Part shown: piece by piece, positions 1-61,331 of the stretch
Layout of the letters: every line of letters starts with the position of its first letter
How positions within the stretch are numbered: position 1 is the first letter of the stretch
Source: Candidatus Saccharimonadota bacterium
GTDB taxonomy: Bacteria > Patescibacteriota > Saccharimonadia > Saccharimonadales > Saccharimonadaceae
DNA length: 61,331 bases
Assembly: GCA_017557865.1 (NCBI GenBank)
Contig: JAFYXW010000010.1
Coordinates: forward strand, 1 to 61,331
Direction: 5' to 3'
Program-made: the position numbers and the translations under genes
The notes under the pieces: generated by a model
The model's database searches: none
What the model saw: only the letters and a program-made list of their open reading frames with translations
What the model was told of the DNA's origin: nothing

Positions 1-1816
<1,816 letters not shown>

Positions 1817-1895
1817 TGTCTTGGACTTAGCTAGCAACCGACGTTGGAAACGTCGCGCGTCATTAAAATCTTTTAGCATCTTATGGACATCAATA

Positions 1896-1920
1896 GTAAT
1901 AATAATGGCGTTATTATTAC
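1896..1920 (+). other. hairpin in the 23S-5S spacer
   Basis: A perfect 10-bp inverted repeat (GTAATAATAA, 5-nt loop TGGCG, TTATTATTAC) ends one or two bases before the predicted 5S 5' end. It has no T-tract, so it looks like a processing stem or a boundary hairpin and not a terminator. A second short stem (CGACGT / ACGTCG) lies at about 1838-1855 in the same spacer. Confidence 0.6.
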
Positions 1921-1921
1921 A

Positions 1922-2030
1922 ATTTGGTGCCCATAGCGCTGGGGTAATACCTGTTCCCATTCCGAACACAGAAGTCAAGCCCAGTCGCGCCGATTATACT
2001 GCTTTGCGGGAAACTAGGAAGGTGCCAAAT
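1922..2030 (+). rRNA. rrf: 5S ribosomal RNA
   Basis: The sequence contains the diagnostic 5S core (ACCTGTTCCCATTCCGAACA, about 1949-1968). Its 5' end (ATTTGGTGCC) pairs over ten positions with its 3' end (GGTGCCAAAT) to form helix I. It follows the 23S gene after about a 100-nt spacer and is closed by a terminator, so it is the last gene of the rRNA operon. The ends are set by helix I and may be off by a few bases. Confidence 0.93.
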
Positions 2031-2035
2031 TATGG

Positions 2036-2063
2036 AAAAACCACTCGAAAGAGTGGTTTTTTC
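2036..2063 (+). terminator. intrinsic terminator of the rRNA operon
   Basis: A-tract, CCACTC stem, GAAA tetraloop, GAGTGG stem, then six T. It lies directly behind the 5S RNA and only a few bases before the promoter of the next gene. Confidence 0.92.
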
Positions 2064-2067
2064 TTTG

Positions 2068-2073
2068 TATAAT
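2068..2073 (+). promoter_or_regulatory. -10 box, leaderless start of methyltransferase-HD gene
   Basis: TATAAT whose last base is 7 nt before the ATG at 2081. There is no Shine-Dalgarno site and the upstream terminator leaves no room for a longer leader, so the transcript should start at or one base before the ATG. Confidence 0.75.
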
Positions 2074-2080
2074 AATATAT

Positions 2081-3361
2081 ATGAGTAAAGAGAATGAAAA
2101 GACGCTAGAAATCTATGAAGAGTATGGTAAGAATTATTTAGATAATACTAATCATCGTAATTCTGAGAAAAAGAAGGAAGTAGATGATGAGAACAGAACG
2201 GCGATTCTGGACGCTTTTTCTAAACTTGGGTCGGAAGCAAGAATTTTGGAGATTGGTGCCGGAGATGGCGAGGCCTCTCTTATGGCCAAAAAGCTTGGGT
2301 TCAAGGCTTACGCTAGCGATGTGCCGGATTATTTTTTGGACGTGATTTCTTCTAAAGATCTACCTTATTATAAGTTTAACGTCTTAAAAGATGATCTTGG
2401 CGGACGTAAGTTTGATGGCATAATGGCGTTTAGGGTGTTTCCGCATTTTGGGCCAGAAGATTTGGAAGTGGCACTAGACCGAATTTTTAAATTACTACGT
2501 CCAGGTGGTAGATTTGTGGGCAGTGCTATTAATTTTGAAGACAAGAAAACCAGAGGCGGATGGTATGATTTTCCAGGTAAGTATCATATTGGAACGGAGC
2601 GCTATTTCTATTTTTATAAACAATCAGAAATAGAAGCGGCATTTAAAAAAGCGGGATTCGTATTGGATCAAATGAATATAAGGGGCGGTGATTCTGGAAA
2701 GAGATGGTTTGAATTTATTTTAACTAAACCATCTGGGGTGAGGCCGGAGGTAGAAAAATATATTACGGAAGAGATTTTGCCACAATACGACAAACTACTT
2801 GGGCATACTATTACACATATAAACCAAGTGGTTTCGAGGAGTCTTGCAATTGCGGAGGATTTATCGGATGTGGACCGCGATATGGTGTATGTTGCAGCCA
2901 CATATCATGACCTCGGAAGAATTATTGATGATGAAACTCATAATATTGAGTCCGGTAAATTAATGCGAAAAGATGAAACTTTGAAGAAATTGTTTAATGA
3001 AAAACAGATCGAACTAATGGTGGAAGCAGTAGAAGATCATCGTGCATCGCTGAAAGGTGAGCCTAGAAATATTTATGGCAGAATTGTAGGTTCGGCAGAT
3101 CGTTATATGGACCTAGACGATATGTTGGCGCGTTCATATGATTATACAAAACATTTACATCCAGAAATGAATGACGATGGGTTGATTGAAGAGGCTAGAA
3201 TTCATCTTCGCGAAAAGTTTATGCCTGGTGGATATGGTGCCAAAAAAGTTTACTATCCGTCTATAGACGACAAAGAGTGTTTTGAGACAATTGAAAGAAT
3301 CACGCGTAATCCTTTGGAGTATCGCAAAACTATGAAAGAGTTTAATAGAAAGCGAAAATAG
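2081..3361 (+). CDS. SAM-dependent methyltransferase fused to an HD-domain phosphohydrolase-like module
   Basis: This 426-residue protein has two parts. Residues about 35-215 form a class I methyltransferase with the SAM-binding glycine motif LEIGAGDGEAS (about 56-66) and a post-motif LLRPGGRFVGS (about 138-148). Residues about 235-350 look like an HD domain: His246, the His-Asp pair at 276-277 in ATYHDLGR, His320 in VEDHRAS and an acidic run near 340. The HD family hydrolyses phosphate esters, often nucleotides, with bound metal ions. The substrate of either half is unknown. The gene stands alone after the rRNA operon with its own leaderless promoter. The fusion is unusual, but the reading frame is continuous and I see no sign of a frameshift. 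Confidence 0.8.
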   Translation: MSKENEKTLEIYEEYGKNYLDNTNHRNSEKKKEVDDENRTAILDAFSKLGSEARILEIGAGDGEASLMAKKLGFKAYASDVPDYFLDVISSKDLPYYKFNVLKDDLGGRKFDGIMAFRVFPHFGPEDLEVALDRIFKLLRPGGRFVGSAINFEDKKTRGGWYDFPGKYHIGTERYFYFYKQSEIEAAFKKAGFVLDQMNIRGGDSGKRWFEFILTKPSGVRPEVEKYITEEILPQYDKLLGHTITHINQVVSRSLAIAEDLSDVDRDMVYVAATYHDLGRIIDDETHNIESGKLMRKDETLKKLFNEKQIELMVEAVEDHRASLKGEPRNIYGRIVGSADRYMDLDDMLARSYDYTKHLHPEMNDDGLIEEARIHLREKFMPGGYGAKKVYYPSIDDKECFETIERITRNPLEYRKTMKEFNRKRK

Positions 3362-3389
3362 TTGACAAAACATAGTAAAAAAGTATAAA
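3362..3389 (+). promoter_or_regulatory. -35/-10 promoter of the first FISUMP gene
   Basis: TTGACA (3362-3367), 16-nt spacer, TATAAA (3384-3389). The start of TTGACA overlaps the end of the preceding gene. Transcription should begin near 3396, giving a leader of about 35 nt. Confidence 0.75.
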
Positions 3390-3406
3390 ATATAACCAGA
3401 AAGGTT

Positions 3407-3427
3407 ATGCTTAAAATAAAAAAATAA
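3407..3427 (+). CDS. possible six-codon leader peptide
   Basis: Within the leader, an ATG at 3407 preceded by AGAAAGGTT opens a six-codon frame (MLKIKK) that ends with TAA just 3 nt before the ATG of the large protein, in the same frame. The main start has only an A-rich stretch in front of it, so translation could pass from this minicistron to the main gene by reinitiation. It may also be chance. Confidence 0.3.
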   Translation: MLKIKK

Positions 3428-3430
3428 AAG

Positions 3431-5038
3431 ATGGAAAGTTTATTTAAGCTTGTAGTGCAGGACACTGACGTAGTGGTGCCAGACACGGGTATGTACACTC
3501 GTGGTATCGCTGATGGTGGCGCTATCAACCTAGGTGGGATCATATTTGCTGGTTTCTGCCTTCTTTTGATGGTGAGTGTGGTTGTACTAAGAATAATACA
3601 ACGTAAAAAGGCGACGAAAAAAGCTTGTACTGGTTTACTAGCTACTGTGGTTGCCGGGGCAGCGATAAGTGCACTTCTTATTAGCAATACAAGTGCCGTA
3701 ATGAAAAGTTTGGATATTACGGTGTCGGACACAATTACCGCTACGATTGATCGTAGTAAGGGCGAGAGTTCTGTTGTAGTGCCAGTAGACATTACTTTGA
3801 ACGAAGCGTCGGCCGATGGCTACGACCTATATATATATGGTGGGGCTCTCACGGATGGTACTAATACTATTGAACAAGTGTCGAGCGACGGTGTAGAAAT
3901 AACAAGCGGAACCTGGGGGATTATTGCTAATAATAGCGAAACGGCTCCAGAAATTGATGCTACAGAGTGGGGACAAACCGGTACGGCTAGCGCGCCAAAA
4001 AAGGTTTATACGGTTGATACTGCAGCGGCGGCTGGCTCGACTTTCCGTGTTTATTATGGCGTGTCTGTCGATGAAGACACTCCTGCCGGTGTATATACTA
4101 CGACAATTGGCTTCGCGATGAAACACGAAGTTGCTTTGACTCTGGAAGAATCATATGAATTTTCTGAAAAAGAAAAAGTACCTGTAGGCCCAGATGAATA
4201 TTACACCATACAGGATATGGACTCGACCATCTGCGAAAATACCGACGTAATCCCAAGCGAAATGCAAGTGGTTGATGTTCGCGATAATAGAATTTACACT
4301 ATTGGTAAGCTTGCCGATGGCCACTGCTGGTTGCTAGACAACCTTGCTCTAGACCCAACCGACGCTACCGTGGCTGCAGATATGAATTCAACAAATACGA
4401 ACGCGACCGACGAAGCGATTAATAACTTTATCAACGGTAGTGCAACTGCTCTGCATGATGGTTGGTCTACTTCGCCAGTTGGGCGTACCTACATGGCTGG
4501 TGGTGTTGACTATATGACTCCACGTCTCTTTGACCAGAGCAAAGATATAACTAGCGCAGATTTGTCTGACCCAGATGAGCCATTGGCTGAAGCAGCTAAC
4601 TGGAAGTTCGGTATCTACTATAATTACTGCGCGGTTTCTGCCGGTACATATTGTTACACTGATGGTGATAGTAGCATCGCATACGATAAGCCTGACACTG
4701 CATTTGATATAGACTATGATATCTGTCCAGCTGGCTGGAGATTGCCTTCTGGTGGTAATGGTGGTGAATACGAAATCCTATATAATACTTACTATGATGC
4801 TAACGAATCGAACCCAAGCCATCCGTTTAGGAAGGCTTTGCATCTACCTATCTCTGGGTATGTCTCGTATATCGGGCCAGTAAGCCAAGGCAGCTATGTT
4901 TCGTACTGGACCGCAACGAACCCAGGAAACGATGGCTATTATATGCAAATCCTTTATCAAAACGCTTTCTATGCAGGTAGCCCAACAAGCTCCAATAGCC
5001 GCTACTATGGCTATGGTGTTCGCTGTATCGCAAAGTAA
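3431..5038 (+). CDS. membrane-anchored FISUMP-domain surface protein
   Basis: This 535-residue protein has two hydrophobic segments near the N-terminus (about 33-55 and 66-86) separated by a basic RKKATKK turn. A Thr/Ser/Asp-rich beta region of about 160 residues follows, then a C-terminal FISUMP domain (Fib_succ_major type, about 285-535). The FISUMP hallmarks are visible: GKLADGHCWLLDNLAL, DICPAGWRLPSG, SYWTATNPG and the final GYGVRCIAK. These domains occur in secreted and surface proteins, and the function here is probably contact with a host or matrix, which is inference. The gene ends at a bidirectional terminator facing nusA. A second, larger relative lies at 56426-59311. Confidence 0.82.
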   Translation: MESLFKLVVQDTDVVVPDTGMYTRGIADGGAINLGGIIFAGFCLLLMVSVVVLRIIQRKKATKKACTGLLATVVAGAAISALLISNTSAVMKSLDITVSDTITATIDRSKGESSVVVPVDITLNEASADGYDLYIYGGALTDGTNTIEQVSSDGVEITSGTWGIIANNSETAPEIDATEWGQTGTASAPKKVYTVDTAAAAGSTFRVYYGVSVDEDTPAGVYTTTIGFAMKHEVALTLEESYEFSEKEKVPVGPDEYYTIQDMDSTICENTDVIPSEMQVVDVRDNRIYTIGKLADGHCWLLDNLALDPTDATVAADMNSTNTNATDEAINNFINGSATALHDGWSTSPVGRTYMAGGVDYMTPRLFDQSKDITSADLSDPDEPLAEAANWKFGIYYNYCAVSAGTYCYTDGDSSIAYDKPDTAFDIDYDICPAGWRLPSGGNGGEYEILYNTYYDANESNPSHPFRKALHLPISGYVSYIGPVSQGSYVSYWTATNPGNDGYYMQILYQNAFYAGSPTSSNSRYYGYGVRCIAK

Positions 5039-5049
5039 ATAACTTTCCA

Positions 5050-5083
5050 TAAAAAAGCACCCCTCCCGGGGTGCTTTTTGCTA
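5050..5083. terminator. bidirectional terminator between the FISUMP gene and nusA
   Basis: GCACCCC, loop TCCC, GGGGTGC, flanked by an A-run on the left and TTTTT on the right, so it can stop transcripts from both sides. It lies in the 50-nt gap between two convergent genes. Confidence 0.9.
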
Positions 5084-5088
5084 TGTGA

Positions 5089-6195
5089 TTATTCTTCTTC
5101 AGCTTCTTCGAGAGCGGAGAGAAGGGAATCTTCAACGTTTTGTTTTTTCTTCTTGGCTGGAGCTTTGGAAAGCTCGATGTCTATATCGTAACCAGTGAGT
5201 TTAGAAGCTAGGCGAACGTTTTGGCCTTGCTTACCGATGGCAATAGATTGCTGCTCTTCGGACACGAAAACTTTGGCCTTTTTGCCATCAATCTCGACTT
5301 TGATAACTTCGGCTGGAGAAAGAGCTTCGCGGATATATTCGGAAGCATTGTCGCTCCAGTTGATGATATCGATTTTTTCACGATCGCCGATTTCGTTCAT
5401 AACGGCTTGGACGCGAATACCACGGCCACCTACAAAGGTACCAACTGGATCTACGCCTGGAACGGTAGACATTACGGCAATCTTGGTGCGGCGACCAGCT
5501 TCACGGGCGATGCCACGGATTTCTACGGTGCCATTTTCAATTTCTGGAACTTCCTGACGGAAGAGATACTCAATAAACTCTGCAGAGCCACGGGAGAGAA
5601 TAAGTTGAGCGCCGCGATCGTTTCTTTCGATACCTTTGATGAATACCTTGATACGGCTACCAACGGTGTAATATTCGCCGTCGATTTGTTCGCTCTTTGG
5701 CATGATACCGTTAGCACGGCCAAGGTCGATACGAACAAGCTTTGGTTCTACACGAGAAACTGTACCAGTAACAACGGTGCCAACTTTGTCCTCGAAAGCG
5801 GTAAGTACGGCATCGTTTTCGGCTTCGCGGAGGCGTTGCACCACAACTTGCTTGGCGGTCATAGCGGCAACACGGCCAAAAGTAGTAACTTTAAACTTTT
5901 CTTCTACAGTGTCACCGATTTTAGCTTTCTTACCAGCGTCTTTTAGAGGAATTTCGGTAGATGGGTTATAAGCAACTTCATCTTCGACAACTTCGCGTGC
6001 GACAAAAACATCGGCTTCACCAGTTTTGGTGTTCAAAACGGCGCGAACATTCATATCGCGATCACCGTTGTCTTTACGCCAAGCAGCAGCAATAGCCTGC
6101 TCGATAACGTCAAGAACAGTTTCTTTTGGTAGGCCTTTTTCTTCGGCAATAATGTCAACCATTGCGGACATTTGTTTTAAATCTAGGTTTTCCAT
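5089..6195 (-). CDS. nusA: transcription termination/antitermination factor NusA
   Basis: NusA binds RNA polymerase and nascent RNA and modulates pausing, termination and antitermination. At 368 residues this is the short form typical of Gram-positive bacteria, without the extra C-terminal acidic repeats of Escherichia coli. Domain order: N-terminal RNAP-binding domain (about 1-125), S1 domain (about 132-200, with VRIDLGRANGIMPKSEQ), KH1 (about 225-280, GGRGIRVQAV) and KH2 (about 300-345, AIGKQGQNVRLASKLTGYDI). It ends in an acidic tail. The start is supported by an AAAGGA site about 10 nt upstream. The gene is monocistronic and convergent to the FISUMP gene, and its leader carries a GC-rich hairpin that could serve feedback control. 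Confidence 0.96.
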   Translation of the reverse strand: MENLDLKQMSAMVDIIAEEKGLPKETVLDVIEQAIAAAWRKDNGDRDMNVRAVLNTKTGEADVFVAREVVEDEVAYNPSTEIPLKDAGKKAKIGDTVEEKFKVTTFGRVAAMTAKQVVVQRLREAENDAVLTAFEDKVGTVVTGTVSRVEPKLVRIDLGRANGIMPKSEQIDGEYYTVGSRIKVFIKGIERNDRGAQLILSRGSAEFIEYLFRQEVPEIENGTVEIRGIAREAGRRTKIAVMSTVPGVDPVGTFVGGRGIRVQAVMNEIGDREKIDIINWSDNASEYIREALSPAEVIKVEIDGKKAKVFVSEEQQSIAIGKQGQNVRLASKLTGYDIDIELSKAPAKKKKQNVEDSLLSALEEAEEE

Positions 6196-6222
6196 TTTGT
6201 TCCTTTCTTTAAAATAAAACAG

Positions 6223-6240
6223 CCGGCCCTGCCGGGTCGG
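6223..6240 (-). promoter_or_regulatory. GC-rich hairpin in the nusA leader (possible attenuator)
   Basis: Read on the minus strand: CCGACCC, loop GGCA, GGGCCGG, then CTGTTTTATTTT. One A-C mismatch interrupts a 7-bp stem. It lies between the predicted transcription start (about 6253) and the nusA ribosome-binding site. The T-rich tail makes a weak terminator or NusA-responsive attenuator possible. Confidence 0.45.
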
Positions 6241-6259
6241 TCAAATGCTGTATATATTT

Positions 6260-6265
6260 ATTATA
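6260..6265 (-). promoter_or_regulatory. -10 box of nusA
   Basis: TATAAT on the minus strand (extended context TGCTATAAT), giving a leader of about 58 nt with a hairpin and a Shine-Dalgarno site. This contrasts with the leaderless starts elsewhere in the window. Confidence 0.65.
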
Positions 6266-6296
6266 GCAAATTATTGTAAAAATACAAGAACTTTGG

Positions 6297-6302
6297 TATA
6301 AT
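6297..6302 (+). promoter_or_regulatory. -10 box of rnj
   Basis: TATAAT preceded by TGG (extended -10). It is followed by a leader of about 35 nt that contains AAGGAG 5 nt before the rnj ATG. Confidence 0.65.
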
Positions 6303-6343
6303 TAGATTACTGATTTTTACTTGTAATTAACAAAAAGGAGTTT

Positions 6344-8464
6344 ATGAATAAACAGGAAGAGGAGCGTCGTGCGCGCCTTTTGAAATCGAGAGCAGAGCGT
6401 CTGCCCGATATTAAGAAACAATTTGAAGAGGCCCAAAAACGCAATTTTAATGCGAATTTTGGCCCGGGCGGTAAAGATGAAAAATTAGTTAAGCCAAAAG
6501 CCGCAAAGGCTACAAAGGCTACCAAAACTACAAAAGCCGCTACGCCAAAAACTAAACAAAAAGTTGAGGCCGAAAAACGCAAAGTCAATTTGTCTGTGAG
6601 CACAAAAAAGAGTGAGATGGTACATCACCAAAGGATGCTTTCACAGGATGTGAACGTGCAAGCTACTCAACATATTATTGGTATTCCAGTAAACAAGTCT
6701 CGTTACAATGGCTACGATGGCGAGCAGGTTACTAACGCCAAATTAAAGTCGATGCGCCCGGATCCGGATTCGGTAAAGATTATCCCGATTGGTGGTGTGG
6801 GCGAGTTCGGTATTGGTAAAAATATGACCATCATAGAATATAAGTCTGAGATGATCGTTGTAGATATGGGCGTGTTGTTTGCTGGCGAAGATTATCCGGG
6901 CGTTAACTACATGATTCCGGATATTAAGTACCTAGAAGATAATAGCGAAAAAATAAAAGCGATTTTGTTTACGCATGCTCACCTAGACCATATTGGTGCG
7001 TGTAGACATCTTTTACCAAAGTTTAATCCTTTGATACCAATTTATGGTACCGATTTTACGATTGGTATGATTAAGAAACAAATGTCCGAGTTGGATGATG
7101 TACCAGATTTTAATTATCAAGTGGTGCAGCCTTTGCAACATCAAAAATATCAGGTAAGTGAACACTTTAATGTAGAATTTATTCATACTTTGCACTCGAT
7201 TCCTGGTAATGCATCGATTTTGGTACGTACGCCAAACGGTACAATTTATCTTTCGGGTGACTGGCGTCACGAAGAAAACCCAATGGGCGTTCAGACGGAT
7301 TATGAACGTCTAGACGAGATTGTTAAAACCGAAGGAATCGATTTGATGTTGAACGAATCTACCAACATAGATTCGCCAGGCAAACATCCACATTCTGAAT
7401 ATGATGTAGGTGAAAACTTGGGTCGCGTGATGGATCATTATGCCAATGGACGCGTAATTATTTCGTGTTTCTCATCGCAGATTTCCAGGATTGAACTTAT
7501 TTTGAAAGAAGCAGCGGCGCGCGGACGCAAGGTGGCGTTCTCGGGCTTTTCGATGATTAACAACGTGGAAGTGGCACTTCGTGCAAAATCTATCAAGGTG
7601 CCAAAAGATACGATTGTAAAAATGGAAGACATCGTAAAACTACCAGACGAAAAAGTATGTATCGTATGCACTGGCTCACAGGGCGAAATGAATGCCGTGC
7701 TCAACCGCATGGTGACTGGTGCACATAAATATATTAAGATTAAAAATACTGATACGATTGTGTTTTCTTCTAATCCGATTCCGGGTAATGAACCACACGT
7801 AGTTGGTACGGTAGATGGTTTGCTTCGTGAAGGCGCACAAGTAATTCAGAATGGTAAAACACACCTAACCAATATTGGGCCTTTGCATTTGTCTGGTCAC
7901 GCATATTTCGAAGATCATGTTGAGTTTGTGACTCGCATGCACCCAACTAACTATATGCCATATCATGGTGAGTTTTACATGCTCGAACACAATGCCGAAA
8001 TGGCAGAGAACGTGCTTGGGATTTCGCGTGATAGAATCTTGGTGGCAGACGACGGCGATATTGTAGAACTTACTCCAGAAAAGAAAATTAAAAAGTGCGG
8101 TAGGATTTATGTGGGCAATAAACTTTATGACGACGCGGATCAGCCAGTGCACGAAGCCGTAGTGAAAGACCGCATTCATATTTCGCGCGAAGGTATTTTT
8201 GTGATTGTGCTGACTTTGAATAAAAAGACTGGGCACCTGATGAAAACTCCGGACATTGTGTCACGTGCGTTTATTTATCTTGATAATTCGGAAGAATTAA
8301 TCGGTAAAATTCGTCATTATCTTCGTCAAAAAACCGACAAGTCGATTTCGACCGATCCAGAAATGAAAGTATTAAAGGAAGAAATCAAAGAAGATATTAC
8401 GCACATCCTCTTTGATGCAACTGGGCACACGCCAATTGTAATTCCGGTAATTAATAAAGTTTAG
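6344..8464 (+). CDS. rnj: ribonuclease J
   Basis: Metallo-beta-lactamase/beta-CASP ribonuclease that cleaves RNA internally and from the 5' end, central to mRNA decay and rRNA maturation in bacteria without RNase E. The zinc-binding motif reads FTHAHLDHIGA (about 209-219), and LSGDWRHEENP supplies a further metal ligand. PGNEPHVVGT and the GEFYMLEHN region belong to the beta-CASP half. At 706 residues it is about 150 longer than Bacillus RNase J: residues 1-145 are a Lys/Ala/Thr-rich, low-complexity extension before the conserved VKIIPIGGVGEFG start of the fold. The AAGGAG site fixes the start at 6344. The stop overlaps the Shine-Dalgarno site of trxB, so the two genes are co-transcribed. Confidence 0.95.
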   Translation: MNKQEEERRARLLKSRAERLPDIKKQFEEAQKRNFNANFGPGGKDEKLVKPKAAKATKATKTTKAATPKTKQKVEAEKRKVNLSVSTKKSEMVHHQRMLSQDVNVQATQHIIGIPVNKSRYNGYDGEQVTNAKLKSMRPDPDSVKIIPIGGVGEFGIGKNMTIIEYKSEMIVVDMGVLFAGEDYPGVNYMIPDIKYLEDNSEKIKAILFTHAHLDHIGACRHLLPKFNPLIPIYGTDFTIGMIKKQMSELDDVPDFNYQVVQPLQHQKYQVSEHFNVEFIHTLHSIPGNASILVRTPNGTIYLSGDWRHEENPMGVQTDYERLDEIVKTEGIDLMLNESTNIDSPGKHPHSEYDVGENLGRVMDHYANGRVIISCFSSQISRIELILKEAAARGRKVAFSGFSMINNVEVALRAKSIKVPKDTIVKMEDIVKLPDEKVCIVCTGSQGEMNAVLNRMVTGAHKYIKIKNTDTIVFSSNPIPGNEPHVVGTVDGLLREGAQVIQNGKTHLTNIGPLHLSGHAYFEDHVEFVTRMHPTNYMPYHGEFYMLEHNAEMAENVLGISRDRILVADDGDIVELTPEKKIKKCGRIYVGNKLYDDADQPVHEAVVKDRIHISREGIFVIVLTLNKKTGHLMKTPDIVSRAFIYLDNSEELIGKIRHYLRQKTDKSISTDPEMKVLKEEIKEDITHILFDATGHTPIVIPVINKV

Positions 8465-8471
8465 GAGGTTT

Positions 8472-9218
8472 ATGATAGACGTAGTAATTATTGGCGCAGG
8501 GATGGCAGGACTTACTGCGGCGATTTATGCTGGGCGGGCTGGCAAAAAAGTTGTGGTTCTAGAAAGCAATGTAAAAGGTGGGGAGATTGTAGAGAGTACG
8601 ATAGTTTCAAACTATCCAGGTGTTCCTGATATTTCTGGTGCAGATTTGATGGAAACTGTAGCAAAACAAGCCGAAGGGTTTGGCACACAAATAAAATACG
8701 AAGAAGTTTTGGGGATTGAAGATCATGGTGAGTATAAAAAAGTTAAAACCGATGAAGGCGAATATGAAGCAAAGGCAGTAATTCTTGCGATGGGCACTGA
8801 GCCTCGTAGACTTAGCGAAAAACAGGCGGCAGACGCAGGAAAAAGACCAGTATCTTATTGCGCGGTTTGCGACGGCGCTTTATATGAAGGTAAGCCGGTA
8901 GTAGTGGTGGGGAGTGGCAACACGGCAAAATATGTAATGAAATATCTTGAGGGGATCGCGTCGAAGGTTTATCATATTCATCACGATGATCCAATCCCAG
9001 AAGATGCGGAAGCGGTGTTTGTGGCGATTGGCCGGGTGCCAAACACTGGGTTTTTGAAAGGTTTGGTAGAACTAGACTCTAATGGTTATGTGGTAGCGGG
9101 TGAAGATTGCAAAACTTCTTGTCCTGGTATATTCGTGGCAGGTGATTGTAGGACTAAAACTACCCGTCAACTTGTAACTGCAGCGGGTGATGGCGCGGTG
9201 GCTGCTGGACAATTATAA
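8472..9218 (+). CDS. trxB: short thioredoxin-reductase-like flavoprotein
   Basis: FAD-dependent pyridine nucleotide-disulfide oxidoreductase of the thioredoxin reductase type. The FAD-binding GAGMAGLTAAIYAG (8-21), the redox-active CAVC pair (Cys130/Cys133), a GSGNTA dinucleotide motif and a C-terminal GIFVAGDC FAD motif are all present. At 248 residues it is about 60 shorter than usual. The loss lies in the NADPH-binding domain: after GSGNTAKYVMKYLEG it runs almost straight into EAVFVAIGRVPNT, without the usual HRR-type NADPH phosphate-binding loop. It may use another electron donor or be partly degenerate. A strong AGGAGG site sits at the rnj stop codon. Confidence 0.85.
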   Translation: MIDVVIIGAGMAGLTAAIYAGRAGKKVVVLESNVKGGEIVESTIVSNYPGVPDISGADLMETVAKQAEGFGTQIKYEEVLGIEDHGEYKKVKTDEGEYEAKAVILAMGTEPRRLSEKQAADAGKRPVSYCAVCDGALYEGKPVVVVGSGNTAKYVMKYLEGIASKVYHIHHDDPIPEDAEAVFVAIGRVPNTGFLKGLVELDSNGYVVAGEDCKTSCPGIFVAGDCRTKTTRQLVTAAGDGAVAAGQL

Positions 9219-9219
9219 T

Positions 9220-9621
9220 ATGGTGGATGGAAATTTAGCTTATTTAAATCCAAAAGATTTTAAAAAGAAAGCGCGTGGGTTTTCTAAAGACCCGGATGCG
9301 ATTATTGCTAGTGCAGAAAAGTGGTCCGAAAAGAGCGTGATTTTTGCGGCGGCGGGGCTTGCGCTTTGCATTATTGGCAGAATGGGCGGGCTTATATCGG
9401 GGATTGGTAGATTCGGACTGGGTGGTGTGATCATCTCGGACATACCTTCCGGGATCGGCGCTATATTGATGGCCGTAGCAGGGTTTTTGGCGCTATCGAC
9501 GCTGGTCTTGGTATTAATCTATGCTAGTAAAAGCAAAAAGAAAATCATACCTATTATTGTAACGGATATCTTTACCATCATAGTTCTAGTCGCCGGGTAT
9601 TTTCTTATGCATATTTTTTGA
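9220..9621 (+). CDS. small membrane protein of unknown function
   Basis: I place the start at the ATG at 9220 (133 residues), two bases after the trxB stop, and not at the in-frame ATG at 9187, which would overlap trxB by 32 nt. The N-terminal 45 residues are polar and resemble a short cytoplasmic domain (KDFKKKARGFSKDPDAI). Three hydrophobic stretches follow, at about 40-58, 73-100 and 109-131. No family is recognised. It is probably the third gene of the rnj operon. Confidence 0.6.
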   Translation: MVDGNLAYLNPKDFKKKARGFSKDPDAIIASAEKWSEKSVIFAAAGLALCIIGRMGGLISGIGRFGLGGVIISDIPSGIGAILMAVAGFLALSTLVLVLIYASKSKKKIIPIIVTDIFTIIVLVAGYFLMHIF

Positions 9622-9695
9622 TAAACGGCGGTTGCAGTTTTTTTGCAGTGTGTTAATTTTTCTTCAGGTCTTGGGAGCTTTTTAATCTTTCGGTA

Positions 9696-9786
9696 ACAGA
9701 TTCTGGTAGGTGGCGCTGTGGGCGCTTGGCTCTCAACGGGAATCTGTCGTGATGTGCTAGATAAATCGGGTTTTAGATCTCCCGTT
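9696..9786 (+). ncRNA. candidate structured leader RNA with two mutually exclusive stems
   Basis: Pairing A: ACAGATTC (9696-9703) with GAATCTGT (9740-9747), perfect 8 bp, enclosing a small GCGC hairpin (9713-9725). Pairing B: AACGGGAATCT (9735-9745) with AGAT-C-TCCCGTT (9775-9786), 11 bp with a one-base bulge. Both use positions 9740-9745, so only one can form at a time, the layout expected for a riboswitch or attenuator. It lies upstream of a strongly ribosome-bound 27-codon ORF. I recognise no known Rfam class. A free-standing small RNA is the alternative. Confidence 0.45.
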
Positions 9787-9822
9787 AGTAATTTGTGAAA
9801 ACAAAAAACGAAAGGAGTCACG

Positions 9823-9906
9823 ATGCTAGAAATTGAACTAACCTTCAAGCTAATTCGTAAACCTAAAGATAAAAAAATTACTGTTCAAGCTCAGCTCGAA
9901 CAGTAA
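9823..9906 (+). CDS. 27-residue small protein behind the structured leader
   Basis: ATG at 9823 with AAAGGAG 6 nt upstream, ending with TAA at 9904-9906. The peptide is MLEIELTFKLIRKPKDKK followed by ITVQAQLEQ: basic in the middle, amphipathic at both ends, no membrane segment. The very good Shine-Dalgarno site and the structured leader argue for real translation, perhaps as a regulatory leader peptide or a conserved microprotein. I know of no family for it. The end of the frame overlaps a short hairpin (CTGTTC / GAACAG, 9881-9903). Confidence 0.5.
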   Translation: MLEIELTFKLIRKPKDKKITVQAQLEQ

Positions 9907-9917
9907 AGCTACTCAAG

Positions 9918-9942
9918 ATAGCAAGTTTCTAGCGCTTGCTAT
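9918..9942 (+). terminator. hairpin behind the small ORF, possible terminator
   Basis: Perfect 8-bp stem ATAGCAAG / CTTGCTAT with a 9-nt loop, 11 nt after the small ORF stop. The downstream sequence is AT-rich but has no clean T-run, so the termination role is uncertain. Confidence 0.4.
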
Positions 9943-10001
9943 TAAGATAATAGTATATTTATTGTGGTTATTTGTCAATGTCTTTAATCCCGTAATTATG
10001 A

Positions 10002-10007
10002 TATAAT
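10002..10007 (+). promoter_or_regulatory. -10 box of tRNA-Leu
   Basis: TATAAT ends 8 nt before the tRNA 5' end and is preceded by ATGA (extended -10-like TGA). Confidence 0.6.
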
Positions 10008-10015
10008 AATGGAGT

Positions 10016-10100
10016 GGCCGGATGGCGGAATTGGTATACGCGTTCGACTTAAAATCGAATGGGGAAACTCGTACGGGTTCAAGTCCCGTTCCGGCTACCA
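10016..10100 (+). tRNA. tRNA-Leu (anticodon TAA)
   Basis: Class II tRNA with a 7-bp acceptor (GGCCGGA / TCCGGCT), anticodon loop CTTAAAA inside the stem TTCGA/TCGAA, a long variable arm (GGGGAAACTC) and a T arm ACGGG-TTCAAGT-CCCGT. The terminal A-CCA is encoded. An open frame running through it is spurious. Confidence 0.95.
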
Positions 10101-10180
10101 CGAAAAGTTTAGCAGCTCCAGTTACCTAAAATTAACTGGGGGATTTGGACCTTCGGTGCAAGTCCCGTTCCGGCTACCAC
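10080..10180 (+). repeat. 22-bp direct duplication of the tRNA-Leu 3' end
   Basis: Positions 10080-10101 (tRNA T-loop to CCA plus C) are repeated exactly at 10159-10180. Between the copies lie 57 nt containing a perfect 7-bp hairpin (CCAGTTA / TAACTGG, 10118-10139). The second copy lacks the 5' half of the T-stem and cannot be a functional tRNA. This is what an integration into the tRNA 3' end leaves behind, with the element since almost deleted, or it is a partial tRNA duplication. Confidence 0.8.
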
Positions 10181-10191
10181 CTAGATTGATT

Positions 10192-11013
10192 ATGAATATA
10201 TTATACTGTGGCGATAAAGGGATTAAAGACGGGGTCTTGGTTTCAATTTTGTCGCTAATAAAAAATAACGACGAGCCACTAAATATTTTTATTTTGACAA
10301 TTAATTATGAAAGCACAGTTGCATTTACAGAAAAGTCTGCGAAATTTTTGGATAAACTCGTAAAAGAAAAGAACAATAAGAGCTTTGTAAAATTAATTGA
10401 CGCAACAAAAGTATTTGTAGAGAACTTGCCAAAGAAAAACATGGGTTCATATTTTACGCCATGCTCGATGCTTAGGCTTTATATTGATAAAGTGCCGGAG
10501 ATTGCAACGTTAGACCGCGTACTATATCTCGATTATGATGTGGTTTGTCGTAAGGATATTACCGAATTTTACAACACGAATCTAGATGGCATTGAGGCGG
10601 CGGGCGTGCTAGATATTTACGGTAAGAATTTCTACCACTATCGTGGGTTATTCAACTTTGACTATATGAATTCTGGTGTACTTTTGTTTAATATGCCAGA
10701 ATGTTTGAAGACGAAAATGTTTGAGAGGGCCGCGGCGCTTTGTGCAGAGCGTTGGATGATGCTCGCGGACCAAGCGGCATTAAACAAAATGATCGAAAAA
10801 CGAAAGTTGATGCCAAGGAAATTTAACGAGCAGGGCGAAAGACCAAAAGAAGATACCGTGCTTCATCATTTTAGTAATAACTTTAAATTTTTCCCGTATT
10901 TCAGAGTCCAAAAAGTCAAACCGTTTGAGATTGATAAGATCCACGATGTTTTGAAAATTACTGAGTATGATGATATACTAGAAGGGTATAAAAAGCTTAA
11001 GGAGAATTTGTAA
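10192..11013 (+). CDS. glycosyltransferase, GT8-like
   Basis: The ATG at 10192 starts a 273-residue protein whose first residues (MNILYCGDKGI) match the N-terminus of GT8 retaining glycosyltransferases. Upstream in-frame codons lie inside tRNA-Leu and are not used. The metal-binding DxD motif is LYLDYDVVCRKD (about 111-122), followed by MNSGVLLFNM and DQAALNKM. The usual C-terminal HFxGxxKPW is altered to HHFSNNFKFFPY. Such enzymes transfer a sugar from a nucleotide donor, and the acceptor is unknown. It is the first gene of a four-gene operon, and its stop overlaps the next ATG by one base. Confidence 0.85.
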   Translation: MNILYCGDKGIKDGVLVSILSLIKNNDEPLNIFILTINYESTVAFTEKSAKFLDKLVKEKNNKSFVKLIDATKVFVENLPKKNMGSYFTPCSMLRLYIDKVPEIATLDRVLYLDYDVVCRKDITEFYNTNLDGIEAAGVLDIYGKNFYHYRGLFNFDYMNSGVLLFNMPECLKTKMFERAAALCAERWMMLADQAALNKMIEKRKLMPRKFNEQGERPKEDTVLHHFSNNFKFFPYFRVQKVKPFEIDKIHDVLKITEYDDILEGYKKLKENL

Positions 11014-11846
11014 TGGCAAAAGCTGAAATGTTCCAGAAAGACATCCCAAAAGAGGAAAGAGTCTTTTATTATACGTCTGAAGAAGATGATCCGATCAAAA
11101 CTGATGAGCAAGAGCAAAAAACCGAAGTTGGTTTGCCAGAAGGATATCAGTTCATTCCAAAGAATCCGTTTGTAAAACTGTATGCGGCACTTCTTTATCG
11201 TGGTTTTAAACTGTTTGGTCAATACTATGAGCGTGGTTATTGGAATGCTAAGTTTTATGGTCGCGAAAAATTGAAAAAAGCACGCGGCAAAGGCTATATT
11301 ATTTATGCCAACCATACCAACCCATTTCACGATGTATTTGGCCCAGCTATTGCGGCGAACCGTAGAATCTTTACTATCATTAGCCCAGTAAATCTATTGG
11401 TGCCAGGCATGGGCAAACTTTTGCCACTACTTGGCGGGATGCCACTTGGTAAAAGTAAAGAAGAAAAGGCTGCTTTTCACGCGGCAATTGATAAGCGTTT
11501 GAAACAAAAAAATGCAGTCGTAATTTATCCGGAAGCACACGTGTGGCCATTTTATACTGGAATCAAAAAATTCCCAGCAGGCGACAGATCTTTTGTGTAC
11601 GCCACACGCAACAATTTGCCAATTTTCACGATGACTACGACTTATCACAAACGTAAAAACAACAAACGTGGTGATTTGCCACGGATGGATATCTATATTG
11701 ATGGTCCATTTTGGCCAGACAGTAAACTCACCGATGACGAAAACCGCGCTAAGCTTGCAAAAGAAGCATACGATAGCTTGGTAAAACACAGCAAGAATAG
11801 TACCTATGATTATATTAAGTACATCAAGAAGTCTGAGAAAAAGTAA
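11013..11846 (+). CDS. PlsC-like acyltransferase
   Basis: This 277-residue member of the lysophosphatidate acyltransferase superfamily has the acyltransferase motif I region as YANHTNPFHDVFGP (about 96-109), with one more residue between His and Asp than the classic HX4D. Motif III is VIYPEAHVWPFYTGIKKFPAG (about 170-190) in place of the usual FPEGTRS. The N-terminal 45 residues are charged. The family moves an acyl chain from acyl-ACP or acyl-CoA to a hydroxyl group, often in phospholipid synthesis. Between two GT8 genes it could acylate a glycolipid or lipid-linked glycan, which is inference. Start and stop overlap both neighbours by one base (TAATG), implying translational coupling. Confidence 0.8.
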   Translation: MAKAEMFQKDIPKEERVFYYTSEEDDPIKTDEQEQKTEVGLPEGYQFIPKNPFVKLYAALLYRGFKLFGQYYERGYWNAKFYGREKLKKARGKGYIIYANHTNPFHDVFGPAIAANRRIFTIISPVNLLVPGMGKLLPLLGGMPLGKSKEEKAAFHAAIDKRLKQKNAVVIYPEAHVWPFYTGIKKFPAGDRSFVYATRNNLPIFTMTTTYHKRKNNKRGDLPRMDIYIDGPFWPDSKLTDDENRAKLAKEAYDSLVKHSKNSTYDYIKYIKKSEKK

Positions 11847-12820
11847 TGAGTATTTTTAACGCTGGTATTAATCCATTTAAGATTAAGCAGACTAAGGTTG
11901 TCCCGATTTTTTATACGATTACGGATGACTATGCTAAATATGCCGCGGCATCAATTAATTCGGTGATGAAGCATGCGGACCCGAATCGTCATTATCGTAT
12001 CATTATTATGTATGATAAGCTAAATTGGCGAAATCGTTTGCGTCTTCGTAACATGGTGACGCGTAACTGCGCGATTGAATTTCATAAAATGAAATACAAT
12101 CTTTATATGCAGATTATCGTACGGTATTGTGCTAAGCGTAGCGGCAGTGGCGATTTCTTTGCAAATGCAGTCTATTATTATCGTGCGTTTATCGCGAGAT
12201 TGTTTTTGCAATATGATAAAGGAATTTATGTTGATAGCGACACGATTTTGATGGATGATATTGGCAAATTGTATGATATCGATTTGGGTAATAATGTAAT
12301 TGCCGGACGCGTAGATCCAAAGGTGGCGATGGTAAAAGAATTTGTCGACTATGTAGAAAAAGGTCTAGATGTGCCGCATACGGATTATATTAATTCTGGC
12401 GTGTTATTAATGGATTTGAAGAAACTGCGTAAGTTACACTACATTACAAAAATGACAGATTTAATCAAAAAAGATGCAGATTTAGTGGCGCCGGATCAAG
12501 ATTACCTTAACGTGATTTTGAAGGGCAAGATTATGCATCTAGATAAAGCTTGGAATTTGCAACCGGAAGGTGAGAACCCAAAAGGAGCAAAAATTTTGCA
12601 CTTTAACTTGTCTAAAAAGCCGTGGTATCACGAAGACGTGAACTGTGGTGAAGAGTTTTGGAATGCTGCAAAGGGAACTGGTTTTTATGGCGACCTTATG
12701 CGCGGCAAGGAAAGATATACTGCCGCCGATGCTGAACGTGATGCAATGAAAATCAAAGCCTTGATAGAAAAAGCGGCCGAACTTTCAAAAGTTAAGAAAC
12801 CACTTTTAAAAGTTAAATGA
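11846..12820 (+). CDS. glycosyltransferase family 8 protein
   Basis: 324 residues. This is a more canonical GT8 enzyme than its neighbour: IFYTITDDYAKYAAASINSV at the start, the DxD motif GIYVDSDTILMDD (about 126-138), YINSGVLLMDLKKL, APDQDYLNVIL and the C-terminal LHFNLSKKPW metal/nucleotide motif. A Lys/Glu-rich tail of about 35 residues follows. Relatives in Gram-positive bacteria add glucose or galactose to lipopolysaccharide-like or wall glycans. It is coupled to the acyltransferase by TAATG and to the next gene by ATGA. Confidence 0.88.
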   Translation: MSIFNAGINPFKIKQTKVVPIFYTITDDYAKYAAASINSVMKHADPNRHYRIIIMYDKLNWRNRLRLRNMVTRNCAIEFHKMKYNLYMQIIVRYCAKRSGSGDFFANAVYYYRAFIARLFLQYDKGIYVDSDTILMDDIGKLYDIDLGNNVIAGRVDPKVAMVKEFVDYVEKGLDVPHTDYINSGVLLMDLKKLRKLHYITKMTDLIKKDADLVAPDQDYLNVILKGKIMHLDKAWNLQPEGENPKGAKILHFNLSKKPWYHEDVNCGEEFWNAAKGTGFYGDLMRGKERYTAADAERDAMKIKALIEKAAELSKVKKPLLKVK

Positions 12821-13998
12821 AAAGTCTACTAAGGATTAGCTTTAATAAATTCATCATTTCGTTTACGCCGATTTTGGTGTGGTTTTTGTTGGGGATTATT
12901 ATTGATTGTGGCTGTGCAAATATTTTTGCACTGACTTATCCGTTACAGTTTATATATATGGTGCTGTTTTCGATTTTTGGTACGGCGCCAAATATTAATG
13001 AGACTAGGGATAAGGCAAAGGGCGCGGCGTTCTCGGGTATGTTGGTGGGCTTTTTTGTTGGCGGGCTAATAACACTTTGTATTGTTCTTAATTTGGATGT
13101 TTATGTAAACTATATGAATATGGATTACGAGACATGCAAAGAGTTTGCGATGTTTTCGGTGGTTTCGCAATTTATTTCGTTTGCATTAACAGTGATCATG
13201 GAAAAACTATATTTTGATAAAAAGGAAAAGCGCGCAAATACATATATGATTATTTATAATGCGATTTATGTTTTTTCGCTTGTGGGAATGGCACTGCTTA
13301 CTAAGGACAAAATGCAAATTGCGACCGTGGCGATTGTGGCGCTTTCGATTTTTGTGATGTATGTAATTATGCGAACTCTAAGGAGCTACCACGCGAAGTT
13401 TAATTTTAATTTATGGAAGTGGATTCGATACGAATCTTATGTAGCGATGAGTAATGTGCTCTATTTTATAGTTTATCTTGTTGGGTTTTCGAATGTATTT
13501 TCGTTCGGGCCAGAATATGCAACCGTGATGAATTTTGTGGCACTAATTACTGATACACAATGGGATTCGTTCGACGCGATTAATACTGTCGCAAAAATTG
13601 ATATTAGCAAAAACAAATTTAATTATAAAAAGAGTTTAAAAAACGCATATAAGCTGCTCGCGATTTTACTTTCTACAATCGTGGTGATGTTTTTGTTTAC
13701 AATTAGGTTTTATAATATTAATATTTGGCTATTCTTGGCGTTCCTCTCGTTTGATTTATATGTGTTCTTAATTTATCCAACATATGCGCTTAAGGCATGT
13801 TATTTGCAGATTTGTTGGTCGCCTTTAGTCACGACAGGAAATAAACTAGTGCAAATGATAATTAGAATGGCGTCTTCGTTTTTGCCGACACCGTTTTGTA
13901 CAAGTATCGGCGGGTTTCTCGGCGAAACATATTTGTGGATAGTGTTTACGATTCTTTATAAAAAACATGGACCAAAAAGAATTAAAAAAACCAGCTAA
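12817..13998 (+). CDS. polytopic membrane protein, possible flippase of the MATE/MOP type
   Basis: 393 residues with about ten to twelve hydrophobic segments, starting directly with a membrane segment (IISFTPILVWFLLGIII). The spacing of helix pairs and the central loop resemble MATE/MOP-superfamily exporters such as Wzx-type flippases. No diagnostic motif is secure, so the family is a guess. As the last gene of the GT8-acyltransferase-GT8 operon, export of the glycan or glycolipid made by these enzymes is the natural hypothesis. The start overlaps the previous stop by four bases (ATGA). The stop codon lies inside the terminator hairpin. Confidence 0.6.
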   Translation: MKSLLRISFNKFIISFTPILVWFLLGIIIDCGCANIFALTYPLQFIYMVLFSIFGTAPNINETRDKAKGAAFSGMLVGFFVGGLITLCIVLNLDVYVNYMNMDYETCKEFAMFSVVSQFISFALTVIMEKLYFDKKEKRANTYMIIYNAIYVFSLVGMALLTKDKMQIATVAIVALSIFVMYVIMRTLRSYHAKFNFNLWKWIRYESYVAMSNVLYFIVYLVGFSNVFSFGPEYATVMNFVALITDTQWDSFDAINTVAKIDISKNKFNYKKSLKNAYKLLAILLSTIVVMFLFTIRFYNINIWLFLAFLSFDLYVFLIYPTYALKACYLQICWSPLVTTGNKLVQMIIRMASSFLPTPFCTSIGGFLGETYLWIVFTILYKKHGPKRIKKTS

Positions 13999-14015
13999 TC
14001 CTAGCTGGTTTTTAG
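13984..14015. terminator. bidirectional terminator overlapping two stop codons
   Basis: AAAAAAA, CCAGCTA, loop ATCC, TAGCTGG, TTTTT. The hairpin contains the TAA of the plus-strand operon (13996-13998) and the TAG of the minus-strand array (14001-14003), so it serves both. Confidence 0.9.
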
Positions 14016-14477
14016 TTGTTCGACAAAGTCTTCTTTTTCGTCATACCAATCATAGAAGCTTAGTCTTTCAATGTACTCTTTTGTTTTCCGCAAAGACTCA
14101 TTAGCATCGTCAGTCTCGTGATAAAAGAACGCAAATGCAAGCATAAATCTGTCGGTGAGTTTTAGGGTATCTTCACAATTCGCGGAATTAGAGGCGTTTA
14201 TATATATCAATGTGTGGCCTTCTTCCGTTTTTTCTCTTTCGTAGTCTTTTAGACTTGTTAGTTTAATGGTGCACAAATAATCTTTTGTGTTTTTGGTTAT
14301 GGCACCACACTCTAAATTCTTTGTGAGAACGAAAGGGCAAAAATATGTGAAAGATTCATCGCTTTTGATATTGCCTCGTCTTGCAATTACTTTTCTTAGG
14401 GAATTTAAATCTACTTCTCCGCGAGATGCGTGACTGATGAGGTTGTTTGCGTATTTTATGAGTTCATCATAACGCAA
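14001..14477 (-). CDS. array gene 5: unknown protein with shared FAFFY C-terminal module
   Basis: 158 residues with a TTG start at 14477. A strong AGGAGGTGG site lies 6 nt before this TTG, and the protein then begins RYDELIKYANNLISHAS, which matches YYDELKEYTDNLIGNSI inside array gene 1 (16344-16955). It therefore lacks the first 50 or so residues of its longer relatives. The C-terminus has the family signature LAFAFFYHETDDANESLRKTKEY and ends in FVEQLKTS. No catalytic motif or membrane segment is visible. It is the last gene of the second transcription unit and ends in the bidirectional terminator. Confidence 0.7.
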   Translation of the reverse strand: MRYDELIKYANNLISHASRGEVDLNSLRKVIARRGNIKSDESFTYFCPFVLTKNLECGAITKNTKDYLCTIKLTSLKDYEREKTEEGHTLIYINASNSANCEDTLKLTDRFMLAFAFFYHETDDANESLRKTKEYIERLSFYDWYDEKEDFVEQLKTS

Positions 14478-14496
14478 TGAAACCACCTCCTAGTTT

Positions 14497-15177
14497 TTAA
14501 GTAATCCAAATTAATTGTTTAAGTAACAATAAGCCAGATAACTTTAATTCGTCTTGTAGGTAAAGTTTTACTAAAGGCTCATGGGTAGTTAAAATTTTGT
14601 TTTCGAAAAATTTCTTAGTTTCTATTGCCGAAGTATATACGTCTTTGTTGTCGTGATAAAAGAACGCGAATATCAACATAATTTCGGGTAGACAATCTGT
14701 TATAACTAAACCATCATCAGGATCATAATCAACAAACATATTGTTGATGTTAATTAAGATTTTCCCGTGGGATATTATGCTTTCGCCACGATAGATATTA
14801 AAATCATCTGGCGATTTACTTATCGTATAAATCGAATCCCACTTGTTGATATAGCTATCTCTAAACTTCGTTAGATTAAATGCACGAGAATAATAACATG
14901 TCCCGTTATCATCCTTTTGTTTTACAATAATATTTTCTAAAACAAATTTCTTTTCTTTGCTACCTAAGATTTCATCAAACACTTCTGTTGAGTATTTTTG
15001 AAGTTCTGTGTAAAAATCTTTTGCTAAAGCATTTCTTTTTTCAATGAGTTCATTCCTGGAAAAAAGATATTTGTCGTAAACGCATTGATCGCCATTTGCT
15101 TTTCTCATCATAGATGCGGCATGGCTGATTTTTCGGTTCAATGACTCTAGCTCGGTTCCGTATTCTTCGTTGGTCAA
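14497..15177 (-). CDS. array gene 4: unknown protein with shared FAFFY C-terminal module
   Basis: 226 residues. The start is most likely TTG at 15177, 6 nt behind AAAGGGGTG, because the resulting N-terminus (TNEEYGTELESLNRKI) aligns with TDAELNNEIKKLNSKI of array gene 1, which also starts with TTG. A GTG at 15186 would overlap the ribosome-binding site. The N-terminal 75 residues are helical and charged. The C-terminal module reads IMLIFAFFYHDNKDVYTSA. Function unknown. It is the first gene of the second transcription unit, with its own TTGACT/TATAAT promoter. Confidence 0.7.
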   Translation of the reverse strand: MTNEEYGTELESLNRKISHAASMMRKANGDQCVYDKYLFSRNELIEKRNALAKDFYTELQKYSTEVFDEILGSKEKKFVLENIIVKQKDDNGTCYYSRAFNLTKFRDSYINKWDSIYTISKSPDDFNIYRGESIISHGKILININNMFVDYDPDDGLVITDCLPEIMLIFAFFYHDNKDVYTSAIETKKFFENKILTTHEPLVKLYLQDELKLSGLLLLKQLIWIT

Positions 15178-15241
15178 TGTAATCACCCCTTTCGTAGTGA
15201 ATAAAAAATAAATTGTTAATTTTCGTCCTAAAACTATCTAT

Positions 15242-15270
15242 ATTATAGCATAAATCTGATGAATAGTCAA
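15242..15270 (-). promoter_or_regulatory. promoter of array unit 2
   Basis: On the minus strand TTGACT (15270-15265), 17-nt spacer, TATAAT (15247-15242). The elements, spacer length and the following bases (ATA, then TAGTTTTAGG) closely match the promoter of unit 1 at 17007-17035, suggesting duplication of the promoter with the genes. Confidence 0.85.
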
Positions 15271-15283
15271 AAAAATAGGGAAG

Positions 15284-15316
15284 TAAAAAACCAGCTTTTA
15301 AAAGCTGGTTTTTAAA
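15284..15316 (-). terminator. terminator of array unit 1
   Basis: Palindrome CCAGCTTTTAAAAGCTGG (15291-15308) with T-runs on either side. It shares the CCAGCT...AGCTGG stem with the terminator of unit 2. Confidence 0.88.
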
Positions 15317-15323
15317 TTTAGTT

Positions 15324-15758
15324 TTAGGTTAATAATAAACGTTCTAAGAAGCTAACGCGACCTTTTTCCCATTCTTCGATTGCGGCTCCTTCGTAGAATT
15401 TTAATGTTTTTTCATAACATTTTTCAAAATTCTTGTTTTTGTAATAGTAGAATGCAAAAGTTGTGATGATTTCGTCTTGGGGGCCCCATGAGTACCATCC
15501 GCTATCTTCGTCTCCATAAATCTTGTAGAACTCATACTTTTTGAACGGCTTTAAATCGATCTTTTTAATTAATTCTTTGGGAATTTTCTTTTTGTACGCT
15601 CCTAGCTCCTTACTGAATTTATTAAGAAGCTCCAATCGGTCCTCCATGTGACCATACCAATTACCACACATCCAGATTCGCGTGCCGTATACTTCCTCGC
15701 AGCGATCTATCAAACCTCGTATGTGTTCCATTTTTTCGCGATAATCCTTAATATTCAT
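15324..15758 (-). CDS. array gene 3: short unknown protein with shared C-terminal module
   Basis: 144 residues. The longer in-frame start at 15836 would overlap the upstream gene by 73 nt. The ATG at 15758 has GAGGTGAG 3 nt before it and lies 4 nt after the upstream stop, so I choose it. The N-terminal half is helical and charged with a Trp/Cys patch (TRIWMCGNWYGHMED). The C-terminal 45 residues carry the family module TTFAFYYYKNKNFEKCYEKT and EEWEKGRVSFLERLL. It is the most divergent member of the array. Function unknown. It ends at a strong terminator. Confidence 0.7.
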   Translation of the reverse strand: MNIKDYREKMEHIRGLIDRCEEVYGTRIWMCGNWYGHMEDRLELLNKFSKELGAYKKKIPKELIKKIDLKPFKKYEFYKIYGDEDSGWYSWGPQDEIITTFAFYYYKNKNFEKCYEKTLKFYEGAAIEEWEKGRVSFLERLLLT

Positions 15759-15762
15759 TTTC

Positions 15763-16329
15763 TCACCTCGCCTTCCTTTGCGACAGTTCATACAACTGCT
15801 GGTAAATATTGATGTCTTCTCTAAAATCTTTTTCAAAGAAATCTTTCATGCTGGCAATTGCTTTGTCCACGTTTTTGCTTTGTCGATAAAAATTGGCAAA
15901 TACAACCGTGATTTTTTCAACGTAATAAGTGTCGTCTTTTTTTAGATCACCGTTTGGGCTGATAATGATGGGTTTGCCCTTAACATGACGTTTTAATTCG
16001 CGATTTGGCAATGCCCTTCCATAAAATATATACGGGCTGTTGTCTGGCTGAGCATGGATTTCGAAACTAATGGAGAATACTTCGGATGCAAAGTTGAAAG
16101 CATGGTGATACTCGTGCGTTCCTAACTGTTTGCCGTTGGAAATTTGAAGACTCGACACTATGTGAATATAGACATTACGAAGTTTTTCCGTGTAACCAGG
16201 TATTTGGTTGTACTTAAATTTTCGTATTAAGTCTTCGGCGTACGTGTACAAACTCTTTTTAAACGTTAGTAATACTTCGTCTTGTAATTCGGTTTTTCCT
16301 TTTTTCTCTAGTCTAGGATCAATAAGCAT
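15763..16329 (-). CDS. array gene 2: unknown protein with shared C-terminal module
   Basis: 188 residues from the ATG at 16329. A longer frame beginning at 16347 (MKEVAT) is actually the ribosome-binding site itself: AAGGAGG lies 8 nt before the ATG at 16329. The central part shows the shared YHHAFNFASEVFSISFEIHA, comparable to YYHAFIFDTKN of gene 1. The C-terminal module is VVFANFYRQSKNVDKAIASM, so FAFFY is changed to FANFY. It ends with Gln/Arg-rich residues and no EEW...FVE tail. Function unknown. Confidence 0.7.
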   Translation of the reverse strand: MLIDPRLEKKGKTELQDEVLLTFKKSLYTYAEDLIRKFKYNQIPGYTEKLRNVYIHIVSSLQISNGKQLGTHEYHHAFNFASEVFSISFEIHAQPDNSPYIFYGRALPNRELKRHVKGKPIIISPNGDLKKDDTYYVEKITVVFANFYRQSKNVDKAIASMKDFFEKDFREDINIYQQLYELSQRKAR

Positions 16330-16343
16330 TGTGGCCACCTCCT

Positions 16344-16955
16344 TCATGTGTCTAATAAAAATTCTACAAATTTACGTTTCCGGTAAAACCATTCTTCGAT
16401 TTTTATTCTCTCGAAGATTTTCTTTGTCTTTTCCAAAGACTCTTCAACATTGTTGTTCTGTCGATAGAAAAATGCAAAAGTAAGCATTATTTTGTCTGGA
16501 GCGGTTAAAAAATCGTATCCAGAACCGACAGTATTACAATTTGCCGAAGTGGGAACTAGGACAGTTATTAAGATGTCGCCAAGATTTTCGCGCTCTTTCT
16601 CGAACTTCATTGATGCTGGCCAACTAGCATTAAGCACGTGAGACCAGGTGTTTTTGGTGTCGAAAATGAAAGCATGATAATACGAATAATAATTTAGTTC
16701 TTCATTTCTTTGTCGAACAAGAACTCTTTTTAGCAGACTTAAATCTGTTCTTCCGTCAATAGAATTGCCTATTAAATTATCCGTATATTCTTTTAATTCA
16801 TCATAATAATTGTCGAGCAGTTCCGACTTTTTGGTGCTAAGTGTTTGTAGCAGACGAGTGTATTCATCGTTAAACGTCTGGTTTGCTCTTTCTTTATTAT
16901 GTTCAATTTTGCTATTAAGTTTTTTTATCTCATTATTTAATTCGGCGTCTGTCAA
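16344..16955 (-). CDS. array gene 1: unknown protein with shared FAFFY C-terminal module
   Basis: 203 residues with a TTG start at 16955 behind AAAGGGGTG (7-nt spacing). The order is a charged, probably coiled helix (1-55), a conserved DELKEYTDNLI segment (about 52-62), LSLLKRVLVRQRN and YYHAFIF in the middle, and the C-terminal module MLTFAFFYRQNNNVEESLEK plus EEW and FVEFLLDT (about 157-203). No signal peptide, membrane segment or known catalytic motif is visible. It heads a three-gene unit (16955 to 15324) with a near-consensus promoter. Gene 2 follows closely. Confidence 0.72.
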   Translation of the reverse strand: MTDAELNNEIKKLNSKIEHNKERANQTFNDEYTRLLQTLSTKKSELLDNYYDELKEYTDNLIGNSIDGRTDLSLLKRVLVRQRNEELNYYSYYHAFIFDTKNTWSHVLNASWPASMKFEKERENLGDILITVLVPTSANCNTVGSGYDFLTAPDKIMLTFAFFYRQNNNVEESLEKTKKIFERIKIEEWFYRKRKFVEFLLDT

Positions 16956-17006
16956 AAAACTTCACCCCTTTCTATTTTTTAATTTACTTCCCCTAAAACC
17001 ATTTAT

Positions 17007-17035
17007 ATTATAGCATGAAAATGGTTGATAGTCAA
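17007..17035 (-). promoter_or_regulatory. promoter of array unit 1
   Basis: On the minus strand TTGACT (17035-17030), exactly 17 nt, TATAAT (17012-17007). The leader to the TTG start is about 45 nt and carries AAAGGGGTG. Confidence 0.87.
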
Positions 17036-17047
17036 AGACAACAAAAA

Positions 17048-17124
17048 TGGTGCGAATGAAGAGACTCTAACTCTCGACCTCTTCCTTGGCAAGGAAGCGC
17101 TCTAAACAACTGAGCTACATTCGC
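17048..17124 (-). tRNA. tRNA-Gly (anticodon GCC)
   Basis: Acceptor GCGAATG / CATTCGC, D-stem GCTC/GAGC, anticodon loop TTGCCAA within CTTCC/GGAAG, T-loop GTTAGAGT, encoded CCA. It lies between the unknown gene array and the cation exchanger. Confidence 0.95.
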
Positions 17125-17214
17125 ACGTCGTAGTCTTATTATATCACATATCTTGATTTTTTTGCAAAATTTTTGTAGAATATAAGCATAACAATTATCA
17201 TATAAAAACATAAC

Positions 17215-18192
17215 ATGATGGATTTAATCTTACCAATTATCTTACTTGTAGTCGGTTTCGTCCTATTGATAAAGGGCGCAGATTGGTTGGTTGATGGTGC
17301 TTCGTCTATTGCGACACATTTTAGAGTGTCTAAGACTTTGATTGGCTTAACTATCATCGCTTTTGGTACAAGTGCGCCGGAGCTTGCAGTGTCGATTTCG
17401 TCACTCGCGAATGGTTCTACGGATATGCTGTTGGGTAACGTGATTGGTAGTAACATTATGAACGTGCTGCTCCTTATTGGTATTGGTGCGATTATTTGCC
17501 CAATCAAGGTAAGTCGCGAAACTACCAAAAAAGAGCTGCCAATTTTACTTCTGATTTCTACAGCGTTAGTGGTGCTATTTCTGGACATTTCTTTAAATGA
17601 CGAACCAAGTAACTCGATTACGCGTAGCGACGCAATTGTGTGTCTTTTGTTCTTCGCAATCTTCCTTTATTACTTAATCGTAATGGCAAAACGAAATCGC
17701 GAAACCAAAGCTACAAAAAAAGAGAAGCCAAAATACAAAATGGGAATGGCTTGTATTATGTCGGTGGTAGGTTTAGTTGGCTTGGTTGGCGGTTCGCAAC
17801 TGGTAGTAGGTAGTGCTACCGATATTGCCCATATGATGGGCGTGTCTGATCGTATTATCGCTCTTACTATTATTGCACTAGGTACGTCTTTGCCGGAATT
17901 AGTAACGACAATTGTTGCAGCGCGCAAGAAAGAAACCGATTTAATCGTAGGTAATATTATCGGCTCGAATATCTTTAATATTTGTATCGTGATGGGTTTA
18001 CCGGTAGCAATATTCGGCACGATCACGCCGGAGAGCTTTGAGATGATAGACATCGTGATGATGATTTTGTCGGCACTACTATTATTTATTGTGACGCGGC
18101 GTGACGAAAAAGTTTCGCGGCGTGAGGGTGCGTTGATGTTGTTAGTCTTCGTAGTGTACTATGGTTACATTGTATACGGAGCACTGGCGTGA
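17215..18192 (+). CDS. calcium/sodium antiporter of the CaCA family (YrbG-like)
   Basis: 325 residues, about ten membrane helices, built as two inverted repeats. Each half carries the ion-binding alpha motif: GTSAPELAVSISSLANG with GNVIGSNIMN (about 51-85) and GTSLPELVTTIVAARK with GNIIGSNIFN (about 223-255). The family exchanges Na+ or H+ for Ca2+ across the cell membrane. A loop rich in Lys (about 160-177) separates the halves. TATAAA lies 8 nt before the ATG, so the transcript is almost leaderless. The ATG at 17218 is an alternative start. The stop overlaps the next gene's GTG. Confidence 0.9.
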   Translation: MMDLILPIILLVVGFVLLIKGADWLVDGASSIATHFRVSKTLIGLTIIAFGTSAPELAVSISSLANGSTDMLLGNVIGSNIMNVLLLIGIGAIICPIKVSRETTKKELPILLLISTALVVLFLDISLNDEPSNSITRSDAIVCLLFFAIFLYYLIVMAKRNRETKATKKEKPKYKMGMACIMSVVGLVGLVGGSQLVVGSATDIAHMMGVSDRIIALTIIALGTSLPELVTTIVAARKKETDLIVGNIIGSNIFNICIVMGLPVAIFGTITPESFEMIDIVMMILSALLLFIVTRRDEKVSRREGALMLLVFVVYYGYIVYGALA

Positions 18193-19115
18193 ACTGGTTA
18201 GTTCTAGTTGCAATTGCTACTTTGCTGGACTCGGCTAGAATTTTTATTGATAACTATACGTCTGACTATTATTTTAAAGGTAAAGATGCAGTCTCGCAAA
18301 AGTTTTTTTACGGCTATGCGATTTTAATAACGGCGATACCAATCTTAATTATACATAGTGGGGATATTTTTAGTACAAGTATTACTACGATATTACTTTT
18401 GATTTTGTCTGGTTTTATGCACGGGATTTCGGGGATTCCGTATTTCAAGGCGCTGGAGCTAGATGATTCGACTAATTTAGGTATTTTTATTCAGATGGCG
18501 CCAATATTATATTTGGTGCTGGGCTGCCTATTTCTTGGTGAGTCGTTTTCGGCTTGGCAATTAGTGGCAATTGCAGTAATTCTTTTGGCACCGATTTTGA
18601 TTGTAGCTACCACTAGAAAACGTAGTCGTAAAATTAGATTACGTGCGGTGTTTTATTCATTTATATATGTATTTATAGCTGTGGTAAGTAATTTGATTTT
18701 TGTGCAAGTAAGTGGCAGTGGCGACCTGTCGCTTTTGCCGGAAGTCGGTTTGATTATGGTAGGGAAAAGTATCGCAAACCTTACAATTGTTTATTCGATA
18801 CCGAAGTTAAGACGGAGATTTAAATATGTGGCGAAAACTAGCCACTACAAAGTGCTACGCCCGATGATTTGTAATCACCTAATTGGATTTATCAAAGAGT
18901 TCGCGTATCGTGGGGCATTAATTGCAGCCCCAGCGGTAGCTATTGCGTCGGCGGCGTCTGATTCGGTGACGCCGGTCGTGATTTTCTTTATGGGCATCGT
19001 GCTTTCTATTATCTGGCCAAACTTTGGCCGCGAGAAGTTAAATCGCAAAAACGTAATAGTGCATTTGATAGCTACAATACTGGTAGTAACGGGAATCATA
19101 ATCCTACAATTTTAG
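18189..19115 (+). CDS. EamA-like (DMT superfamily) transporter
   Basis: 308 residues with about ten membrane helices. The GTG start overlaps the previous stop (GTGA). The helix layout, the short KGKDAVSQ-type N-terminal loop and the motif LGIFIQMAPILYLVLGCLFLG followed by ESFSAWQ at the end of the first five-helix half are typical of EamA/DMT metabolite transporters. The substrate cannot be told. The second half retains LSIIWPNFGREKLNRK near the C-terminus. Coupled translation with the CaCA exchanger suggests joint expression. Confidence 0.75.
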   Translation: MNWLVLVAIATLLDSARIFIDNYTSDYYFKGKDAVSQKFFYGYAILITAIPILIIHSGDIFSTSITTILLLILSGFMHGISGIPYFKALELDDSTNLGIFIQMAPILYLVLGCLFLGESFSAWQLVAIAVILLAPILIVATTRKRSRKIRLRAVFYSFIYVFIAVVSNLIFVQVSGSGDLSLLPEVGLIMVGKSIANLTIVYSIPKLRRRFKYVAKTSHYKVLRPMICNHLIGFIKEFAYRGALIAAPAVAIASAASDSVTPVVIFFMGIVLSIIWPNFGREKLNRKNVIVHLIATILVVTGIIILQF

Positions 19116-19142
19116 CGGTGTTATGCTATAATAATTATATAT

Positions 19143-19216
19143 GGTGCTTTGGCGGAGTGGTTACGCAGCGGTCTGCAAAACCGCGTACACCGGTTCAATT
19201 CCGGTAGGCACCTCCA
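19143..19216 (+). tRNA. tRNA-Cys (anticodon GCA)
   Basis: Acceptor GGTGCTT / AGGCACC, anticodon loop CTGCAAA within GCGGT/ACCGC, T-arm CCGG-TTCAATT-CCGG, discriminator T and encoded CCA. TATAAT (19129-19134) lies just upstream. Confidence 0.94.
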
Positions 19217-19244
19217 TAATTTAATATCTAAAAAGGAGATTAAA

Positions 19245-19817
19245 ATGCCAACATGGGCAATCGTACTCCTGATTATCGTGGGCGTAGTTTTGCTATTTGC
19301 AGTGATAATCGCAGGGATGTATAATTCACTAGTAAAACTTAATACTCGTGTAGACGAAGCATGGTCTGACATCACCGTTCAGCTCAAGCGTCGTGCGGAT
19401 CTTATCCCAAATTTGGTAGAGACCGTAAAAGGTTATGCCAAACACGAGAGCGAAGCTATTAAACAAGTTTCTGAAGCTCGCGCAAAGATGATGGGCGCAA
19501 GAAGCGTTGCAAGTACTGCAGAAGCAGATCGTTCTATGCTTGGTGCACTTTCTCGCATCATGGCCGTGTCCGAATCTTACCCAGATCTAAAAGCTGATAA
19601 GAACTTCCAACAGCTTTCTTCTGAACTTACTGATACTGAAGATAAGGTACAAGCATCTCGTCGTTTCTACAATGCAGGTGTTAAAGATCTTAATACTAAA
19701 ATTAGTATTTTCCCATACAACATTTTGTTCCACAGCTTCAAAAAGCGTGACTTCTACAACGTAGAAGAAAGTGAATACAAAGCCATGGACAAAGCTGCTC
19801 CAAAGGTAGAGTTCTAA
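19245..19817 (+). CDS. lemA: LemA family protein
   Basis: 190 residues from the ATG at 19245, which has AAAAGGAG 6 nt upstream. A longer frame that begins inside tRNA-Cys is rejected. An N-terminal membrane anchor (about 3-25) is followed by a long helical domain with the LemA signatures YNSLVKLNTRVDEAWSDI, QLKRRADLIPNLVETVKGYA and ASRRFYNAGVKDLNTKI. LemA proteins are inner-membrane proteins of uncertain function, commonly encoded next to membrane proteases. Here htpX follows after 6 nt, the classic pairing. Confidence 0.95.
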   Translation: MPTWAIVLLIIVGVVLLFAVIIAGMYNSLVKLNTRVDEAWSDITVQLKRRADLIPNLVETVKGYAKHESEAIKQVSEARAKMMGARSVASTAEADRSMLGALSRIMAVSESYPDLKADKNFQQLSSELTDTEDKVQASRRFYNAGVKDLNTKISIFPYNILFHSFKKRDFYNVEESEYKAMDKAAPKVEF

Positions 19818-19823
19818 TTAAAA

Positions 19824-20682
19824 ATGTATAAGCAAATAGCCCAGAACAAACGTAGAACTATATACATTATGATAATTTTTGTCATAATGATAGCTGCGAT
19901 TGCTGGGCTTTTTGCTTGGTATTATAAAGATGCGTGGCTTGCTGTGTGGGTCACTGTCGTGGCGATAGCGTATGCTGTATTTCAATATTTTATGTCAGCA
20001 TCTATCGCTACGACAATGACTGGCGCGAAGGAAATCCAAAAAAAGGATAATCCGCGTTTTTATAATATCGTAGAAAATCTTTCGATTACGACTGGGCTAC
20101 CAATGCCAAAAGTTTATATTATTAACGATCCAGCGCCAAACGCATTTGCGACAGGCCGCGATCCAAAGCATGCGATTGTGGCGGCAACTACCGGCCTAAT
20201 CGATATCATGGACGACAAAGAATTAACAGCCGTAATGGCGCACGAAATGTCGCACGTAAAAAACTATGACATTAGGGTTTCGATGATCGTATTTGGTCTA
20301 GTTTGTATGATGGGTCTAATTTCTGACATCGCATTTAGAATGATGTTCTATGGTAATAGGCGTCGCAATAATGAAGGTAGTCCAGTGGGCTATGTGTTGA
20401 TTTTGCTTGCAGCAATTTTGTCGCCGATTTGTGCGGCGATTGCACAAATGGCAGTGTCGCGCCAGCGCGAATATTTGGCGGATGCATCGGCAGTAAACAT
20501 TACGCGCTATCCAGAAGGTATGATTTCTGCACTTAAGAAATTGCAAGCGCACTCTCAGCCAATGAAACGTCAAAACTCGGCGGCAGCGTCACTATATATT
20601 AATAATCCTTTGAGGAAAGGCTTCTTTAGCAATTTGTTTAGTACGCACCCGCCGATTGAAAAACGGATCGAAAGGCTCGAGA

Positions 20683-20702
<20 letters not shown>
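19824..20702 (+). CDS. htpX: membrane zinc metalloprotease HtpX
   Basis: 292-residue M48-family integral membrane protease for quality control of membrane proteins. Two N-terminal helices (about 12-33 and 37-57) precede the cytosolic zinc site: HEMSHVKNYD (about 139-148) with the third ligand in REYLADASAV (about 217). Two more hydrophobic stretches lie between them. It ends FSTHPPIEKRIERLE, a typical HtpX C-terminal motif. It forms an operon with lemA and overlaps the next gene by about 20 nt. Confidence 0.95.
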
Positions 20703-23638
<2,936 letters not shown>

Positions 23639-23667
23639 TTGATTTTTGATAAAAAAATTGCTATAAT
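23639..23667 (+). promoter_or_regulatory. promoter of tRNA-Glu
   Basis: TTGATT (23639-23644), 17-nt spacer, TATAAT (23662-23667), 16 nt before the tRNA. It overlaps the ligA stop region. Confidence 0.65.
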
Positions 23668-23683
23668 AAATATGCGTTTATAC

Positions 23684-23758
23684 GGTCTCGTAGTATAGCG
23701 GTTAGTACATCGGGTTTTCATCCCGACAATGCGGGTTCGACTCCCGCCGAGATCACCA
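23684..23758 (+). tRNA. tRNA-Glu (anticodon TTC), attachment site of the serine integrase element
   Basis: Acceptor GGTCTCG / CGAGATC, anticodon loop TTTTCAT within TCGGG/CCCGA, T-arm GCGGG-TTCGACT-CCCGC, encoded CCA. The integrase gene on the opposite strand ends inside it (stop at 23718-23720), so 41 bp of the tRNA double as integrase coding sequence. This marks the left end of an integrated element. Confidence 0.95.
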
Positions 23759-25316
23759 TTTCGGAGTTGCTGCCATCGCAGGACTCTTTTTTGTTGTGAA
23801 TAACGGAGAAGAGTGGGCTTAAATCGTCCGTTCCAAAAATTTTCTCCTTGATATCGAAGTGTAAGCCATTTGGAAACAGCATTTTTTGGAACGCCTGTCT
23901 CGTCTCGAGGTCGGCGTCTTTCCAGAGTTTGGCCGGCTTTGTCATGAAATTGCACACGTAATCTATTGTGGCTTCATTTAAGCCTTGATTCCGTTCCAAT
24001 TTATCAATTTCTCGTCGCAGGTCTTGGCGCTTCTGTTCTAAAGCCTCACTATACCTGTTTTTATCGTCAATTGTGATCTTGCCATCCAACATAGCGTCTA
24101 CCGCTTCTATCAGCTTCTTGTCGATATCCGATATCGCCTCGCGGCGCTGTGCTAGCTCGCGTGTAGTATCGCCGAGCTTCTTGGCCGCGGTACGCTTCAC
24201 TATTTCTTTAAATAGCTTGATCGTGCCCTCGCTAGGCGTGATTTCCTCTAGGAAGTCTACAAATAGTTGGTGCATTTGCTCGATCGGGACTGAACTATGG
24301 CCTTTTGTCGTGCAGTGATATCGCGGCGACCTCTTACCAGCTGAGCTTCGTGGCGCGCTAGATCGTATCAGCGTTCCACATTTTGAGCAAATCAATAGTT
24401 TACGCAATGGATATAGCTCGCTATTACTCGGCACTAGCGGAGCGCGTTTGCCACTTAGGATCCTTTGGTTCTTATTGTAAGTATCAATATCAATAAGACC
24501 GTCAAAGTCCTTGATCTTGGTCGGCTTGCCGTCTAGTAGGTTCTTGGACGTGTTATAACCGGCGTAAACCGATTGACGCAAAATACCAAGCATGGTGTTC
24601 AAAGTGATAGGCTTACCGTTCTTACCATTTACGCCCATCTTGTGCGCTAGGTTTACTAGCTCCATAGGCGCTATATCGCCCTCGGAGAAACGATTCAGTA
24701 GGAATTGGATATTCTTGCCAATATCGTTTGTTTCGTCGATCTCGAGCGTGTTATGGTGCTTTTTCTTGCCGTCGTTGGTATATTCACCAGTCATGATTGG
24801 CTTAAGTTTCAGTCCTATCGGCGCTTGCGACATCCACCAACCATAGCTAGCAAGTAGCGACATATCATCCTTAACGGTCTTAGACTTAATATCGTTATCG
24901 AGTTGGTGAACCGATAATGCGATATTAAGCATGAAACGTCCGGTCGGCGATTCGTCGATCACTTCTTGCGTAGAGCGTAACGTAACGCCACATTTGGCTA
25001 GGATGAAACCAATATCGTTAAAGAATGACGTCATATCGCGAGAAATACGCGATACGTTATAGACGACCACGTGATCTATGCGCCCTTTGCGTTTAGCGAT
25101 ATCTGCTAGCATCTTTTGGAGTTCTGGGCGGTGTGCGGTTTTGGCCGAAATACCGGCGTCGGTATACCAGCCAATTATTTCTATGTCGTTTTGGTTTGCG
25201 TATTTTTGTATTGCAAGTCTTTGGTTTTCCAAAGAAGCGCCGTAAGTTTGTTCTTCCGTCGAGACGCGAGTGTAGCCGAACGCAATGCGTTTTACTCCAT
25301 CGTTCATTAACAACAT
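23718..25316 (-). CDS. large serine recombinase (site-specific integrase)
   Basis: 532 residues. The N-terminal resolvase domain (about 10-160) has the catalytic serine in YTRVSTEEQ (Ser19) and the arginine-containing YNVSRISRDM. Next come the recombinase domain (about 175-290), a zinc ribbon (CSKCG, then a second Cys/His site YHCTTKGH, about 305-345) and a coiled-coil segment (about 365-440). These enzymes integrate and excise mobile elements without homology. The last eight residues (GVEPALSG) are encoded by the antisense of tRNA-Glu, so the stop codon comes from the attachment site and the C-terminus would change on excision. It starts 1 nt after the upstream gene, with AAAAGGTGG as ribosome-binding site. 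Confidence 0.94.
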   Translation of the reverse strand: MLLMNDGVKRIAFGYTRVSTEEQTYGASLENQRLAIQKYANQNDIEIIGWYTDAGISAKTAHRPELQKMLADIAKRKGRIDHVVVYNVSRISRDMTSFFNDIGFILAKCGVTLRSTQEVIDESPTGRFMLNIALSVHQLDNDIKSKTVKDDMSLLASYGWWMSQAPIGLKLKPIMTGEYTNDGKKKHHNTLEIDETNDIGKNIQFLLNRFSEGDIAPMELVNLAHKMGVNGKNGKPITLNTMLGILRQSVYAGYNTSKNLLDGKPTKIKDFDGLIDIDTYNKNQRILSGKRAPLVPSNSELYPLRKLLICSKCGTLIRSSAPRSSAGKRSPRYHCTTKGHSSVPIEQMHQLFVDFLEEITPSEGTIKLFKEIVKRTAAKKLGDTTRELAQRREAISDIDKKLIEAVDAMLDGKITIDDKNRYSEALEQKRQDLRREIDKLERNQGLNEATIDYVCNFMTKPAKLWKDADLETRQAFQKMLFPNGLHFDIKEKIFGTDDLSPLFSVIHNKKESCDGSNSEMVISAGVEPALSG

Positions 25317-25317
25317 A

Positions 25318-25539
25318 CTATACCACCTTTTCGCCAGAATGGACGATTTTTATATCAATAAGATCGCTAGCGATACGGTGCATTAGTCCGATCAGGTTGG
25401 CAAGCTCTAGATCTGAGATTTTATCAGAGTCTGCTTTGCCTAGCAGTTTGCGCGCTTCTTTGGTGGAGATTATAATCTCGTTTGAACACAGAAAACTATC
25501 TTTATATTTCTGTGCTTTCTTGTAAGGGGTTCTAGGCAT
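25318..25539 (-). CDS. small protein upstream of the integrase
   Basis: 73 residues, unknown. It is basic at the start (PRTPYKKAQKYKD) and then has two predicted helices (TKEARKLLGK and SDLELANLIGLMHRIASDLI). GAAAGG lies 5 nt before the ATG. The tight coupling to the integrase (1-nt gap) suggests a recombination directionality or regulatory partner, which is inference only. Operator-like repeats lie just upstream. Confidence 0.65.
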   Translation of the reverse strand: MPRTPYKKAQKYKDSFLCSNEIIISTKEARKLLGKADSDKISDLELANLIGLMHRIASDLIDIKIVHSGEKVV

Positions 25540-25574
25540 GAAAGCCTTTCTAATGTACTCGAATAGTACTTATT

Positions 25575-25589
25575 GCTCGAATATCGAGC
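25575..25589. promoter_or_regulatory. operator-like palindrome before the integrase operon
   Basis: Perfect inverted repeat GCTCGA-ATA-TCGAGC. It lies 36 nt upstream of the 73-residue gene, next to a weak minus-strand -10 (TACTAT, 25568-25563), where a repressor would block transcription of the integrase operon. Confidence 0.5.
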
Positions 25590-25596
25590 GTTGCTT

Positions 25597-25637
25597 CCCA
25601 CCGAGTGTGCTCCCCACCGAGCACACTCCCCACCAAG
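25597..25637. repeat. three 16-bp iterons with an embedded 10-bp inverted repeat
   Basis: CCCACCGAG starts at 25597, CCCACCGAG at 25613 and CCCACCAAG at 25629, a 16-bp period. The spacers of copies 1 and 2 are inverted: GAGTGTGCTC (25603-25612) pairs perfectly with GAGCACACTC (25619-25628) around CCCACC. This could be an operator, a recombination site or a replication iteron of the element. Confidence 0.7.
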
Positions 25638-25772
25638 GTTAAAGTTAAAAAAGACACCCAAATAGGTGCCGCAATTTAACTAGTTCCAATTATACCCGCT
25701 AATGGTTAGTCGAGCAAGCATAAGCATTTTGAGAGCTTGTATTTTTCCACAAATTAAGGTTAAATACAAAAA

Positions 25773-25860
25773 CCTTGCGAGAGTATCCGCAATTTTTTCG
25801 TTAAACAAAAACCTAGCCACATAGGTGCGTACTTTAGATAAGTTAGGTCGTCTCGCAAGG
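25773..25860 (+). ncRNA. structured 5' leader of the zinc-ribbon gene, closed by a 10-bp stem
   Basis: CCTTGCGAGA (25773-25782) pairs perfectly with TCTCGCAAGG (25851-25860). Inside lies a second hairpin ACCTA-GCCACA-TAGGT (about 25811-25826). The closing stem ends 3 nt before the AAGGAG ribosome-binding site of the downstream gene. This is the size and position of a cis-regulatory RNA. I do not recognise the class. Confidence 0.5.
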
Positions 25861-25874
25861 ACTAAGGAGTTTAT

Positions 25875-26084
25875 ATGAGTAAGTTATCTACTGACAATCC
25901 AAAGGCCGCTCAAAAGCGCCACAAATGCCCGAAATGCGGCAAAGAATATATCGGTTATCCTGCGTTGTCGCGTGAAGATAATAAGACGGAAATATGCCCT
26001 AGATGCGGACTGAATGAAGCCTTATTCTTTTACGCTGAAGATCTTAATGGCCGTACTTGCAATTCTTGGTTCAAAGAAGAATAG
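25875..26084 (+). CDS. small zinc-ribbon protein, phage/ICE-type
   Basis: 69 residues with two CxxC pairs (CPKCGKEYIG at about 18-27 and CPRCGLNEAL at about 41-50) separated by the segment YPALSREDNKTEI, a pattern familiar from small phage and integrative-element proteins. AAGGAG lies 5 nt before the ATG. The last 63 bases overlap, tail to tail, the end of the minus-strand gene at 26022. It is the only plus-strand gene of the element and carries a structured leader. Likely nucleic-acid binding, role unknown. Confidence 0.7.
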   Translation: MSKLSTDNPKAAQKRHKCPKCGKEYIGYPALSREDNKTEICPRCGLNEALFFYAEDLNGRTCNSWFKEE

Positions 26085-26798
26085 CGACTCGCCAAAATAG
26101 TGGTGGTGCTTTTTTAACATCTCTACTGCTTTTTTATTTCGTTTGACTATCGTTAATACCTTATTACAATTATCCGCAAAAATTATACCTTCTAATTTTT
26201 TACTTTTTAGAAATAATTCTTCTATTTCTGGAAAGAATAAAGGAAATGCCGGCTCGGCTCCTTGTTTCGGTTTATTTCGACAAACAAAGTATGAGCCAAG
26301 CATAGTCATATCTTCAGCAATAAACCATATTGGAATATCTTTACTATCTATGTCGAAAGTCTTTGAGAGATGATCTTTATATTCATCTATTTTTGAATAA
26401 TGGGCCTTAAACGAATCAACAAAATTTGCTTTGTAGTCTTCTTCATTCGCTTTTGATTTTAATTCTCTAAAAGACGTGACTGAATCATGATCTTTAAACT
26501 TTTCTTTTATTTCTTCTTCTACGGATTGTTTTATTTTGACATTTTCTCTACGTTGCAAGCTTCCTTTTTTGCCACGACCATGGGCATCATATTCAAAATG
26601 CTCTAAGCCATAGATTTTACCATTGTAATTGGAATATATATCTGGTCGTTCAAAAGAATGCCATTCTCTAAGAATTGCCTTTCTTTTTTCTGGGCCTACA
26701 CCAAATGGCGAAATGCTAAAGACGAAATTGTTATCGCTATGGAACAAATAGTGTTCTAGAATTCGTTTAGCTTCGCCACGTATATCATTTTGTTCCAT
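26022..26798 (-). CDS. unknown protein of the modification cluster, possible nuclease subunit
   Basis: 258 residues. An N-terminal segment FERPDIYSNYNGKIYGLEHFEY (about 49-70) looks like a relaxed PD-(D/E)XK core (Asp53, Glu66) but the usual lysine is missing. A basic HGRGKKGSLQRR stretch follows, then a helical middle and an aromatic C-terminus (HHHYFGESLFFFEPR). It has no gap to the upstream nuclease-like gene. Restriction activity is possible but unproven. Its 3' end overlaps the convergent zinc-ribbon gene by 63 bp. Confidence 0.6.
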   Translation of the reverse strand: MEQNDIRGEAKRILEHYLFHSDNNFVFSISPFGVGPEKRKAILREWHSFERPDIYSNYNGKIYGLEHFEYDAHGRGKKGSLQRRENVKIKQSVEEEIKEKFKDHDSVTSFRELKSKANEEDYKANFVDSFKAHYSKIDEYKDHLSKTFDIDSKDIPIWFIAEDMTMLGSYFVCRNKPKQGAEPAFPLFFPEIEELFLKSKKLEGIIFADNCNKVLTIVKRNKKAVEMLKKHHHYFGESLFFFEPRIASTAIKIFSVKE

Positions 26799-27302
26799 TT
26801 AGATTTTTGGCACTAGTGAGTTCTGGTTAATAAATCCGCCATCGACATCCCATACGCCAATTTGCATTTTCTTTACATGCGTTTTGTCGCCGAAATCTAG
26901 AATATCTTCTCGTTTTAGATTTCTAAATAGTGATTCTAAACTACCAAGGCTAATAGGTGACAACAAATATGCCTCTTCTGGATCACAAAGCTTACAATAC
27001 GCCCACAATTGTCCCAAATCGTGTAGATTTAGTTGCGTCTTCTTTGCTTCGATGAAGAAGATTTTCGCATCATTTTCCCACTTTACTATGCCTAAAACAT
27101 CTATTTGTATTTTTAGGCCTACTGTTTGAGGATACCTGTCCAACACCCCATTCTTTTCCAGTACGGAATCTAGGTAATATGCATGCGTATCAAGTGTTGT
27201 TATCATGCATTGTTGGCCTCGATATTTATCGTGCAAATGGCTGTCAAGCCACGCGCGCATAGGCTCATATAGATCAAATTCGCTTCCAGAAAAATTATTC
27301 AT
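26799..27302 (-). CDS. PD-(D/E)XK nuclease-like protein of the modification cluster
   Basis: 167 residues. The core IQIDVLGIVKW...KIFFIEAKK gives Asp68, Glu85 and Lys87 in the spacing of a PD-(D/E)XK nuclease. A following helix DLGQLWAYCKLCDPEEAYLL is also typical of this fold. It lies between two methylase-side genes and the 258-residue protein, overlapping the upstream gene by 8 nt. A restriction endonuclease subunit is the best guess. Its small size suggests it works with a partner. Confidence 0.68.
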   Translation of the reverse strand: MNNFSGSEFDLYEPMRAWLDSHLHDKYRGQQCMITTLDTHAYYLDSVLEKNGVLDRYPQTVGLKIQIDVLGIVKWENDAKIFFIEAKKTQLNLHDLGQLWAYCKLCDPEEAYLLSPISLGSLESLFRNLKREDILDFGDKTHVKKMQIGVWDVDGGFINQNSLVPKI

Positions 27303-28176
27303 GATACCCCAACTCTCTGGCTAAATCTGTCCATGATTCAAAATGTTTTCCGCGAATACTATCAGGAAGCGACTCATCATTCTCGCCTGGGTGGCTAGGT
27401 TTAACTTTTCGTTTTATTGGTTTTTCCCAATAATATTTATGTGTAGTTTCTGGAGAAGTTACGGCGAGCAACTCTTTAGCATATTTCTCTAAAGCACGCT
27501 CTTTATGGGCAATATTGAAACCGACCGTCAAAAATTCATTGGCCCATATCTTTAGTTGATGCTCTTTCTTCCAATAGAATGGCTTACCTTCGTTATATTT
27601 CTTTAGATTAGAATCTCTGAAATTCGGGTGTCCAAAATCAATAGTTTGTACAGGAACGTCTAGATCCTTGAGCATATTAGCGAGGTCAATTACCATTTGC
27701 CAGTTGCCTGGAACTTCAATATATACCCTGTGATGGCCTTCTTGCCCAAACGCAATGTTGCTTGCTCGAATATATCCGGTCACATCTGCAACACCGCGAA
27801 GCAAAGCGCGTTTTTCTTCCTTCGTTATATTGAATAAATCGCGATTCATAGTCATGGTACTATGTCTTACTCCGTTATTTATCAAGCGGAGTATCTCCCT
27901 CATCGCATAATCTTCATTCGGTTTAGAAAAAGAAATAATCGTTGAACGTCCAGATGATTTATTGTCAGAAATGGTCAGCTTATTGCCAATAAGTGGTTCT
28001 ACGATATTACGTATATCAGCAATACTTGCTCTAACATAGATCGGGACTTCGCGCCCTTCGTCGTCCATTAAGTTTTTATGCGGAATATCTATCGAAATAG
28101 TTGTTTCCGTATTGCCTCTGTGGACCTCGCCATTTCCAAGAGTCATACCTAGCAAATACGCCATCTGCACGTTCAT
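27295..28176 (-). CDS. LAGLIDADG-like protein of the modification cluster
   Basis: 293 residues from the ATG at 28176, chosen for its AAAGGAG site (9-nt spacing). An earlier in-frame ATG lies inside the methylase gene. Two LAGLIDADG-like helices are visible: MAYLLGMTLGNGEV (about 5-18) and ALLRGVADVTGYIR (about 124-137). The acidic residues that bind metal are replaced by Asn and Thr, so it may bind DNA without homing-nuclease activity or cut with other residues. The C-terminus ends in a short helix (ESWTDLARELGYHE). It starts right after the C5 methylase stop. A target-recognition or restriction role is inference. Confidence 0.6.
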   Translation of the reverse strand: MNVQMAYLLGMTLGNGEVHRGNTETTISIDIPHKNLMDDEGREVPIYVRASIADIRNIVEPLIGNKLTISDNKSSGRSTIISFSKPNEDYAMREILRLINNGVRHSTMTMNRDLFNITKEEKRALLRGVADVTGYIRASNIAFGQEGHHRVYIEVPGNWQMVIDLANMLKDLDVPVQTIDFGHPNFRDSNLKKYNEGKPFYWKKEHQLKIWANEFLTVGFNIAHKERALEKYAKELLAVTSPETTHKYYWEKPIKRKVKPSHPGENDESLPDSIRGKHFESWTDLARELGYHE

Positions 28177-28177
28177 G

Positions 28178-29272
28178 CTATTTTTCTCCTTTCTTGATAT
28201 AATCTTTCTCAATTTGGTCCGCTATAGCTTTTGCTAGTAGTGGCGGAACGGCATTTCCAATTTGTTTACGTACATGAACTTTAGAACCATAGAAGATAAA
28301 CGAATCATCAAAAGATTGAATCCTTGCGGCTTCTCTTGGCGTTATTGCTCGATTTAATTCAGGGTGATTATTTGTCCCATTCGACGAAGCATCAAATCTT
28401 GTGTCTATTGTTGGAGATGGCTCTTTCCATTTTAGGCGTCCCCATGTAGTCTTGAATTTTTGCTTTCCAAGAAGCTCTTCTGGTAGACACTCCTTGCCTT
28501 TTTCTGGCGGAATCATTTGTAATTTCTTGATTGCAATTGCGGAATGATTTGACGCCTTATGGTTGTACAACTTTTTAGAATTGCGGCGCATCAACCTTTG
28601 GTACTCACATGTAGGTTCTGTTTTGTAGTCTTGAACAAAGTCTCCTTCGCCGGATTCCAAATATGCAATATCGCCTATTGCCTCACGTACCGTCGTAAAT
28701 GTTTCGGTCTTTGGTGCTGGAAGTGATAGCTCTTTGTCTTTACAGCATAAGAAAATAGCACGCTCTCTTGTCTGCGGAACACCATAGTATTTAGCGCCCA
28801 ATACGCCGCAGGTTACTTTATAGCCCATCTGCTCAATTTCGGATATGATTTGTTTTTTAAACCAGCCGCTTGATGTTGAGAGAATAGCCTTAACATTCTC
28901 GATGATAAAAATCTCAGGCTTTAGTGCAGAAACGATATTTAAATACTCACGAAACAGATAATTTCTTGGATCTTTCAGTCCAAGTTTTTTACCCTTCATA
29001 GAAAAGCCCTGACATGGTGGGCCGCCAACAATCATATTTACTTTCTTTTCCAAAGAAAGATCTATAATCTGTTTTCTAATGTTGGCGTCTGTTATATCGC
29101 CAGGTATTATTTCTGAATGAGGCATATTTCTTTTGAAGGTTTCAAGCGCATGCTCGTCAAAATCAGTAGCCACTACGGTCGTGAAATTTTTGTTCATTTC
29201 TAGGCCATATGACAAACCGCCAGCGCCGCTAAATAGATCTAATATTCTGAGCTTCGGAGCATTGTTTTTCAT
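28178..29272 (-). CDS. DNA (cytosine-5-)-methyltransferase
   Basis: 364 residues with all main C5-methylase motifs: DLFSGAGGLSYG (I, 12-23), GGPPCQGFS (IV, catalytic Cys87), IIENVKA (VI), QTRERAIF (VIII) and QIGNAVPPLLAKAIA (X). The target-recognition region lies about 200-310. Such enzymes protect DNA as part of restriction-modification systems. It overlaps the upstream adenine methylase by four bases (ATGA) and is followed immediately by the LAGLIDADG-like gene, so the cluster is one operon. Confidence 0.95.
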   Translation of the reverse strand: MKNNAPKLRILDLFSGAGGLSYGLEMNKNFTTVVATDFDEHALETFKRNMPHSEIIPGDITDANIRKQIIDLSLEKKVNMIVGGPPCQGFSMKGKKLGLKDPRNYLFREYLNIVSALKPEIFIIENVKAILSTSSGWFKKQIISEIEQMGYKVTCGVLGAKYYGVPQTRERAIFLCCKDKELSLPAPKTETFTTVREAIGDIAYLESGEGDFVQDYKTEPTCEYQRLMRRNSKKLYNHKASNHSAIAIKKLQMIPPEKGKECLPEELLGKQKFKTTWGRLKWKEPSPTIDTRFDASSNGTNNHPELNRAITPREAARIQSFDDSFIFYGSKVHVRKQIGNAVPPLLAKAIADQIEKDYIKKGEK

Positions 29273-30300
29273 TTTATTGGCCTCTTGTTTTTAACTAATA
29301 ATCGTTTAAATTTCTCTTTACCGTTTAAGATAGGTTTGAATAAGTCGTACGGTCCATCAGATCCATGATTTGCTTCGCCCACTATCTCAAATTGTTTACT
29401 ATCATAGTATTTCAAGAACGTAATCGGGACCGCCATTACTCCTTCATAATCCATCGGTATATCTATTGTTCTAGGAATATAAATTGCATCGTAGTTGTCG
29501 AATTTAGGGTACTTTTCCGGATCATATTTTTGAGTCAAATTTAGAGCAATATTACTATCAGTTTTCTTTAAATTTGTTAGCCACATTGCGTTACCAAGAC
29601 TTCGCCACTTTTGTCCGTCCTCATCTATCCAGAACCGGGTGGTATGCGGTTCTGCGTCTGCTGGCACCCTAAACGCCATTTCTCCAAAGCGATAGCCGAT
29701 TCGCGTTTTATTTTTCATAATGTATGGAAAAATCTCTTTATAGGTCAATGCATTCTGGTTCCCAATTAAAATGTATTTTTTCTTATACTTTTCCAATAAG
29801 ACAAATAGCTCAGTAAATAGAGAAAAAGGTGGATTAGTGGCGCAAATGTCACATTCTTTCAAGAACTCAATGCACTCGTCACTTCTAAAATCGCCATCGC
29901 CTTTTAATCTTTTTATTGTTCCGCCGTTATTTTGGACAAAATCAACAATATCTTCTACGCCGTCATAATCTTGTTTAATGTGGCTTAATATCAACGCATA
30001 ACCAACACCGTCTCTCTCGTGAAGGCTTGAGGTTTTTGTGTCTATCGAATATCTGCGCAATAATTTAGATTTACCATAAGAAGTGCAGATAAGCTTCTTT
30101 AGTTTTAGGGTATTAAAATTATCTATAAAGTATCTACAGAAATTTGATTCAAATGGATCGTCGCAATTACAAAGGACTGACTTATCATTGAATTGTTCGG
30201 CATAACGAGAAAGCTCCTCTTCGACGGTTTCGTATGTGGTATAAAACTCATCGTTATTGGATGCTTTTTTGGCTTTATTTAGGATCGAATTACCGGACAT
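29269..30300 (-). CDS. EcoRI-type adenine-specific DNA methylase
   Basis: 343 residues. The start is placed at the ATG at 30300, giving SILNKAKKASNNDEFYTTYE, which resembles the N-terminus of the EcoRI methylase family. The longer frame from 30351 would read through the -10 box and is rejected. The amino-methylase motif IV reads CATNPPFSLF. A Cys-rich NCDDPFESNFCRYF segment and the RFWIDEDGQKWRSLGNAMW region are also familiar from this family. Likely product is N6-methyladenine. It is the first gene of a five-gene minus operon and there is no obvious EcoRI-like endonuclease beside it. Confidence 0.88.
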   Translation of the reverse strand: MSGNSILNKAKKASNNDEFYTTYETVEEELSRYAEQFNDKSVLCNCDDPFESNFCRYFIDNFNTLKLKKLICTSYGKSKLLRRYSIDTKTSSLHERDGVGYALILSHIKQDYDGVEDIVDFVQNNGGTIKRLKGDGDFRSDECIEFLKECDICATNPPFSLFTELFVLLEKYKKKYILIGNQNALTYKEIFPYIMKNKTRIGYRFGEMAFRVPADAEPHTTRFWIDEDGQKWRSLGNAMWLTNLKKTDSNIALNLTQKYDPEKYPKFDNYDAIYIPRTIDIPMDYEGVMAVPITFLKYYDSKQFEIVGEANHGSDGPYDLFKPILNGKEKFKRLLVKNKRPIK

Positions 30301-30333
30301 TCTTTCTCGCAAATAACTAATATTGTTCTTTAT

Positions 30334-30339
30334 ATTATA
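30334..30339 (-). promoter_or_regulatory. extended -10 promoter of the modification operon
   Basis: TGGTATAAT on the minus strand, about 34 nt before the chosen ATG. There is no good -35 box. Confidence 0.6.
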
Positions 30340-30496
30340 CCATGAGAACACCTTAAGATGACGCTAAGGGCGTATGAAAAAGAAACTTTTCCACAATAAT
30401 TCGCCATTTCGCGTCAAGAAAAAATCTCACCCCTGTTTCTTGCACAATAACTTTCAAAACCCGATTGTGATCAAGTGGATGTCATCTATTGACTAA

Positions 30497-30946
30497 TTAC
30501 CAGAATGTTTTGTTAGAGTCGTGGCCATAATGCACGATATCTTCCGGCTCCGCCCAAAGCGAGAGCTTACCGACTTTCCACTTGCCGATAAAGAACATCT
30601 GGACTATCGCGTCGTTTACGTCACGATTATTTAGCGCGCGTGGAATGTATGCAAGCGAGAAATGATACCAAGTGTCGTCTTCGCTATCCAACCGCGCAAA
30701 AACGCGCTTTCCGCGGCCGAGAAGCCGCACATCAAAGCGCTGTGCTAGTGTTTCTAGGGAATAAGTCTTTAATTCATGGATCGCGTCACGAACTGGAGAA
30801 TCAATAAGCTCCATACGCTCGAATTTGTCGTATTCGCGCGAATTAAACTTGCCTTTATGTTCAAGCATAAAGCTTTCTAATTCTCGGGCAGTAACCGGTA
30901 TCGGCTTACCGGGCTTTGTCTTCCTGAATGTGTGGCTTTTCGCCAT
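30497..30946 (-). CDS. unknown small protein of the element
   Basis: 149 residues from the ATG at 30946, with GAGGT 4 nt upstream. An in-frame extension to 31033 would overlap the preceding gene and has no ribosome-binding site. The N-terminus is basic (AKSHTFRKTKPGKPIP). The rest is a mixed fold with ETLAQRFDVRLLGRGKRVFARLD (about 65-87) and a Trp-rich C-terminus (FIGKWKVGKLSLWAEPEDIV). No family recognised. Confidence 0.55.
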   Translation of the reverse strand: MAKSHTFRKTKPGKPIPVTARELESFMLEHKGKFNSREYDKFERMELIDSPVRDAIHELKTYSLETLAQRFDVRLLGRGKRVFARLDSEDDTWYHFSLAYIPRALNNRDVNDAIVQMFFIGKWKVGKLSLWAEPEDIVHYGHDSNKTFW

Positions 30947-30986
30947 AATAACCTCGTTTCTTTGAGGTTGCGCCCTTAAGGCGGTA

Positions 30987-31766
30987 TCAATATTTGAATA
31001 GCATAGTGTCGCCGTCCCAAGCCGCCCATTCATTGCGCTTCTTTTCTTCCGGCGTCATTTTAGCTTGCTCTTTCTCGATCTTCTTAACGGTTTCTATTAA
31101 TTCCATCATGTTTTTACAAGCTTCTTCCGACCAGCCACTTTTCTTAATTGGGTGCCTGATTACGGTTTTAAGCTTGCTTGTGTCACATTTTCTTGGATCG
31201 CTTAGATAAATCTCATGGTGGTATCTTTTGTCGGTTATATCGAGTTCGTATCCGTTATCTTGCATGTATTTATGCATTAATTCAACGGTAGCCGGTTCGT
31301 CGTCGTAGCTTCCAATATGCATGCATTGGACGCATAAGCCCTCGTCATAAGTTAAAAACTCCACCCTAGAGAAGTCTTGTTTCTTCTTTTTGGTGGCTTC
31401 TTCTACCGCCCAGTCAAAATCTGCTTTCGTCACAAAGTCTGGTAAACGGATAATTGAGATGAAGTTTAGAGCTTCTTTATGATCGTAATCTATACCGTCT
31501 TTTCCGTCTTGCCACCAAAAGCCCTCTAATGGCGGTACAACGTATTCAAAGAACCCATCTATCTTATGATCGCCTTTATAACTCATCTTTAGCGTGTAAG
31601 CAACGCCATATAATAAGCCTAAAGTATTCTGATAGTCTCCGTTTTCTTCGTTGGGGTTGCCTTTACCTCTAACGGCGACATAGTTCATCTTTGGCACTTC
31701 GATAATCGCCGGTTTATTCTTCGGCATATAAAACTCTTTGTATTCTTTCTTAAAATCGAATGCCAT
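30987..31766 (-). CDS. GyrI-like small-molecule-binding protein
   Basis: 259 residues. The family pattern is clear: FDFKKEYKEFYMPKNKPAII at the N-terminus, YVAVRGKGNPNEENGDYQ (about 29-46), LLYGVAYTLKM, PLEGFWW and the C-terminal HEIYLSDPRKCDTSKLKTVI. GyrI/AraC-effector-type domains bind small hydrophobic molecules, and stand-alone forms of this length are common and mostly uncharacterised. A -10 box (TGGTATAAT, 31782-31777) places the transcription start about 4 nt before the ATG, a near-leaderless start. Confidence 0.85.
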   Translation of the reverse strand: MAFDFKKEYKEFYMPKNKPAIIEVPKMNYVAVRGKGNPNEENGDYQNTLGLLYGVAYTLKMSYKGDHKIDGFFEYVVPPLEGFWWQDGKDGIDYDHKEALNFISIIRLPDFVTKADFDWAVEEATKKKKQDFSRVEFLTYDEGLCVQCMHIGSYDDEPATVELMHKYMQDNGYELDITDKRYHHEIYLSDPRKCDTSKLKTVIRHPIKKSGWSEEACKNMMELIETVKKIEKEQAKMTPEEKKRNEWAAWDGDTMLFKY

Positions 31767-32023
31767 ATCTACTCCAATTATACCATCAGACGCATATTAT
31801 CATTGACATTGTAAGCTCTTAGGAGAGCTCTACATTGACGTTGGTGGCTCTACTGTTCGACTGGGTTGCTAATGCTTTGGGTTGTATACTCATTAGTTCT
31901 ACTGAGGCCGGGGATATAGTTTGTAGGATATAAAATACTGATAATACCCCTCACTCGGTAGAAGTCCTCTACGAGGATATTCCAATTCGATTGGACGCGG
32001 TTCACCATTTTTTTGTCACGAAA
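31767..32023. other. gene-free stretch with short repeats, possible right end of the element
   Basis: No gene is visible. It holds two direct repeats CATTGACATTG / CATTGACGTTG (31801 and 31833) flanking an AGCTCT...AGAGCT hairpin, a GTAGA/TCTAC hairpin near 31955 and a CCAAT-TCG-ATTGG hairpin (31982-31994). I see no tRNA copy of useful length. Confidence 0.4.
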
Positions 32024-32050
32024 AAAGGCCGAACTTAATCGACCTTTGTT
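32020..32050 (-). terminator. terminator of the 88-residue gene
   Basis: On the minus strand AAAGGTCG, 8-nt loop, CGGCCTTT with one G-U pair, followed by six T. Confidence 0.85.
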
Positions 32051-32054
32051 GTTA

Positions 32055-32321
32055 TTATTGTGCCTCGCGGCGTTTTTCTTTTAGGGCTCTAAGCTGATTC
32101 TTTTTAAAGATGAGAATGCTTTTAGGCAGCTTTTCCTCCTCTTTTTTTCTTGCCTGAGCAATATGCGAAAGTTTTGTCTTTTTTGTAGAATACTGTTTTG
32201 CTTTTTTGTTTCTTTCATAGCGGTTTGTGTTCTTTGGCTTAGGATCAATAAAATCTTTTTGACTGTCCCATAAAAGCTTCTCTTCCCATACTATTCTTTC
32301 TTCTACTGCGGTATTTTTCAT
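32055..32321 (-). CDS. small very basic protein of unknown function
   Basis: 88 residues, about a third Lys or Arg, with no membrane segment (for example NTNRYERNKKAKQYSTKKTK). AAAGGAGG lies 6 nt before the ATG and a near-consensus promoter and a terminator frame it, so it is a complete single-gene unit. Nucleic-acid binding is plausible from the charge alone. Its promoter and leader resemble those of the unknown five-gene array at 14001-16955. Confidence 0.65.
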   Translation of the reverse strand: MKNTAVEERIVWEEKLLWDSQKDFIDPKPKNTNRYERNKKAKQYSTKKTKLSHIAQARKKEEEKLPKSILIFKKNQLRALKEKRREAQ

Positions 32322-32377
32322 AAAAATACCTCCTTTCGTAAATAAAAAGTGCCAGTTTAAAAACTCGCCTTATTTAT

Positions 32378-32405
32378 ATTATAACAATTTTTTCGAAGAA
32401 GTCAA
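32378..32405 (-). promoter_or_regulatory. promoter of the 88-residue gene
   Basis: On the minus strand TTGACT (32405-32400), 16-nt spacer, TATAAT (32383-32378), then ATAAAT. The leader is about 50 nt and ends in ACGAAAGGAGG. Confidence 0.82.
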
Positions 32406-32409
32406 ATAA

Positions 32410-32853
32410 TTAAAACTCGCATGAGTAATTATAATCGATATGATAATCTTTTTGCCCGTAAGGATATTCTGGATAGATTGTTATATATGTTTGAGTTTCG
32501 TCGCAGTACCCTTTTAGGATACTAGCAGCGTCGGCATGTTTTTGATTGTCGTAAAGTAGGAGTTGTTGAAGAGCAACTCTGGCAAACCCTTTTTGTTCGT
32601 ATTTTTGCATTGTTGCAGTTAGCTGCGATTCGGTAGTTTTATATTTAACAATGTCTTGATAGAAGAAGTTTTCATAGTAGTCGGTAGCGATGTTTTCGAT
32701 TTTCGACTTAACGATGCGTTCTGGAGTATAGAAAATATAGGCAAGCACGGCTAGAATTACCATGAGGATGGCAAGGATAATAACGGTGACGATAGTTCTT
32801 TTGATACCTTTTTCGCTAAGAATGCTTTTTTTGGACTTTTTAGCATAAGCCAT
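32410..32853 (-). CDS. single-span membrane protein of unknown function
   Basis: 147 residues. A basic N-terminus (AYAKKSKKSILSEKGIKR) precedes one membrane segment (about 20-44). The outer part of about 100 residues carries two cysteines near the end (GYCDETQTY and YNYSCEF) that could form a disulfide. No family recognised. TGGTAATAT ends 6 nt before the ATG, a leaderless start, and it is divergent from pyk with the same promoter type. Confidence 0.65.
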   Translation of the reverse strand: MAYAKKSKKSILSEKGIKRTIVTVIILAILMVILAVLAYIFYTPERIVKSKIENIATDYYENFFYQDIVKYKTTESQLTATMQKYEQKGFARVALQQLLLYDNQKHADAASILKGYCDETQTYITIYPEYPYGQKDYHIDYNYSCEF

Positions 32854-32859
32854 AACTCT

Positions 32860-32865
32860 ATATTA
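32860..32865 (-). promoter_or_regulatory. -10 box, leaderless start (147-residue gene)
   Basis: TGG-TAATAT on the minus strand, last base 6 nt before the ATG at 32853. Confidence 0.75.
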
Positions 32866-32885
32866 CCATAAACATTAATCTGTGG

Positions 32886-32891
32886 TAATAT
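32886..32891 (+). promoter_or_regulatory. -10 box, leaderless start of pyk
   Basis: TGG-TAATAT, last base 6 nt before the ATG at 32898. It mirrors the divergent promoter 20 nt away, same sequence and same spacing. Confidence 0.78.
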
Positions 32892-32897
32892 ATTAAT

Positions 32898-34331
32898 ATG
32901 AGCAAATTATTTAAACGTACAAAAATTTTAGCAACGATTGGGCCGTCGGTTTTTGGGGCGGACAAAGTAGAAGAAATTATTATGGCTGGGGTAAATGGTT
33001 GTCGGTTGAACTGTTCGCATGGCACAAATGAAGAGCGTGACGAACAGATTAAGTGGATTCGTGCGGCGGCAGAAAAGAAAGGTCGCAGCGTAGCGATTCT
33101 GCAAGATTTGCAGGGGCCAAAAATTCGTCTTGGGACTATTAAAGATAATCACCTAGATTTAAAGGCTGGCGACGAATTAATTTTGGAAGCAGAAGAAGGG
33201 TTCGAGCATGATGGAGGCATGACGGTGCCAATCCAATACAATTTGGCAGGAAAGGTAAAAGTAGGTGAGCCTTTGTCGATGTTTGACGGCAAGGTAAAAA
33301 GCGAAGTAGTTGAAATTGTTTCTGATACTGCAATTAAAGTCGAGATCAAAAACGATGGTTTTATCATGTCTAAAAAAGGCCTAAACCTACCAGATACAGA
33401 CTTTGGCGGCGATATTTTAACCGAAAAAGATTTGGCCGATATTGAATATGGCGCTGGCCAAGATTATGATTACGTGGCACTTTCGTTTGTTCAGACTGCG
33501 GCAGATATCGAAAAACTAAAACAAATTTTGTTGTCATACGGTTCTACTGCAAAAGTCATTGCCAAAATTGAAACCAAAAAGGCGATTTCCAGTGACGAGA
33601 ATCTTGAGGCGATTGTAAAAGCAGCGGATGGTATTATGGTGGCGCGTGGCGACATGGCCGTAGAGGCTGGTGCTGAGGTAGTGCCAATTGTCCAGCGCAA
33701 GTTGATTGCACTTTGTCGTAAAAATTCTAAACTTTGTATTGTAGCGACCCAAATGATGGGTTCAATGGTAGAATCTCCAGAACCAACTAGAGCGGAAGTT
33801 TCGGATGTAGCTACGGCAGTAATTCAGGGTGCAGACGTAGTGATGTTGTCGGATGAAACAGCCAACGGTAAGTATCCATTGGAAGCTGTAACAGAAATGA
33901 AAAAAGTAATTTTGTATGCGCAAAACCATTCGCGCGTAGCACATATTTCTGAACTTCCGACTGGTACTCGTGAGGTTTATGATGCGATTTCGGATACAGC
34001 AGCACGCCTTGCAGAAAGAATTAATGCCGATGTGATTATTTGTCAGACTGCCTCTGGCGCAACAGCAATTACAATGGCCGCACAACGTCCAAATGTCCCA
34101 ATTATTTCGGTAACGGCTAATGCGCGGGTGGCAAATCAGTTAGCTTTGACTTATGCAAACTCAGCATTTGTAAGACCATATTCCACAACGTTTGGCTTAG
34201 ACTTAGGAAAGGAGTTGAAAAAGTCTGGCTACCTACAACTAAAAGAGGGTGAGAAAGATTTGCTTGCCGTGATCGTTTCCGGCGACAAAGAAAAGATGGG
34301 CACTGATACTATCCAAGTAAGACATATTTAA
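32898..34331 (+). CDS. pyk: pyruvate kinase
   Basis: 477 residues. It converts phosphoenolpyruvate and ADP to pyruvate and ATP, the last step of glycolysis. Seen in sequence: KILATIGPSV at the start, CRLNCSHGT, ILQDLQGPKIRLG, the active-site block KVIAKIETKKAI with IMVARGDMAVE, and MMGSMVESPEPTRAEVSDVA. The C-terminal domain (about 350-477) is complete. It is the first gene of an operon with pgk 8 nt downstream and has a leaderless start. Confidence 0.97.
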   Translation: MSKLFKRTKILATIGPSVFGADKVEEIIMAGVNGCRLNCSHGTNEERDEQIKWIRAAAEKKGRSVAILQDLQGPKIRLGTIKDNHLDLKAGDELILEAEEGFEHDGGMTVPIQYNLAGKVKVGEPLSMFDGKVKSEVVEIVSDTAIKVEIKNDGFIMSKKGLNLPDTDFGGDILTEKDLADIEYGAGQDYDYVALSFVQTAADIEKLKQILLSYGSTAKVIAKIETKKAISSDENLEAIVKAADGIMVARGDMAVEAGAEVVPIVQRKLIALCRKNSKLCIVATQMMGSMVESPEPTRAEVSDVATAVIQGADVVMLSDETANGKYPLEAVTEMKKVILYAQNHSRVAHISELPTGTREVYDAISDTAARLAERINADVIICQTASGATAITMAAQRPNVPIISVTANARVANQLALTYANSAFVRPYSTTFGLDLGKELKKSGYLQLKEGEKDLLAVIVSGDKEKMGTDTIQVRHI

Positions 34332-34339
34332 GGAGAAAT

Positions 34340-35389
34340 ATGAAAACAATTCGCGAAGCAGACATCAAGAATAAAGTGGTGTTGGTAAGGGTGGATTATA
34401 ACGTTCCGATGGACGGTGGTAAGATTACAGATGATTTGCGTATCCGAGCAAGTTTGCCAACTTTGGAATACCTACGTGAGGCTGGTGCTAGTAAGATTAT
34501 TCTGATTTCACATATGGGCCGCCCGGAAGGTAGAGATAAATCTTTGTCGCTCGAGGTAGCGTCAAAAGCACTCTCTAAGATGATCCCGAATGTTTATTTT
34601 GTGGCAGATGTATCTGGTCCAGACGTAGAAGAAGCAGTTGCTAAATTGCCGAAAGGTGGAATTTTGCTACTCGAGAATTTGCGCTTCTTTGCTGGCGAAG
34701 AGGGAAATGACGACGAGTTTATTCGTGAAATAGTAGATTCTACTGGAGCAGAGATTTTTGTACAGGATGGTTTTGCAGTAGTGCACCGTGCACACGCATC
34801 GACTTCGGCAATTGCGAACCACCTACCAGTATATGCTGGGCTGCTACTTGAAAAAGAAATTACGAATTTGTCAAAAGTAATTAATAATCCAGAAAAGCCA
34901 GTGCTTTTGATTATTGGTGGGGCTAAAGTTGATGATAAGAAACCTTTAATTGATAAGTTTTCTAAGATTGCAGATCAAATTGTAGTAGGCGGTAAGATTG
35001 CGGCGGATGGCTACACTGGTGGTGGTAATATATACGTGGCGGAAGATTTTGACGAAGATTCTACTGGTGCAAAATTGGATGTGGGACCACTTGCTACTTC
35101 TAAAATTGCAGGATTTATTACAGATGCAAAAACGATTATTTGGAACGGTTTGATGGGGAAAGCCGAAGACCCAGCCTTTGCAACTGCGTCTACAATTGTG
35201 GCTGAAGTAATGGGTGAAAAAACTGATGCCGTTACGGTAGTTTGTGGCGGCGATACTACTGGATTCGTAGAGAACTTAATGGAAGATCATCCGAATTTGG
35301 CCTATTCTTTAGTCTCTACTGGCGGTGGCGCTGCACTAGAGTTTTTGTCCGGCAAAACGCTCCCAGGCGTTGAAGTAGTAGAGCAATAA
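34340..35389 (+). CDS. pgk: phosphoglycerate kinase
   Basis: 349 residues, shorter than the usual 390-400 but with the conserved parts present. It transfers phosphate between 1,3-bisphosphoglycerate and ADP. N-terminal substrate motif VLVRVDYNVPMDGG (about 14-27), HMGRPEGRD, LLLENLRFFAGEEG, the GGAKVDDK nucleotide-domain motif, and the C-terminal GGDTTGFVE and STGGGAALEFLSGK. It follows pyk with AAGGAG before the ATG, so ATP-yielding glycolytic steps are expressed together. Confidence 0.97.
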   Translation: MKTIREADIKNKVVLVRVDYNVPMDGGKITDDLRIRASLPTLEYLREAGASKIILISHMGRPEGRDKSLSLEVASKALSKMIPNVYFVADVSGPDVEEAVAKLPKGGILLLENLRFFAGEEGNDDEFIREIVDSTGAEIFVQDGFAVVHRAHASTSAIANHLPVYAGLLLEKEITNLSKVINNPEKPVLLIIGGAKVDDKKPLIDKFSKIADQIVVGGKIAADGYTGGGNIYVAEDFDEDSTGAKLDVGPLATSKIAGFITDAKTIIWNGLMGKAEDPAFATASTIVAEVMGEKTDAVTVVCGGDTTGFVENLMEDHPNLAYSLVSTGGGAALEFLSGKTLPGVEVVEQ

Positions 35390-35418
35390 AGAATCTTGAA
35401 AAATTATGCACCGCGTGA

Positions 35419-35424
35419 TATAAT
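35419..35424 (+). promoter_or_regulatory. -10 box, leaderless start of HTH-murA
   Basis: TGA-TATAAT, last base 7 nt before the ATG at 35432. It decides the start: an in-frame ATG at 35405 lies upstream of the box. Confidence 0.75.
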
Positions 35425-35431
35425 TTTTCGT

Positions 35432-36982
35432 ATGAAAAAGGCAAAAACTTATCAGCAGGTAATTGGCGAAACGATTGAACAAATGCGCCAAGAAAAAAGC
35501 TGGACGCAAGAGGATTTGGCGAAGGCCGTAGGCTCTAGTCAGTCTGCTATTCATCGCATCGAAAAAGGTGGCCAGAACGTTTCACTTGAAATGATCAAGA
35601 AGCTTTCTGAGGCCCTCGGAAATCAAATTCTCTCTATAAATGATTCCGCTTCGCAGAGTTTTAGAATTCGTGGCGGCAAGGAGCTTTCTGGTGAGATTAC
35701 TGTAAATACTTCCAAAAACGCAGCTGTTGGTTTGCTTTGTGCCGCACTTTTGAATACTGGTAGAACAGTACTTCATCGCGTAGCCAGGATTGAAGAAGTC
35801 TTTAGAATTATTGAAGTTTTGGAGTCTATTGGCGTAAAATGTCATTGGCAAAATCGTCATCGTGACCTAGAAATTATATCACCACGTGAATTGAAATTGG
35901 ACGAAATGGACATTGAAGCAGCCAGAAAAACTCGTTCTATTATTATGTTCTTAGGCCCTCTTCTTCATCGTCAAAAAGAGTTCCAATTGCCATATGCTGG
36001 TGGGTGCTCTTTGGGAGTGCGTACAGTAGAACCACACCTGAAAGCTCTTGAGAGTTTTGGTCTAGAAGTTGATGCTACAAGTGACAGTGGTTTTTATGAT
36101 GTAAAAGTTGATCAAAAGACATTAAAGAATCATGAAGATAAATATATTGTGTTAACTGAACGTGGTGACACAGTAACAGAAAACGTTTTGATGGCGGCAG
36201 CGCTTTTCCCAGGTAAAACTACGATTGTGGGTGCTTCGCCAAACTATATGGTGCAAGACGTATGTTTTTATCTAGAGAAATTGGGCGTGAAAATTGCTGG
36301 GGTCGGCACTACGACTTTGACTATATGGGGTCGCCCACGTATTAATACTGATGTTGAATATAATTTGTCTGAAGACCCGATTGAGGCGATGTCGTTTATA
36401 GCGGCAGCGCTAGTTACAAATTCAGAAATTAAAATTTCGCGTGCACCGATCGAATTTCTTGAGGTTGAACTAGAAGTCCTAAAAAATATGAATATGAAAT
36501 TTGAAAAGTCGGCGGAATATTTCTCTGCCAACGGTAAAACTAGACTGGTAGATCTTGTGATTAAAAAATCTAAACTTGTTGCACCAGTAGACAAGATTCA
36601 TCCAATGCCCTTTCCAGGTCTTAATATTGACAACTTGCCATTCTTTTCAGTAATTGCAGCAGTAGCAGAAGGCCGCACATTGATCCATGACTGGGTGTTT
36701 GAAAATCGTGCCGTATATATTACTGAACTTGCGAACTTGAACGTAAAAGTCGATCTTCTTGATGCGCATCGTGTATATATCAATGGTCCAACCAACTGGC
36801 GTTCGGCAGAGTTGGTAGCCCCTCAGGCGCTTCGCCCGGCCGTAGTGGTACTAATTGGTATGTTGGCTGCACCTGGTACATCGATTCTTCGTAATGTTTA
36901 TCCAATTAACCGTGGCTATCAAGATTTTGCTGCTCGGCTCCGCCATTTGGGGGCTGACATAGTACCACTCACTGGTATATAA
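35432..36982 (+). CDS. murA: UDP-N-acetylglucosamine 1-carboxyvinyltransferase with N-terminal HTH domain
   Basis: 516 residues. MurA adds enolpyruvate to UDP-GlcNAc, the first committed step of peptidoglycan synthesis. Residues about 1-72 are an XRE-type helix-turn-helix (WTQEDLAKAVGSSQSAIHRI). The MurA/EPSP-synthase fold follows from FRIRGGKELSGEITV. The catalytic cysteine is present in AGGCSLGVRTVEPHL (Cys192), so sensitivity to fosfomycin is expected. It ends NRGYQDFAARLRHLGADI, a canonical MurA ending. The HTH suggests DNA binding, perhaps autoregulation of wall synthesis, which is inference. Confidence 0.92.
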   Translation: MKKAKTYQQVIGETIEQMRQEKSWTQEDLAKAVGSSQSAIHRIEKGGQNVSLEMIKKLSEALGNQILSINDSASQSFRIRGGKELSGEITVNTSKNAAVGLLCAALLNTGRTVLHRVARIEEVFRIIEVLESIGVKCHWQNRHRDLEIISPRELKLDEMDIEAARKTRSIIMFLGPLLHRQKEFQLPYAGGCSLGVRTVEPHLKALESFGLEVDATSDSGFYDVKVDQKTLKNHEDKYIVLTERGDTVTENVLMAAALFPGKTTIVGASPNYMVQDVCFYLEKLGVKIAGVGTTTLTIWGRPRINTDVEYNLSEDPIEAMSFIAAALVTNSEIKISRAPIEFLEVELEVLKNMNMKFEKSAEYFSANGKTRLVDLVIKKSKLVAPVDKIHPMPFPGLNIDNLPFFSVIAAVAEGRTLIHDWVFENRAVYITELANLNVKVDLLDAHRVYINGPTNWRSAELVAPQALRPAVVVLIGMLAAPGTSILRNVYPINRGYQDFAARLRHLGADIVPLTGI

Positions 36983-36983
36983 T
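36978..36983 (+). promoter_or_regulatory. -10 box, leaderless start of uvrD
   Basis: TATAAT inside TGGTATATAAT. It overlaps the murA stop codon, and the last base is 6 nt before the ATG at 36990. Confidence 0.72.
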
Positions 36984-36989
36984 AAAGTA

Positions 36990-38951
36990 ATGATTCTTGA
37001 TGGGTTAAATCCTGCACAACGTGAGGCGGTAGAAACGCTGGAAGGCCCAGTATTAATTTTGGCTGGGGCTGGTTCTGGAAAAACTAGAACTTTGACGTAC
37101 AGGATCGCGAATCTTTTAATGCATGGCGTAGGGCCGGCCAATATTCTGGCAGTGACTTTTACAAACAAAGCCGCGAATGAAATGAAGGAACGTTTGCAGT
37201 CGCTTTTGCCACAGCCGATTAATCTGCCATACATGGGGACTTTTCACGGAATTTGTGTAAAAATTCTTAGAATTGAAGCGGAAGCGATTGGGCTTTCGAA
37301 AGATTTTGTAATCTATGACGCCGACGACCAAGTTTCCTTGATTCGTCGCGTAATGAAGAATTTGAATTTAACCGACAATAAAAGCTTAAAACCAAAATCA
37401 ATTCAATCGATTATTTCTTCTGAAAAAAATCAGGGCAGCGATCCAGAATCATATGCAGCAAAGGCGCTCTATTCGAACCAGCAACAAATAGCCAAAGTTT
37501 TTAATGAATATGAAAAAGAAAAACGCAGTACTAATGCTTTGGATTTTGATGACTTATTATTAAAGACTTTGGAATTATTTGTAAATAATCCAGAAATTCG
37601 TAAAAAGTGGCAAAATAAATTTGAACATATTTTGATTGATGAGTATCAAGATACAAATACGATTCAATATCAGTTGGTAAAACTATTAGTTGGTCCAAAA
37701 CATAATATCTGTGTGGTGGGTGACGACTGGCAGTCGATTTATTCGTGGCGTGGCGCTGACTTTACAAATATCTTAAATTTCGAACGTGATTTTCCGGGTG
37801 CAAAAGTAATTAAACTTGAACAAAATTATCGTTCGACCGGAAATATTCTAACGGCTTCGCAAAAAGTAATCAATAAAAATGAGACACGCACAGAAAAAGT
37901 TTTGTTTACGGAAGCTGAAGATGGTGAACCGGTGGACATTGAATCTTTGAATGATGAAGTTGCTGAGGCAAATTTTGTGGCGATGAAGATTCTAAACATG
38001 AAAAGGGAATTTAACGATTATAGTGACTTTGCAGTTTTGTATCGTACGAATGCACAATCGTATACTTTTGAAAAAGCATTTATTGATATGCATATTCCAT
38101 ACAAAATCGTGGGTGGTGTAAGGTTTTATGATCGTAAGGAAATTAAGGACGTGCTAGCGATTCTTAAAGTGATTTTGAATCAACGCGATAAAGTAAGCCT
38201 GGAACGGATTTTTAAGAATGTAATTTCAGGGATTGGCGAGGTTTCGCTGAGCAAAGTTTTAAATGCAATTAATGCGATAAAAGACGAGAGACCGTTGCTT
38301 AACCCGGATCTTCCGGAAGTGTTAAATTCTGCCAAGGCCAAGGCCGGGCTAAATAAATTGATTGATTTTATAAAGAAAACTTCTGCGGGAGATAATCCAG
38401 GAGAAATCATAAAGAACATTATTACTTATTTTGATTTTAAGACTTTGACCGATGACGGCACGCCAAGTGCAGAAGATAGAATGGGGAACCTTGAAGTGAT
38501 GGTTGCGAATGCATCAACTTATGATAGTTTGGATGAGTTTTTGGTGGATGCAGCCTTGATGTCTAGTGCGGACGAAAAGTCAGCTAAAAATTCGGTAACT
38601 TTAATGACTTTGCATGCTGCCAAGGGTTTGGAATTTCCAGTCGTGTTTATTGTAGGCATGGAGGAAGGACTTTTCCCGAGTTCTCGCGCGGAAGACAAAG
38701 AGTCTTTAGAAGAAGAAAGACGCTTGGCATATGTTGGGATGACTCGTGCGATGAAAAGGTTGTTTTTGACTTATGCTGCATCTAGATATTCTTACGGAAG
38801 TCGTAATTATAATATGCCGTCTCGGTTTCTGACGGAGCTTGGTTATAATCCATACGGCTCGTCTGGTTATAAAGATAAGGATGCCGATGGGTTTACTGAC
38901 GATGACTTTGACGATCCGTTTCCAGACGATGTGCCAACTTATGGATGGTGA
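36990..38951 (+). CDS. uvrD: UvrD/PcrA-type DNA helicase
   Basis: 653 residues. Superfamily 1A 3'-5' helicase acting in nucleotide excision repair and replication restart. Q-motif and Walker A: LNPAQREAVETLEGP and AGAGSGKTRTLTYRI (about 24-38). Walker B: LIDEYQDTN. Others: VGDDWQSIYSWRGAD, KLEQNYRSTGNIL, the late motif LMTLHAAKGLEFPVVFIVG and ERRLAYVGMTRAM. It is about 70 residues shorter than Bacillus PcrA, lacking most of the usual C-terminal extension and ending in an acidic FTDDDFDDPFPDD tail. Confidence 0.95.
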   Translation: MILDGLNPAQREAVETLEGPVLILAGAGSGKTRTLTYRIANLLMHGVGPANILAVTFTNKAANEMKERLQSLLPQPINLPYMGTFHGICVKILRIEAEAIGLSKDFVIYDADDQVSLIRRVMKNLNLTDNKSLKPKSIQSIISSEKNQGSDPESYAAKALYSNQQQIAKVFNEYEKEKRSTNALDFDDLLLKTLELFVNNPEIRKKWQNKFEHILIDEYQDTNTIQYQLVKLLVGPKHNICVVGDDWQSIYSWRGADFTNILNFERDFPGAKVIKLEQNYRSTGNILTASQKVINKNETRTEKVLFTEAEDGEPVDIESLNDEVAEANFVAMKILNMKREFNDYSDFAVLYRTNAQSYTFEKAFIDMHIPYKIVGGVRFYDRKEIKDVLAILKVILNQRDKVSLERIFKNVISGIGEVSLSKVLNAINAIKDERPLLNPDLPEVLNSAKAKAGLNKLIDFIKKTSAGDNPGEIIKNIITYFDFKTLTDDGTPSAEDRMGNLEVMVANASTYDSLDEFLVDAALMSSADEKSAKNSVTLMTLHAAKGLEFPVVFIVGMEEGLFPSSRAEDKESLEEERRLAYVGMTRAMKRLFLTYAASRYSYGSRNYNMPSRFLTELGYNPYGSSGYKDKDADGFTDDDFDDPFPDDVPTYGW

Positions 38952-38957
38952 TATAAT
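38952..38957 (+). promoter_or_regulatory. -10 box, leaderless start of rnhA
   Basis: TGA-TATAAT overlapping the uvrD stop. The last base is 6 nt before the ATG at 38964. Confidence 0.75.
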
Positions 38958-38963
38958 AAAAAT

Positions 38964-39404
38964 ATGAAAATATTATGGACTGACGGTAGCGCTTCGCCAA
39001 ATCCTGGGCCGGGTGGTTTTGCGGTGCTAGAAGAAAAAGACGGGGAAGTTAAACCGGTGGTATTAGGCCGCGACAAAGATACTACAAATATTCGGATGGA
39101 AGGCTTAGCGATGATTTCGGCGATTAAATATGCCGATGGTGAGCCGTGCGAGATTCACTCTGACTCAGAGTTTTGGATCAATGTGCTTACAAAATGGGCG
39201 GCTTCATGGGAAGCCAATGGCTGGAAGAAAAAAACTGGTGAAATAAAAAATTTGGATTTAGTGCAAGAATTATATAAATTGTATACCCAGAATCCAGTAG
39301 AGTTAAAGTGGATTCGTGGACATGCTGGCACTAAAAATAACGAGCTGACGGACATGTGGGCAAACAAGGCTCGCGAAGGTGCTACGCTAGATATAGCGCG
39401 CTAA
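38964..39404 (+). CDS. rnhA: ribonuclease HI
   Basis: 146 residues, typical length. It cleaves the RNA strand of RNA-DNA hybrids. The four acidic metal ligands are in WTDGSASPNPGPGG (Asp6), RMEGLAMISA (Glu), IHSDSEFWIN (Asp) and ELTDMWANKAR (Asp). RGHAGTKNN gives the flexible-loop histidine. It has its own leaderless promoter between uvrD and tyrS. Confidence 0.95.
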   Translation: MKILWTDGSASPNPGPGGFAVLEEKDGEVKPVVLGRDKDTTNIRMEGLAMISAIKYADGEPCEIHSDSEFWINVLTKWAASWEANGWKKKTGEIKNLDLVQELYKLYTQNPVELKWIRGHAGTKNNELTDMWANKAREGATLDIAR

Positions 39405-39410
39405 ATATGG

Positions 39411-39416
39411 TATATT
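39411..39416 (+). promoter_or_regulatory. -10 box, leaderless start of tyrS
   Basis: TGG-TATATT, last base 6 nt before the ATG at 39423. A second TATAAT at 39416-39421 is too close to the ATG to act as -10. Confidence 0.65.
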
Positions 39417-39422
39417 ATAATT

Positions 39423-40658
39423 ATGAAATTATCAGAAGAATTAATCTATAGAGGCTTTGCAGCCGAGAGCACTATCAAAAACCCAGAAGATTTGGATACA
39501 AGAGAATCCAAAAAATTCTATTGGGGCGCAGATCCAAGTGCAGATTCTCTTACAATTGGTAACCTTGCCGCGCTGATGATGTGTGCGTGTTTTGCTCGTC
39601 ATGGCTACGAACCATACCTTTTGGTTGGTGGTGCGACCGGACAAATTGGCGATCCAAAAGAAAACGGCGAACGGGAACTAAAAACCGTTGAAGAAGTAGA
39701 ACATAACAAAGCTTGTATCAAAGAGCAAATTGAACGCGTAGTAAAAGCGGACAATATCACGATGGTAGATAATCTCGATTGGTTCCGTGATATGAAATAT
39801 TTGGATTTTCTACGTGAAGTTGGCAAAGCATTTTCGATGACGCAACTTCTGGACCGTCAGTTTGTGCAAAAAAGAATTGGCGAAGGTGGCTCGGGCATTT
39901 CTTATGCAGAGTTTTCTTATACGTTAATTCAAGGATATGATTTCTTGCATCTCTTCCGTAAATACGGTGTTTCGTTGCAAATTTGTGGAGCTGATCAGTA
40001 TGGTAACTGTACTTCCGGCATTCATCTAATTAAACGCTTGGAAGATGCAGACGCCGATGTGTGGTCTACACCACTCGTGATCGATCCAGTAACTGGACGT
40101 AAATTTGGCAAGTCCGAAGGTAACGCTATTTGGCTTACTGCTTCTGATAATGGTTCTGGAAATTATACTTCTATCTTTGATTTTTACCAATTCTGGATGA
40201 ACCAACCGGACGAGACTGTAGCAAGCTTGATTAAGATTTATACTTTACTTTCGCCAGAAGAAATCGAAGATATTTTGCGTCGCCACGCAGAGCATCCAGA
40301 AGAAAGGATCGCGCAAAGAGCCTTGGCTCGCAATGTAACCACAGTAGTACACGGTGCAGAAAATGCTGAAGCGGTAGAAAACTTGGCGGCACTTCTATTT
40401 AACCGTGATACGAATTTTGCGGAATTTAGTGAAGACGAGATTAATGAATTTTCCAAATATTTGCCAGTAGAAAATCGTGGCACAAATTTGGTAGACATCT
40501 TGGTAAATACGGGCTTAGCTCCATCCAAAAAAATGGCACGCGAATTTATCGCCGGCGGTGCGGTGTCCATTAATGGTGCAAAAATGACGGAAGAAATCGA
40601 CGTAAACCAAACCGCCATCATCAAAAAAGGCAAAAACAAATTTGCAATCGTAAAATAA
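39423..40658 (+). CDS. tyrS: tyrosyl-tRNA synthetase
   Basis: 411 residues. It charges tRNA-Tyr. The class I HIGH-like motif is ADPSADSLTIGNLAA and the tyrosine pocket shows SYTLIQGYDFLHL. GADQYGNCTSGIHLIKR and the KMSKS-equivalent GRKFGKSEGNAIWLT (about 221-235) are visible. A C-terminal S4 RNA-binding domain (about 345-411, GLAPSKKMAREFIAGGAVSI) completes it. It is followed after 18 nt by the LiaF-like gene. Confidence 0.96.
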   Translation: MKLSEELIYRGFAAESTIKNPEDLDTRESKKFYWGADPSADSLTIGNLAALMMCACFARHGYEPYLLVGGATGQIGDPKENGERELKTVEEVEHNKACIKEQIERVVKADNITMVDNLDWFRDMKYLDFLREVGKAFSMTQLLDRQFVQKRIGEGGSGISYAEFSYTLIQGYDFLHLFRKYGVSLQICGADQYGNCTSGIHLIKRLEDADADVWSTPLVIDPVTGRKFGKSEGNAIWLTASDNGSGNYTSIFDFYQFWMNQPDETVASLIKIYTLLSPEEIEDILRRHAEHPEERIAQRALARNVTTVVHGAENAEAVENLAALLFNRDTNFAEFSEDEINEFSKYLPVENRGTNLVDILVNTGLAPSKKMAREFIAGGAVSINGAKMTEEIDVNQTAIIKKGKNKFAIVK

Positions 40659-40676
40659 AATAACGAAAGGAAAAAA

Positions 40677-41360
40677 ATGAAAAAAATATCAGGCGTAATG
40701 TGGGGGCTAGTATTGATTGCCCTCGGCGTAGTCTTGGGCGGAAACGCTCTCGGCTGGTTTAACATCGACATCTTCTTTGATGGCTGGTGGACTCTATTTA
40801 TTATTATCCCTTGCTTTATCGGTTTTATTACCGAAGAAAGCAAAATTGGCAATTTAATTGGCCTTGGCGTAGGCGTATGTTTGTTGCTTGCCTGCCAAGA
40901 CGTCATGAGCTTTGATATTCTTTGGAAATTAATTGTCCCAATCATCATAATTTTGATTGGCCTAACTATGATCTGCAAGAATCTTTTCAGCCATAAGTTT
41001 GACAGCGCAGTTGAAAAACTCAACGAAAAAATCGGCAAAGACGACGAGTCTGGCGCTGTGTTTGGCGGACAAAACATTGACATGTCCGGCAAAGAATTTA
41101 AAGGCAAAAATCTAAACGCTGTCTTTGGTGGGCTCAAGCTTGATCTTCGCGGCGCCAAAATCAAAGAAGACGTAGTCATCAACGCTAGCGCCATCTTTGG
41201 TGGCATTGAAATTTGGGTACCAGACAATGTAGCAGTAGTAACAAAATCCAATTCTTTCTTTGGCGGAGTGTCCAACAAATCCAAAAATACTCCAAAAGAC
41301 GGCGCTCCTACCGTATATGTTAACGGTATGGCCTTGTTCGGTGGAATTGAGGTAAGATAA
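40677..41360 (+). CDS. LiaF-like membrane protein
   Basis: 227 residues with four hydrophobic segments (about 5-24, 32-48, 55-72 and 80-98) followed by a soluble beta-repeat domain with recurring AVFGG/AIFGGIEI/SFFGGV/ALFGGIEV units (about 125-227). This is the LiaF/cell-wall-active-antibiotic-response layout, in Firmicutes linked to envelope-stress signalling. GAAAGGAAAAAA precedes the ATG. It is coupled by TAATG to a second membrane protein with a similar beta domain, suggesting a functional pair. Confidence 0.78.
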   Translation: MKKISGVMWGLVLIALGVVLGGNALGWFNIDIFFDGWWTLFIIIPCFIGFITEESKIGNLIGLGVGVCLLLACQDVMSFDILWKLIVPIIIILIGLTMICKNLFSHKFDSAVEKLNEKIGKDDESGAVFGGQNIDMSGKEFKGKNLNAVFGGLKLDLRGAKIKEDVVINASAIFGGIEIWVPDNVAVVTKSNSFFGGVSNKSKNTPKDGAPTVYVNGMALFGGIEVR

Positions 41361-42055
41361 TGAGCACTGCACAAAGAATTATTAAATATTGTGCGATTGG
41401 CTTTGCGGCGTTTTTAATTGTTACGATTTTGTCTAGCATCATCTTTGGTGTGCTTGGCATTGTAACTGCTGGCAAAATAATCAAGAGCAACTCGGAAATT
41501 TCGCTTAGCTGCGACGCTGAAGAAAAAGCCTGCATTTCAATCACGATTGCCGCTTCTGAGCTAGAAATCAAAAAAGGCGAAGAGCTTAAAGTAGAGACCA
41601 AGAATGAAAAAGTTGACGTAAAGCAAGAAGGCAATGTACTTACTGTAGTAGAAAACGGTTCAAACTGGAACTGGTTTGGCAAAAACGCCGACAAGAATAT
41701 TGTTGTATACGTACCAGAAGATTTGGAATTTGAAAAAGCGGGAATTAGCGGCGGCGCCGGCAGAATCTATGTAGAAAAATTGAACGCAAAAGAATTAGAA
41801 GTAGCGCTTGGCGTAGGTGAAACGGTTATCGACGCTCTCGAAACCGAAAACGCCAAAATCAACGCTGGAATTGGCTCTGTAAAAATCAACTTGCTGTCAA
41901 AGAGTGAAGAATACACGATTAATATGAGCAAAGGCCTTGGCGCCATGAGCTTTAACGGCGAGGGCCTAGGAAACGACGCAACGTTTGGCACTGGCGACAG
42001 AAAAATTGAGATTAGCGGCGGCATTGGCGAATTTATCGTCAAAACCGCAGAATAA
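41360..42055 (+). CDS. membrane-anchored beta-repeat protein (DUF4097-like)
   Basis: 231 residues. One N-terminal membrane segment (about 8-38) precedes an extracytoplasmic repeat-rich beta domain (about 45-231) with units such as LEVALGVGETVI, AKINAGIGSVKI and RKIEISGGIGEFIV, typical of DUF4097 adhesin-like beta helices. The start overlaps the LiaF-like stop by one base. Its role is probably envelope-related together with the LiaF-like partner. Confidence 0.72.
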   Translation: MSTAQRIIKYCAIGFAAFLIVTILSSIIFGVLGIVTAGKIIKSNSEISLSCDAEEKACISITIAASELEIKKGEELKVETKNEKVDVKQEGNVLTVVENGSNWNWFGKNADKNIVVYVPEDLEFEKAGISGGAGRIYVEKLNAKELEVALGVGETVIDALETENAKINAGIGSVKINLLSKSEEYTINMSKGLGAMSFNGEGLGNDATFGTGDRKIEISGGIGEFIVKTAE

Positions 42056-42085
42056 AAAAATAACCCCGGAAGGGGTTATTTTTTT
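42054..42085. terminator. bidirectional terminator between the beta-repeat gene and rpmA
   Basis: A-run, TAACCCC, loop GGAA, GGGGTTA, T-run. Confidence 0.92.
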
Positions 42086-42089
42086 GTGA

Positions 42090-42362
42090 TTAGCGAACTT
42101 CTACGCGAACGCGTGGCAAAGATTTGCCAGAGAAGTGAGTTTTCTTTGTTTTTACAAAGGTAACTACGCCGTCTTTGGCTGCATGAATGGTGAAATTGCG
42201 GGACATATAAGTACCTGGGCCTGCAATCTTAGTAGCACCAGTTTGGCGAACTAATACTTCGCCGTTTTTAACTTTTTGGCCACCGAAGCGTTTGACGCCT
42301 AGGCGCTGGCCAGCATTGTTATGGACGTTCTTGGCGGTACCGCCAGCTTTTACGTGTGACAT
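42090..42362 (-). CDS. rpmA: 50S ribosomal protein L27
   Basis: 90 residues. L27 lies near the peptidyl-transferase centre. Seen: HVKAGGTAKNVHNNAGQRLG, VKRFGGQKVKNGEVLVRQTG and TKIAGPGTYMSRNFTIHAAK. It begins immediately after the stop of the Trm11-like gene, and its ribosome-binding site (AAGGAAG) lies within that gene, so it is co-expressed. It is not next to rplU here. Confidence 0.95.
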   Translation of the reverse strand: MSHVKAGGTAKNVHNNAGQRLGVKRFGGQKVKNGEVLVRQTGATKIAGPGTYMSRNFTIHAAKDGVVTFVKTKKTHFSGKSLPRVRVEVR

Positions 42363-43526
42363 TTATTTCTTCCTTAATATTATTATATCTCTCGCGACAA
42401 TTTGGTCCTCTCGATGATAAAGAAGTCCCTCGCGCGATTTATTCATAACATTATACCCCATATTTGCGATTTCGTCAACAATTTCTAGGCGAGAATAGGT
42501 GCCGTCACTTCGAAGCCAGGCTGGGGCAGCAATAACTACGGGCGTGTCAGAATCGATTTGACTTGCTAGGTTTTTGAGAAAACCTAATACAATGCTACCG
42601 CACTCTTGTTTTTGCTCTTTTAACTTGATTTCGGCTGGCGGCGTAGACATTGGAGCACCAAGATACCCTTCACAGGCTACAGCGTCTATCGGCTGTTCCC
42701 ATTGAAAAGTGGTAGCATCACCTTGAGAAACTTGGAATGGTTGATTCGAGGGGGTCCGGAGCGCGGCAGCGCGAGGAGTAGCGGCGGCCGCCCGTGGCGA
42801 CGGGCCGGCCGAACGCGCCCCGAGAATTAACCATTCCAAGTTCTTTTGGGTGTATTCAACCATACGCTCACTGAGATCGGTTCCGTAGGCGCTGTAACCC
42901 ATGAGGAGAGCTTCCTGAAGAACAACGCCGGTACCACAGAACGGGTCAAGAATGCAAGACCCAGCTGGAAGTGGACCACAAAGGTTAATGAGAATTTGTG
43001 CGAGCTTTGGTGGGAGCATACCAACCTTGGCATCGCGTGCAGGGCGAGCTTGGTCGCGCTTAGTGTAGGCGTCAATATCTTGTACACCGACTACGCGATA
43101 CCAACTATTGTCTACTTTAATAAATTCAAATTTGCGTTCATTTTTACCGGATAAGCCATTATGAAGGGAAGTGGCGGTAGGCAAAGCAGCCTCACGACTT
43201 TCGACTACGCGGACGGAGCGACCATGACGAACAAGAATTTGTTTTAGTTTTAGCGCCTCAGTTTTGGCTGAGCGAGTGGAAGCGTTTTTGCTGTAGTCAC
43301 TAACACCAATGGTGATTTTGCCACCCGGAACCTTTTGCAAAATTTCCAAAGGCTTTTCGCTTAGTTCCTCGGCGATCTTAATACTGCCGCCCAAGCGATT
43401 GATATCCACGGACTCTGCAATAAAAGTGGCGAGAGATTTGTTAAGCTTCTTAACATCAGAAAAAAGTGCCGTAAGCTCAGCAATAGAAATTTCTGGTTGG
43501 CGCCCTAAAACTGCGAGATATTTCAT
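42363..43526 (-). CDS. Trm11-like RNA/DNA methyltransferase carrying a GC-rich insertion
   Basis: 387 residues from the ATG at 43526, which has TATAAT 6 nt upstream. The frame extends to 43601 but that part contains the promoter. A THUMP-like N-terminal half is followed by a Rossmann methylase with CILDPFCGTGVVLQEAL (motif I). The catalytic motif usually reading DPPYG is altered to CEGYLGAPMS. Family members make m2G-type changes in tRNA. Between motif I and motif IV about 27 residues of Ala/Pro/Arg-rich low complexity are encoded by a GC-rich palindromic insert (42731-42840) without breaking the frame. Confidence 0.82.
   Translation of the reverse strand: MKYLAVLGRQPEISIAELTALFSDVKKLNKSLATFIAESVDINRLGGSIKIAEELSEKPLEILQKVPGGKITIGVSDYSKNASTRSAKTEALKLKQILVRHGRSVRVVESREAALPTATSLHNGLSGKNERKFEFIKVDNSWYRVVGVQDIDAYTKRDQARPARDAKVGMLPPKLAQILINLCGPLPAGSCILDPFCGTGVVLQEALLMGYSAYGTDLSERMVEYTQKNLEWLILGARSAGPSPRAAAATPRAAALRTPSNQPFQVSQGDATTFQWEQPIDAVACEGYLGAPMSTPPAEIKLKEQKQECGSIVLGFLKNLASQIDSDTPVVIAAPAWLRSDGTYSRLEIVDEIANMGYNVMNKSREGLLYHREDQIVARDIIILRKK
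42731..42840. repeat. GC-rich palindromic element inserted in a coding gene
   Basis: Ends are a perfect 12-bp inverted repeat, CTTGGAATGGTT (42731-42742) and AACCATTCCAAG (42829-42840). Inner pairings follow: ATTC/GAAT, GGGG/CCCC, GCGC-GGCA-GCGC (near 42761) and CCCGT-GGCG-ACGGG (near 42793). The inner 70 bases are about 80 percent G+C by eye in an AT-leaning gene. It shares CGTGGCGACGG with the palindrome near 61107-61146 (opposite strand). Confidence 0.75.
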
Positions 43527-43532
43527 GAGATA

Positions 43533-43538
43533 ATTATA
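43533..43538 (-). promoter_or_regulatory. -10 box, leaderless start of the Trm11-like gene
   Basis: TGT-TATAAT on the minus strand, last base 6 nt before the ATG at 43526. Confidence 0.75.
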
Positions 43539-43551
43539 ACACAAAATATGG

Positions 43552-43557
43552 TATAAT
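43552..43557 (+). promoter_or_regulatory. -10 box, leaderless start of the flippase-domain gene
   Basis: TGG-TATAAT, last base 6 nt before the ATG at 43564. It is divergent from the previous -10 box, 13 nt away. Confidence 0.78.
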
Positions 43558-43563
43558 CTCTTT

Positions 43564-44628
43564 ATGGCTAAGAAGAAAAAGTTTGTGGTTTCTTTTCGCA
43601 CGTTCTTGTCGCTTGCGACCGTAGCCCTAGTAGCTTATGTAGTGTATGAAAACTGGCCAGACATTGTAGACACTTGGTATCATCTTGGCGATGCGAATCT
43701 TTTTGTGCTTTTGTTCTTGATTCCGGAACAATTATATATGTATTATGCTTGTGGACAGATATTTTTTTCGTATCTAGAAAAGAAATATAAAAAGATTTTT
43801 AGTGCAAGGGATAAGGTTTTGATTTCTACAGAACTTAATTTTGTAAATCATGCAGTACCGGCAGGTGGTTTGGGCGGCCTAGCTTATCTTACCTATAGAT
43901 TAAAAAATTTTGGCATTACGGCTGGGCAATCTTCTTTTCTTTATATTTTCCGTTACGCCGTCACCACGGTGGTTAATTATTTTCAAGCCTTGATTGCGAT
44001 TGTTATTTTGGCGGTGCTAGGTCTAATCCCGGCGGAAGCCACTTGGATTATCTGGGTATCGCTCCTTATGAATTTTGGCGTATTCGCGGGATTATCTTTG
44101 ATCGTATTTGTGGCAAGCAGCAAAAAACGCATCGATTTCTTTGCGCGCTCTGTGGTAAAAATCATGGACTTTGGTATAAAGATTGCAACTTTTGGGCACA
44201 GAAAACATTTGATAAAACATCAAAAAGTCAGCGATTATTTTATGGATATTCATGAATGTGTCGTGATCGTGAAAAAAGACAAAAAGGCTTTAATTTCGCC
44301 GGCGATCTGGGGGCTCGTCTACAGTTTCTTTGAAATTGCAACTTATTGGATTGTGGCAATCTCATTAGGACGCCCAGAACTTTTGCCATTTATATTGGTG
44401 GGCGAAGCAATCGGTTCAGTGTTTGATGGAATTGTGCCTTACGGCTTGTATGAGTTAGGTATGGCTGGCGTAATGATTGCGCTGGGCGTAGATTTTCCAA
44501 CGGCTACGATTATTACAGTGATGACGCGCGTGTTCACTTTGTTATTTACGATTATAACCGGGTCTTATCCATATTACCGTGTAATACAAGGCAAAAAAGA
44601 TGACCACGACGATACAGAAACTGCCTGA
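43564..44628 (+). CDS. lysylphosphatidylglycerol-synthase-type transmembrane (flippase-like) protein
   Basis: 354 residues with about eight membrane helices. The signature NHAVPAGGLGGLAYLTYRL (about 97-115) and the late block FDGIVPYGLYELGMAG (about 288-305) identify the MprF/AglD-type membrane domain without the catalytic synthase part. In other bacteria such proteins flip or handle modified lipids. It has a basic N-terminus (AKKKKFVV) and overlaps xseA by 29 nt. Confidence 0.82.
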   Translation: MAKKKKFVVSFRTFLSLATVALVAYVVYENWPDIVDTWYHLGDANLFVLLFLIPEQLYMYYACGQIFFSYLEKKYKKIFSARDKVLISTELNFVNHAVPAGGLGGLAYLTYRLKNFGITAGQSSFLYIFRYAVTTVVNYFQALIAIVILAVLGLIPAEATWIIWVSLLMNFGVFAGLSLIVFVASSKKRIDFFARSVVKIMDFGIKIATFGHRKHLIKHQKVSDYFMDIHECVVIVKKDKKALISPAIWGLVYSFFEIATYWIVAISLGRPELLPFILVGEAIGSVFDGIVPYGLYELGMAGVMIALGVDFPTATIITVMTRVFTLLFTIITGSYPYYRVIQGKKDDHDDTETA

Positions 44629-45733
44629 GGAAGAGGATCTTACTAAACCAGTTTTTTCGCCGACCGATTTTGCTGTAGCAGTTAATCAAACTTTGGAATA
44701 TGCGTACTCGTCGGTTTTGTTGGCTGGCGAAGTTGCGAGCTTTAAAGTAAATCAAGGCAAGTGGGTATTTTTTGACATTAAAGATGAAGAAACGAGTATT
44801 CCGTGTTTTATGTCGGTGTATCAACTAAGGGTGCCGCTGGAAGACGGAATGAAAGTAGTGGTGAGGGGTGTACCAAAACTAACCAAGTGGGGAAAGTTTT
44901 CTTTCACAGTGTCAGCGGTAAAGCCAGTGGGCGAGGGAAGCATAAAAAAAGCTTTTGAACTCTTGAAGGCGAAGCTTTTAAAAGAAGGTTTGTTTGATTC
45001 AGCCAAAAAGAGGCCTCTACCAGAAGATTTAACCAAACTTGGTGTGATTTCTAGTACGCAGGCGGCTGGTTATGCAGACTTTATTAAAATTTTGAATGCA
45101 AGGTGGGGTGGAATTAAAGTGCAGGTGGCACATACGCAAGTGCAGGGCATGGATGCTCCAGACCAAATTATAAAAGCTTTGAATTATTTTAATGAACGTG
45201 GTGAGGTGCAGGTGATTGCGATTTTGCGTGGTGGTGGGAGCGCCGATGACTTGTCTTGCTTTAACGACGAAGCACTAGTTAGGGCGATTGCAGCAAGTAA
45301 AATTCCGGTAATTACTGGCATTGGTCACGAAGTGGATGAAAGCCTGGCGGATCTCGCAGCGGACGTAGTAGCTTCTACGCCGTCTAACGCAGCAGAAATG
45401 CTAACTTTGGATCGCGAGAATGTTTTATATGCCGTGAATATGGCGGTAGACAGATTTGGAACGATTGCAGTGAATAGAATTATTGAAGAAAAAAATAAAA
45501 TTGGCGAAAAGATAAAGCAAATATCAAACGTCGTAAATATGAAATTAGTTGAGTACCGTAAGGTTTTGTCGAACAAAATTAAAATGCTGGAAATGGCAAA
45601 CCCAGAAAAAGTTTTGCGACAGGGTTACGCAATACTCAGCGGTAAAGTTTCCCCGGGAAATGTTGTAAAAATTACAACATTTGATAAAGAAATTAATGCG
45701 GAAGTAAAGGAAATCCATGACAGAGCAAAATAA
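44600..45733 (+). CDS. xseA: exodeoxyribonuclease VII large subunit
   Basis: 377 residues. It degrades single-stranded DNA from both ends in complex with XseB. An OB fold (about 20-110) with LLAGEVASFKVNQGKWVFFD is followed by the catalytic domain with GVISSTQAAGYADFI, ILRGGGSADDLSCFNDE and PVITGIGHEVDESLADLAAD. The C-terminal coiled coil is shortened compared with Escherichia coli (456 residues). It overlaps xseB by 17 nt. Confidence 0.94.
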   Translation: MTTTIQKLPEEEDLTKPVFSPTDFAVAVNQTLEYAYSSVLLAGEVASFKVNQGKWVFFDIKDEETSIPCFMSVYQLRVPLEDGMKVVVRGVPKLTKWGKFSFTVSAVKPVGEGSIKKAFELLKAKLLKEGLFDSAKKRPLPEDLTKLGVISSTQAAGYADFIKILNARWGGIKVQVAHTQVQGMDAPDQIIKALNYFNERGEVQVIAILRGGGSADDLSCFNDEALVRAIAASKIPVITGIGHEVDESLADLAADVVASTPSNAAEMLTLDRENVLYAVNMAVDRFGTIAVNRIIEEKNKIGEKIKQISNVVNMKLVEYRKVLSNKIKMLEMANPEKVLRQGYAILSGKVSPGNVVKITTFDKEINAEVKEIHDRAK

Positions 45734-45917
45734 AACTTTAAAGCAAAAAATCGATGAGCTTGAAAAAAGTTCAGACTGGTTCTATTCTGATGAGTTTAGT
45801 TTGGATGAAGCGGCAGCAAAATATAAAGCCGCAATAGATTTGGCAAAAGAACTTCAAAAAGATTTAAGTGATCTTCAGAATGAAATTGAAGTATTAAATG
45901 AAGATTTTTCAAAGTAG
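45717..45917 (+). CDS. xseB: exodeoxyribonuclease VII small subunit
   Basis: 66 residues, typical length. Two helices of the XseB hairpin are visible: LKQKIDELEKSSDWF and EFSLDEAAAKYKAAIDLAKE. It starts within the xseA end (17-nt overlap), the usual gene arrangement. Confidence 0.9.
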   Translation: MTEQNKTLKQKIDELEKSSDWFYSDEFSLDEAAAKYKAAIDLAKELQKDLSDLQNEIEVLNEDFSK

Positions 45918-45920
45918 TGG

Positions 45921-45926
45921 TATAAT
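45921..45926 (+). promoter_or_regulatory. -10 box, leaderless start (247-residue gene)
   Basis: TGG-TATAAT, last base 6 nt before the ATG at 45933. Confidence 0.78.
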
Positions 45927-45932
45927 AAGCTT

Positions 45933-46676
45933 ATGGATAATTATCAAATGCCACAAGTGGCACCAGTCCAGCCAGCAGTGCCAACTCAGCCAATGGCGGG
46001 GCCAGCTCCAGCTGTGCCAGAAGTGCCAGTTCAAAAAGATCATAGTGATCTAATTAAACTAATTGCAATTATAGCGCTTAGTTTGGTGGCCGTGACTTTT
46101 ATTGGTTTATTCATTTGGATGTTCTTGCAATATAATGAAGTAAGTACAGACGTAAATGGGCAAATTGATGAAGCTGTGGCGGCGGCCAAAATGGAACAGG
46201 CCGAAAAAGACGAAGCAGAATTTTTGGAAAGAGAAAAAGAACCAAACCGAACATTTAGTGGTCCGATAGATTATGGGCAACTAACGTTTTCGTATCCAAA
46301 GACCTGGAGTCTTTACGTAGCGGCGGATGCCTCAAGGGGTGGCGATTTTAACGCATACTTTAATCCAATCCAAGTTAACGAAGTTTCAAATGACACGATT
46401 AACGCTCTTAGAGTAATTATTCGCACGCGTTCATTTGAAGATGTAACTGCAGATTACCAAAACTATATGGATCGTAATGGCGACCTTACGATGACGTCGA
46501 TTACGTTTAATGGTATCACGGCGAACAAATATACCGGTTCGATCCCAAACTCAGAGCTTAATGGTATTATTGTAGTATTTAAGATTCGCGATAAGGCTGC
46601 AATTTTGCAAACTGATTCAGTATTATTTGAAGAAGATTTTAATAAAGTTCTAGAGACCGTACAGTTTAACGCATAG
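45933..46676 (+). CDS. membrane-anchored protein with Pro-rich N-terminus
   Basis: 247 residues. The cytoplasmic N-terminus is rich in Pro/Ala/Val (about 5-34), then comes one membrane helix (about 38-62), a charged linker and an outer domain (about 100-247) with GQLTFSYPKTWSLYVAADAS and TMTSITFNGITANKYTGSIP. This resembles PsbP-type lipid-linked domains, but no family can be named. Single-gene unit with a leaderless start. Confidence 0.6.
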   Translation: MDNYQMPQVAPVQPAVPTQPMAGPAPAVPEVPVQKDHSDLIKLIAIIALSLVAVTFIGLFIWMFLQYNEVSTDVNGQIDEAVAAAKMEQAEKDEAEFLEREKEPNRTFSGPIDYGQLTFSYPKTWSLYVAADASRGGDFNAYFNPIQVNEVSNDTINALRVIIRTRSFEDVTADYQNYMDRNGDLTMTSITFNGITANKYTGSIPNSELNGIIVVFKIRDKAAILQTDSVLFEEDFNKVLETVQFNA

Positions 46677-46681
46677 CGTGG

Positions 46682-46687
46682 TATAAT
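46682..46687 (+). promoter_or_regulatory. -10 box, leaderless start of the histidine kinase
   Basis: TGG-TATAAT, last base 6 nt before the ATG at 46694. It overlaps the end of the previous gene region. Confidence 0.78.
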
Positions 46688-46693
46688 GGGGGT

Positions 46694-47380
46694 ATGGATG
46701 TGGAGGTCGATGGAATTTTGGTGGCGGCGCATGAGCTAAAAGCGCCACTAGCTGTGCTCAGGCAACTTGCGTTGTCTTTTGATGGGATGGACGACAAAAA
46801 TGAACGCATCCGACATGAAATGGTAAACGTGAGCGAGCGTGCAATTAAGCAGGTTAATGATCTTGCAAAAGTTAAACGTTTGGATGACAGATTATTTGAA
46901 ATGGAGCCGGTGGCAGTGCGTGCGGTTTGTGACGATGTTACACGGGAACTGGCACATTTATTTGGTATATCGCGCCGCAATCTAAAAATAAAATATAGCA
47001 ATCGGTCGCGTCTTGTGGTGGCAAATCGCGAGCTGCTTCATAGTGTGATTTACAACTTCCTACTAAACGCAATGCATTATTCGGACGCGGAGACGATATC
47101 GACTTTGACTGTGAAGGATAAAAACAATTTTGTACGGATAGATATTCGCGATTTTGGCCCGGCTTTGCCAAATAATATATGGCGCGAGATGCGAGATGGT
47201 TTTGTAAAACAACCGACTTCAATCGCGATGCGGCCAGGTTCTTCGGGCTTGGGACTTTATATTGCCTCAAAGTTTTCTTATTATATGAACGCAAAAGTTG
47301 GTGCAGTACGGCATCGTGATGGTACGAGCTTTTATGTGGAATTACCGGTTTCTAGACAGGCAGTTTTGCCAGGAGTTTAA
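46694..47380 (+). CDS. soluble sensor histidine kinase (HisKA-HATPase core only)
   Basis: 228 residues with no membrane segment and no sensor domain. The phospho-accepting histidine lies almost at the start, AAHELKAPLAVLRQL (His14). The ATPase domain shows the N box (SVIYNFLLNAMHYSD), a G1-like DIRDFGPALP and G2 (GSSGLGLYIASKFS). It lies directly before a lone receiver protein, so the two form a minimal two-component system. The input could come through another protein. Confidence 0.88.
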   Translation: MDVEVDGILVAAHELKAPLAVLRQLALSFDGMDDKNERIRHEMVNVSERAIKQVNDLAKVKRLDDRLFEMEPVAVRAVCDDVTRELAHLFGISRRNLKIKYSNRSRLVVANRELLHSVIYNFLLNAMHYSDAETISTLTVKDKNNFVRIDIRDFGPALPNNIWREMRDGFVKQPTSIAMRPGSSGLGLYIASKFSYYMNAKVGAVRHRDGTSFYVELPVSRQAVLPGV

Positions 47381-47725
47381 ATGATTTTTGTAATTGAAGA
47401 TGATCCAATCATGGCGAGATGCATCAAAAATGCTGCCGGGGCGGATGCGCGGATTTTTAGCAATGCGATAGAAGCGATGCAGGCTCTAGATGAGGAAATG
47501 CCAAAATTGATTTTTTTGGATATTTTGTTGACTGGCCCGGATGGGTTTACTTTTCTTAATGAAATGATTTCATATCCGGACACAGCGAAAATTCCAGTCG
47601 TGATTGTGAGCTCACTAGATTTTGGCAGCAAAGATTTGTCGGTGTATGGAGTGGTGGGGATTTTAAATAAAGATACTATGACGCCGGACGACATAAAAGA
47701 TTATGTGAGAAAATATGCAGAATAA
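47381..47725 (+). CDS. stand-alone response regulator receiver
   Basis: 114 residues, a CheY-like receiver without an output domain. Acidic pocket EDD (6-8), phospho-acceptor Asp47 in IFLDILLTGPDG, conserved Ser in VIVSSLD and Lys97 in ILNKDT. The ATG is directly behind the kinase stop. With no DNA-binding domain it must act by protein contact or as a phosphate relay. It overlaps recO by 11 nt. Confidence 0.88.
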   Translation: MIFVIEDDPIMARCIKNAAGADARIFSNAIEAMQALDEEMPKLIFLDILLTGPDGFTFLNEMISYPDTAKIPVVIVSSLDFGSKDLSVYGVVGILNKDTMTPDDIKDYVRKYAE

Positions 47726-48386
47726 AGATATAAAAACTTTTGCGTATGTAATGCGACGGACAAATTATGGTGAAGCGGATCGAATCCTAAATATCATTAC
47801 GCCGCTTGGCAAAATGAGTGTAATAGCAAAAGGTGTGCGTAAGGAAAAATCTAAACTTGCGGGTGGTATAGAAATGTTTTCCCTAGTTGAGCTTACAATT
47901 CATCAAGGCAAAAGTGAATTTGGCGTTGTGACGAGCGCAAAAATGAAGAAATACTTTAACAATATAATTACCGATTTAAACAAGATGGAGTTTGCGGCTG
48001 TCGCCCTTAAGAAAATCAATAAAATGGCGGAACAGTCGGACAACCCGGAGCATTTTAAAATTGTCGATCAAGTTTTAAATGCTTTGAATGCGAATATAGA
48101 TTTAGAACTAATTGAAGCTTGGTTTCTTTTTAACGCGTGTAAGGCAAATGGCGAGGAAGCTAATTTGTATTTTGATATTAGTGGCAAAAAATTGTTGCCG
48201 GACAAAACTTATGAGTGGGACAGTTTGGAGTTGGCTTTGGTAGAACGAGTCAGTGGAAGTATTACAGCGAATGAAATTAAGCTAATGCGACTGATGTCAA
48301 CAAGCGAAATAGCCCTGGTAGCCGGCGTAAAAAACACCAAAGAATTGTTACCAAAAATCTTGAGAATTGCACGAAGTTTGCTATAA
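47715..48386 (+). CDS. recO: DNA repair protein RecO
   Basis: 223 residues. RecO loads RecA with RecR during recombinational repair. The N-terminal OB fold is clear: FAYVMRRTNYGEADRILNII and GKMSVIAKGVRKEKSKLAGG. A helical C-terminal domain follows. The zinc-binding cysteines of many RecO proteins are missing. It is co-transcribed with the two-component pair. Its stop overlaps the ppa -10 box. Confidence 0.88.
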   Translation: MQNKDIKTFAYVMRRTNYGEADRILNIITPLGKMSVIAKGVRKEKSKLAGGIEMFSLVELTIHQGKSEFGVVTSAKMKKYFNNIITDLNKMEFAAVALKKINKMAEQSDNPEHFKIVDQVLNALNANIDLELIEAWFLFNACKANGEEANLYFDISGKKLLPDKTYEWDSLELALVERVSGSITANEIKLMRLMSTSEIALVAGVKNTKELLPKILRIARSLL

Positions 48387-48387
48387 T
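48382..48387 (+). promoter_or_regulatory. -10 box of ppa
   Basis: TGC-TATAAT across the recO stop codon. The leader of about 20 nt contains AAAGGAG (48398-48404). Confidence 0.7.
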
Positions 48388-48413
48388 ATTTTCTTATAAA
48401 GGAGATTATTTTT

Positions 48414-48941
48414 ATGGCAGACTTTAATAAAGTTTTGACCCCGGGGGACTATGAAAACGGTGAACTAAATGTAGTAATCGAAATCCCAACCGGCTCTAAC
48501 CACAAGATTGAGTGGGACCGTGAGCACGCTTGTTTCATGCTAGATCGTGTTGAACCGATGGCATTTGCAAAACCATGCAACTACGGTTTTATTCCACAAA
48601 CAATTGATGAAGACGGCGACGAGCTCGATGTTCTCATGATCACTGACCAACCACTTACTACAGGTATTTGGATGAAGGCAAAAATCCTTGGCGTAATGAA
48701 ATTTATTGATGGCGGTGAAGTAGACGATAAAATTATTTGTGTTCCTGCAGACGATCGCAATAATGGCGACTGTTACAACTCGCTCGAAGATTTACCAAAG
48801 CAAACTTTGAAACAAATTGAATTCCACTTTAACCACTACAAGGATTTGAAGAAGCCTGGTACTACTGAAGTAAAAGCATTTGAAGGGATCGAAGAAGCCA
48901 AGGAAGTTATTGCAGCTGCAATTGAACGCTATAAAAAATAA
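48414..48941 (+). CDS. ppa: inorganic pyrophosphatase
   Basis: 175 residues, the usual bacterial family I size. It hydrolyses pyrophosphate to phosphate, pulling biosynthetic reactions forward. The metal-binding signature DEDGDELDVLMITD (about 62-75) and NYGFIPQTIDEDG are present, as are VPADDRNNGDCYN and FFHY-like HFNHYKDLK. It ends at a strong terminator and uses a Shine-Dalgarno start. Confidence 0.96.
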   Translation: MADFNKVLTPGDYENGELNVVIEIPTGSNHKIEWDREHACFMLDRVEPMAFAKPCNYGFIPQTIDEDGDELDVLMITDQPLTTGIWMKAKILGVMKFIDGGEVDDKIICVPADDRNNGDCYNSLEDLPKQTLKQIEFHFNHYKDLKKPGTTEVKAFEGIEEAKEVIAAAIERYKK

Positions 48942-48950
48942 TTAGTAAAT

Positions 48951-48981
48951 AAAAAAATCACCCCGTGAGGGGTGATTTTTT
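48951..48981. terminator. bidirectional terminator between ppa and the acidic membrane protein
   Basis: A-run, TCACCCC, loop GTGA, GGGGTGA, TTTTTT. Confidence 0.92.
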
Positions 48982-48987
48982 GTTGGA

Positions 48988-49524
48988 TTATTCTTCGTCC
49001 GCAACGTCTTCTTCGATGTCGATGTCTTCGTCTTCTTCTTCGTCTTCAGTGTAGTCTTCGACGTCCATGTCTTTCAATGAATCATAGAATTCGATTTGTT
49101 CTTTGACTTCGGCAGCGGAAAGATTTTCGTAATCTTCCTTGTTAGCGGTGATGATGAGATATTTGCCATCTACTTTTACTTCAGCAAAGCTTGAGGCTTC
49201 TTCTTCGGTGAGAGCTTTGTAAGCTTCGTAAGCTGTATTAGCAGCTTCGGTAGTAGAGTATTCGTAGTAAGACTTGAGACCAGTGATGCTGTCACCAGAA
49301 TAGTTGTAGACAATATGAGTCTTCAAAGGAGTGTACTCGTCGGAACTGTCGACGTTGCCTGTCTCCATAGTAAGAACATATTTAGAACCGTCAGATTTGA
49401 AGAAGTCATCATTTAGGACTGGGCCTTTATTGAGGACGCAAACTGCGACGATTACGATGATAATAGCTGCAACACCAGCACAAATGCCAGCGATCAGATT
49501 TTTTTTGTTAGCTTCTGTAGCCAT
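48988..49524 (-). CDS. single-span membrane protein with acidic tail
   Basis: 178 residues. One membrane helix (about 10-31), an outer domain of about 110 residues with YVLTMETGNVDSSDEYTPLK, and a strongly acidic C-terminal tail (EDEEEDEDIDIEEDVADEE). No family recognised. AAAAGGAG precedes the ATG. The acidic tail may bind cations or basic partners. Confidence 0.6.
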   Translation of the reverse strand: MATEANKKNLIAGICAGVAAIIIVIVAVCVLNKGPVLNDDFFKSDGSKYVLTMETGNVDSSDEYTPLKTHIVYNYSGDSITGLKSYYEYSTTEAANTAYEAYKALTEEEASSFAEVKVDGKYLIITANKEDYENLSAAEVKEQIEFYDSLKDMDVEDYTEDEEEDEDIDIEEDVADEE

Positions 49525-49567
49525 AATTTCTCCTTTTCTTGATTATAACACAAAGTATGAAGAGCTT

Positions 49568-50902
49568 TTATAATTCTTCAATCTTTGTACGAATTTGGTT
49601 GGTGGTGTCGCGGTCGCGGACAGTGACGGTTCCGTCTTCTAATGTATCGAAATCAATAACGACACATTTTGGCGTACCGATTTCATCTTGTTTGCGATAG
49701 CGTTTGCCGATATTACCGGAATCGTCCCAAGTGACGTTGCCGTATTTTTTGCGAAGAAGTTCGTAGACCTCTTTGGCTTTTTCTACGAGCTCTGGTTTGT
49801 TCTTTAGGAGTGGGGAAACGCAGAATCTAAATGGCGCCAAGTTTTCTGGGAGTTTTAATACTACGCGTTTTTCGCCGTTAATTTCGTCTTCTGTATAGGC
49901 GGTTGAAAGTACTGCAAGTACTAAACGCTCTACACCAATGGATGGTTCGATAACGTGTGGGACAAAAGCTTCGCCAGTAACTTTGTCGCGATAATCCATA
50001 GATTTGCCAGATTCGCGGGCGATATTTGCAAGATCAAAATCGGTGCGGTAGGCTAGACCCATCAACTCTTCTTCGCCGTTTGGATAATTAAACATAAAGT
50101 CGACGGTACGTTTGCTGTAATGAGCGCGGTCTTCTGGCGCAACTTCTAGGTGGTTGATATTGCTAAGATCTAGGCCCATGCGGCTCTTAAAGAAATCATC
50201 GCAGGATTGATACATTTTTTCGAATTCAGCTTCCCAATTGTCTGGGCGAACGAAATATTCAATTTCCATTTGTGAACATTCACGGTCGCGAAGAATAAAG
50301 TCGCGAGGGCTAATTTCGTTTCTAAAAGCCTTACCTTGTTGAGCAAGACCAAATGGGATATCTGGGTAAATTGTGTCGACGATATTTTTGTAATTGGTAA
50401 AAATACCTTGGGCAGTTTCTGGGCGAAGGTAAGCAATATTTTTTGCAGCGATTTCAGCATCGTCGTCTGGAAGGACGGCACCAACATGGGTGACAAACAT
50501 CATATTGAACTTGCGAATTGGGCCCCAGTTTTCTTTACCACAGACTGGACATTTGGTATGAGTTGCTAGAAATTCTTCGGTAGTGACAGATTCGGAAATA
50601 CCATCAGCAATTTTGTCAGCACGAAAACGAGATTTGCATTCTTTACATTCTACAAGTGGGTCGGCAAAAGTGGCAGTATGGCCAGAGGCTTCCCATGTTC
50701 TTGGATTCATTAGAATAGCTGCGTCGACACCGTAAATGTCATCGCGAGATTCTACGAAATAGTCCCACCATTCGTCCATAATTTTTTTCTTAAGTGCGAC
50801 ACCGAGTGGACCAAAATCCCAAGTGCCGGCAAACCCTCCATATATATCTGAGCCAGGGAATATAAATCCGCGGCGTTTGCATAAGCTAATTATTTCTTCC
50901 AT
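49568..50902 (-). CDS. glyS: glycyl-tRNA synthetase (dimeric class II type)
   Basis: 444 residues. It charges tRNA-Gly and is the single-chain alpha2 type, not the alpha2beta2 type. Seen: ICKRRGFIFPGSDIYGGFAG at the start, a zinc-like pair CKECKSRFRAD and CPVCGKENWG, class II motif 2 FRNEISPRDFILRDRECSQM, motif 3 PSIGVERLVLAVL and the anticodon-binding domain from about 335. It shares an overlapping, divergent promoter with the ABC exporter. Confidence 0.95.
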   Translation of the reverse strand: MEEIISLCKRRGFIFPGSDIYGGFAGTWDFGPLGVALKKKIMDEWWDYFVESRDDIYGVDAAILMNPRTWEASGHTATFADPLVECKECKSRFRADKIADGISESVTTEEFLATHTKCPVCGKENWGPIRKFNMMFVTHVGAVLPDDDAEIAAKNIAYLRPETAQGIFTNYKNIVDTIYPDIPFGLAQQGKAFRNEISPRDFILRDRECSQMEIEYFVRPDNWEAEFEKMYQSCDDFFKSRMGLDLSNINHLEVAPEDRAHYSKRTVDFMFNYPNGEEELMGLAYRTDFDLANIARESGKSMDYRDKVTGEAFVPHVIEPSIGVERLVLAVLSTAYTEDEINGEKRVVLKLPENLAPFRFCVSPLLKNKPELVEKAKEVYELLRKKYGNVTWDDSGNIGKRYRKQDEIGTPKCVVIDFDTLEDGTVTVRDRDTTNQIRTKIEEL

Positions 50903-50904
50903 GT

Positions 50905-50914
50905 TATAATTATA
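50905..50914. promoter_or_regulatory. overlapping divergent -10 boxes of glyS and the ABC exporter
   Basis: TATAATTATA carries a TATAAT for the plus strand (50905-50910, 6 nt before the ATG at 50917) and one for the minus strand (50914-50909, 6 nt before the ATG at 50902). The boxes share two base pairs, so both promoters cannot be melted independently. Confidence 0.82.
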
Positions 50915-50916
50915 TC

Positions 50917-52701
50917 ATGAAACAAGATAAAAAGTCCGGAAGCGTAAAGCGGACGCTGTATTATTTTTGGAAAGCCAATAAAAAGTACAAACTGTATACA
51001 ATTGGCACGTTTTTGATGACCCCGATGTCTTTGGTTCTAAAGATTATAAATCCACTAGTGCTTGCGCAAATGTTGGAAGTGTTGTCTAGTGGTTTACCAG
51101 AAGATGAAGCAGCAAATAAACTTTTGCCACTCGGAATTTTGTTTTTGGCGATTGAACTAGTGAGGGAATTTATTATTGGCCCGCTTAGATTATGGTGCCA
51201 CTGGAAAATGGAAATATATACAATGTACGATTTGGGTCTAGAATGTTTCGACACAATCGAAGAACAATCAATGCAATTCCATGTTAACAAATTTTCTGGT
51301 TCGCTTGTGTCGCAGGTAAATAAGTTCGTCAGTGCATATGAGCGATTCATGGATGAAATAGTATGGAATATTGTGCCAGTGACAGTGGACGTAATAGTAA
51401 TTATGGCAATCATGTTCCCTAGATCACCAATCTACGCAGGCGGTATTTTAATTTTCATGATAATTTTCATGATAGTATCAACACTTTGGTCCAAGAAAAT
51501 GGCGCCGCTTAATGAACATGAAGCTTCAATGTCCAATAAACGTACCGGTCAATTGTCCGACGCGATTACAAATATTATGTCGGTAAAAAGTTATGCTAGG
51601 GAAAAACACGAACACAAAAGATTCGCGAAGTGGCAAAAAGAAGTTTTTGATGCATCTTATAATATACTAAAAGCCGACACCGTAAGAAATTATTGCTTTG
51701 ATTCAATCTTTTTAGGAATTAATGTTTTGATAATAATTTTGATGTTGTTCGGCAGAAATTGGTTTGACTTTTCGCTCGCCACCTTAATCTTGATCGTAAA
51801 TTATTCTTCGATGTTGATGGGAGATTTATGGGATGTCCATTCCATTTTCAAAACAATGAATCGGATTTTTGGCGACAGCAAGGAAATGACAGAAATTTTG
51901 GACATGGAAGATGACGTAGTAGATATGCCGGGTGCCAAAAAGATGATAATAACAAATGCAGAAGTAAACTTTGACGATATTTCGTTTAGGCACGAAAAAG
52001 CAAAGGAAAAGATTTTTGAGAATTTTTCACTTTCAATCAAGCCAGGCGAAAGGATTGGTTTAGTGGGCGTTTCTGGCTCCGGAAAAACTACCCTAACAAA
52101 ATTATTGCTTCGGTTTGCAGATGTAATGAAGGGTGGAATTTATATTGATGGGCAAAACGTGCGCGAGGTAACACAAGATTCGCTTCGTGAAGCGATTGCG
52201 TACGTACCACAAGAATCATCGCTCTTCCATCGTTCGATTTTTGAAAATATTGCCTATGGACGGCCGGACGCTACAGACGAAGAGGTATACGAAGCGGCGC
52301 GGCTTGCAAATGCAGATGAGTTTATCGCGAAGTTGCCAGACGCATATGATACTTTGGTTGGTGAACGTGGTGTAAAATTGTCTGGCGGGCAGAGGCAGCG
52401 TATTGCGATTGCGCGTGCGATACTAAAGGATGCTCCGATTTTGGTTTTGGATGAAGCTACGTCTGCACTCGACTCCGAATCTGAAGCGGCAATTCAGGGT
52501 GCACTTGCTAATTTGATGGAGGGAAGGACTTCTATTGTGGTGGCGCATAGGCTTTCCACGATTGCTGGGCTTGATAGAATCGTAGTGCTAAATGATGGTA
52601 AAATTGTGGAGTCTGGTACACACAAAGAACTCCTCGCCAAAAATGGTGAATATGCCAAGCTTTGGAATCGTCAGAGCGGTGCTTTCTTAGACGAAGAATA
52701 A
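50917..52701 (+). CDS. ABC exporter, fused membrane and ATPase domains
   Basis: 594 residues. The N-terminal membrane domain (about 1-320) has six helices. The ATPase domain shows Walker A GVSGSGKTTLTKLLLRF (about 383), the Q loop YVPQESSLFHRS, the signature KLSGGQRQRIAIARAI, Walker B ILVLDEATSALD and the switch VAHRLSTI. It works as a homodimer or heterodimer exporting lipids, peptides or drugs. The substrate is unknown. Its end overlaps the end of convergent rarA by 31 nt. Confidence 0.93.
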   Translation: MKQDKKSGSVKRTLYYFWKANKKYKLYTIGTFLMTPMSLVLKIINPLVLAQMLEVLSSGLPEDEAANKLLPLGILFLAIELVREFIIGPLRLWCHWKMEIYTMYDLGLECFDTIEEQSMQFHVNKFSGSLVSQVNKFVSAYERFMDEIVWNIVPVTVDVIVIMAIMFPRSPIYAGGILIFMIIFMIVSTLWSKKMAPLNEHEASMSNKRTGQLSDAITNIMSVKSYAREKHEHKRFAKWQKEVFDASYNILKADTVRNYCFDSIFLGINVLIIILMLFGRNWFDFSLATLILIVNYSSMLMGDLWDVHSIFKTMNRIFGDSKEMTEILDMEDDVVDMPGAKKMIITNAEVNFDDISFRHEKAKEKIFENFSLSIKPGERIGLVGVSGSGKTTLTKLLLRFADVMKGGIYIDGQNVREVTQDSLREAIAYVPQESSLFHRSIFENIAYGRPDATDEEVYEAARLANADEFIAKLPDAYDTLVGERGVKLSGGQRQRIAIARAILKDAPILVLDEATSALDSESEAAIQGALANLMEGRTSIVVAHRLSTIAGLDRIVVLNDGKIVESGTHKELLAKNGEYAKLWNRQSGAFLDEE

Positions 52702-53867
52702 ATATGCTCGTTTTTTATCACGTCTGGCAAGTAGGATTCGTTTAGATGAAAGCCCGATTCCCATTTTTGGCCTTTACCAAAGCCAAGGTCTTTCATGAGT
52801 TTGGTTGGGGCATTGCGAAGGCAAATTGGCACGGGTTCGTTTGGAGTTTTGCGCGCAAGATCGAGCGCGTTAAACCAAGCATCAGTAGTAGCACGAGATT
52901 TTTTAGAAAGGCAAAGTGCCGTGGTAGCGTGAGCTAGAATCAACCCGGATTCTGGCATGCCGACGCGCTCTACCGCTTGGAAGCAAGCCGTGGCGAGGCT
53001 GAGTGCACCATTGCCGGCTAGGCCAATGTCTTCGGATGCAAAAATTACCATGCGACGTGCGATAAATTTTGGGTCCTCGCCAGCTTGTACCATACGTGCA
53101 AGCCAGTAGAGCGCGGCATCTACGTCGCTGCCACGCATAGACTTAATAAATGCCGAAATTGTATCGTAATGATTGTCGCCTTTTTTGTCGTAACCAGGCA
53201 TTTTTCTGCCGGCTGCTTCTATCACAACATTTTCATCGACTTTGTCAGCTAAAGAAAGCGCCAATTCTAAATCGCCAAGTGCAGAGCGGGCATCACCGCC
53301 GGATAATTCGGCAAGTAAATCGATAGCTTTTTTGCTAACGCGTTTAGTGGCTTTTTCGGCTTTAATTGCGCGTTTAATTACTTCTGTGATTGCAGCTTTG
53401 TCTAGTGGAGAAATAACTACTACGCGGGAGCGGGAAAGTAAAGGTGAAATAACTTCAAAGGATGGGTTTTCGGTGGTGGCACCAATTAATGTAATTAGCC
53501 CGCTTTCAACGTGTGGTAAAAATGCGTCTTGTTGAGCTTTGTTGAAACGGTGAATTTCGTCTACGAACAAAACTGTGCGGGTGCCAAGATTCCAGTTAAC
53601 GCGTGCGCGACTAACCACTTCTTCGATATCTTTTTTGCCGGAAGTGACGGCGGAGATTTCAATAAAGTCTGCTTTGAATTCTTTTGCCATAATACGGGCG
53701 AGTGTGGTTTTGCCAGTGCCGGGAGGTCCCCAAAATATTAAATTTACTGGCTCGCCTTTTTTGACAATTTCGGTTAGAATTTTGCCATCGCCAATAATCT
53801 TGGATTGGCCAAGAACTTCGCTAAGTTTGGTTGGGCGCATACGCTCTGCCAGGGGAACTCTATTCAT
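52671..53867 (-). CDS. rarA: replication-associated recombination protein RarA (MgsA)
   Basis: 398 residues. AAA+ ATPase acting at stalled replication forks. N-terminal PLAERMRPTKLSEVLGQSKI, Walker A FWGPPGTGKTTLARI (about 49-63), Walker B LFVDEIHRFNKAQQD, sensor TLIGATTENPSFEV and arginine finger region LLSRSRVV. The C-terminal tetramerisation domain is present. Its last residues are encoded over the end of the ABC gene on the other strand. TATAAT lies 8 nt before the ATG, so it is nearly leaderless. Confidence 0.95.
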   Translation of the reverse strand: MNRVPLAERMRPTKLSEVLGQSKIIGDGKILTEIVKKGEPVNLIFWGPPGTGKTTLARIMAKEFKADFIEISAVTSGKKDIEEVVSRARVNWNLGTRTVLFVDEIHRFNKAQQDAFLPHVESGLITLIGATTENPSFEVISPLLSRSRVVVISPLDKAAITEVIKRAIKAEKATKRVSKKAIDLLAELSGGDARSALGDLELALSLADKVDENVVIEAAGRKMPGYDKKGDNHYDTISAFIKSMRGSDVDAALYWLARMVQAGEDPKFIARRMVIFASEDIGLAGNGALSLATACFQAVERVGMPESGLILAHATTALCLSKKSRATTDAWFNALDLARKTPNEPVPICLRNAPTKLMKDLGFGKGQKWESGFHLNESYLPDVIKNEHIYSSSKKAPL

Positions 53868-53890
53868 ATAAATATATTATATAAAAAATC

Positions 53891-53920
53891 TTTACAAAAA
53901 TTAATTTTTTATGCTAAAAT
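53891..53920 (+). promoter_or_regulatory. promoter of the 132-residue membrane protein
   Basis: TTTACA (53891-53896), 18 nt, TGC-TAAAAT (to 53920). The leader of about 23 nt ends in AAAGGAG. Confidence 0.65.
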
Positions 53921-53949
53921 TGGGGTAATAATAATAAAAGGAGTTATAG

Positions 53950-54348
53950 ATGTCAGATGTCTATTCTTTATTAAATGAACTATCAACTACTGGTGTCAGC
54001 ACTTTCGATGCTGCTACTAGCTGGAAGATCTGTACAATTGTAATTGCCGCACTTGGCACAATTGCACTCTTCGTTTTCTTTACCTACCTCAAAAAAGGCA
54101 AAGAAAAACGCAATTTTGTAGAAGATATTAAGAATTTCTGCCTATTCAAAGCAAACTTTGCTGAAGATTTGGCAAAAATCGTTTTCTACTACATGTCGAT
54201 TGCGAAGTTCATGAACGCTCTTCAAACTCTCACCACTGGTGGTGATCCATGGGGCTTCTTTGGCCTTCTCTTTGAGCTAGTATTCATCCGCTTCGTCTAC
54301 GAAACCGTGATTGCTGGTCTTCGCTTTGCAAAAAGCAACACCAAATAA
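53950..54348 (+). CDS. membrane protein of unknown function
   Basis: 132 residues with a membrane helix at about 26-48, a basic loop (KKGKEKRNF), and two more hydrophobic stretches (about 76-92 and 98-122). The Ser/Thr-rich N-terminus probably faces outside. A good AAAGGAG site precedes the ATG, and a strong promoter and terminator frame the gene, so it may be well expressed. No family recognised. Confidence 0.65.
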   Translation: MSDVYSLLNELSTTGVSTFDAATSWKICTIVIAALGTIALFVFFTYLKKGKEKRNFVEDIKNFCLFKANFAEDLAKIVFYYMSIAKFMNALQTLTTGGDPWGFFGLLFELVFIRFVYETVIAGLRFAKSNTK

Positions 54349-54360
54349 GACTGAGAACTA

Positions 54361-54391
54361 AAAATCCCCCTCGCGCGAGGGGGATTTTTTG
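54361..54391 (+). terminator. intrinsic terminator
   Basis: 12-bp stem AAAATCCCCCTC / GAGGGGGATTTT, loop GCGC, then TT. The most stable terminator in the window. Confidence 0.93.
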
Positions 54392-54394
54392 TGG

Positions 54395-54400
54395 TATACT
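54395..54400 (+). promoter_or_regulatory. -10 box of the FNT gene
   Basis: TGG-TATACT. The leader is about 14 nt with AGGAGG 3 nt before the ATG at 54421. Confidence 0.65.
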
Positions 54401-54420
54401 AGAGACAATATAGGAGGTAT

Positions 54421-55185
54421 ATGTTAAAACCAGACGAAATTGCACGGGTGGCAGTAAGTGTGGGCGAAGCTAAGGCAAAAATGCCAATTACAAAAATGCT
54501 ACTTCTTGGCGTGTTTGCGGGAGCGTTTATCGCGCTAGCCGGAGTGGCAGCAACTTTTGGAAATGTTTATGGCGGTAAAATTGCTGGGGCTTGTATTTTT
54601 CCGGCAGGGCTTGCCATGGTGGTGGTGGCCGGAAGCGAATTATTTACCGGCAACAATTTAATGGCGACGGCGCTTCTTAGTCGTAAAATTGGTTGGACCG
54701 GTTTACTTAAAAATTGGTTCTTTGTATTTTTGGGAAATTTAATTGGCGCAGTGGCGGTAGCCGGAATCGTAGTTCTTTCTGGCGTGTTTGATAATATTGC
54801 GGACACGGTAGTAGCGACGGCGAGCGCAAAAGTCAGCTTAGGCTTTTTTGAAGCATTGCTACGTGGCGTGCTTTGTAATTTTCTCGTATGTATTGCTGTG
54901 TGGATGACATTTGGTGCAGATACGGTAAGTGGCAAAATTATTGCCGTGTTTTTCCCGATCATGGTGTTTGTACTTTGCGGCTTTGAACACTCGGTAGCAA
55001 ATATGTTTTATGTGCCGGCTGGGATTTTTGAAACTTGGATTAGTGGCAACGCTGTGGCGGGCTTAGACATTGGTGGGTTTTTGCTAAACAACTTGTTGCC
55101 AGTAACAATTGGTAATATTATTGGTGGCGCCTTAATGGTGGGCGGCGGATATTATTTGGCATATTTGAAAAAGCATATGCTATAA
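54421..55185 (+). CDS. formate/nitrite transporter family channel
   Basis: 254 residues, six membrane helices. Family features: GVFAGAFIALAGVAATFG (about 29-46), GSELFTGNNLMATALLS (about 77-93, central gate motif), GVLCNFLVCIAVWM (about 147-160, second half) and the FGFEHS-like LCGFEHSVANMFYVPAG. FNT channels pass small monocarboxylates such as formate or lactate, or nitrite or hydrosulfide. For a fermenting glycolytic cell, acid export is the likely role. Confidence 0.92.
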   Translation: MLKPDEIARVAVSVGEAKAKMPITKMLLLGVFAGAFIALAGVAATFGNVYGGKIAGACIFPAGLAMVVVAGSELFTGNNLMATALLSRKIGWTGLLKNWFFVFLGNLIGAVAVAGIVVLSGVFDNIADTVVATASAKVSLGFFEALLRGVLCNFLVCIAVWMTFGADTVSGKIIAVFFPIMVFVLCGFEHSVANMFYVPAGIFETWISGNAVAGLDIGGFLLNNLLPVTIGNIIGGALMVGGGYYLAYLKKHML

Positions 55186-55186
55186 T
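55181..55186 (+). promoter_or_regulatory. -10 box, leaderless start (275-residue gene)
   Basis: TGC-TATAAT at the end of the FNT gene (its stop codon is inside the box). The last base is 6 nt before the ATG at 55193. Confidence 0.78.
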
Positions 55187-55192
55187 GTAGGC

Positions 55193-56020
55193 ATGGAACA
55201 AGGAAATATTCAACCAAATTTTCAACCAAATATAATACAAAAAAGTTCTAAAGCCCCGGCTATTATATCGGCACTTTGTGTGGTGCTTGCGTTGGCTGGT
55301 ATTGGCTTTGGCGTTTACGGCATGTTTTTTAAAAACCCAGAGAAACCTGCCGATGATGAATCGTCTTCGGTTCAAGAAAATGTACCGTCTGTAGGTGCGA
55401 TCACTACTTTGTTAAGCGAGAGATATAAATTATTTGATTCCAAGGGGATAACGGGTAGTGCCGGAACAGTGTTAGCTGATTTTGTGTATGGCGACAACGC
55501 CGAAGGGCTTAGCGAAACTGCTAAATTATTCTTGGTGATCAAACAAGAATATCCATATTCTGACTGCGGAAATTACGAAGAGTGCAGCTGCTCTAAGAAA
55601 ATTAGTTATGAAGAATTAAACGGTAAATATCATGAATATTTTGGTGACTCTGTAGATTTAGAAAAAGGAGTTACTCATACTCATAAACACATATGGATTG
55701 GTGTAGATAATGTCAAATATATTGATACCGAAAATAGTTTTGAAGTTACATATCCAAGTTGTTTGGGCGGTCTCGATCCTACGAACTGGTATTACACAAA
55801 CATTGTCGACGTGAAGCGTACCGGCAGTAACATTGTTGCAACGGCTATTGTCGTCAACGTAAACGCTGAAGACGTAGAACTCTTTAGTGTTGACCCATAC
55901 GATCCGTTTAACGACCCGACTATTGACATGAGTTCCCTAGCCGTTAAAAGCGCACTTTATAACTTCAATTTCATTGAAGAAAACAATATATACAAATTGG
56001 TTAGCATTACAAAACAATAA
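55193..56020 (+). CDS. membrane-anchored extracytoplasmic protein of unknown function
   Basis: 275 residues. A short Asn/Gln-rich N-terminus, one membrane helix (about 22-45), an acidic linker (KPADDESSSVQE), then an outer domain with a Cys-rich turn (SDCGNYEECSCSKK, about 122-135) that could bind metal or form disulfides. The rest is a mixed fold ending YNFNFIEENNIYKLVS. No family recognised. Single gene with leaderless start and its own terminator. Confidence 0.62.
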   Translation: MEQGNIQPNFQPNIIQKSSKAPAIISALCVVLALAGIGFGVYGMFFKNPEKPADDESSSVQENVPSVGAITTLLSERYKLFDSKGITGSAGTVLADFVYGDNAEGLSETAKLFLVIKQEYPYSDCGNYEECSCSKKISYEELNGKYHEYFGDSVDLEKGVTHTHKHIWIGVDNVKYIDTENSFEVTYPSCLGGLDPTNWYYTNIVDVKRTGSNIVATAIVVNVNAEDVELFSVDPYDPFNDPTIDMSSLAVKSALYNFNFIEENNIYKLVSITKQ

Positions 56021-56023
56021 TAA

Positions 56024-56054
56024 AAAATGAACCCCTTCGGGGGTTTATTTTTTT
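56024..56054. terminator. bidirectional terminator before the tRNA-Val/Lys cluster
   Basis: A-run, AACCCC, loop TTCG, GGGGTT, then ATTTTTTT. It serves the plus-strand gene and possibly the minus-strand tRNAs. Confidence 0.9.
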
Positions 56055-56130
56055 GGTGGGCGATACAGGAGTCGAACCTGTGACCTCGTCTACGTCAAAG
56101 ACGCGCTCTAGCCAACTGAGCTAACCGCCC
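56054..56130 (-). tRNA. tRNA-Val (anticodon GAC)
   Basis: Acceptor GGGCGGT / ATCGCCC, anticodon loop TTGACGT within CGTCT/AGACG, T-arm ACAGG-TTCGACT-CCTGT, encoded CCA. Confidence 0.95.
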
Positions 56131-56139
56131 AGAACAAAA

Positions 56140-56202
56140 ATGGTGAGGACGCTCGCGCTTGTGCGCTCGCTAGCTCACCAAATTTCTACGAAATTTGGTG
56201 AG
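56140..56202. repeat. GC-rich palindrome and adjoining hairpin between two tRNA genes
   Basis: TGGTGAG (56140-56146) pairs with CTCACCA (56174-56180) around GGACGCTCG-CGCTTGTGCG-CTCGCTAG. CTCACCAAATTTC then pairs again, over 13 bp, with GAAATTTGGTGAG, whose end is the 3' end of tRNA-Lys. The same core (GGACGCTCG..CTCGCTA) recurs near 61118. The two stems compete for CTCACCA. Confidence 0.7.
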
Positions 56203-56272
56203 TCGGGAGGGGCTCGAACCCTCGACACCGGGCTTAAAAGGCCCGTGCTCTAACCAGCTGAGCTACCGACCC
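56196..56272 (-). tRNA. tRNA-Lys (anticodon TTT)
   Basis: Acceptor GGGTCGG / CCGACTC, anticodon loop CTTTTAA within CGGGC/GCCCG, T-arm GAGGG-TTCGAGC-CCCTC, encoded CCA. The CCA end is part of the neighbouring hairpin. Confidence 0.95.
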
Positions 56273-56412
56273 ACTTGTTAATGTAGTACGTGTGTAATTA
56301 TACCACAAAAATAAATTTTTTGCTAGGAATTTTTAAAAATTCAAGTGGAAAACTTTTTCAAAAAAAAGTAGAAAAAAGTAACAAAACACTATTATAATGG
56401 TTGCGCTTGTGC

Positions 56413-56418
56413 TATAAT
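56413..56418 (+). promoter_or_regulatory. -10 box, leaderless start of the large FISUMP/InlB protein
   Basis: TGC-TATAAT, last base 7 nt before the ATG at 56426. Confidence 0.75.
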
Positions 56419-56425
56419 TCTAAGT

Positions 56426-59311
56426 ATGAGTGTGTTGTGGAGGCGTCTCGTTGAGGCGGCAGTAAGAAACCACATAATTTGGTTATTACCAACACTCTTA
56501 GTAAGCTTGATTTCCTTTAATCAGGCGGTTTTTGCTGATGAGCTCTCAATCTCAATTTCTTCTAACACTGCAACGATCAATGTTGCTCCTGGACAATGGG
56601 GAACTGTGTCACAGACTATCACCGCCCACACGGACAACGCAACTGGCTATTCGGTCAATCTTATCACTACTGGCCCATCCACTGATCTTATTAATCAATC
56701 CGATAGCAACGAGGTAATTCCGACCTTTGCTACTACCCTTTCGGTTTCTTCACTTACCGATGGTTATGGCTTTAGTACGGACAATGGCTCTACTTTTAAT
56801 CCAGTTCCAGAACCATTTACCCCGGGTGTAAAAATCTTTGATTCTATTGTCGCCGCTACCAATACACACACGCTCACTTTTGGTGCCAAAGTCCCTCTTG
56901 GCGCGATTGCTGGCGTTTACACCAACACGTTTGACATCGTGATTTTGGCGAACCCTGGCCAATGTCCAATTGAACACATTTGCTACTATGGCAATGGTGA
57001 TGATGGTACTGGTGCCATGGACTTCCAGGGTGACGCTACTTCTAATACGGATGTGACTCTGACCCCTCCTAACTACTCGCGCCCAGGTTATGGTTTCGTG
57101 AGCTGGAACACGGCAATCGACGGTAGCGGTACAAACTATGGCCCAAGCGAAACAATTCATGTTGGCGATCTGTCGAGTGAAGGGTTGATTCTTTATGCTA
57201 AATGGATTGCTTCGTCTGGCAATTTACAAGGTTGGCATGGTTGTGGCAGACTTAACGTTGGTGACGTGGTAGCTCTTACCGATACTCGCGATGGTAGCAC
57301 TTACGCCGTCGCAAAATTCGAAGATGAGGAATGTTGGATGACTGAAAATTTGCGTTTGGATTTATCTAATCCGAATCTAGCAATTGACGCTACCAATACT
57401 AACGCTCCTTTGGCTTCATTTGTAACCACCATAAATAACCACCCGTCTTCGTCTAACGCCTTCTGTCAAAATAACACCGACGCTTGTATCAACCAGGTTT
57501 TGTTTAACACAAATAACATTAACCGTAATATGACGACGGCAAGTCCTACTACAAACAATAACTCTAGCTCTTGGTATTCGTATGGTGTTTACTACAACTG
57601 GTATACGGCTAGCGCTGGCCATGGTATAAGAGCGCTTGTAAACGGCGAAACGACATCTGGTGATATTTGTCCGGCTGGGTGGAGACTTCCAACTGGCTAT
57701 GGTAGTGGCGGTGAGTTTGCTACGCAAGATGTAGCAATGGGTGGTAGTGGTATCAACTATGGCTCAAACGCCGCAGGTTTAGCCGCTACAAAAAGATGGC
57801 GCGCTTATCCGCACAACTTTGTCTACAGTGGTGAGCAAAGAAATAATACTTCTCAAAACAGAGGCGCATCTAGTAGCTACGCTTCAAAGAACGCCACCAA
57901 CAACGAACGCACCGCCAACCTTTGGATTAAACCAGATAGCGTAAGTATGAACTCTAACGGTACGCCAAAGTATCGTGGCCAAACCGTACGTTGTATTACT
58001 ACGGCCAGCTCTATTATTATGGGTGATATCGTATACGATGCCAACGGTGGTACCGGCACCACACCAGGCGCGACTGATGTTGACTTTAGCATGACGCCGG
58101 CAGCGATAAACCAATTTACAAGATCAAGTTATGTCTTTTCTCACTGGAATACTGCCAATGATGATAGCGGCACAGTAATACTTGAAAACGGTTCTTTGTC
58201 TGCGGCGGTTAACGATTTGGGTCTTCAAGACGGCGACACTTTGACGCTTTATGCTATTTGGAAGCCTAAATATACTTTGGTATACGACGGCAATAGCGCG
58301 ACTGCTGGTTCGATGACGACTGCTAACATCGACAATCTACAAGACGGTGCTCTGATGCTAACTGCGCCGAACTTGCTAAAGACTGGTTACGGTTTTGCCG
58401 GCTGGAGCTTGGACGACACTGCTGGCGCGAAACTCGCCAATGGTCAATCCGTTTCTATCTACGGGCCAAACCAGACCATTACTGTAGATAATACCTTCCT
58501 TGCTAATGCTGATGTCTCTAATCAAATCACGCTCTATGCCGTTTGGTTGCCGGCAGATGCTACCTATACGATGCAGACCTTTGGTACTGCCCAGTGTGGT
58601 TTGATGTCTACTGGCGACGTAATTGCTCTCCGAGATACCAGGGACAACAGCACTTACACGGTTTCCAAACTCGCCGACAATCACTGCTGGATGGCAGAGA
58701 ACCTTCGTCTCGTTCCAACTGGTATTGCGTTTGATAGCACCAATACCAACTCTCCAACGCAAGACTTTATCGATAACGCTCCACAAACGTCCAGCTCAGA
58801 CACTTTATGTAACGTCGCCGATGCTACCTGTTCTAATCAAGTGGCCTTTAATGCCGGCAACGTCAACAGCGGACTCACGCCTTATAGTGGCGATAGCAAC
58901 GTTGCTAGATGGTGGTACAGCTACGGTGTAATGTATAACTGGTACACCGCAACGGCTGGCAATGGTCTCTACGCGCAATCTAGCGGTAGCGTAACTGGCG
59001 ATATCTGCCCGGCTGGCTGGCGTCTACCTACCGGTGGAGGTTCTAGCGAATTTGTGGCGCTAAATACTGCTATCAACCGTGGCGTCACTAACAATGATGC
59101 TGGCATCGTGGGCTTCCCGGCTAACTTTGTCTATTCCGGTGATTACAATAACAATAAACCGGGTGGTCGTGGTTTCTATGCTCGCTACTGGAGTGCCACT
59201 GCCAGCACTAGTGCCAACGCTTTCCGTCTTGGCTTTGCTTCCACTACTGTAACTCCAGCCGGAGCCTACGCTAAATGGGATGCCTTCGCGGTAAGATGTA
59301 TCGTAAAATAA
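56426..59311 (+). CDS. large secreted surface protein with two FISUMP domains and three InlB-type repeats
   Basis: 961 residues. The signal peptide (about 1-37) is likely cut after AVFA. A beta domain (about 38-180) comes next, then an InlB/Listeria-Bacteroides repeat (about 185-265, ending LILYAKW), FISUMP 1 (about 270-525, with CWMTENLRLD and DICPAGWRLPTG), two more InlB repeats (about 530-612 ending LTLYAIW and about 614-705 ending ITLYAVW) and FISUMP 2 (about 716-961, CWMAENLRL, DICPAGWRLPTG, YWSATAST). No C-terminal anchor is visible. InlB repeats occur in adhesins and invasins, so host-cell binding is a reasonable inference for an epibiont. It is the largest gene in the window. Confidence 0.85.
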   Translation: MSVLWRRLVEAAVRNHIIWLLPTLLVSLISFNQAVFADELSISISSNTATINVAPGQWGTVSQTITAHTDNATGYSVNLITTGPSTDLINQSDSNEVIPTFATTLSVSSLTDGYGFSTDNGSTFNPVPEPFTPGVKIFDSIVAATNTHTLTFGAKVPLGAIAGVYTNTFDIVILANPGQCPIEHICYYGNGDDGTGAMDFQGDATSNTDVTLTPPNYSRPGYGFVSWNTAIDGSGTNYGPSETIHVGDLSSEGLILYAKWIASSGNLQGWHGCGRLNVGDVVALTDTRDGSTYAVAKFEDEECWMTENLRLDLSNPNLAIDATNTNAPLASFVTTINNHPSSSNAFCQNNTDACINQVLFNTNNINRNMTTASPTTNNNSSSWYSYGVYYNWYTASAGHGIRALVNGETTSGDICPAGWRLPTGYGSGGEFATQDVAMGGSGINYGSNAAGLAATKRWRAYPHNFVYSGEQRNNTSQNRGASSSYASKNATNNERTANLWIKPDSVSMNSNGTPKYRGQTVRCITTASSIIMGDIVYDANGGTGTTPGATDVDFSMTPAAINQFTRSSYVFSHWNTANDDSGTVILENGSLSAAVNDLGLQDGDTLTLYAIWKPKYTLVYDGNSATAGSMTTANIDNLQDGALMLTAPNLLKTGYGFAGWSLDDTAGAKLANGQSVSIYGPNQTITVDNTFLANADVSNQITLYAVWLPADATYTMQTFGTAQCGLMSTGDVIALRDTRDNSTYTVSKLADNHCWMAENLRLVPTGIAFDSTNTNSPTQDFIDNAPQTSSSDTLCNVADATCSNQVAFNAGNVNSGLTPYSGDSNVARWWYSYGVMYNWYTATAGNGLYAQSSGSVTGDICPAGWRLPTGGGSSEFVALNTAINRGVTNNDAGIVGFPANFVYSGDYNNNKPGGRGFYARYWSATASTSANAFRLGFASTTVTPAGAYAKWDAFAVRCIVK

Positions 59312-59347
59312 ACACCATATATAATATATATATATTATATATGGTGT
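59312..59347. repeat. 36-bp perfect palindrome
   Basis: ACACCATATATAATATAT followed by its exact complement. It starts at the last base of the surface protein gene. There is no T-tract after it, so it is an unusual 3' end hairpin or a DNA cruciform site. It contains TATAAT-like strings in both orientations. Confidence 0.75.
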
Positions 59348-59357
59348 TATAGGGGTC

Positions 59358-59384
59358 AAAAAAATCCCCCTTTGGTAGGGGGTT
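59358..59384 (-). terminator. terminator of the choloylglycine hydrolase gene
   Basis: On the minus strand CCCCCT, loop ACCAA, AGGGGG, then ATTTTTTT. It lies 3 nt behind the stop at 59387. Confidence 0.9.
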
Positions 59385-59386
59385 TG

Positions 59387-60337
59387 TTATTCGGATTGAA
59401 GTTCTGCGCTATCTAGGTTAAAGTTTTCCATTGGGAATTTCTTGATCGCTGGGTCGTCGTAAGTACTATAATAATATGTTTTAGTATTAGCAGAGTAACC
59501 ACCGGTATAAATGGTCTTTTCAAAAGCGCCATCACTCATAGCGGCTGCGCCATCGATCATAGCAACGCCGGTAAGGGTATGAAAGAGGCGAGAAACGTTT
59601 TCTTCTTCGGTGGATTTTGTTGGGTAGTGGGTGTTTAGATAGGCAACGCGGACAAAGCGGGAAGGTGCGTAATAATCGCCTGGTAAGCCGCGCATCAAAG
59701 AACCGGAACCAAAGGCTGTCATAGTCTCTTTGCCCCATTTAATTTCTTTTGGCATCTGTGGGAATAAGTTCATATAATTACGTAGATTTTCCTGGTGCCA
59801 ACCATAGCCTGGTTGGTTGGTAAGAATATCCACGTTGTTTTTGAAGATTTCCATGCCGCGTTCGGTGTATTCTACCACGATGGAACGTTTGGCGTCGCCA
59901 ATGATCCAGTGAAGCATAGAAACGGGGAATTTCTCGTTGATTGGTTTAGCTACAATAGCGACATTTTTTAAGGCTTCTTCTACTTCTTCTACGGTAGTAA
60001 AATTCATCACTACCCAGAGCGGAAATTCGTAGGCAGCAACATTGGTTTTGCCGTCTACGGCGCCCTCTTCATATTTGGCGTAGCCAGGGAAGTTCAAACC
60101 AGCAATAGCGAGGCCTTGCTCGTTTGCGCAATCAAAATAGAGAGGAGTGTTTTCTTCGATGATTGCCATGCCGATGATGGCGCCGCCTTTTGCGTTTTGC
60201 TCACCGAGGAAGGCAGAATTATATTTATAGGCGCGTGGGGTAACGACAACTTTTTGTCCGTACGGTGTAGACCAGTCTAAATTACGGCCGAAATACATTC
60301 CGCCGTCTGCACCATTAAATCTAATTCCAGTACACAT
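59387..60337 (-). CDS. choloylglycine hydrolase family enzyme (bile salt hydrolase or penicillin V acylase type)
   Basis: 316 residues. This Ntn-hydrolase needs cysteine as residue 2, exposed by Met removal, so the start must be the ATG at 60337 (MCTGIRF), which has AAAGGAG 8 nt upstream. The GTG at 60346 would bury the cysteine. The catalytic set lines up with the Clostridium bile salt hydrolase: Cys2, Arg18 and Asp21 (FGRNLDW), Asn82 (AIAGLNFPGY), Asn174 (LTNQPGYGW) and Arg227 (APSRFVRVAY). Hydrolysis of conjugated bile acids, penicillin V or N-acyl homoserine lactones is possible. Sequence alone does not decide. No signal peptide, so it acts in the cytoplasm. Confidence 0.9.
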   Translation of the reverse strand: MCTGIRFNGADGGMYFGRNLDWSTPYGQKVVVTPRAYKYNSAFLGEQNAKGGAIIGMAIIEENTPLYFDCANEQGLAIAGLNFPGYAKYEEGAVDGKTNVAAYEFPLWVVMNFTTVEEVEEALKNVAIVAKPINEKFPVSMLHWIIGDAKRSIVVEYTERGMEIFKNNVDILTNQPGYGWHQENLRNYMNLFPQMPKEIKWGKETMTAFGSGSLMRGLPGDYYAPSRFVRVAYLNTHYPTKSTEEENVSRLFHTLTGVAMIDGAAAMSDGAFEKTIYTGGYSANTKTYYYSTYDDPAIKKFPMENFNLDSAELQSE

Positions 60338-60473
60338 TTTGCCCACTCCTTTTTGTTTTTTACAAACTAATTTCTAGGTGAATTTCGAGTAATCTAACCA
60401 AAACAGCTCTACACTCTCCACCCTTTAAACTCTATAGTTCTGGCTGCTCTCAACGTCGGTTCAGCCCGAACCT
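60338..60473 (-). promoter_or_regulatory. long structured leader of the choloylglycine hydrolase gene
   Basis: About 135 nt between the predicted start (about 60473) and the ATG. Hairpins seen on the minus strand: GGTTC-GGGCT-GAACC, AACT-ATAG-AGTT and a long-range pairing CCAGAAC with GTTTTGG. It is much longer than other leaders in the window, so regulation at the RNA level is possible. Confidence 0.45.
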
Positions 60474-60479
60474 AATTCT

Positions 60480-60507
60480 ATTTTAGCATAGGCAGAATAT
60501 GTGTCAA
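60480..60507 (-). promoter_or_regulatory. promoter of the choloylglycine hydrolase gene
   Basis: On the minus strand TTGACA (60507-60502), 16 nt, TAAAAT (60485-60480). Confidence 0.75.
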
Positions 60508-60576
60508 CATTGATTTTTATTATTTTTATGGTTTAATTATTTTGGGTTATAACAGGGGTAAACCGAACAAATGCGG

Positions 60577-60630
60577 TTGACAAAAATGGCAAAGTGTGCT
60601 ATAATGAAAATATAGCCCTTGCGGGCCTTT
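60577..60630 (+). promoter_or_regulatory. consensus promoter followed at once by a terminator-like hairpin
   Basis: TTGACA (60577-60582), exactly 17 nt, TGC-TATAAT (60600-60605), the best promoter in the window. About 8 nt after the expected start comes GCCC-TTGC-GGGC followed by CTTTTTT (to 60630). No plus-strand gene follows. The hairpin could also end the minus-strand gene at 60654. Confidence 0.65.
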
Positions 60631-60653
60631 TTTCATGGTTGGGGCCAATAAAC

Positions 60654-61079
60654 CTATTTTCCCGGGAAATTTGCTACGATTTCTTTAAATGGCTTAGTTA
60701 GATCTTCTGGTTTGTCGTAGAAAATTACTTTGGTGGCAAGATCTCTAATAGTTGTAGAAATGTCGCTGCCGGTTTTGGCAATGACAAAAATTGGTTTACC
60801 GATAGCGTAGCAGTATCCAGCGTTAATACCGAGCCCGACGCCTTTTTCGCTAAATTCAATGATGTTGCAGTCGCACTTTTGCATGGCCGGGAAGGCATAA
60901 TCTGTCATCAAGGTTTTGCCCTCTGGGATTTTGGTCTGGCCCCACTTCTCGACGTCGCGGGCCATAAGAGTAATAGAAATGCCAGCCTTATTTAAGGCTT
61001 TTTCGATAGCTTCAACTTTGGCTTTGTCCGCATCGCCTTCGTGAAACTTTAGAGCAAAGAATGAATGAATTTTAACCAT
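60654..61079 (-). CDS. nucleoside 2-deoxyribosyltransferase-like protein
   Basis: 141 residues. KIHSFFALKFHEGDADKAKV at the start and the block IEFSEKGVGLGINAGYCYAIGKPIFVIA (about 79-106) resemble the nucleoside 2-deoxyribosyltransferase/Toll-like Rossmann family, where a Glu near GxGxNxGYCYAxGKP acts in glycosidic bond transfer. A nucleotide-salvage role would suit a reduced genome lacking purine and pyrimidine synthesis. TATAAT (61094-61089) lies 9 nt before the ATG. Confidence in the exact activity is low. Confidence 0.65.
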   Translation of the reverse strand: MVKIHSFFALKFHEGDADKAKVEAIEKALNKAGISITLMARDVEKWGQTKIPEGKTLMTDYAFPAMQKCDCNIIEFSEKGVGLGINAGYCYAIGKPIFVIAKTGSDISTTIRDLATKVIFYDKPEDLTKPFKEIVANFPGK

Positions 61080-61106
61080 ATATTATATATTATAACATTA
61101 AAACGT

Positions 61107-61146
61107 GGCTCCGGGACGCTCGTGCTTCGCACTCGCTATCCGTCGC
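61107..61146. repeat. GC-rich palindrome near tRNA-Phe
   Basis: CGTGGC ... GCCACG ends around GGACGCTCG-TGCTTCGCA-CTCGCTATCC. The core matches the palindrome near 56148 with a few changes, and CCGTCGCCACG is shared (reverse strand) with the insert in the Trm11-like gene. Confidence 0.7.
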
Positions 61147-61159
61147 CACGCAAGAAATA

Positions 61160-61187
61160 AAAAAAGACCTTTCAGGTCATTTTTTCA
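61160..61187 (-). terminator. terminator behind tRNA-Phe
   Basis: On the minus strand GACCT, loop GAA, AGGTC, then TTTTTTT. It lies 6 nt after the tRNA 3' end. Confidence 0.88.
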
Positions 61188-61192
61188 TTTCT

Positions 61193-61268
61193 TGGTGGCT
61201 CCGGTCGGACTTGAACCAACGACACAAGGCTCTTCAGGCCTCTGCTCTACCAACTGAGCTACAGAGCC
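61193..61268 (-). tRNA. tRNA-Phe (anticodon GAA)
   Basis: Acceptor GGCTCTG / CGGAGCC, anticodon loop CTGAAGA within AGGC/GCCT, T-loop TTCAAGT, encoded CCA. Confidence 0.95.
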
Positions 61269-61297
61269 ACTATTTCTACATTGTAGCACACTTGTGC

Positions 61298-61303
61298 TAT
61301 AAT
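61298..61303 (+). promoter_or_regulatory. -10 box, leaderless start of the last gene
   Basis: TGC-TATAAT, last base 7 nt before the ATG at 61311. Confidence 0.7.
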
Positions 61304-61310
61304 TAAAAGT

Positions 61311-61331
61311 ATGAAAAGAATCAATACTTCA
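61311..61331 (+). CDS. start of a gene cut by the window edge
   Basis: Only seven codons (MKRINTS) are visible. The start is supported by the extended -10 box at the spacing seen for other leaderless genes. Product unknown. Confidence 0.5.

Follow-up and report, generated by a model that had tools for sequence, protein, structure and literature searches.

A dispersed RNA-microprotein element with a predicted convergent antisense RNA in one genus of Saccharibacteria

The locus and its relatives

The element lies at 9622-9942 of the window (the whole 61,331-nucleotide stretch of DNA that was analysed), and the genome that carries it is 694 kb. It is located between a gene for a 144-residue membrane-like protein, itself downstream of RNase J and a thioredoxin-reductase-like gene, and tRNA-Leu. 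The last ~22 bases of this tRNA (10080-10100) are repeated at 10158-10179, ~80 bases downstream, and resemble an attachment-site duplication or a tRNA remnant. Elsewhere in the window, four ORFs (161, 229, 170 and 194 aa) stand in a row on the minus strand at 14001-16347; with their common FAFFYH/FYxxxKN...KxFxE-like motif they are, by sequence, a tandem array of diverged paralogues.

The original prediction was a riboswitch-like RNA with two exclusive helices ahead of a tiny ORF and a hairpin, in an otherwise empty stretch. The Shine-Dalgarno sequence AAAGGAG (SD, 9811-9817), the 27-codon ORF (9823-9906) and the hairpin at 9918-9942 are all present. The stretch is not empty, as its minus strand holds a predicted antisense gene.

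Sequence comparison identifies 9622-9942 as one copy of an undescribed, multi-copy and dispersed family. A DNA search and a protein search each recovered the element elsewhere in the genus, and a profile of six peptides (A1) found ~60 significant copies there; the homologous loci have the microprotein ORF alongside in intact copies. Covariance models for the UTR (R1 and R2) and the 3' unit (R3) then widened the A1 search. R3 matched 56 of 170 genomes of the genus, including 38 of the 108 good-quality ones, with up to six copies per genome. All named relatives of the locus come from metagenome assemblies of Candidatus Saccharibacteria, and ruminant gut is the source of many.

In all searches made, the family was confined to this one genus. 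Order-wide, neither the peptide profile (392 genomes, 156 genera) nor R1 (197 genomes) gave a credible match outside it. A single match with an E value of 0.005, inside a long frame in another genus, was discounted, and several weak R2 matches were false, being at an rsmH-adjacent locus or in coding regions. A viral, phage or plasmid origin was rejected because no relatives were found in viral contigs, phages or plasmids. Literature searches among open-licence papers yielded no title or abstract on such an element in Saccharibacteria.

The copies fall into two subfamilies, A and B, with a common plan, and the copy at 9622-9942 belongs to B. Strongly diverged relatives (L213, L214, L217, L219 and L206/L207) encode other microproteins behind a recognisable but different UTR, and thus the family is wider than the models used.

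The sense mRNA and its microprotein

The structured sense mRNA (9664-9942, plus strand) has a predicted 5' end and reaches at least to the second hairpin. Upstream, a candidate promoter with a weak match, TTGCAG-16-TAATTT with a TG extension (9632-9659, plus strand), is at the position of a conserved family element, GGGGTTGA...TRTGnTA. Conservation runs from P1 to P8 in the ~50 complete copies compared. RNAalifold on mixed subfamily alignments lost true helices by misalignment, and therefore we used pair counts on subfamily alignments and swap tests, in which the arm of one copy is joined with the partner arm from another. These statistics take kinship into account only through the subfamily split, while copies within a genome are related. 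Two negative controls gave no signal: the P1 5' arm with the segment before the G-tract (z -0.2), a pairing that is attractive by eye and was rejected for its lack of covariation, and the P2 5' arm with the SD (z 0.14).

P1 closes the mRNA from 5' to 3'. The RNA 5' end (GGGUUGGAG-like; arm at 9669-9679) pairs with the segment directly after the stop codon (CUNCAACC-like; arm at 9907-9918), with a swap z of -6.8. P2 joins 9696-9703 to 9740-9747 in a perfect helix of 8 nt (z -6.3), and its arms are UAGAUUCCCC/GGGGGGAUUUA in subfamily A and CAGAUUC/GAAUCUG in subfamily B. Inside P2 is the variable hairpin P3 (9712-9726), which is short in this copy and longer and covarying in subfamily A. P4 (9751-9767; stem swap 0/2000) is a short hairpin with a CUAG loop. 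P5 is formed by the 5' part of the P2 3' strand and a downstream C-rich segment: 9735-9741 pairs with 9780-9786 over 7 nt, and continuation to 9745/9775 gives 11 bp with one bulge. Then follow the SD, the ORF, the 13-pair hairpin P7 at the ORF end (9878-9906), and P8 (9918-9942), a post-stop hairpin that again has a CUAG loop.

The loops of P4 (9756-9761, GCUAGA) and P8 (9928-9933, UCUAGC) are complementary, and this contact gave the strongest swap result (z -8.5). All 6 of 6 pairs are kept in 48 of 49 copies through ten sequence combinations, including UCUAGG/CCUAGA, GCUAGA/UCUAGC, CCUAGA/UCUAGG and UCCAGA/UCUGGA. The downstream hairpin is an integral partner of the UTR and more than a terminator. 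In addition, the start codon region of the MLE-type ORF (9825-9832, GCTAGAAA) is a perfect complement of the P8 loop strand (TTTCTAGC, 9926-9933), which would possibly give the 3' hairpin another route to initiation.

Swap tests within each subfamily again support P1, P2 and the loop contact. P5, with z -5.4 overall, is not supported there (z -0.6). The comparative support for the two helices of the original prediction is strong for P2 and weaker for P5. P2 and P3 together are 98.4% paired and have 28 two-sided changes, where shuffled data give 7.7; P2 in subfamily B is 96.7% paired, and P7 and P8 together have 60 two-sided cells against 17.5. In P2/P3, G.U pairs outnumber A.C pairs (57:2 and 17:0), and in 38 of 49 copies the sense strand forms the stronger P1, which together indicate that the plus-strand RNA is the folded strand.

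Both helices of the original prediction, now P2 and P5, are thus present, and they are mutually exclusive since both need 9740-9745. Base 9741 (A or G) tends to change in concert with its two partners, 9702 and 9780 (U or C), which fits a strand that serves two helices. Folding energy is not convincing alone for the UTR (z -1.0) and modest for the whole stretch (z -2.2). We accepted the helices as real because of the comparative evidence, that is, the homologous loci, the covariation of P2, and the variation of 9741 with both partners.

The 3' arm of P5 can also pair with the SD region. This anti-SD pairing gave a swap z of -6.1 over all copies; by subfamily, the swap counts were 7/3000 in B and 164/3000 in A, where it is weak. 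The result sets four segments in an attenuator-like order: 1, the P2 5' arm (9696-9703); 2, the shared strand (9735-9747); 3, the P5 3' arm or anti-SD (9775-9786); and 4, the SD. The exclusive pairings are 1:2 (P2), 2:3 (P5) and 3:4 (anti-SD with SD). With P2 formed, segment 3 would be free to mask the SD and translation would be off, while formation of P5 would leave the SD open and translation on. The mRNA 3' tail may bias this choice through P1 and the P4-P8 contact. Release of the SD by removal of the 3' end, as in AapA/hok-type mRNAs, was unsupported: mean openness from SD to start was 0.295 for the full RNA and 0.304 after trimming, in a nested folding model that cannot represent pseudoknots.

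Alternative structures around the SD, here with a weaker anti-SD pairing in subfamily A, are also a riboswitch feature, and attenuator-like helices beside an SD would suit a metabolite riboswitch controlling the microprotein. We nevertheless consider this explanation very improbable. The expectation that the RNA belongs to no known class was borne out, as no Rfam family matched at gathering or relaxed thresholds. Moreover, the same RNA precedes different peptide subtypes and never a metabolic gene, and the unit is stand-alone and dispersed. The key UTR loops have the 3' end as their partner rather than a conserved junction of the kind that forms ligand pockets, and the most variable part, P3, is in the middle of the UTR. 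The input of the switch is likely to be its own 3' end and/or the convergent antisense RNA. The riboswitch-like interpretation as a whole is thus partly supported: on comparative grounds, a cis-acting structured RNA with exclusive helices and a genuine microprotein stand, and a ligand riboswitch does not, there being no downstream metabolic gene.

The microprotein of this copy (MLEIELTFKLIRKPKDKKITVQAQLEQ, 9823-9906, plus strand) has relatives of 24-28 residues, with MEIEFYFKFxRKPKTKKVTVVVEDEQ as the main form. Other subtypes on the same or related RNA are MFIEFNFVFRFGSKTKKITIRIEW and MTVEINLLCIIIIPRRKSIPKKKSTR (read from L214). Nearly all intact copies have an SD-like purine run before the start. 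In the family alignment of the peptide (A2), pN/pS is 0.18 over the 14 codons before P7, with synonymous sites saturated, and 0.87 inside P7, where the RNA hairpin and not the amino acids is constrained. These patterns indicate that the microprotein is real, translated and under purifying selection. The peptide is hydrophilic and basic (mean GRAVY -0.60, net charge +2.4), and no 15-residue window exceeds 0.41, so that no membrane-spanning hydrophobic segment was found. Its alternating polar and non-polar pattern suggests a beta-hairpin. In Pfam, the main subtypes had no match and one diverged subtype had a sub-threshold match only; PADLOC gave no match.

A predicted convergent antisense RNA gene

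Downstream of P8, the minus strand carries a predicted promoter, TTGACA-17-TACTAT (9950-9978). In the family-wide test, at least 10 of the 12 consensus bases were found in 57% of 61 copies, compared with 2% in shuffles and in flanks. The promoter is at a fixed place after P8 and is followed in most copies by P8', a linker, P7' and a U-run. The predicted antisense RNA of ~73 nt (9871-9943, minus strand; both ends predicted) would start with P8' as its 5' hairpin, continue through a linker that complements the P1 3' arm, and end at an intrinsic terminator whose stem is P7' and whose U-run (9871-9877) is the A-run of the KK codons on the plus strand. It would thus cover the ORF end, the P1 3' arm and P8, with its terminator inside the ORF end. 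Of the paired Lys codons ahead of P7, the first is always AAA (56 of 56 copies), compared with 67% at other Lys positions, because the antisense U-run forces the codon choice. A candidate antisense gene opposite a small ORF, as in type I toxin-antitoxin loci, is therefore recognisable from its promoter, T-run and terminator hairpin.

The P8 loop has its cis partner in the P4 loop. The antisense RNA therefore not only complements the 3' tail but also resembles the UTR, and it should compete with the UTR for the tail.

Incomplete copies often retain the antisense side. P7-P8 is kept in copies that lack the 5' half (L083, L096, L101, L200) and in copies that lack the middle of the element (L201-L203, L209, L210), and most of these copies also show a clear minus-strand promoter. 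Some copies without the ORF keep the antisense unit, and some ORF-less derivatives still have the sense promoter. Three ORF-less derivatives in one genome (G012) differ from each other in P7 and P8.

The solo antisense units without an ORF, some of them in genomes that yielded no intact copy (G009, G012), would fit a dual RNA regulator, in which the antisense RNA and/or the UTR act on other transcripts in trans, with the peptide serving as an auxiliary product or as a partner that binds RNA. The peptide is basic; the subfamily B core CUCUCAACGG is nearly invariant, which the tested intramolecular helices account for only in part; and AAGTCTCTCAACGG turns up again beside rsmH, in a second intergenic locus that is conserved and RNA-like. 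The shared 10-14-mer may be chance, however, and it is absent from subfamily A, while the two-sided covariation inside the molecule places the main pairing partners in cis. We therefore regard this alternative as improbable.

Two observations concern the same sequences. In all subfamily B copies, here at 9730-9739, CUCUC before AACGGG is nearly invariant, and no tested intramolecular pairing explains it. The rsmH-side locus (L175, L180, L181, L183, L184, L185, L187 and L188, about 200-500; G000:C1:1894-1907) is ~265 bp long, has no Rfam match and lies beside an rsmH-like gene. The locus forms a pairing between its ends (GUUUGAGAACG...CGUUCUCAAAC), and a minus-strand T-run points to a stand-alone RNA. 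Its AAGTCTCTCAACGG matches the subfamily B core CTCTCAACGG, so this locus is possibly a trans partner of the element, or the match arose by chance.

Dispersal, interpretation and significance

Comparison of the copies shows, in the sequence, an mRNA with alternative helices, P1 closure and a P4-P8 contact, together with a convergent antisense promoter and terminator. For its function, our leading reading is a microprotein module under antisense RNA control that operates in the manner of a type I toxin-antitoxin locus, a proposal that we hold at even chances. The antisense RNA would capture the mRNA 3' tail and/or mark the mRNA for cleavage, and would keep the peptide off under normal conditions. 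The peptide would be a growth-affecting or host-interaction effector, set free when the antisense RNA is lost; its toxicity is conjecture. Several findings count against this reading: the ORF-less derivatives with a sense promoter, the hydrophilic peptide, the lack of SD opening on 3' trimming in nested folding, the z of -0.6 for P5 within a subfamily, and the weak anti-SD in subfamily A. We did not file the element as a type I toxin-antitoxin member because the peptide lacks the membrane feature, and because its toxicity is conjectural and transcription of the locus a prediction.

The main rival is a selfish mobile element, which is compatible with the type I-like reading. A small MITE-like element, whose folded RNA ends and peptide serve its own multiplication and whose antisense RNA limits copy number, would account for the dispersal over many unrelated neighbourhoods (208 flanking proteins fall into 135 clusters). 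Among 29 multi-copy loci, 14 have their nearest relative in the same genome, compared with 1.1 expected, although gene conversion and recombination could also explain this similarity. The 9622-9942 site is empty in four genomes (G112, G001, G058, G126), where the same neighbour and tRNA-Leu are only tens of bases apart. There are 5'-truncated copies and, as in MITEs, derivatives with internal deletions, among them the three ORF-less copies in G012 that keep both ends. On the other hand, neither terminal inverted repeats nor target-site duplications were seen, and the similarity between paralogues stops at or beyond the two promoters and not at fixed termini; right ends often coincide with ...GTCAA, a sequence that doubles as the antisense -35, and left ends vary. 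Mobilisation by IS200/IS605 was rejected, as no Y1_Tnp was found in the window's own genome or in other carriers within the 60-genome sample; the positive control was seen in 5 of 14 genomes. Moreover, the peptide and P1/P4-P8 are under selection, for which a function beyond DNA mobility is needed. On balance, a MITE-like element seems rather unlikely as the explanation.

Among the neighbours, the largest cluster is of surface-protein-like genes with a CPxxWxLP motif, found at 3431-5038 here and in the flanks of 14 of 60 element loci. They have a weak, below-cut-off match to the Fibrobacter succinogenes major domain, and their prevalence may reflect the abundance of that gene family.

The type I-like reading invites comparison with known systems. 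In par(pAD1)/Fst-Ldr, convergent promoters produce a small peptide mRNA and a short antisense RNA that meet at a shared hairpin, and the antisense RNA can pair with the 5' UTR through direct repeats. The element has the same predicted arrangement of promoters, RNAs and hairpin. Its UTR loop, however, complements the 3' loop in cis, so that the antisense loop resembles the UTR loop, and its peptide is unrelated. In hok/Sok, the mRNA 5' and 3' ends fold back and UTR structures are metastable. The element shares the 5'-3' foldback, but no mok-like overlapping leader ORF was recognised in it, its antisense RNA is at the 3' end, and its peptide is not membrane-like. A metastable hairpin has been described for hok (PMC6733600).

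By analogy, the nearest known layout is AapA/IsoA of Helicobacter pylori, which likewise has a small ORF, a short mRNA with a 5'-3' long-distance interaction, alternative hairpins around the SD, and an antisense RNA opposite (PMC6733600). AapA3/IsoA3 consists of a 225-nt mRNA with a 5'-3' interaction, a 30 aa peptide and an 80-nt antisense RNA (PMC6733600). The long-distance pairing of AapA/hok-type mRNAs has its counterparts here in P1 and the loop-loop contact. AapA is a membrane peptide, whereas that of the element is hydrophilic and basic, and no sequence relation was found. A further difference is that the predicted antisense RNA of the element covers the ORF end and 3' tail, and no SD release is predicted on 3' trimming. 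With trp-type attenuators and translational riboswitches the element shares the ordered segments 1-4 and their exclusive pairings. Unlike them, it has no evident ligand or leader-peptide sensor, and the 3' end of its own mRNA participates.

More tentatively, and with less confidence than for the type I-like reading, the element may represent a new class of antisense-regulated module of the CPR. Such a module would set a four-segment SD switch, 5'-3' closure and a pseudoknot from the UTR to the 3' loop against a convergent antisense RNA, with a soluble basic micropeptide as its product, and the switch would read whether the 3' tail is free or captured by antisense RNA.

Saccharibacteria are epibionts on other bacteria, and to our knowledge little is known of their post-transcriptional control. 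The element is a recurrent, selected RNA-peptide module in about one third of the genomes of a gut-associated genus, and it is absent from Rfam, Pfam and PADLOC. The covariation yields exact base-pair predictions. Should the peptide be toxic, the type I toxin-antitoxin systems would gain a family whose toxin is, unusually, soluble; if it is not, the element would show antisense RNA setting a translational switch in a new way.

What the first reader, a model, noticed from the sequence alone, without database searches (positions are those of the whole stretch)
14001..16955. Array of five paralogous genes of an unrecognised family
All five proteins end in a shared module with FAFFY (or FANFY, FAFYY), about 6 variable residues, then a helix with a conserved Lys, and mostly EEW...FVEFLL. 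The middles share a (Y/H)xAF(N/I)F segment, while N-termini and lengths vary. Tandem, diverged small proteins without catalytic motifs recall immunity-gene or defence arrays under diversifying selection. I know of no named family for it, so this is the best candidate for an undescribed system.
Basis: partly seen in the sequence, partly recalled or inferred. Interest (0 to 1): 0.8.

Follow-up and report, generated by a model that had tools for sequence, protein, structure and literature searches.

The report
Orphan protein array with end-paired mRNAs
Five neighbouring genes in a very small bacterial genome encode a fast-evolving protein family that matches nothing in the databases searched, and most of the family's messenger RNAs begin and end with short matching sequences that could hold the two ends of the RNA together.

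Summary
Five paralogous genes (14001-16955, minus strand) form two operons directly downstream of tRNA-Gly(GCC). Leave-one-out profiles recover all five. I aligned 34 members from 11 genomes, all in this genus (7 of 174 genomes, plus one doubtful trace) and one sister genus (5 of 45, one only a fragment). I found none in a sample of the rest of the phylum, nor in phages, plasmids or viral contigs. No Pfam, NCBIfam, PHROGs or PADLOC family fits. Two confident AlphaFold models (pLDDT 91 and 93) show an alpha/beta domain, with or without a helical hairpin, and no convincing PDB match. Conserved positions are hydrophobic core, so an enzyme is unlikely.

Cognate ends pair better than swapped ends (2 of 20,000 permutations), and whole-transcript folding predicts end pairing (0.75, against 0.18 with shuffled 5' ends).

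The array looks like a diversifying repertoire of binding or immunity-type proteins. No toxin partner, phenotype or known immunity fold supports that role. dN/dS is mostly about ten times that of flanking genes but below 1.

The parts
17048..17124 (-). tRNA-Gly (GCC) directly upstream of operon 1; the same tRNA stands directly upstream of the family genes in G129 and G443
   Evidence: ARAGORN; Rfam; sequences
17007..17035 (-). Promoter of operon 1: TTGACT-17-TATAAT with extended TG
   Evidence: scan (11 of 12 matches); the same element precedes most family operons
16992..16999 (-). GTTTTAGG at about +1 of operon 1, conserved across the family
   Evidence: the +1 position is inferred from the -10 box
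16344..16955 (-). Gene a, 203 aa; AF2 model pLDDT 90.9
15763..16329 (-). Gene b; weakest direct match to gene a of the five
   Evidence: 67 bits, leave-one-out
15324..15758 (-). Gene c, 144 aa; has a 64 percent identical counterpart in G180
15321..15328 (-). CCTAAAAC spanning the stop codon of gene c (CC-TAA-AAC), complement of the operon 1 leader motif
   Evidence: sequence; duplex -12.9 kcal/mol
15286..15313 (-). Intrinsic terminator of operon 1 (listed by the scan on the + strand; the hairpin serves the - strand operon)
15242..15270 (-). Promoter of operon 2: TTGACT-17-TATAAT; 82 percent identical over 45 nt to that of operon 1
15227..15234 (-). GTTTTAGG at about +1 of operon 2
14497..15177 (-). 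Gene d, 226 aa
14001..14477 (-). Gene e, 158 aa, without the helical hairpin; AF2 model pLDDT 93.1
13986..14013 (-). Terminator of operon 2; here the 3' complement has decayed to a partial CTAAAAAC

Best explanation
The array is a repertoire of small, probably cytosolic, non-enzymatic binding proteins. They share one alpha/beta scaffold with variable loops and an optional helical hairpin, and they are carried in standardised expression cassettes at a variable site beside tRNA-Gly. Cassettes are lost, gained, shuffled and partly converted by recombination while the protein part diverges. The most likely role is immunity-like: each variant binds and neutralises one version of a variable antagonist (a competitor's toxin, or a phage or mobile-element protein). 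The mRNA 5' end pairs with the sequence around the last stop codon. I infer that this pairing protects the mRNA ends or ties translation and decay together, and that it lets all cassettes be controlled alike. Shown here: family, fold prediction, cassette architecture, covarying end complementarity, fast evolution, patchy distribution. Inferred: binding function, immunity role, and any effect of the pairing.
For: Family and fold. No invariant polar residue, core hydrophobic. Copy number 1-8 or more at a shared site, with shared subtypes in different order and paralogues older than the species. A decayed cassette (63-aa fragment) in G443 and a fragment in G466. dN/dS 0.24-0.36 in four of five orthologue pairs (0.04 in the fifth) against about 0.02 in htpX, ligA and a membrane gene of the same two genomes; gene 6 differs at 67 percent identity while its 3' end is identical. 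Cassette conservation. End pairing: duplex -10.6 against -9.15 kcal/mol for swapped ends, 2 of 20,000 permutations, and -4.9 for shuffled 3' regions; pairing probability 0.75 against 0.18. The closest analogue is the esaG immunity array of S. aureus, with blocks of similarity including the gene end and intergenic region that promote recombination (PMC9484751).
Against: No partner toxin or target was found, and genome-wide toxin content was not examined. No sequence match to any immunity family. dN/dS stays below 1, so relaxed constraint would also fit. Most genomes of the genus (about 95 percent) lack the family. In the window's own operon 2, and in G443-9, G562-1 and G120, the 3' complement is degenerate or absent. 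The permutation test does not remove species relatedness. All RNA evidence is computed; no transcript data.
Confidence: 0.4

Rival explanations
1. Intracellular anti-phage defence or sensor repertoire: members recognise variable phage proteins and arrest infection, or inhibit them directly.
For: Variable site beside a tRNA; in G180 the array adjoins a serine recombinase gene and a DUF4379/DUF559 protein. Array expansion and fast change.
Against: No consistent PADLOC hit in 34 members. No nuclease, NADase, membrane or other effector domain in the array proteins.
Confidence: 0.2
2. Toxin-type genes kept silent by mRNA fold-back, working like hok or aapA mRNAs, whose 5' and 3' ends pair so that full-length mRNA is not translated until its 3' end is trimmed.
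For: Conserved, covarying end-to-end pairing; multi-copy chromosomal cassettes as for aapA/IsoA (PMC6733600).
Against: Products are mostly 144-230 aa soluble domains, not small membrane peptides. The pairing covers the 5' end about 20 nt upstream of the Shine-Dalgarno sequence and does not cover it. No antisense antitoxin RNA was identified (not searched for systematically; Rfam one search found only tRNA and rRNA). Many units are polycistronic.
Confidence: 0.12
3. Effectors delivered to the bacterium on which this small-genome cell may live.
For: Lineage-restricted, diversified, multi-copy. A host-dependent lifestyle is assumed from genome size and own knowledge, not tested.
Against: No obvious signal peptide in the sequences (inspection only, no predictor run). 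The conserved C-terminal module is part of the folded core, so it need not be a secretion tag.
Confidence: 0.13
4. The 8-12 nt inverted repeats act on DNA, as ends of mobile or invertible gene cassettes, not on RNA.
For: They flank each operon's coding part exactly, and their extensions match within a unit. A recombinase gene lies in the G180 island.
Against: Promoter and terminator, which lie outside the repeats, are equally conserved parts of the unit. No recombinase was seen in the flanks read in G000, G129, G443, G562 or G552. No inverted copy was seen. Bulges and G-U pairs are tolerated (U2, U5, U8 of G443), which fits RNA better.
Confidence: 0.1

Closest known systems
esaG / tsaI / tipC immunity gene arrays of type VII secretion systems (PMC9484751)
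   Same: Strings of non-identical paralogous small proteins, copy number varying between strains, similarity blocks at gene ends and intergenic regions, recombination between paralogues, orphan copies without a toxin.
   Different: No sequence match to any Pfam immunity family; no T7SS locus or cognate toxin seen beside the array; each operon has its own promoter, and the mRNA ends are complementary.
hok/Sok and aapA/IsoA type I toxin mRNAs (PMC6733600)
   Same: Conserved long-distance pairing between mRNA 5' and 3' ends, in several chromosomal copies.
   Different: Here the protein is a large soluble domain, the pairing does not cover the Shine-Dalgarno sequence, the 3' partner often spans the stop codon, and no antisense RNA is known.
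Intrinsic-terminator A-tracts (ordinary bidirectional terminators)
   Same: An A-rich stretch precedes the GC stem, which explains part of the AAAAC.
   Different: The CCT part and its extensions match the unit's own leader; operon 1 is the strongest of 101 promoter-terminator combinations in the window.

Membership tests
T7SS-type immunity array (EsaG-like) | Homology to a known immunity family (for example YezG/EsaG, SUKH, Imm) | tested here: not met
   No immunity family among the Pfam matches listed for 24 members at E up to 0.1 (25 of 32 families shown) or for the five window proteins at E up to 10; NCBIfam none consistent.
T7SS-type immunity array (EsaG-like) | Same fold as a known immunity protein | tested here: inconclusive
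   Foldseek PDB best E 0.39 and 0.08 with poor TM; VIA best Z 6.8.
T7SS-type immunity array (EsaG-like) | Tandem non-identical paralogues with recombination between them | tested here: met
   Tandem paralogues and reordering. Recombination is indicated by one allele replacement and homogenised flanks in G092.
T7SS-type immunity array (EsaG-like) | Cognate toxin that the protein binds and neutralises | not tested
   Neighbours were read at about ten loci without a consistent toxin; genome-wide toxin search and binding not done.
hok/aapA type I toxin mRNA | Pairing between mRNA 5' and 3' ends | tested here: met
   Predicted, with covariation; no transcript data.
hok/aapA type I toxin mRNA | Small hydrophobic membrane toxin | tested here: not met
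   Products of about 144-230 aa with a soluble alpha/beta fold.
hok/aapA type I toxin mRNA | Pairing sequesters the Shine-Dalgarno sequence; antisense RNA antitoxin | tested here: inconclusive
   Paired segment lies about 20 nt upstream of the Shine-Dalgarno sequence; no antisense RNA search was possible without RNA data.
Known anti-phage defence system | Match to a PADLOC family | tested here: not met
   Six different families hit one member each at E 1e-4 to 1e-2, none shared.
Mobile cassette with terminal inverted repeats | Unit moves or inverts between its repeats | not testable with these tools
   No read data; promoter and terminator lie outside the repeats.

The most novel reading that the evidence does not exclude
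A new kind of bacterial expression cassette, a closed-loop mRNA. The transcript's first nucleotides pair with the sequence around its stop codon, so that a terminating ribosome opens the loop and an idle message is locked or protected. The device is kept across two genera while the encoded proteins diverge to about 20 percent identity, and it drives a diversifying repertoire of a protein family with no known relatives.
Probability: 0.3. Interest if true: 0.85.

Novelty: new variant of a known kind. Interest (0 to 1): 0.6.

Why it matters
A genome under 0.7 Mb keeps five copies of a protein with no known relatives, and a relative keeps eight or more. This suggests strong selection in organisms that have shed most genes. 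If the proteins are immunity factors, they point to an unknown antagonist. If the mRNA end pairing is functional, it is a new regulatory arrangement in which each cassette's leader and stop-codon region evolve together, and it can be tested by reporter fusions in ordinary laboratory bacteria.

Tried and rejected
The weak genus-wide hits at profile positions 53-100 in about 300-aa proteins are mostly one conserved, unrelated protein (resembling a 2-oxoacid dehydrogenase acyltransferase domain) and a few other unrelated proteins. Hits elsewhere in the phylum cover only the coiled coil. Scans of genome contigs and viral contigs with peptide patterns found no relative. Phage and plasmid tblastn: no match. 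The leader motif in viral contigs gives chance matches without promoter or family gene. A motif-only search in the genus recovered all operons already known then plus one new member (G137); its other hits, such as an S1-domain (rpsA-like) gene leader, are unrelated. PDB profile hits such as Csy1 at E 0.03 were judged chance. Spt16 PH-like and eL38-like structural hits at Z 5-7 lie within the stated noise level. A 16S probe sequence of Saccharibacteria, recalled from memory, was not found; the contig starts inside the rRNA operon, so this is uninformative and the lineage is not named.

Full report
WHAT IS THERE. The window is one whole contig of a 694 kb genome and begins inside an rRNA operon. 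On the minus strand between 16955 and 14001 lie five genes in two operons. Operon 1 (a-b-c) starts just downstream of tRNA-Gly(GCC). Both promoters are TTGACT-17-TATAAT with an extended TG and are 82 percent identical over 45 nt. The two terminators are 83 percent identical over 30 nt. The proteins are otherwise 20-37 percent identical to gene a.

IS IT A FAMILY. Yes. With each member left out in turn, a profile of the other 33 finds it with 21 to 113 bits, against at most 12 for shuffles. The five window proteins get 59 to 92 bits. The conserved positions are hydrophobic or aromatic (L54, L75, V78, Y92, F96, I130, F160, F163, Y164, L200 of gene a). No polar residue exceeds 74 percent (E182), so an enzyme is unlikely.

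WHO HAS IT. In 174 genomes of the genus, seven carry it: G000, G180, G092, G129, G128, G137 and G120. A doubtful decayed trace with stops lies in G063. In the sister genus 5 of 45 carry it, one of these (G466) only as a fragment. A sample of 287 genomes of the phylum gave only coiled-coil noise outside. Phages, plasmids and viral contigs gave none. In both genera the usual site is near tRNA-Gly(GCC) and lemA-htpX-ligA, or the GT8 operon next to it; G128 and G137 have it behind another tRNA gene. In 20 genomes of the genus fetched as controls, the tRNA-Gly site holds ordinary genes and no family member.

HOW IT EVOLVES. The tree puts c, e, d/h and f subtypes of different species together, so the paralogues are older than the species and the arrays change by loss, gain and reordering. 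Between the close pair G443 and G579, htpX, ligA and a membrane gene have dN/dS near 0.02. Array genes 5, 8 and 9 have 0.24-0.32, gene 7 has 0.04, and gene 6 has 0.36 at 67 percent amino-acid identity with an identical 3' end, which looks like allele replacement by recombination. Between G000 and G180, dN for c and e is 0.26-0.38 against 0.07-0.16 in flanking genes. This is fast evolution, but positive selection is not proven.

STRUCTURE. Gene a (24-row alignment) gives pLDDT 90.9, pTM 0.87: a helical hairpin (3-66) that leads into an alpha/beta domain with four strands, and a helical C-terminal part that contains the FAFFYR helix. Gene e (34 rows) gives pLDDT 93.1, pTM 0.88, a matching order of elements without the hairpin. 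Foldseek against PDB and BFVD finds nothing at E below 0.05. VIA-align gives at most Z 6.8, to coiled coils for gene a and to Spt16 PH-like domains for gene e, within the stated noise. Novelty of the fold is therefore possible but not proven.

THE CASSETTE. Across 18 aligned leaders of both genera, TATAAT, then usually 7-8 nt, then GTTTTAGG, then an ACATTA-like block and an AGGTGGTGA-like Shine-Dalgarno sequence are conserved, although the proteins share only about 20 percent. The motif alone finds every operon known at that point and revealed a new member in G137. Just before the terminator stands CCTAAAAC, the exact complement of GTTTTAGG, or a variant of it. It often spans the stop codon (CC-TAA-AAC), but in G180, G443-7, G443-2 and G137 it lies past the stop, so protein coding does not explain it. 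Variants fit their own leader: G443-2 CCTGAAAC and G443-8 CCTAGAAC pair by G-U; G562-2 has extra T in the leader and extra A at the end; G128 extends to TAGGTTTTAGG/CCTAAAACCTA; G180 operon 2 to TAGTTTTAGGAT/ATCCTAAAACTA. Over 24 units cognate ends have mean duplex energy -10.6 kcal/mol, swapped ends -9.15, shuffled 3' regions -4.9. Only 2 of 20,000 permutations are as good as the real pairing. Among 101 promoter-terminator combinations of the window, operon 1 is the strongest. Folding whole transcripts of 590-1730 nt, the first 13 nt pair with the tail with mean probability above 0.55 in 14 of 18 units. In 11 units tested against shuffled 5' ends the means are 0.75 and 0.18. Exceptions are the window's own operon 2, G443-9, G443-4 and (partly) operon 1 at 0.40; G562-1 and G120 have lost both or most of the motif. 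The permutation test does not remove species relatedness, and transcript ends are inferred.

WHAT IT MOST LIKELY DOES. A conserved scaffold with variable parts, no catalytic residues, many divergent copies, recombination and orphan status are the marks of immunity-type repertoires such as esaG (PMC9484751). I give about 0.4 to this reading. End protection, or coupling of termination and re-initiation, is my inference.

VERDICT. The defence reading is possible but untested. The conserved, covarying mRNA end complementarity is the more surprising finding.

Noticed in passing
L026 (G180:C1) 12227-18729: Between the array and the exchanger gene lies an insertion with a 542-aa serine recombinase (Resolvase domain), a 698-aa protein of eight DUF4379 zinc-finger repeats plus a DUF559 stretch, and a 242-aa protein without Pfam match.
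   Followed up: partly
L028 (G092:C13) 8705-8810 and 9605-9720: The two cassettes share an identical stretch of about 110 bp upstream of their start motif and identical terminators, evidence of recent cassette duplication or homogenisation.
   Followed up: partly
window 12817-13998 (+): 393-aa multi-spanning membrane protein next to the array without any Pfam match at E up to 10; it resembles a flippase-type protein by eye.
   Followed up: partly
L086 (G443:C5) 7411-7660: A cassette with intact leader motif and terminator but only a 63-aa ORF, apparently a decayed family gene.
   Followed up: partly
L029 (G128:C4) 9118-9780: 220-aa protein without Pfam match, on the far side of the tRNA gene next to the two family genes of this genome; its promoter lacks the GTTTTAGG motif.
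   Followed up: no
L113 and L185 (G579): Assembly breaks inside the array: contig C47 ends in a family gene and C20 ends at a leader motif, so copy numbers in draft genomes may be underestimates.
   Followed up: partly
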